A DNA stretch of 10,140 bases from Kiritimatiellales bacterium (GTDB taxonomy: Bacteria > Verrucomicrobiota > Kiritimatiellia > Kiritimatiellales > Tichowtungiaceae), in NCBI GenBank assembly GCA_028692515.1, contig JAQUXG010000024.1, positions 1 through 10,140 of the forward strand, read 5' to 3'. Positions 1 to 10,140 of this stretch are shown here, piece after piece. Both the position numbers and the translations under genes were made by a program. The notes below the pieces were generated by a model. That model made no database searches. It was not told where the DNA came from and was given only the letters and a program-made list of their open reading frames with translations. Within the stretch, counting starts at the first letter, position 1. Each line of letters opens with the position of its first letter.

Positions 1-32
1 CAACCTGGTCATTTTAGAAAGGAGGATGATGT

Positions 33-779
33 ATGAAAAACCGAATGATTCAGACGGTTGCCGTTCTGCTGCTGATTGCATCCTCCGTTTGTGCGGAAAA
101 TCTGATTGTGCTGGCAGCGGCCAGCACAACGGATGCAATGAATGAGATCGGAACACTTTTCATGAAGCAAAGCGGACACACGGTGCAATTCAGCTTTGGC
201 TCGTCCGGCGCGCTGGCGCGGCAGATTCAGAACGGTGCGCCCGCAGATGTGTTTCTTTCGGCGAACGAGAAGTGGATGGACACGCTGGAAAAAGGCGGAG
301 CGGTCAGCTCCGCAACACGCACGGATCTGCTGGCGAACCGGCTGGTACTGATTGTTCCGAAAGGCCGCAGCGCGACACTCGACGAACGTTTTGCGGGGCG
401 GCTGGCGGTTGGAAGTATGAAGAGCGTTCCTGCAGGAATGTATGCGAAGCAGGTGTTGGAGAAGATGAGCCTGCTCGAAATTTTGAAGCCGCGTCTGGTG
501 AGCTGTGATTCGGTGCGCAATGTTCTCTTCTTTGTGGAGCGCGGCGAAGTGGATGCCGGAATCGTTTATTCGACCGATGCAAAAATTTCAGACCGTGTGA
601 CGATCGTATCCGTTTTTCCGGAAGAGCTTCACGATCCGATCCGTTACCCGGTTGGAGTCTGCACGGCTTCTGCACATGCGGCTGCCGCCGCAGAGTTTCT
701 GACGTTTCTTGAATCGGACGAGGCGCGGGCGGTATTCGAAAAACTCGGCTTCAGCGTAATCGCGGAAGGCGGCAAATGA
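33..779 (+). CDS. modA: Molybdate ABC transporter substrate-binding protein ModA
   Basis: A periplasmic protein that binds molybdate (or tungstate) and hands it to the ModBC transporter. The 248-residue length fits the family. Residues 1-21 form a signal peptide with a hydrophobic core and probable cleavage after VCA; Cys20 does not sit in a proper lipobox, so a soluble periplasmic protein is likely. Oxyanion-pocket segments of the family are visible: AAAST at 28-32, FGSSGALARQI at 55-65, GAPADVFLSA at 68-77, a PAGMYAK segment in the middle, and a late GIVYSTDA segment carrying the family tyrosine. The start is set by a strong ribosome site (AAAGGAGG, 18-25) seven bases before ATG 33; the ATGs at 26 and 29 are out of frame. 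The stop overlaps the modB start (ATGA). The promoter lies outside the window, since only 32 bases precede the gene. Confidence 0.95.
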   Translation: MKNRMIQTVAVLLLIASSVCAENLIVLAAASTTDAMNEIGTLFMKQSGHTVQFSFGSSGALARQIQNGAPADVFLSANEKWMDTLEKGGAVSSATRTDLLANRLVLIVPKGRSATLDERFAGRLAVGSMKSVPAGMYAKQVLEKMSLLEILKPRLVSCDSVRNVLFFVERGEVDAGIVYSTDAKISDRVTIVSVFPEELHDPIRYPVGVCTASAHAAAAAEFLTFLESDEARAVFEKLGFSVIAEGGK

Positions 780-1483
780 AATCGATCAGTCCGGCAGAAT
801 GGACGGCGCTGCTGCTGTCCGCCAAGGTGGCCTTCGGTGCCGTGGCGGCAGTGACGCTGCCGGGCGTTCTGCTGGGCTGGCTGCTGGCCCGTAAAAACTT
901 TTACGGCAAGGTGCTGGTGGAATCTCTGGTCTATGCCCCGCTGGTGATGCCGCCGGTGGTGACCGGATATCTGCTGCTGGTGCTGTGCGGGCGTAACGGC
1001 CCGGTCGGCGGCTGGCTCGGGCGCACGTTCGGATGGCAGCTGATTTTCACCTGGCAGGGCGCGGCGCTGGCATCGGCGGTGATGGCTCTGCCGTTAATGG
1101 TGCGTTCGGTGCGTTTGGCGGTTGAGCTGGTGGATCGCCGGCTCGAAGAGGCAGCCTCGGTGCTGGGCTATTCGCCGTGGCGCATTTTTCTGAACATTAC
1201 GCTGCCGCTGGCGCGCTCCGGCATTTTTGCCGGACTGCTGCTGGCGTTTGCGCGCAGTCTCGGCGAGTTCGGTGCGACGATTACCTTTGCCGGAAATATT
1301 CAGGGCGTGACGCAGACCCTACCGTTGGCAATCTATTCGGCCTTGCAGATGCCGGGCGGCGAGGCCGCCGCCGCGCGTCTTTCGGTTCTTTCGCTGCTGC
1401 TGAGTCTGATGGCACTCGGATTTTCGGAGTGGCTGGCGCGCCGCGCAAAAACGGGAAGGAGTACTCATGCACCTTGCCGTTGA
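776..1483 (+). CDS. modB: Molybdate ABC transporter permease ModB
   Basis: Inner-membrane permease of the molybdate transporter, forming the channel between ModA and ModC. The 235 residues contain about five or six hydrophobic segments, including stretches near 11-38, 48-71, 95-110, 145-165 and 200-216. The cytoplasmic EAA loop that docks onto the ATPase is clear at 125-144: EAASVLG, nine residues, then ITLP. The following LARSLGEFGATITFAGN stretch is typical of ModB. The ATG shares four bases with the modA stop, so translation is probably coupled; no separate strong ribosome site is needed. The 3' end overlaps modC by 17 bases. Sulfate permeases (CysT/CysW) are the main alternative, but the modA and modC neighbours decide it. 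Confidence 0.94.
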   Translation: MKSISPAEWTALLLSAKVAFGAVAAVTLPGVLLGWLLARKNFYGKVLVESLVYAPLVMPPVVTGYLLLVLCGRNGPVGGWLGRTFGWQLIFTWQGAALASAVMALPLMVRSVRLAVELVDRRLEEAASVLGYSPWRIFLNITLPLARSGIFAGLLLAFARSLGEFGATITFAGNIQGVTQTLPLAIYSALQMPGGEAAAARLSVLSLLLSLMALGFSEWLARRAKTGRSTHAPCR

Positions 1484-2456
1484 TATTTCGCTTCGTCAGG
1501 GCGGCTTTACATTAAACGCGAGTATCGACTGCTGGAGCAGCGCGTTAGGTGTTTTCGGTCCGTCCGGCTCGGGCAAGAGCACGCTGATTCGTGTTATTGC
1601 CGGTTTGGCAAAACCCGACAGCGGATACCTGGAACTCGATGGCGATGTGCTGTTTGACAGCGAAAACAGAATCTGGGTTCCGCCGCATCTGCGCGGGATC
1701 GGCGTGGTATTTCAGGATGCGCGGCTTTTCCCGCACTGGTCGACAGAAAAAAATCTGCGAGCCGGGATGACGTTGGAAACAACCGGCATGTTTTCATTTG
1801 AGCACATCGTGAAGCTGCTGGAACTCCAGCCTCTGCTGAAGCGGTCGGTGAATGATCTGTCCGGCGGCGAAAAACAGCGTGTCGCTTTGGGCCGGGCGTT
1901 GCTGGCGCATCCGCGTTTGCTGTTAATGGATGAGCCGGTCAGCGGGCTGGACGCAAAACTCAAAGAGCAGATTCTTCCTTTTCTGGCGCGCGTGCACCGC
2001 GAGTTGCATCTGCCGTGCATATTGGTCAGTCATGATCTGCCGGATATTCTTCGGCTGACGGATCGGCTGGTGCTGGTAAGGGACGGAATGGTCTGTGGGC
2101 AGAATACGCTGGAGGGTCTGGTGACACAACGCGGGGCGTTTGACATGATGCGCCGTTCGGGACTGATGAGCTTTGTTTCGCTTGAGGTTGATGGAGAACC
2201 GGTGCGTGCCGGTGTGCGACCCGATGAGATCATGCTGGCAAACCGTCCTGTTGAAGGACTTTCGGCCCGCTACCGCAAGCCGGGAGTCATTGTCCGGCTG
2301 ATTGATCACGGCCCGACGATACTCTGCCTGATCGACACCGATGAAGAGCGCTTGATGGCTGATATCACGCCTGACGCGGTTCGTGAATTGGGCTTAAAAG
2401 AGGGCTCTCCGGTTTGGTGTTTTTTCAAGGCCGGCGCGGTTCATTCCTTCGATTGA
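1467..2456 (+). CDS. modC: Molybdate ABC transporter ATP-binding protein ModC
   Basis: Cytoplasmic ATPase that powers molybdate import. Visible motifs in the 329 residues: Walker A GPSGSGKST at 31-39, Q-loop Gln83, ABC signature LSGGEKQ at 131-137, Walker B LLLMDEP at 151-157 with catalytic Glu156, and H-loop His189. Residues from about 265 to the end form a separate small domain of TOBE/Mop type, which in this family binds molybdate and can sense it. AAGGAG at 1456-1461, inside the end of modB, is spaced five bases from ATG 1467 and supports this start. The 17-base overlap with modB marks one operon. No terminator is seen after the stop, so transcripts could run on into the AT-rich amtB leader. 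Confidence 0.95.
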   Translation: MHLAVDISLRQGGFTLNASIDCWSSALGVFGPSGSGKSTLIRVIAGLAKPDSGYLELDGDVLFDSENRIWVPPHLRGIGVVFQDARLFPHWSTEKNLRAGMTLETTGMFSFEHIVKLLELQPLLKRSVNDLSGGEKQRVALGRALLAHPRLLLMDEPVSGLDAKLKEQILPFLARVHRELHLPCILVSHDLPDILRLTDRLVLVRDGMVCGQNTLEGLVTQRGAFDMMRRSGLMSFVSLEVDGEPVRAGVRPDEIMLANRPVEGLSARYRKPGVIVRLIDHGPTILCLIDTDEERLMADITPDAVRELGLKEGSPVWCFFKAGAVHSFD

Positions 2457-2607
2457 TTTTTCGCACCAAAAACACAGATACAAAAAAGTATACAACAAGA
2501 TTAAAAATACAAAAACGTATCAAAAATACATTTATAATCAAAAATGTTGATGAGTTTTATTTTTATAAACAATTGTAAACAAACAGCTTAAAAACATTAA
2601 AAAACAT
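2457..2607 (+). promoter_or_regulatory. AT-rich upstream control region of amtB
   Basis: No gene lies here. The stretch is far richer in A and T than its surroundings and carries many A-tracts, nearly all on the + strand (around 2468, 2482, 2503, 2511, 2522, 2540, 2590 and 2599). Some are spaced close to one or two helical turns, so the DNA may be curved. It holds two dyads of form ATAC-N6-GTAT (2478-2491 and 2507-2520), a palindrome ACAATTGT at 2569-2576, and a direct repeat AAAAACATT at 2590-2598 and 2600-2608 abutting the sigma-54 box. The dyads lie where an NtrC-type activator would bind; that role is inferred. Confidence 0.55.
2478..2520. promoter_or_regulatory. Two tandem ATAC-N6-GTAT dyads, candidate activator sites
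   Basis: ATACAAAAAAGTAT (2478-2491) and ATACAAAAACGTAT (2507-2520) differ at one base and are 29 bases apart. Each is a dyad with ATAC/GTAT arms; a G precedes the first and a C follows the second, suggesting GATAC-N6-GTATC. Their centres are about 149 and 120 bases before the predicted transcription start, the usual distance for sigma-54 enhancers. They do not match the enterobacterial NtrC consensus (TGCACC-N5-GGTGCA). A third partial arm (ATAC, 2526-2529) lacks its mate. Confidence 0.4.
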
Positions 2608-2623
2608 TGGCATATGCTTTGCT
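2608..2623 (+). promoter_or_regulatory. Sigma-54 (RpoN) -24/-12 promoter for amtB
   Basis: TGGCATATGCTTTGCT matches the sigma-54 consensus TGGCAY-R-N4-TTGCW at every defined position, with the invariant GG (2609-2610) and GC (2621-2622) correctly spaced. Transcription should start near 2634, giving a leader of about 60 bases before the amtB start. Sigma-54 promoters need an ATP-dependent enhancer-binding protein, commonly NtrC for ammonium-channel genes. The site excludes the TTG at 2607 as an amtB start, because that codon overlaps the promoter. Confidence 0.85.
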
Positions 2624-2640
2624 TATAGGCAGTCATAATT

Positions 2641-2660
2641 TTGCAGAAGAGGCTCTGCAA
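2641..2660 (+). other. Hairpin in the amtB 5' leader
   Basis: TTGCAGA (2641-2647) and TCTGCAA (2654-2660) are perfect 7-base arms around loop AGAGGC. The hairpin would form within about ten bases of the predicted 5' end of the amtB mRNA. It could protect the transcript or modulate translation; no T-run follows, so it is not a terminator. Confidence 0.4.
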
Positions 2661-2693
2661 GCGGGTGAAGTAGAGGAAGGAAAGGGAGAAAAA

Positions 2694-4013
2694 ATGAAAA
2701 AGTTACTGTTAACGCTGGCGGCACTGGCGGCGGTGGTCTGTTTGACCGCGCCGGTGCATGCGCAGGAAGTGACGGCGGACGTGATCGTTGCCGATGAGAC
2801 CGGCTATGCAATAGATAATCTGTTTCTGTTCATAGGCGCGGTGCTGGTGATTTTCATGCAACCGGGCTTCGCGATGGTGGAATCCGGGTTTAACTCGGCT
2901 AAAAATGCGGTCAACATTCTGTTTAAGAATGTGATGGATCTGTGTATCGGTGTGTTGCTGTATTTCCTGTTTGGTTACGGGATCATGTACGGTGACGCCA
3001 TCCTCGGCGGCTTCATGGGCTGGGGCGGAATGGGAATCGGCGGAATTGCTTCGGATGTGGCGGCGGGTTCGCTGACTCCGCAATGTGACTTCCTGTTCCA
3101 GGTGGCGTTTGCTGCGACGGCTGCGACGATCGTGTCGGGTGCTGTGGCCGGACGTCTGAAGTTTTCCGCTTACCTGATTTACAGCGCCGTGATCACCGGT
3201 CTGGTCTATCCGATCAGCGGCTTCTGGCAGTGGGGCGGCGGCTGGTTGAACGGAATGGGCTTCCATGACTTTGCGGGTTCGCTGGTCGTGCATGCTGTCG
3301 GTGGATTCGCCGGTCTGGCCGGAGCCATTGTACTCGGTCCGCGTATTGGAAAATTCGGTGCGGACGGAAAGCCGAAAGCAATGCCCGGCCATAATCTGCC
3401 GCTGGCAGCTCTCGGGGTCTTTATTCTGTGGGTGGGCTGGTACGGATTCAACCCGGCCTCGCAGCTGGCGATTGTCGGTGCAGATAACACCAATGCGGTC
3501 ATGCTGATTGCTGTGAACACCACGCTGGCGGCTGCCGCAGGGGGCATTCTGGCGATGCTGACGACCTGGTTTATCCATAAGAAGCCGGATCTCACGATGG
3601 CGCTCAACGGAATCCTCGCCGGTTTGGTCGGTATTACCGCCAACTGCGATGCGGTTACCAACGTTGAAGCGATCATTATCGGTGTGGTTGCCGGTGTTCT
3701 TGTGACCCTCGGTGTCAAACTTCTGGACAAGCTGAAAATCGACGACCCGGTCGGCGCCTTCCCGGTGCACGGCATGTGCGGTGTGTGGGGCGGCATAGCG
3801 GCCTGGATCTTCGGCGGACAGCCGATGCTTGCACAGATTACCGGTTCGGTTGTGATCCCGCTCTGGTCGTTTGTGACCATGTTCATTCTCTTCAGCATCC
3901 TGAAGAAGTTCAACGCACTGCGTGTCTCGCCGGAAGAAGAAATCCGCGGACTGGACCTTGGTGAACACGGCGAAGAGGCCTATAGCGGCTTCCAGCTCTG
4001 GACGACTCAGTAA
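2694..4013 (+). CDS. amtB: Ammonium transporter AmtB
   Basis: Inner-membrane ammonium channel of the Amt/Mep/Rh family. The reading frame is open from 2607, but ATG 2694 is the likely start: it follows an AGGAAGGAAAGGGAG purine stretch, begins a good signal peptide (MKKLLL to VHAQ, about 23 residues), and lies downstream of the promoter. The product is then 439 residues. Conduction residues are visible: the DFAGSLVVHAVGG signature with Asp192 and His200, the second pore histidine His359 in FPVHGMCGVWG, a vestibule tryptophan (Trp180) and a Phe139 AATAATIVSGA segment. Eleven membrane segments are expected. The C-terminal tail (about 409-439, with SPEEEIRGLDLGEHGEEAY) resembles the conserved Amt tail through which PII blocks the channel. 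The PII gene begins 30 bases downstream, which is the classic arrangement. Confidence 0.95.
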   Translation: MKKLLLTLAALAAVVCLTAPVHAQEVTADVIVADETGYAIDNLFLFIGAVLVIFMQPGFAMVESGFNSAKNAVNILFKNVMDLCIGVLLYFLFGYGIMYGDAILGGFMGWGGMGIGGIASDVAAGSLTPQCDFLFQVAFAATAATIVSGAVAGRLKFSAYLIYSAVITGLVYPISGFWQWGGGWLNGMGFHDFAGSLVVHAVGGFAGLAGAIVLGPRIGKFGADGKPKAMPGHNLPLAALGVFILWVGWYGFNPASQLAIVGADNTNAVMLIAVNTTLAAAAGGILAMLTTWFIHKKPDLTMALNGILAGLVGITANCDAVTNVEAIIIGVVAGVLVTLGVKLLDKLKIDDPVGAFPVHGMCGVWGGIAAWIFGGQPMLAQITGSVVIPLWSFVTMFILFSILKKFNALRVSPEEEIRGLDLGEHGEEAYSGFQLWTTQ

Positions 4014-4043
4014 TCAGCAACACCCTTAGTTAGGAGAAAAACA

Positions 4044-4385
4044 ATGAAACTGATTATCGCATACATACAGCCTGACAAACTCACTGCGGTGAAACAGGCG
4101 CTCTATGAAAAAGAAGTCTACAAAATGTCAGTGACCAACGCCCTGGGCTGTGGTCAGCAGAAGGGATATCACGAAACCTATCGCGGTGCGGATGTGGAAG
4201 TGAATCTTCTGAAGAAAGTGCGCATTGAGATCGCCGTCAACTCGAAGTTCGTCGAACCGACGGTCGAAGCGATTATCAAAGGCGCTCGCAGCGGAAAAAT
4301 CGGCGACGGCAAAATCTTCATCCAGAGTCTGGACGAGTGCATCCGCATTCGCACCGGCGAAAAGGGCGAGGACGCAATCGGCTAA
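4044..4385 (+). CDS. glnK: PII family nitrogen regulator (GlnK/GlnB), lacking the modifiable tyrosine
   Basis: A small trimeric signal protein that reads ATP/ADP and 2-oxoglutarate and, when paired with amtB, plugs the channel at high nitrogen. The 113 residues align with E. coli GlnB without gaps through residue 65. The C-terminal PII signature is present ([14 protein letters not shown]), followed by the nucleotide-site IRIRTGE. The T-loop reads [15 protein letters not shown] at 37-51: Gln39 and Tyr46 are kept, but position 51, the uridylylated tyrosine in proteobacteria, is Val. Control by GlnD-type uridylylation therefore looks impossible; ligand binding alone may do the switching. TAGGAG at 4031-4036 supports ATG 4044. 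Symbol glnK is chosen for the amtB linkage; glnB is equally defensible. Confidence 0.93.
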
Positions 4386-4400
4386 GGTGGACTACAGGAT

Positions 4401-4456
4401 ATGCGTCCGTGCGGTTCGCACGGGAAACGGGGCCGCCGGGCGCATGAAGAATTCAT
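4401..4456 (+). other. Structured intercistronic segment between PII and porin genes
   Basis: The 98-base gap holds nested inverted repeats. CCGTGCG (4407-4413) and CGCACGG (4417-4423) form a perfect 7-bp stem with loop GTT. Around it ATGCGTCC (4401-4408) can pair with GGGCGCAT (4438-4445), with one G-U pair. A small ATGAA/TTCAT hairpin (4444-4456) follows. No T-run follows, so it is not a standard terminator; it may be an RNA processing or stability element separating the amtB-PII and porin parts of one transcript. Confidence 0.4.
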
Positions 4457-4483
4457 ACAGAAAAACGAAAGAGAGAACGAACA

Positions 4484-5215
4484 ATGAAAAAAACAGGAAT
4501 ACTGATGATGGCTGCGGCGCTGGTCGCAGGGGTTGTGAACGCAGCGGATGTAAGTTTGTCAGGCGACTTTGCCAGTGCTTATGTCTTCCGTGGTGTCACG
4601 CTGAATAAAGGGCTGGTCTTTCAGCCGGGCGCAGAAGTTTCCGGGTTCCCGATTCCGGAAGAATACGGTTCGGTAGCGGTTGGCGTATGGGGAAACTACG
4701 ACATTGACGACAGCGACGGCGCGGTGGCCGGAAGCTCGTTTTCGGAAATCGACTACTACGTTTCCTATACACTGCCGGTGACGGTTGTTGACCTGAGCGT
4801 TACCTACACCTACTACGATTATCCGAACGGCGGAACGGCCGACGAAGAAATCGCATTCAGTGTCGGCAAAGGTCTGGGCGAAACCGGTCTGTATGCCTCG
4901 CTGACCGCCAACTACGGTGTCGGCGGAGCCGTTGACGGCAGCTGGTACATTCAGGCCGCACTTGACTACGAAAAAGAGCTCAGCGAGAAGCTTTCAATGT
5001 CGGCCGGCGTCAACATGGCGTATGCACTGGTTGATGGCGGTTCGGACGGCTTCAATGATGCCGGTGCCAGCGTCGGTCTGAGCTATGCGCTTAACGACAA
5101 CTGGTCTTTGAACGGTTCGCTCAACTACGTCGCGCAGCTCGATGACAACGTGCTGTCTGACGCTTCCTACGACGTGCCAGTTTACGCGACCCTCGGCGTA
5201 TCCTGCGATTTCTAG
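4484..5215 (+). CDS. TorF/Gcw_chp-family putative porin (copy 1)
   Basis: A predicted outer-membrane beta-barrel of the TIGR02001 (Gcw_chp, TorF-like) family, 243 residues. Residues 1-20 are a signal peptide with cleavage after VNA. The mature start carries the family hallmark: LSGDFASAYVFRG at 25-37 with aromatic-Arg-Gly, then N41, then VGVWGNYDI. The rest alternates hydrophobic and polar residues, as in beta-strands, and the chain ends in Phe (CDF), the usual terminal residue for barrel assembly by BAM. It probably belongs to the amtB-PII transcript, as the 98-base gap shows no terminator and a strong terminator follows the gene. Family members are, as I recall, often found beside amt and PII genes, suggesting nitrogen-compound passage; the substrate is unknown. 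The ribosome site is weak (GAGAG, 4471-4475). Confidence 0.8.
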   Translation: MKKTGILMMAAALVAGVVNAADVSLSGDFASAYVFRGVTLNKGLVFQPGAEVSGFPIPEEYGSVAVGVWGNYDIDDSDGAVAGSSFSEIDYYVSYTLPVTVVDLSVTYTYYDYPNGGTADEEIAFSVGKGLGETGLYASLTANYGVGGAVDGSWYIQAALDYEKELSEKLSMSAGVNMAYALVDGGSDGFNDAGASVGLSYALNDNWSLNGSLNYVAQLDDNVLSDASYDVPVYATLGVSCDF

Positions 5216-5236
5216 AATCACAGAAAATGTTTGAAG

Positions 5237-5274
5237 AGAGGCGCTCCGGGATTCCGGAGCGTCTCTTGCTTTTT
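5237..5274 (+). terminator. Rho-independent terminator after porin copy 1
   Basis: Arms AGAGGCGCTCCGG (5237-5249) and CCGGAGCGTCTCT (5254-5266) form a 13-bp stem with one G-U pair and loop GATT. A T-run (5270-5274) follows after TGC. It begins 22 bases past the stop and closes the amtB-PII-porin unit. Confidence 0.88.
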
Positions 5275-5389
5275 GTGAAAAAGGATTGAAATGCCGGTGG
5301 GCCGGTGGTAGAGCCTTTTCATCACAGAAAGTCTGCGTGCAGGGGTTGCAATGCAGAGAGACAGGGAACGTAAACAGGAGGAACAGAGT

Positions 5390-6142
5390 ATGAAGAAGCT
5401 TCTTTTCAGTATCATCATCGGGATGACGGCCGGTCTGGTTATGGCTCAGGATGTTGTCATGGTTGAGGAGCCGTCATCGGATGTTTCTGTCAGCGCAGAT
5501 GTCAGTTTGTTATCCGCCTATGTATGGCGCGGACAGGTTCTCAATGACAGCATGGTTGCTCAGCCTTCCGTAACGGTTGCGTACGGCCCGCTCTGGGTGA
5601 ATGTCTGGGGCAACTGGGATATGGGCAATGCGAACTATAACACCACCGAAATTGACTACACGGCTGGATACACTGTTTTGGATACAGACGATGTGACCAT
5701 GGATGTCGGCATAATTTTCTACACCTTCCCGTGCGGCAACGATTTCAAATCGACCGAAGAGGTCTTTTTGACAACAACCCTCAACAGCATCATTTTCACC
5801 CCGGTCGCCAGCCTCTATTATGATCTGGACGAAGCGAACGGTTTCTACGGAAATCTGGCCATTTCCCAGCCGTGCGAAATCAGCGACGCCCTAACCGCCG
5901 AAATCGGCGGTTCGATCGGCTACGGCACGCGCAACTATAACACCTACATGTTTGGTCAGGACAAGAACGCGGTGAATGACTATAACATCTACGTCTCTGC
6001 GGAATACGCGCTGACCGAGGATCTGACCCTCGGCGCTCTGTTGCAGTATACCCATCTTGGTGACGAGTTGGATAGCAACGGCGCCTACGAAGCTGACGAA
6101 ATCGTCTGGGGCGGCATCAGCCTTTCCTACACGTTCCTGTAA
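5390..6142 (+). CDS. TorF/Gcw_chp-family putative porin (copy 2)
   Basis: A second member of the same outer-membrane family, 250 residues. The frame opens at 5351, but ATG 5390 is preferred: AGGAGG (5376-5381) lies eight bases before it, and it begins a clean signal peptide (MKKLLFSIIIGMTAGLVMA, cleavage near residue 19). After an acidic linker (VEEPSSD), the hallmark SADVSLLSAYVWRG at 35-48 and NVWGNWDM at 71-78 match copy 1. A TEIDYTAGYT strand parallels SEIDYYVSYT there. It ends in YTFL, with a penultimate rather than terminal Phe. Sequence similarity outside the N-terminal motifs is low, so this is an old duplication or two separate recruits. A terminator separates it from copy 1; I see no convincing promoter in 5275-5389, only a weak TTGAAA (5286) and a tandem GCCGGTGG repeat (5293-5308). 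Confidence 0.78.
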   Translation: MKKLLFSIIIGMTAGLVMAQDVVMVEEPSSDVSVSADVSLLSAYVWRGQVLNDSMVAQPSVTVAYGPLWVNVWGNWDMGNANYNTTEIDYTAGYTVLDTDDVTMDVGIIFYTFPCGNDFKSTEEVFLTTTLNSIIFTPVASLYYDLDEANGFYGNLAISQPCEISDALTAEIGGSIGYGTRNYNTYMFGQDKNAVNDYNIYVSAEYALTEDLTLGALLQYTHLGDELDSNGAYEADEIVWGGISLSYTFL

Positions 6143-6162
6143 TCCGAACGGCAGAAAGATCG

Positions 6163-6195
6163 AAAAGCGCTCCGGGAAACCGGGGCGCTTTTTTT
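6163..6195 (+). terminator. Rho-independent terminator after porin copy 2
   Basis: Arms AAAAGCGCTCCGG (6163-6175) and CCGGGGCGCTTTT (6180-6192) pair over 13 bp with one U-G pair. The loop is a stable GAAA tetraloop, and the right arm merges into seven Ts (6189-6195). It lies 20 bases past the stop. Its GCGCTCCGG core is the same as in the terminator after copy 1. Confidence 0.92.
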
Positions 6196-6199
6196 ATTT

Positions 6200-6230
6200 G
6201 TTTTCAAACAGAGGGGAAACCGTCTATAAA
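6200..6230 (+). promoter_or_regulatory. Candidate promoter with imperfect dyad upstream of the Lrp gene
   Basis: TATAAA (6225-6230) is a good -10 box; TTTTCA (6201-6206), 18 bases upstream, is a fair -35. GTTTTC (6200-6205) and GGAAAC (6215-6220) form a dyad with one T-G mismatch across the -35 and spacer, a place where an autoregulating Lrp protein could bind. The operator idea is speculative. Confidence 0.35.
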
Positions 6231-6255
6231 GCAGACTTTCCAACGGGAGAACAAA

Positions 6256-6735
6256 ATGGACGAACTGCTCAAACAGCTTAAAACCAACGCCAAAGAAAGT
6301 CCGGAAAACCTGGCTAAACTGCTCGGCATCACTGCGGCTGAGGTGAAAACCCGCATTGCCGACTACGAAAAGGCCGGCATCATTCAGGGCTACCAGGCGG
6401 TCATCAATGAAGACAAGCTCGACGGCGCACCCGTCACAGCCGCCATCGAAGTCCGTCTCACCGCCGAGCGCGAAGGCGGCTTCAACCGCATTGCCGAACG
6501 CATCAGCCGTTTTCCCGAAGTTCGTTCCGCCTTCCTCATGTCCGGTGGCTACGATCTGCTTCTCTTTGTCAGCGGAAAAACCCTTAACGAAGTAGCCAGC
6601 TTCGTCAGCGAAAAGCTCTCCACGCTTGGCGGCGTGGTCGGCACCGCCACTCACTTCATGCTCAAAACCTATAAGCGCAACGACGTGCTCATGCAGACGC
6701 CTGATGAAAACGAACGCCCCCAAATCTCTGCGTAG
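6256..6735 (+). CDS. Lrp/AsnC family transcriptional regulator
   Basis: A DNA-binding regulator that usually senses an amino acid, 159 residues. Residues 1-50 form the winged or plain helix-turn-helix (ENLAKLLGITAAEVKTRIADYEKAGII), followed by the family's GYQAVINEDKLDG linker. Residues 58-140 are the RAM ligand-binding domain, with a SGGYDLLLFV segment at 96-105 matching the family G-x-YD motif. GGGAG before ATG 6256 supports the start. Its last 32 bases overlap the aminotransferase gene, so the two are co-translated; the regulator probably controls this operon in response to the aminotransferase's substrate or product. The C-terminal tail after 140 (RNDVLMQTPDENERPQISA) is polar and may be shaped only by the overlap. 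Confidence 0.9.
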   Translation: MDELLKQLKTNAKESPENLAKLLGITAAEVKTRIADYEKAGIIQGYQAVINEDKLDGAPVTAAIEVRLTAEREGGFNRIAERISRFPEVRSAFLMSGGYDLLLFVSGKTLNEVASFVSEKLSTLGGVVGTATHFMLKTYKRNDVLMQTPDENERPQISA

Positions 6736-7888
6736 CCGCATCGCCGCTCACGTGCGCGACATCCCGCGCTCTGGCATCCGCGACTTCTTTGACATCGTCA
6801 GCACCCGCGACGACGTCATCAGTCTCGGCGTCGGCGAGCCCGACTTCGTCACGCCCTGGCACATTCGTGAAGCCGCCATCACCGCTCTGGAACAGGGTGT
6901 CACCAGTTACACCTCCAACCTCGGGCTGCTTGCCCTGCGCAAAGAAATCTCTGCCTACGTCCAGAAAAATACCGGTATTACGTATAACCCCGACAATGAA
7001 ATCCTCATCGCCGTCGGCGTCAGCGAAGCCATGGACCTCGCCGTTCGCGCCCTCATCGAACCTGGTGACGAAGTGCTCTATCACGAGCCCTGCTACGTCT
7101 CCTATAATCCCGTCATCACCTTTGCCCACGGGGTACCTGTTAAAGTTGAAACCTCGGCTGAAAACGGATTCAAACTCACACGCAAACAGCTCGAAGCCAA
7201 AGTCACCAAAAAAACCAAGCTTCTGATTTTGAACTTCCCCACCAACCCCACCGGGGCTGTTCTCTCGCAAAAAGAGACCGAAGAAATCGCCGCCTTCGCC
7301 ATCAAGCACGACCTCATCGTCCTCACCGACGAAATCTACGGCGAGCTCACCTACGATCAGCAGCACGTCAGCTTCATCTCCGTTCCCGGCATGAAAGAGC
7401 GAACCGTCTATTTGCACGGCTTCTCCAAAGCCTGGGCCATGACCGGCTTCCGCATGGGCTTCTCCTGCGCTCCGCCCGAGCTCACCGAAGCCATGATGAA
7501 AATCCATCAGTACACCATGCTCTGCGCTCCCATTCTCAGCCAGAAAGCCGCCCTCGAAGCGCTCAAAAATCCGGCCGCCGACATTGCCGAAATGCGCGAC
7601 TCCTACTGCGTCCGCCGCAACTACATGCACAGCGCCTTCCAGGAAATGGGCATCGACTGCTTCCTGCCCGGCGGCGCCTTCTACATGTTTCCAAGCATTG
7701 GAAAATTCGGCCTGTCGTCCTACGACTTCGCCATGAAGCTCCTCGAAGAGGAAAACGTCGCTGTTGTTCCCGGCACCGCCTTCGGCGCCTGCGGGCAGGG
7801 TAGCGTCCGCTGCTGCTACGCCACCGCTCTCGACGACATCAAAGAAGCCATGATCCGCATCGCCTGCTTTGTCAAAAAGCTCGGCTGA
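6704..7888 (+). CDS. PLP-dependent class I/II aminotransferase
   Basis: A cytoplasmic fold-type I aminotransferase, 394 residues. Visible features: LGVGEPDF at 41-48, the NFPTNPTG motif with Asn181, TDEIYGELTY with Asp209 (PLP pyridine nitrogen) and Tyr212, the Schiff-base lysine Lys242 in SKAWAMTGFR with Arg250, and Arg369 for the substrate carboxylate. The frame opens upstream at 6626, but ATG 6704 gives the family-like N-terminus (SLRSRIAAHVRDIPRSGI); it has no ribosome site and relies on coupling to the overlapping Lrp gene. The substrate is unclear: alanine, aspartate or aromatic amino acids are all possible in this subfamily. Codons favour C endings strongly, except the stretch at 7688-7704, which forms an inverted repeat. 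A diverged copy of its 3' end reappears at 8630-8689. Confidence 0.92.
   Translation: MKTNAPKSLRSRIAAHVRDIPRSGIRDFFDIVSTRDDVISLGVGEPDFVTPWHIREAAITALEQGVTSYTSNLGLLALRKEISAYVQKNTGITYNPDNEILIAVGVSEAMDLAVRALIEPGDEVLYHEPCYVSYNPVITFAHGVPVKVETSAENGFKLTRKQLEAKVTKKTKLLILNFPTNPTGAVLSQKETEEIAAFAIKHDLIVLTDEIYGELTYDQQHVSFISVPGMKERTVYLHGFSKAWAMTGFRMGFSCAPPELTEAMMKIHQYTMLCAPILSQKAALEALKNPAADIAEMRDSYCVRRNYMHSAFQEMGIDCFLPGGAFYMFPSIGKFGLSSYDFAMKLLEEENVAVVPGTAFGACGQGSVRCCYATALDDIKEAMIRIACFVKKLG
7688..7704. repeat. TTCCAA/TTGGAA inverted repeat inside the aminotransferase gene
   Basis: TTTCCAAGCATTGGAAA is a perfect 7-bp inverted repeat with loop GCA, encoding FPSIGK. It matches the intergenic hairpins at 7895, 7939 and 8713. 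The codons here (TTT, CCA, ATT, GGA) differ from the TTC, CCC, ATC and GGC usual in this gene. Confidence 0.5.
7826..7882 (+). repeat. Direct repeat copy A: 3' end of the aminotransferase gene
   Basis: These 57 bases encode ALDDIKEAMIRIACFVKKL and are repeated at 8630-8686 with 49 identical positions (hand count), including a perfect 25-base run (7829-7853 and 8633-8657). The copies are 804 bases apart and bracket the DUF5678-like/retropepsin module. Confidence 0.85.
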
Positions 7889-7894
7889 TCGCGA

Positions 7895-7957
7895 TTTTTC
7901 CAATGTTTGGAAAAAAATCTGAAAACCGGTCTCGCCGGTTCCAGGCATTGGAAAAAA
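7895..7957. repeat. Cluster of three hairpins after the aminotransferase gene
   Basis: Three adjacent inverted repeats: TTTTTCCAA/TTGGAAAAA with loop TGT (7895-7915), AACCGG/CCGGTT with loop TCTCG (7924-7940), and TTCCAG/TTGGAA with loop GCA (7939-7953). The first and last arms can also pair over a perfect 11 bases (TTTTTCCAATG 7895-7905 with CATTGGAAAAA 7946-7956), enclosing the middle hairpin. On the + strand no T-run follows, so it is not a textbook terminator, although it separates two genes. Confidence 0.6.
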
Positions 7958-7958
7958 G

Positions 7959-7987
7959 TTGTCTGTCTGCGGTGTGTGGCGTATTCT
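7959..7987 (+). promoter_or_regulatory. Candidate sigma-70-type promoter for the small module
   Basis: TTGTCT (7959-7964) and TATTCT (7982-7987) each match four of six consensus bases with the ideal 17-base spacer. Transcription would start near 7994, leaving a leader of about 14 bases before the start codon at 8008. Confidence 0.45.
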
Positions 7988-8007
7988 CCGGTCGAATTGA
8001 GGTTTTT

Positions 8008-8196
8008 ATGCCTGTTGTAACAATCAATCTGCCAAAACAGAAATGCCGGTTCCTCGCTCTGACGCCGGGAGCTCTCGGCAAAGTGGTCGCCTATGCCAAT
8101 GACCGGGCGACGCTCCTGAAAAAGGCTAAAAAGGCCGGTGTGGACAAGCCGGTCATCATGCCGGTTCTCGACCCCCGCTCGCGCTACATCTTTTAG
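8008..8196 (+). CDS. Small hypothetical protein, DUF5678-like
   Basis: A 62-residue protein of unknown function. The pattern resembles my recollection of DUF5678: a short strand (RFLALTPG), a GKVVAYANDRATLLKKAKKAG helix-bearing centre, and a final strand pair (DKPVIMPVLDPRSRYIF). It has no signal peptide or membrane segment and is probably cytoplasmic. The frame is open from 7903, but ATG 8008 is chosen: TGAGG (7998-8002) precedes it, and the upstream codons run through the hairpin cluster and promoter. Its stop is two bases before the start of the retropepsin gene, so the two are almost certainly co-expressed. That pairing suggests a shared role, such as regulator, partner or substrate of the protease; this is inference. 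Confidence 0.6.
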   Translation: MPVVTINLPKQKCRFLALTPGALGKVVAYANDRATLLKKAKKAGVDKPVIMPVLDPRSRYIF

Positions 8197-8198
8197 CC

Positions 8199-8657
8199 AT
8201 GCCGCGCGCCGAGTATCCATTCTACAGTTTTCAAACACCAACCGATGCCTGTCGCGTTTATTTGCCGATCCGCCTTTCCAATCCCAAGACCGGAAGTTCA
8301 ACAGATATCGAAATGGCGCTGGTGGATACGGGGGCGGATTCCTGCGTGATTCCAGGCAGTCTTGCCGGTGCGTTGGGACACAACCTGAAGCACAAAGCCA
8401 TTCGGCCTTCTCCGACTTTAGGAATTAACGGAACGCATGTGGATACCTATGGACACACCTTCCGGCTTGAGCTGCTTGGCCCGGATGCCGAAACGGTTGT
8501 CTGGAGCAATGACAGAACGGTGATCGACTGCATTGAAGCTGAGGTTCCGATTCTTCTCGGCACGCAGGACTTTCTGGCCAACTTTAAAATCACCATTGAT
8601 TACCCGGCGCAAAAAGTAGTGCTTCAGTGGCCCTCGACGACATCAAAGAAGCCATGA
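8199..8657 (+). CDS. Retropepsin-like aspartic protease (clan AA)
   Basis: A 152-residue single-domain aspartic protease resembling retroviral and Gag-polyprotein-type proteases. The catalytic motif is clear: MALVDTGADSCVIP at 39-52 with Asp43, after a strand with YLPIRLSNP. The second family element, ILLGTQDFLANFKITID at 118-134, matches the conserved late Leu-Gly motif. One active site per chain means it must dimerise. No signal peptide or membrane anchor is visible. It follows the DUF5678-like gene by two bases and has no ribosome site, so it depends on coupling. The last seven codons (P146 to P152) are read out of frame from the duplicated aminotransferase tail, so its C-terminus is a by-product of the junction. 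Base composition is G-rich here, unlike both neighbours. Confidence 0.82.
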   Translation: MPRAEYPFYSFQTPTDACRVYLPIRLSNPKTGSSTDIEMALVDTGADSCVIPGSLAGALGHNLKHKAIRPSPTLGINGTHVDTYGHTFRLELLGPDAETVVWSNDRTVIDCIEAEVPILLGTQDFLANFKITIDYPAQKVVLQWPSTTSKKP

Positions 8658-8689
8658 CCCGCATCGCCCGCTTCGTCTCCAAGCTGTAG
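8630..8689 (+). pseudogene. Remnant of an aminotransferase 3' end (direct repeat copy B)
   Basis: In one frame this stretch reads ALDDIKEAMTRIARFVSKL and then TAG, against ALDDIKEAMIRIACFVKKL in the intact gene. Nothing upstream of 8630 continues that frame as an aminotransferase; the retropepsin gene abuts it and runs into it in another frame. It is thus an orphan gene end. Differences include both silent and amino-acid changes, so the copies have been apart for some time or come from different aminotransferases. Confidence 0.8.
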
Positions 8690-8710
8690 GGCGGGGGCCG
8701 TGACCCCGCC
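8690..8710 (+). terminator. GC-rich hairpin after the repeated gene end
   Basis: GGCGGGG (8690-8696) and CCCCGCC (8704-8710) are perfect 7-base arms around GCCGTGA, directly after the TAG of the remnant. No T-run follows, so termination is possible but unproven. It may have been the original end of the aminotransferase operon. Confidence 0.4.
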
Positions 8711-8712
8711 GC

Positions 8713-8729
8713 TTCCAACTACATTGGAA
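8713..8729. repeat. TTCCAA/TTGGAA hairpin, downstream copy
   Basis: TTCCAA (8713-8718) and TTGGAA (8724-8729) flank loop CTACA. It is the same element as those at 7895 and 7939 and lies on the far side of the retropepsin module. Confidence 0.6.
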
Positions 8730-8732
8730 CCC

Positions 8733-8762
8733 ATCCGCGTTTATCCGTGTCCATCCGCGGTC
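8733..8762 (+). repeat. Three tandem 10-base ATCCGYG units
   Basis: ATCCGCGTTT, ATCCGTGTCC and ATCCGCGGTC follow one another exactly (8733-8742, 8743-8752, 8753-8762). This resembles a dispersed intergenic repeat I recall from many environmental bacterial genomes. Confidence 0.7.
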
Positions 8763-8770
8763 AAATTTTC

Positions 8771-8790
8771 CCCTTCGACAGGCTCAGGGC
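8771..8790. repeat. CCCTTCGACAGGCTCAGGGC element
   Basis: This 20-base element, with CCCT and AGGG outer arms, closely matches a widespread dispersed short repeat (CCTTCGACA-RGCTCAGG type) known to me from unrelated genomes. Its function is unknown. Confidence 0.6.
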
Positions 8791-8807
8791 TGGCAACCCT
8801 TGGAACT

Positions 8808-8836
8808 TTCCGTGTCTTCTGTGTATTCCGTGGTTC
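8808..8836 (+). repeat. Three tandem 9-base TTCYGTG units
   Basis: TTCCGTGTC, TTCTGTGTA and TTCCGTGGT, then TC, run in tandem from 8808. The design parallels the 10-base units at 8733, including the final GG in the third unit. Confidence 0.65.
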
Positions 8837-8912
8837 AAATTCTTCCCTCGGAGCCCCTCTGACTTCCTCAAGCGGCAGCGGGTGTGAAAAATCCCCATAT
8901 TTTTGGCTGTTC

Positions 8913-8937
8913 TTCGTTATCCTCCGTTTCCTTCTGC
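8913..8937 (+). repeat. Degenerate TTCGTT/TCCGTT/TTCTGC unit group
   Basis: TTCGTTATCC, TCCGTTTCC and TTCTGC form a third, more degenerate tandem of 9-10 base units in the same interval. Confidence 0.4.
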
Positions 8938-9007
8938 AAAAAAGATTTCCGGCGCTCGGCGGTTCATGCTTAAATCCGGCTCCACCTTTTCAAAACAGGA
9001 GTATTCC

Positions 9008-10140
9008 ATGACAAAAATTACACGGGCGCTGTTGAGCGTCTCAGACAAAGCCGGAATCGTTGAATTTGCCAAAGCCCTCGTTGCGCGCGGCGTTGAACTG
9101 CTCTCCACCGGCGGAACCGCCAAAGCCCTGCGCGACGCGGGCATTGCCGTCAAAGACGTCTCCGAGTTCACCGGCTTCCCGGAAATGCTTGATGGTCGCG
9201 TCAAAACGCTCACCCCGCAAGTACACGCCGGACTGCTTCATCTGCGCGACAATGACGAGCATATGGCCACCATGAAGGCACACGGCCTTTTGCCGATCGA
9301 CCTCGTTTGCGTCAATCTTTACCCGTTTGAGGCCACCATCGCCAAGCCCGGGGTTTCATTGGCCGAAGCCATCGAGCAGATCGATATCGGCGGCCCGACC
9401 ATGATTCGCTCCGCTGCCAAAAATATGAAGTTTGTCACCGTCATCACCGACCCGTCCGATTACAACCGCGTGCTCGCATCCATGGATGCCAACGGCGGCA
9501 ACACCACCGAAGAACTCCGCTTCGAACTCGGCCAGAAAGTTTTTGCCCGCACCGCCGAATACAACGCCGCCATCGCCGGCTATCTCGCGGAACAGATGAA
9601 ATCCGCCGCGCCGCGCCCGTTCGTCAAAGCCGCCTCCAACGGTGTCGAACTGCGCTACGGCGAAAACTCGCACCAGAAGGCGTGGCTCTACACCGACGCG
9701 ACAGCCACCGAAGCCTGCATCGCCCACACCGACGTCCTGCACGGTAAAGAAATGAGCTACAACAACTATGTGGACGGCGAAGGCGCGCTCGAAGCGGTCA
9801 AAGAACTTTCCGGCAAGCCCGGCGTCGCGGTCATTAAGCACACCAACCCGTGCGGCTATGCCACCGGCGAAACGCTGGCCGAAGCCTTCGAAGCCGCTTG
9901 GAGCGGCGACCCTGTATCTGCTTTTGGTTCCGTGATTGCTGTCACCGAAAAAGTGGACATGGCCACCGCCGAGTTGCTGAAAGGCCGCTTTATCGAAGCG
10001 CTGATCGCACCAGACTTTGAGCCCGAAGCGCTCGAACTGCTCAAGGCCAAGAGCAAAAACATCCGCCTGCTAAAATTGCGCAAGCCGATGTCCAAAGCCG
10101 CGCCGCGCAAAATGGTTAAAGACATCAATGGCGGCATTCT
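9008..10140 (+). CDS. purH: Bifunctional purine biosynthesis protein PurH, 3' truncated by the window
   Basis: Catalyses the last two steps of IMP synthesis: formyl transfer to AICAR and closure of FAICAR to IMP. The window holds 377 codons of an expected 510-530, with no stop before the edge. The N-terminal IMP cyclohydrolase (MGS-like) domain shows STGGT at 33-37, DGRVKTLTPQVHAGLL at 62-77, NLYPF at 103-107 and IGGPTMIRSAAKN at 127-139. The AICAR transformylase domain begins near 200, with RYGENSHQ at 216-223 (usually RYGENPHQ), LHGKEMSYNNYVD at 244-256 and the catalytic KHTNPCG at 277-283 (Lys277, His278). AGGAG (8997-9001), six bases before ATG 9008, fixes the start. Codons are C-rich, like the Lrp-aminotransferase pair. 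Confidence 0.96.
   Translation, partial: MTKITRALLSVSDKAGIVEFAKALVARGVELLSTGGTAKALRDAGIAVKDVSEFTGFPEMLDGRVKTLTPQVHAGLLHLRDNDEHMATMKAHGLLPIDLVCVNLYPFEATIAKPGVSLAEAIEQIDIGGPTMIRSAAKNMKFVTVITDPSDYNRVLASMDANGGNTTEELRFELGQKVFARTAEYNAAIAGYLAEQMKSAAPRPFVKAASNGVELRYGENSHQKAWLYTDATATEACIAHTDVLHGKEMSYNNYVDGEGALEAVKELSGKPGVAVIKHTNPCGYATGETLAEAFEAAWSGDPVSAFGSVIAVTEKVDMATAELLKGRFIEALIAPDFEPEALELLKAKSKNIRLLKLRKPMSKAAPRKMVKDINGGI

Follow-up and report, generated by a model that had tools for sequence, protein, structure and literature searches.

Background

Absence is the usual argument for gene gain without a mobile element. In the minimal mobile elements of Neisseria, different genes lie between the same two conserved neighbours and are exchanged via these flanks, and to our knowledge a leftover gene end is no part of that idea. 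For the displacement of rhs C-terminal ends, the accessible part of the report proposes homologous recombination with circular intermediates (Jackson et al. 2009, PMC2935791), and sequential displacement in T6SS clusters is ascribed, in the portion available, to homology-facilitated illegitimate recombination (Kirchberger et al. 2017, PMC5361080). Insertion with long target duplication, as summarized in two later papers, is read as a duplication that accompanies insertion (Nobusato et al. 2000, via PMC3031569 and PMC1643837). The dimorphic small variable segments of E. coli are proposed, again in the accessible text, to arise through replacement by homology-assisted illegitimate recombination (PMC2884548).

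Here, we analyse a 10,140-nucleotide stretch of a Kiritimatiellales genome (hereafter the window), in which a DUF5678-like gene and a retropepsin-like gene stand between two copies of an aminotransferase 3' end. As in the minimal mobile elements of Neisseria, differing genes are found between two constant neighbours. The arrangement also resembles rhs displacement, in which an incoming gene end with its cargo displaces the resident 3' end, the orphan is kept downstream and repeat lengths vary, but there, as far as the available text goes, the gene is an rhs gene with unlike tips, whereas here orthologous ends of ordinary genes flank unrelated cargo (PMC2935791). The gene in the window is an aminotransferase, with no Rhs core and toxin tips, and by analogy the locus may work like rhs displacement without being one. 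With the T6SS arrays it would share one homologous anchor, one illegitimate join and a displaced piece downstream, whereas those arrays, in the accessible portion of the report, are limited to effector-immunity modules and come with no codon-position test (PMC5361080). This locus and long target duplications, as described in the available text, both have accessory genes flanked by direct target repeats of considerable and variable length, but the repeats here differ as orthologs of two lineages do (PMC3031569, PMC1643837), and, unlike our case, the E. coli dimorphic segments are, in the part of that paper available, mostly short replacements with no displaced gene ends (PMC2884548). In the literature consulted, mainly open-access titles and the first lines of abstracts in which the test was not sought by name, we met no codon-position test of the kind applied below and no work on this bacterial group.

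Methods

The window lies in G000, a 1.8-Mb draft genome of 288 contigs, and was compared with 13 other genomes of the genus, the aminotransferase being present in all; every genome found to carry a bracket (a duplicated gene end around accessory genes) is a draft. One relative, G007, was read nearly whole (2.217 Mb; 1,833 ORFs with 90 codons or more). In a first census, 14 ORF ends recurred downstream; a wider one gave 21, of which 16 passed the filters; curation yielded 13 genes. Rows dropped from the first census were 794 and 1394 (orphan in a related gene), 676 (doubtful ORF), 147 (repeat also the start of the next gene) and 1270 (28 bases), while row 708 was reassigned as the end of the opposite gene (RlmN2). 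From the wider census we dropped C1 93016 (70% identity), C7 21684 (68 bases away), and C2 2333 and C5 399749 (orphan inside a same-strand ORF); bPGM was retained despite a filter flag for an ORF over its orphan. Pairs at 5' ends, between genes or within genes were also dropped before the codon-position test, which covered 15 pairs, i.e., the 13 of G007 and the aminotransferase pairs of G000 and G002, the leuS pair of G011 being left out. The names leuS, murJ, hisF, aspC, rlmN, hypD, rsuA, HAD, bPGM, rSAM, HEAT and purH are putative and come from reading rather than family search. The control was 700 kb of E. coli K-12 (14 stretches, 623 ORFs, one strain).

A duplicated aminotransferase end around two genes

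The first-ranked direct repeat in the window pairs 7826-7881 with 8630-8685 (49/56 identical, 88%) at a spacing of 804; the original prediction, made from the letters of the stretch, had the repeat, its spacing and its perfect 25-base run right and miscounted the identity as 49 of 57. Copy B is a 3' end of the aminotransferase, as had been proposed, and the commoner end in the genus (58/59 to the gene end of G010, against 49/56 for copy A); the likeness to the orphan of G002 in ending and flank (Table 1) belongs to copy A and not to copy B. Across the 1,120-base interval between the aminotransferase and purH, the top local scores were 57 for the G010 tail and 42 for the gene's own tail, with at most 13.5 in 20 shuffles.

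Table 1. Features of the aminotransferase locus, in window positions
Feature	Position	Strand	Evidence
Class I/II aminotransferase gene (394 aa), own 3' end included	6704..7888	+	Pfam Aminotran_1_2, E 1.6e-67; orthologs in 14/14 genus genomes
Copy A, attached end (stop TGA)	7826..7888	+	Repeat search; ending and ~25 bases of flank like the G002 orphan
DUF5678-like gene, 62 aa	8008..8196	+	Pfam match below cut-off; G006 has homologous DNA (84%) at the corresponding site
Retropepsin-like gene	8199..8657	+	Asp_protease_2, E 2.1e-4, just under cut-off; native part to 8630 (Trp144)
Junction	8630..8630	.	Protease Trp codon ends on the base that opens copy B
Copy B, orphan end of the aminotransferase (stop TAG)	8630..8689	+	49/56 to copy A; 58/59 to the G010 gene end
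purH-like gene (start; continues beyond the window)	9008..10140	+	Downstream neighbour at module-free sites; name from our reading

Both genes predicted between the copies are present, with family matches that fall below the Pfam cut-offs (DUF5678: E 0.026, 14.8 bits against 23.2; protease: 22.4 bits against 24.3), and the ORFs of the 804-base module include no integrase, as originally stated. The retropepsin-like protein has 152 residues in the window and does take its tail out of frame from copy B, though this tail comprises eight residues (PSTTSKKP) and not seven, its stop lying at 8655-8657. Among nine database relatives of the protease, leaving aside one fragment, seven stop exactly at the residue corresponding to Trp144 and one runs five residues further; the native stop has therefore been lost. 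The protease remnant of G006 has a stop immediately past the matching Trp codon. Segment identities of G000 to its relatives give no sharp breakpoint at the junction. In the database, the exact 152-residue protein is a single member on a single contig, with no second contig for the chimeric protease, so the junction stands without independent assembly confirmation.

The hairpin that had been noted at 8690 exists and is a GC-rich dispersed repeat (8685-8711) directly behind copy B; it occurs 10 more times in G000 and also in most relatives, one copy standing behind the G007 aminotransferase orphan. Inverted repeats of the TTCCAA...TTGGAA type (91% complementary) lie at 7688-7709, inside the aminotransferase gene, and at 7892-7913, past its stop; similar hairpins stand behind gene ends in several relatives. 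Retropepsin was considered as a marker of mobility and set aside, as it occurs in just 2 of the 14 genus genomes, the second match being weak (G013; E 3e-4, 28% identity); a wider contig search added one distant retropepsin locus.

The aminotransferase site across the genus

A second aminotransferase 3' end lies downstream in three of the 14 genomes, with different cargo in each: at +804 in G000, at +619 in G007, where the cargo is a small unnamed gene and a ParE-like toxin gene (PF24732), and at +7438 in G002, where ORF reading, with no family search, suggests a sugar-use cluster. In all three, the orphan starts 54 to 66 bases ahead of the stop. Because five 2-base N runs lie between its two ends, G002 is the least secure of these cases.

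Downstream of the aminotransferase, purH was found in seven of the 14 genomes in the stretches examined. The check for an empty site in relatives, put forward with the original prediction, turned out positive: purH comes directly after the aminotransferase in G008 and G004, 117 and 220 positions past the start of the stop codon, respectively (in G004, its first 19 residues precede the contig end). At the same place G006 has a DUF5678-like gene (84% over 203 nt) and a single aminotransferase end in an assembly whose contig stops 947 nt past the aminotransferase. Module-bearing and module-free arrangements thus each exist apart. With an apparent frame shift near the DUF5678-like start and a protease cut to its last codons, the module seems to be decaying in G006.

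A search with the tail and its flank found no full aminotransferase tail elsewhere in the 14 genomes; the remaining matches were dispersed hairpin copies and weak hits of 34, 31 and 19-20 bases. The idea of the tail as an attachment site was dropped on this ground, full tails occurring at the aminotransferase locus only. Order-wide, the tail matched in 25 of 43 genomes and matched twice in four; the second match of G008 is the weak 34-base hit, and G000, G002 and G007 are the three genomes with two real tails. The aminotransferase stretches of 20 genomes likewise held a second tail in three, several of these stretches being short (275 to 1,209 nt downstream in G004, G036, G012, G006 and G008). 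When tails of lower similarity were sought in the corresponding intervals of the 14 genus genomes, only G000, G002 and G007 clearly exceeded shuffles, the best score of G006 (16.5, slightly over the 15.0 of 20 shuffles) being chance-like.

Duplicated gene ends in a related genome

The pattern recurs at many genes. In the 2.2 Mb of G007, the 3' ends of 13 curated genes recur on the far side of accessory genes; these ends belong to unrelated genes, are ~50 to 280 nt long, and differ by 4-20% between attached and orphan copy. The cargos are a TPR protein, AbiEi/AbiEii, ParE, an M50 peptidase, Fic, GH43, a DUF4143 ATPase (twice), an FAD oxidoreductase, a REP-associated transposase match under cut-off (45 vs 80 bits), a ParE-like toxin, a 202-residue protein with no Pfam match and a 343-residue protein. 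G011 has a bracket at leuS, ~81% identical over 151 nt, around a gene that reads as HicB-like. Two rows passed in E. coli K-12, both from one IS30 fragment pair, and a third, at a distance of 116 nt from the cynR ORF end, was under the 150-nt cut. The curated comparison (13/1833 in G007 vs 0/623; p=0.048) and the raw one (16 vs 2; p=0.27) leave weakly supported the view that duplicated ends are unusually frequent in G007.

Brackets occur at gene starts too. A 5'-end control in G007 gave 17 rows, some mirroring the 3'-end pairs, so the pattern is not strictly confined to 3' ends. At L149 (G007 C5, 10179-11345), a YhcG-type nuclease gene is bracketed, at the start of the gene that follows, by a perfect 56-base repeat.

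Codon positions of the differences

Over the 15 pairs, the differences between attached and orphan ends number 27/15/92 at codon positions 1/2/3, with 69% at third positions against 33% expected (p=5.5e-17). Fourteen pairs peak at position 3 and one ties, and leaving out any one pair keeps p at or below 5e-14; the orphans of the 15 pairs contain no in-frame stop and three gaps in total. A neutral simulation with doubled G+C mutability reached a third-position maximum of 66 against the 92 observed, and a mixture in which the gene also evolves, with an assumed third-position share of 46%, was rejected (p 1e-7). Decay of an orphan would ignore codons, but 92 of 134 differences are at third positions, and so duplication followed by decay fails; with it falls, for the class, the alternative first offered for this locus, a tandem duplication mostly deleted around a captured module. 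For the set, the two ends of a pair thus stem from two lineages and diverged as working orthologs before they were joined, as judged from these substitution patterns. The three aminotransferase pairs taken alone show no codon signal (4/4/7; 7/15 third, p 0.18), that of G000 contributing 2/2/3.

How the ends may have been joined

Junction overlaps, where definable, amount to about 1 base at 8630 in G000, so that there is no microhomology of note, and to 7 bases at aspC/HEAT in G007 (C2:175-178 kb), in keeping with the side of homology-facilitated illegitimate recombination that shares little sequence. On the side joined by homology, the ends behave as two-lineage orthologs for the set, with no breakpoint mapped in G000. 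At aspC/HEAT both orphan ends stand back to back in swapped order, and aspC and HEAT lie next to each other in convergent orientation in G008 and G004, two of the 10 relatives examined at this site. Such an order would be expected if a left allele P, with the M50 gene, had been joined to a right allele Q, with the TPR gene, at the 7 shared bases; allele joining is favoured here because separate insertions would give the other orphan order. At murJ, G004 has the same Fic cargo with a single murJ end, and G008, with no Fic start within 1.5 kb, has a flank that matches that of the orphan (96/116 with the tail) and not the attached one. The orphan flank of the G011 leuS bracket scores 40 against the leuS flank of G008, where 200 shuffles reach at most 15 and the attached flank 10. 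At the 13 sites where the two leuS ends of G007 differ, G013 sides with the attached end 12 times and never with the orphan, and hence the recipient side may differ between genes.

We therefore favour, with a probability of about 0.6, recombination between alleles that differed in cargo, one side joined by homology and the other illegitimately, with no integrase needed. Allele 1 would have read aminotransferase, DUF5678-like gene, retropepsin-like gene, and allele 2 aminotransferase and purH without the module. DNA of one allele would have entered a cell with the other and recombined homologously in the aminotransferase or on the purH side, its other end being joined illegitimately at 8630, which would leave the last 60 bases of allele 2 as an orphan behind the module of allele 1 and cost the protease its stop codon. 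Such a product would fit the anatomy of G000, with the module-bearing allele to the left of 8630 and the end of the second allele and purH to the right. Either homology-facilitated illegitimate recombination or the homologous integration of an illegitimately closed circle could be responsible, both giving the same product. The exchange may have run in either direction, and G000 presumably follows the rule of the set. The locus looks like the scar of a lopsided DNA exchange rather than a mobile element; the weak points of this reading are the missing breakpoint in G000, the lack of a codon signal in the aminotransferase pairs, a polarity that differs between genes, the likeness of copy A rather than copy B to the G002 orphan, a small E. 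coli control, and draft genomes.

Insertion with long target duplication, whereby 50-280 bases of target would be copied and the gene's own end later replaced by another strain's allele, is rather unlikely. Long direct repeats of the target do surround the cargo (49/56 over 56 nt in the window), the same bracket anatomy is reported, in the text available, around restriction-modification genes, and the toxin-antitoxin or Fic-type cargo in four of the 13 G007 brackets would suit such insertions. But the even spread over codon positions expected of a copied target is not seen over the 15 pairs (27/15/92; 2/2/3 in G000 alone), most loci would need a second event to account for the third-position excess, and target duplication does not yield the swapped orphan order at aspC/HEAT.

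It is improbable, too, that assembly set alleles of co-occurring strains in tandem, although all carriers are drafts, tandem alleles are one possible look of unresolved strain variants, and the N runs of G002 lie between its two ends. Against this count the absence of N from the window and from the 12 G007 intervals containing the 13 pairs, and the junction overlaps themselves: overlaps of 1 and 7 bases are too short for k-mer joining, and shared k-mers are scarce because the ends differ by 4-20%. A site-specific integrative element, as first suggested, with the aminotransferase 3' end as a restored attachment site and an integrase lost or acting from elsewhere, would suit the differing cargo at one site in three genomes and the near-constant orphan start, but is very improbable given the same pattern at 12 other G007 genes unlike in sequence and length, the 13 pairs being ends of 13 dissimilar genes with no common att sequence, their ortholog-like differences, the lack of a full aminotransferase end elsewhere in the 14 genomes, and no integrase seen by eye among the ORFs of the three aminotransferase cargos (those of G002 with gaps).

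Under one-sided joining, a gene-end bracket is positive evidence of gene gain, with the junction marked and a piece of the other allele kept. The codon-position count separates imported orthologs from duplicates, can be used on any genome, and would directly test the reading of such structures as long target duplications. It is conceivable, if on balance doubtful, that one-sided tandem joining of diverged alleles is a main route of accessory-gene gain in the genus, and that long target duplications (e.g., around restriction-modification genes) are the same thing, their orphaned ends from a second lineage marked by third-position differences.

Solo gene ends of ~90-107 nt, with no gene body just upstream, were seen for hisF (G004, L257), leuS (G004, L270) and a radical-SAM-like gene (G008, L282), and are perhaps further displaced ends.
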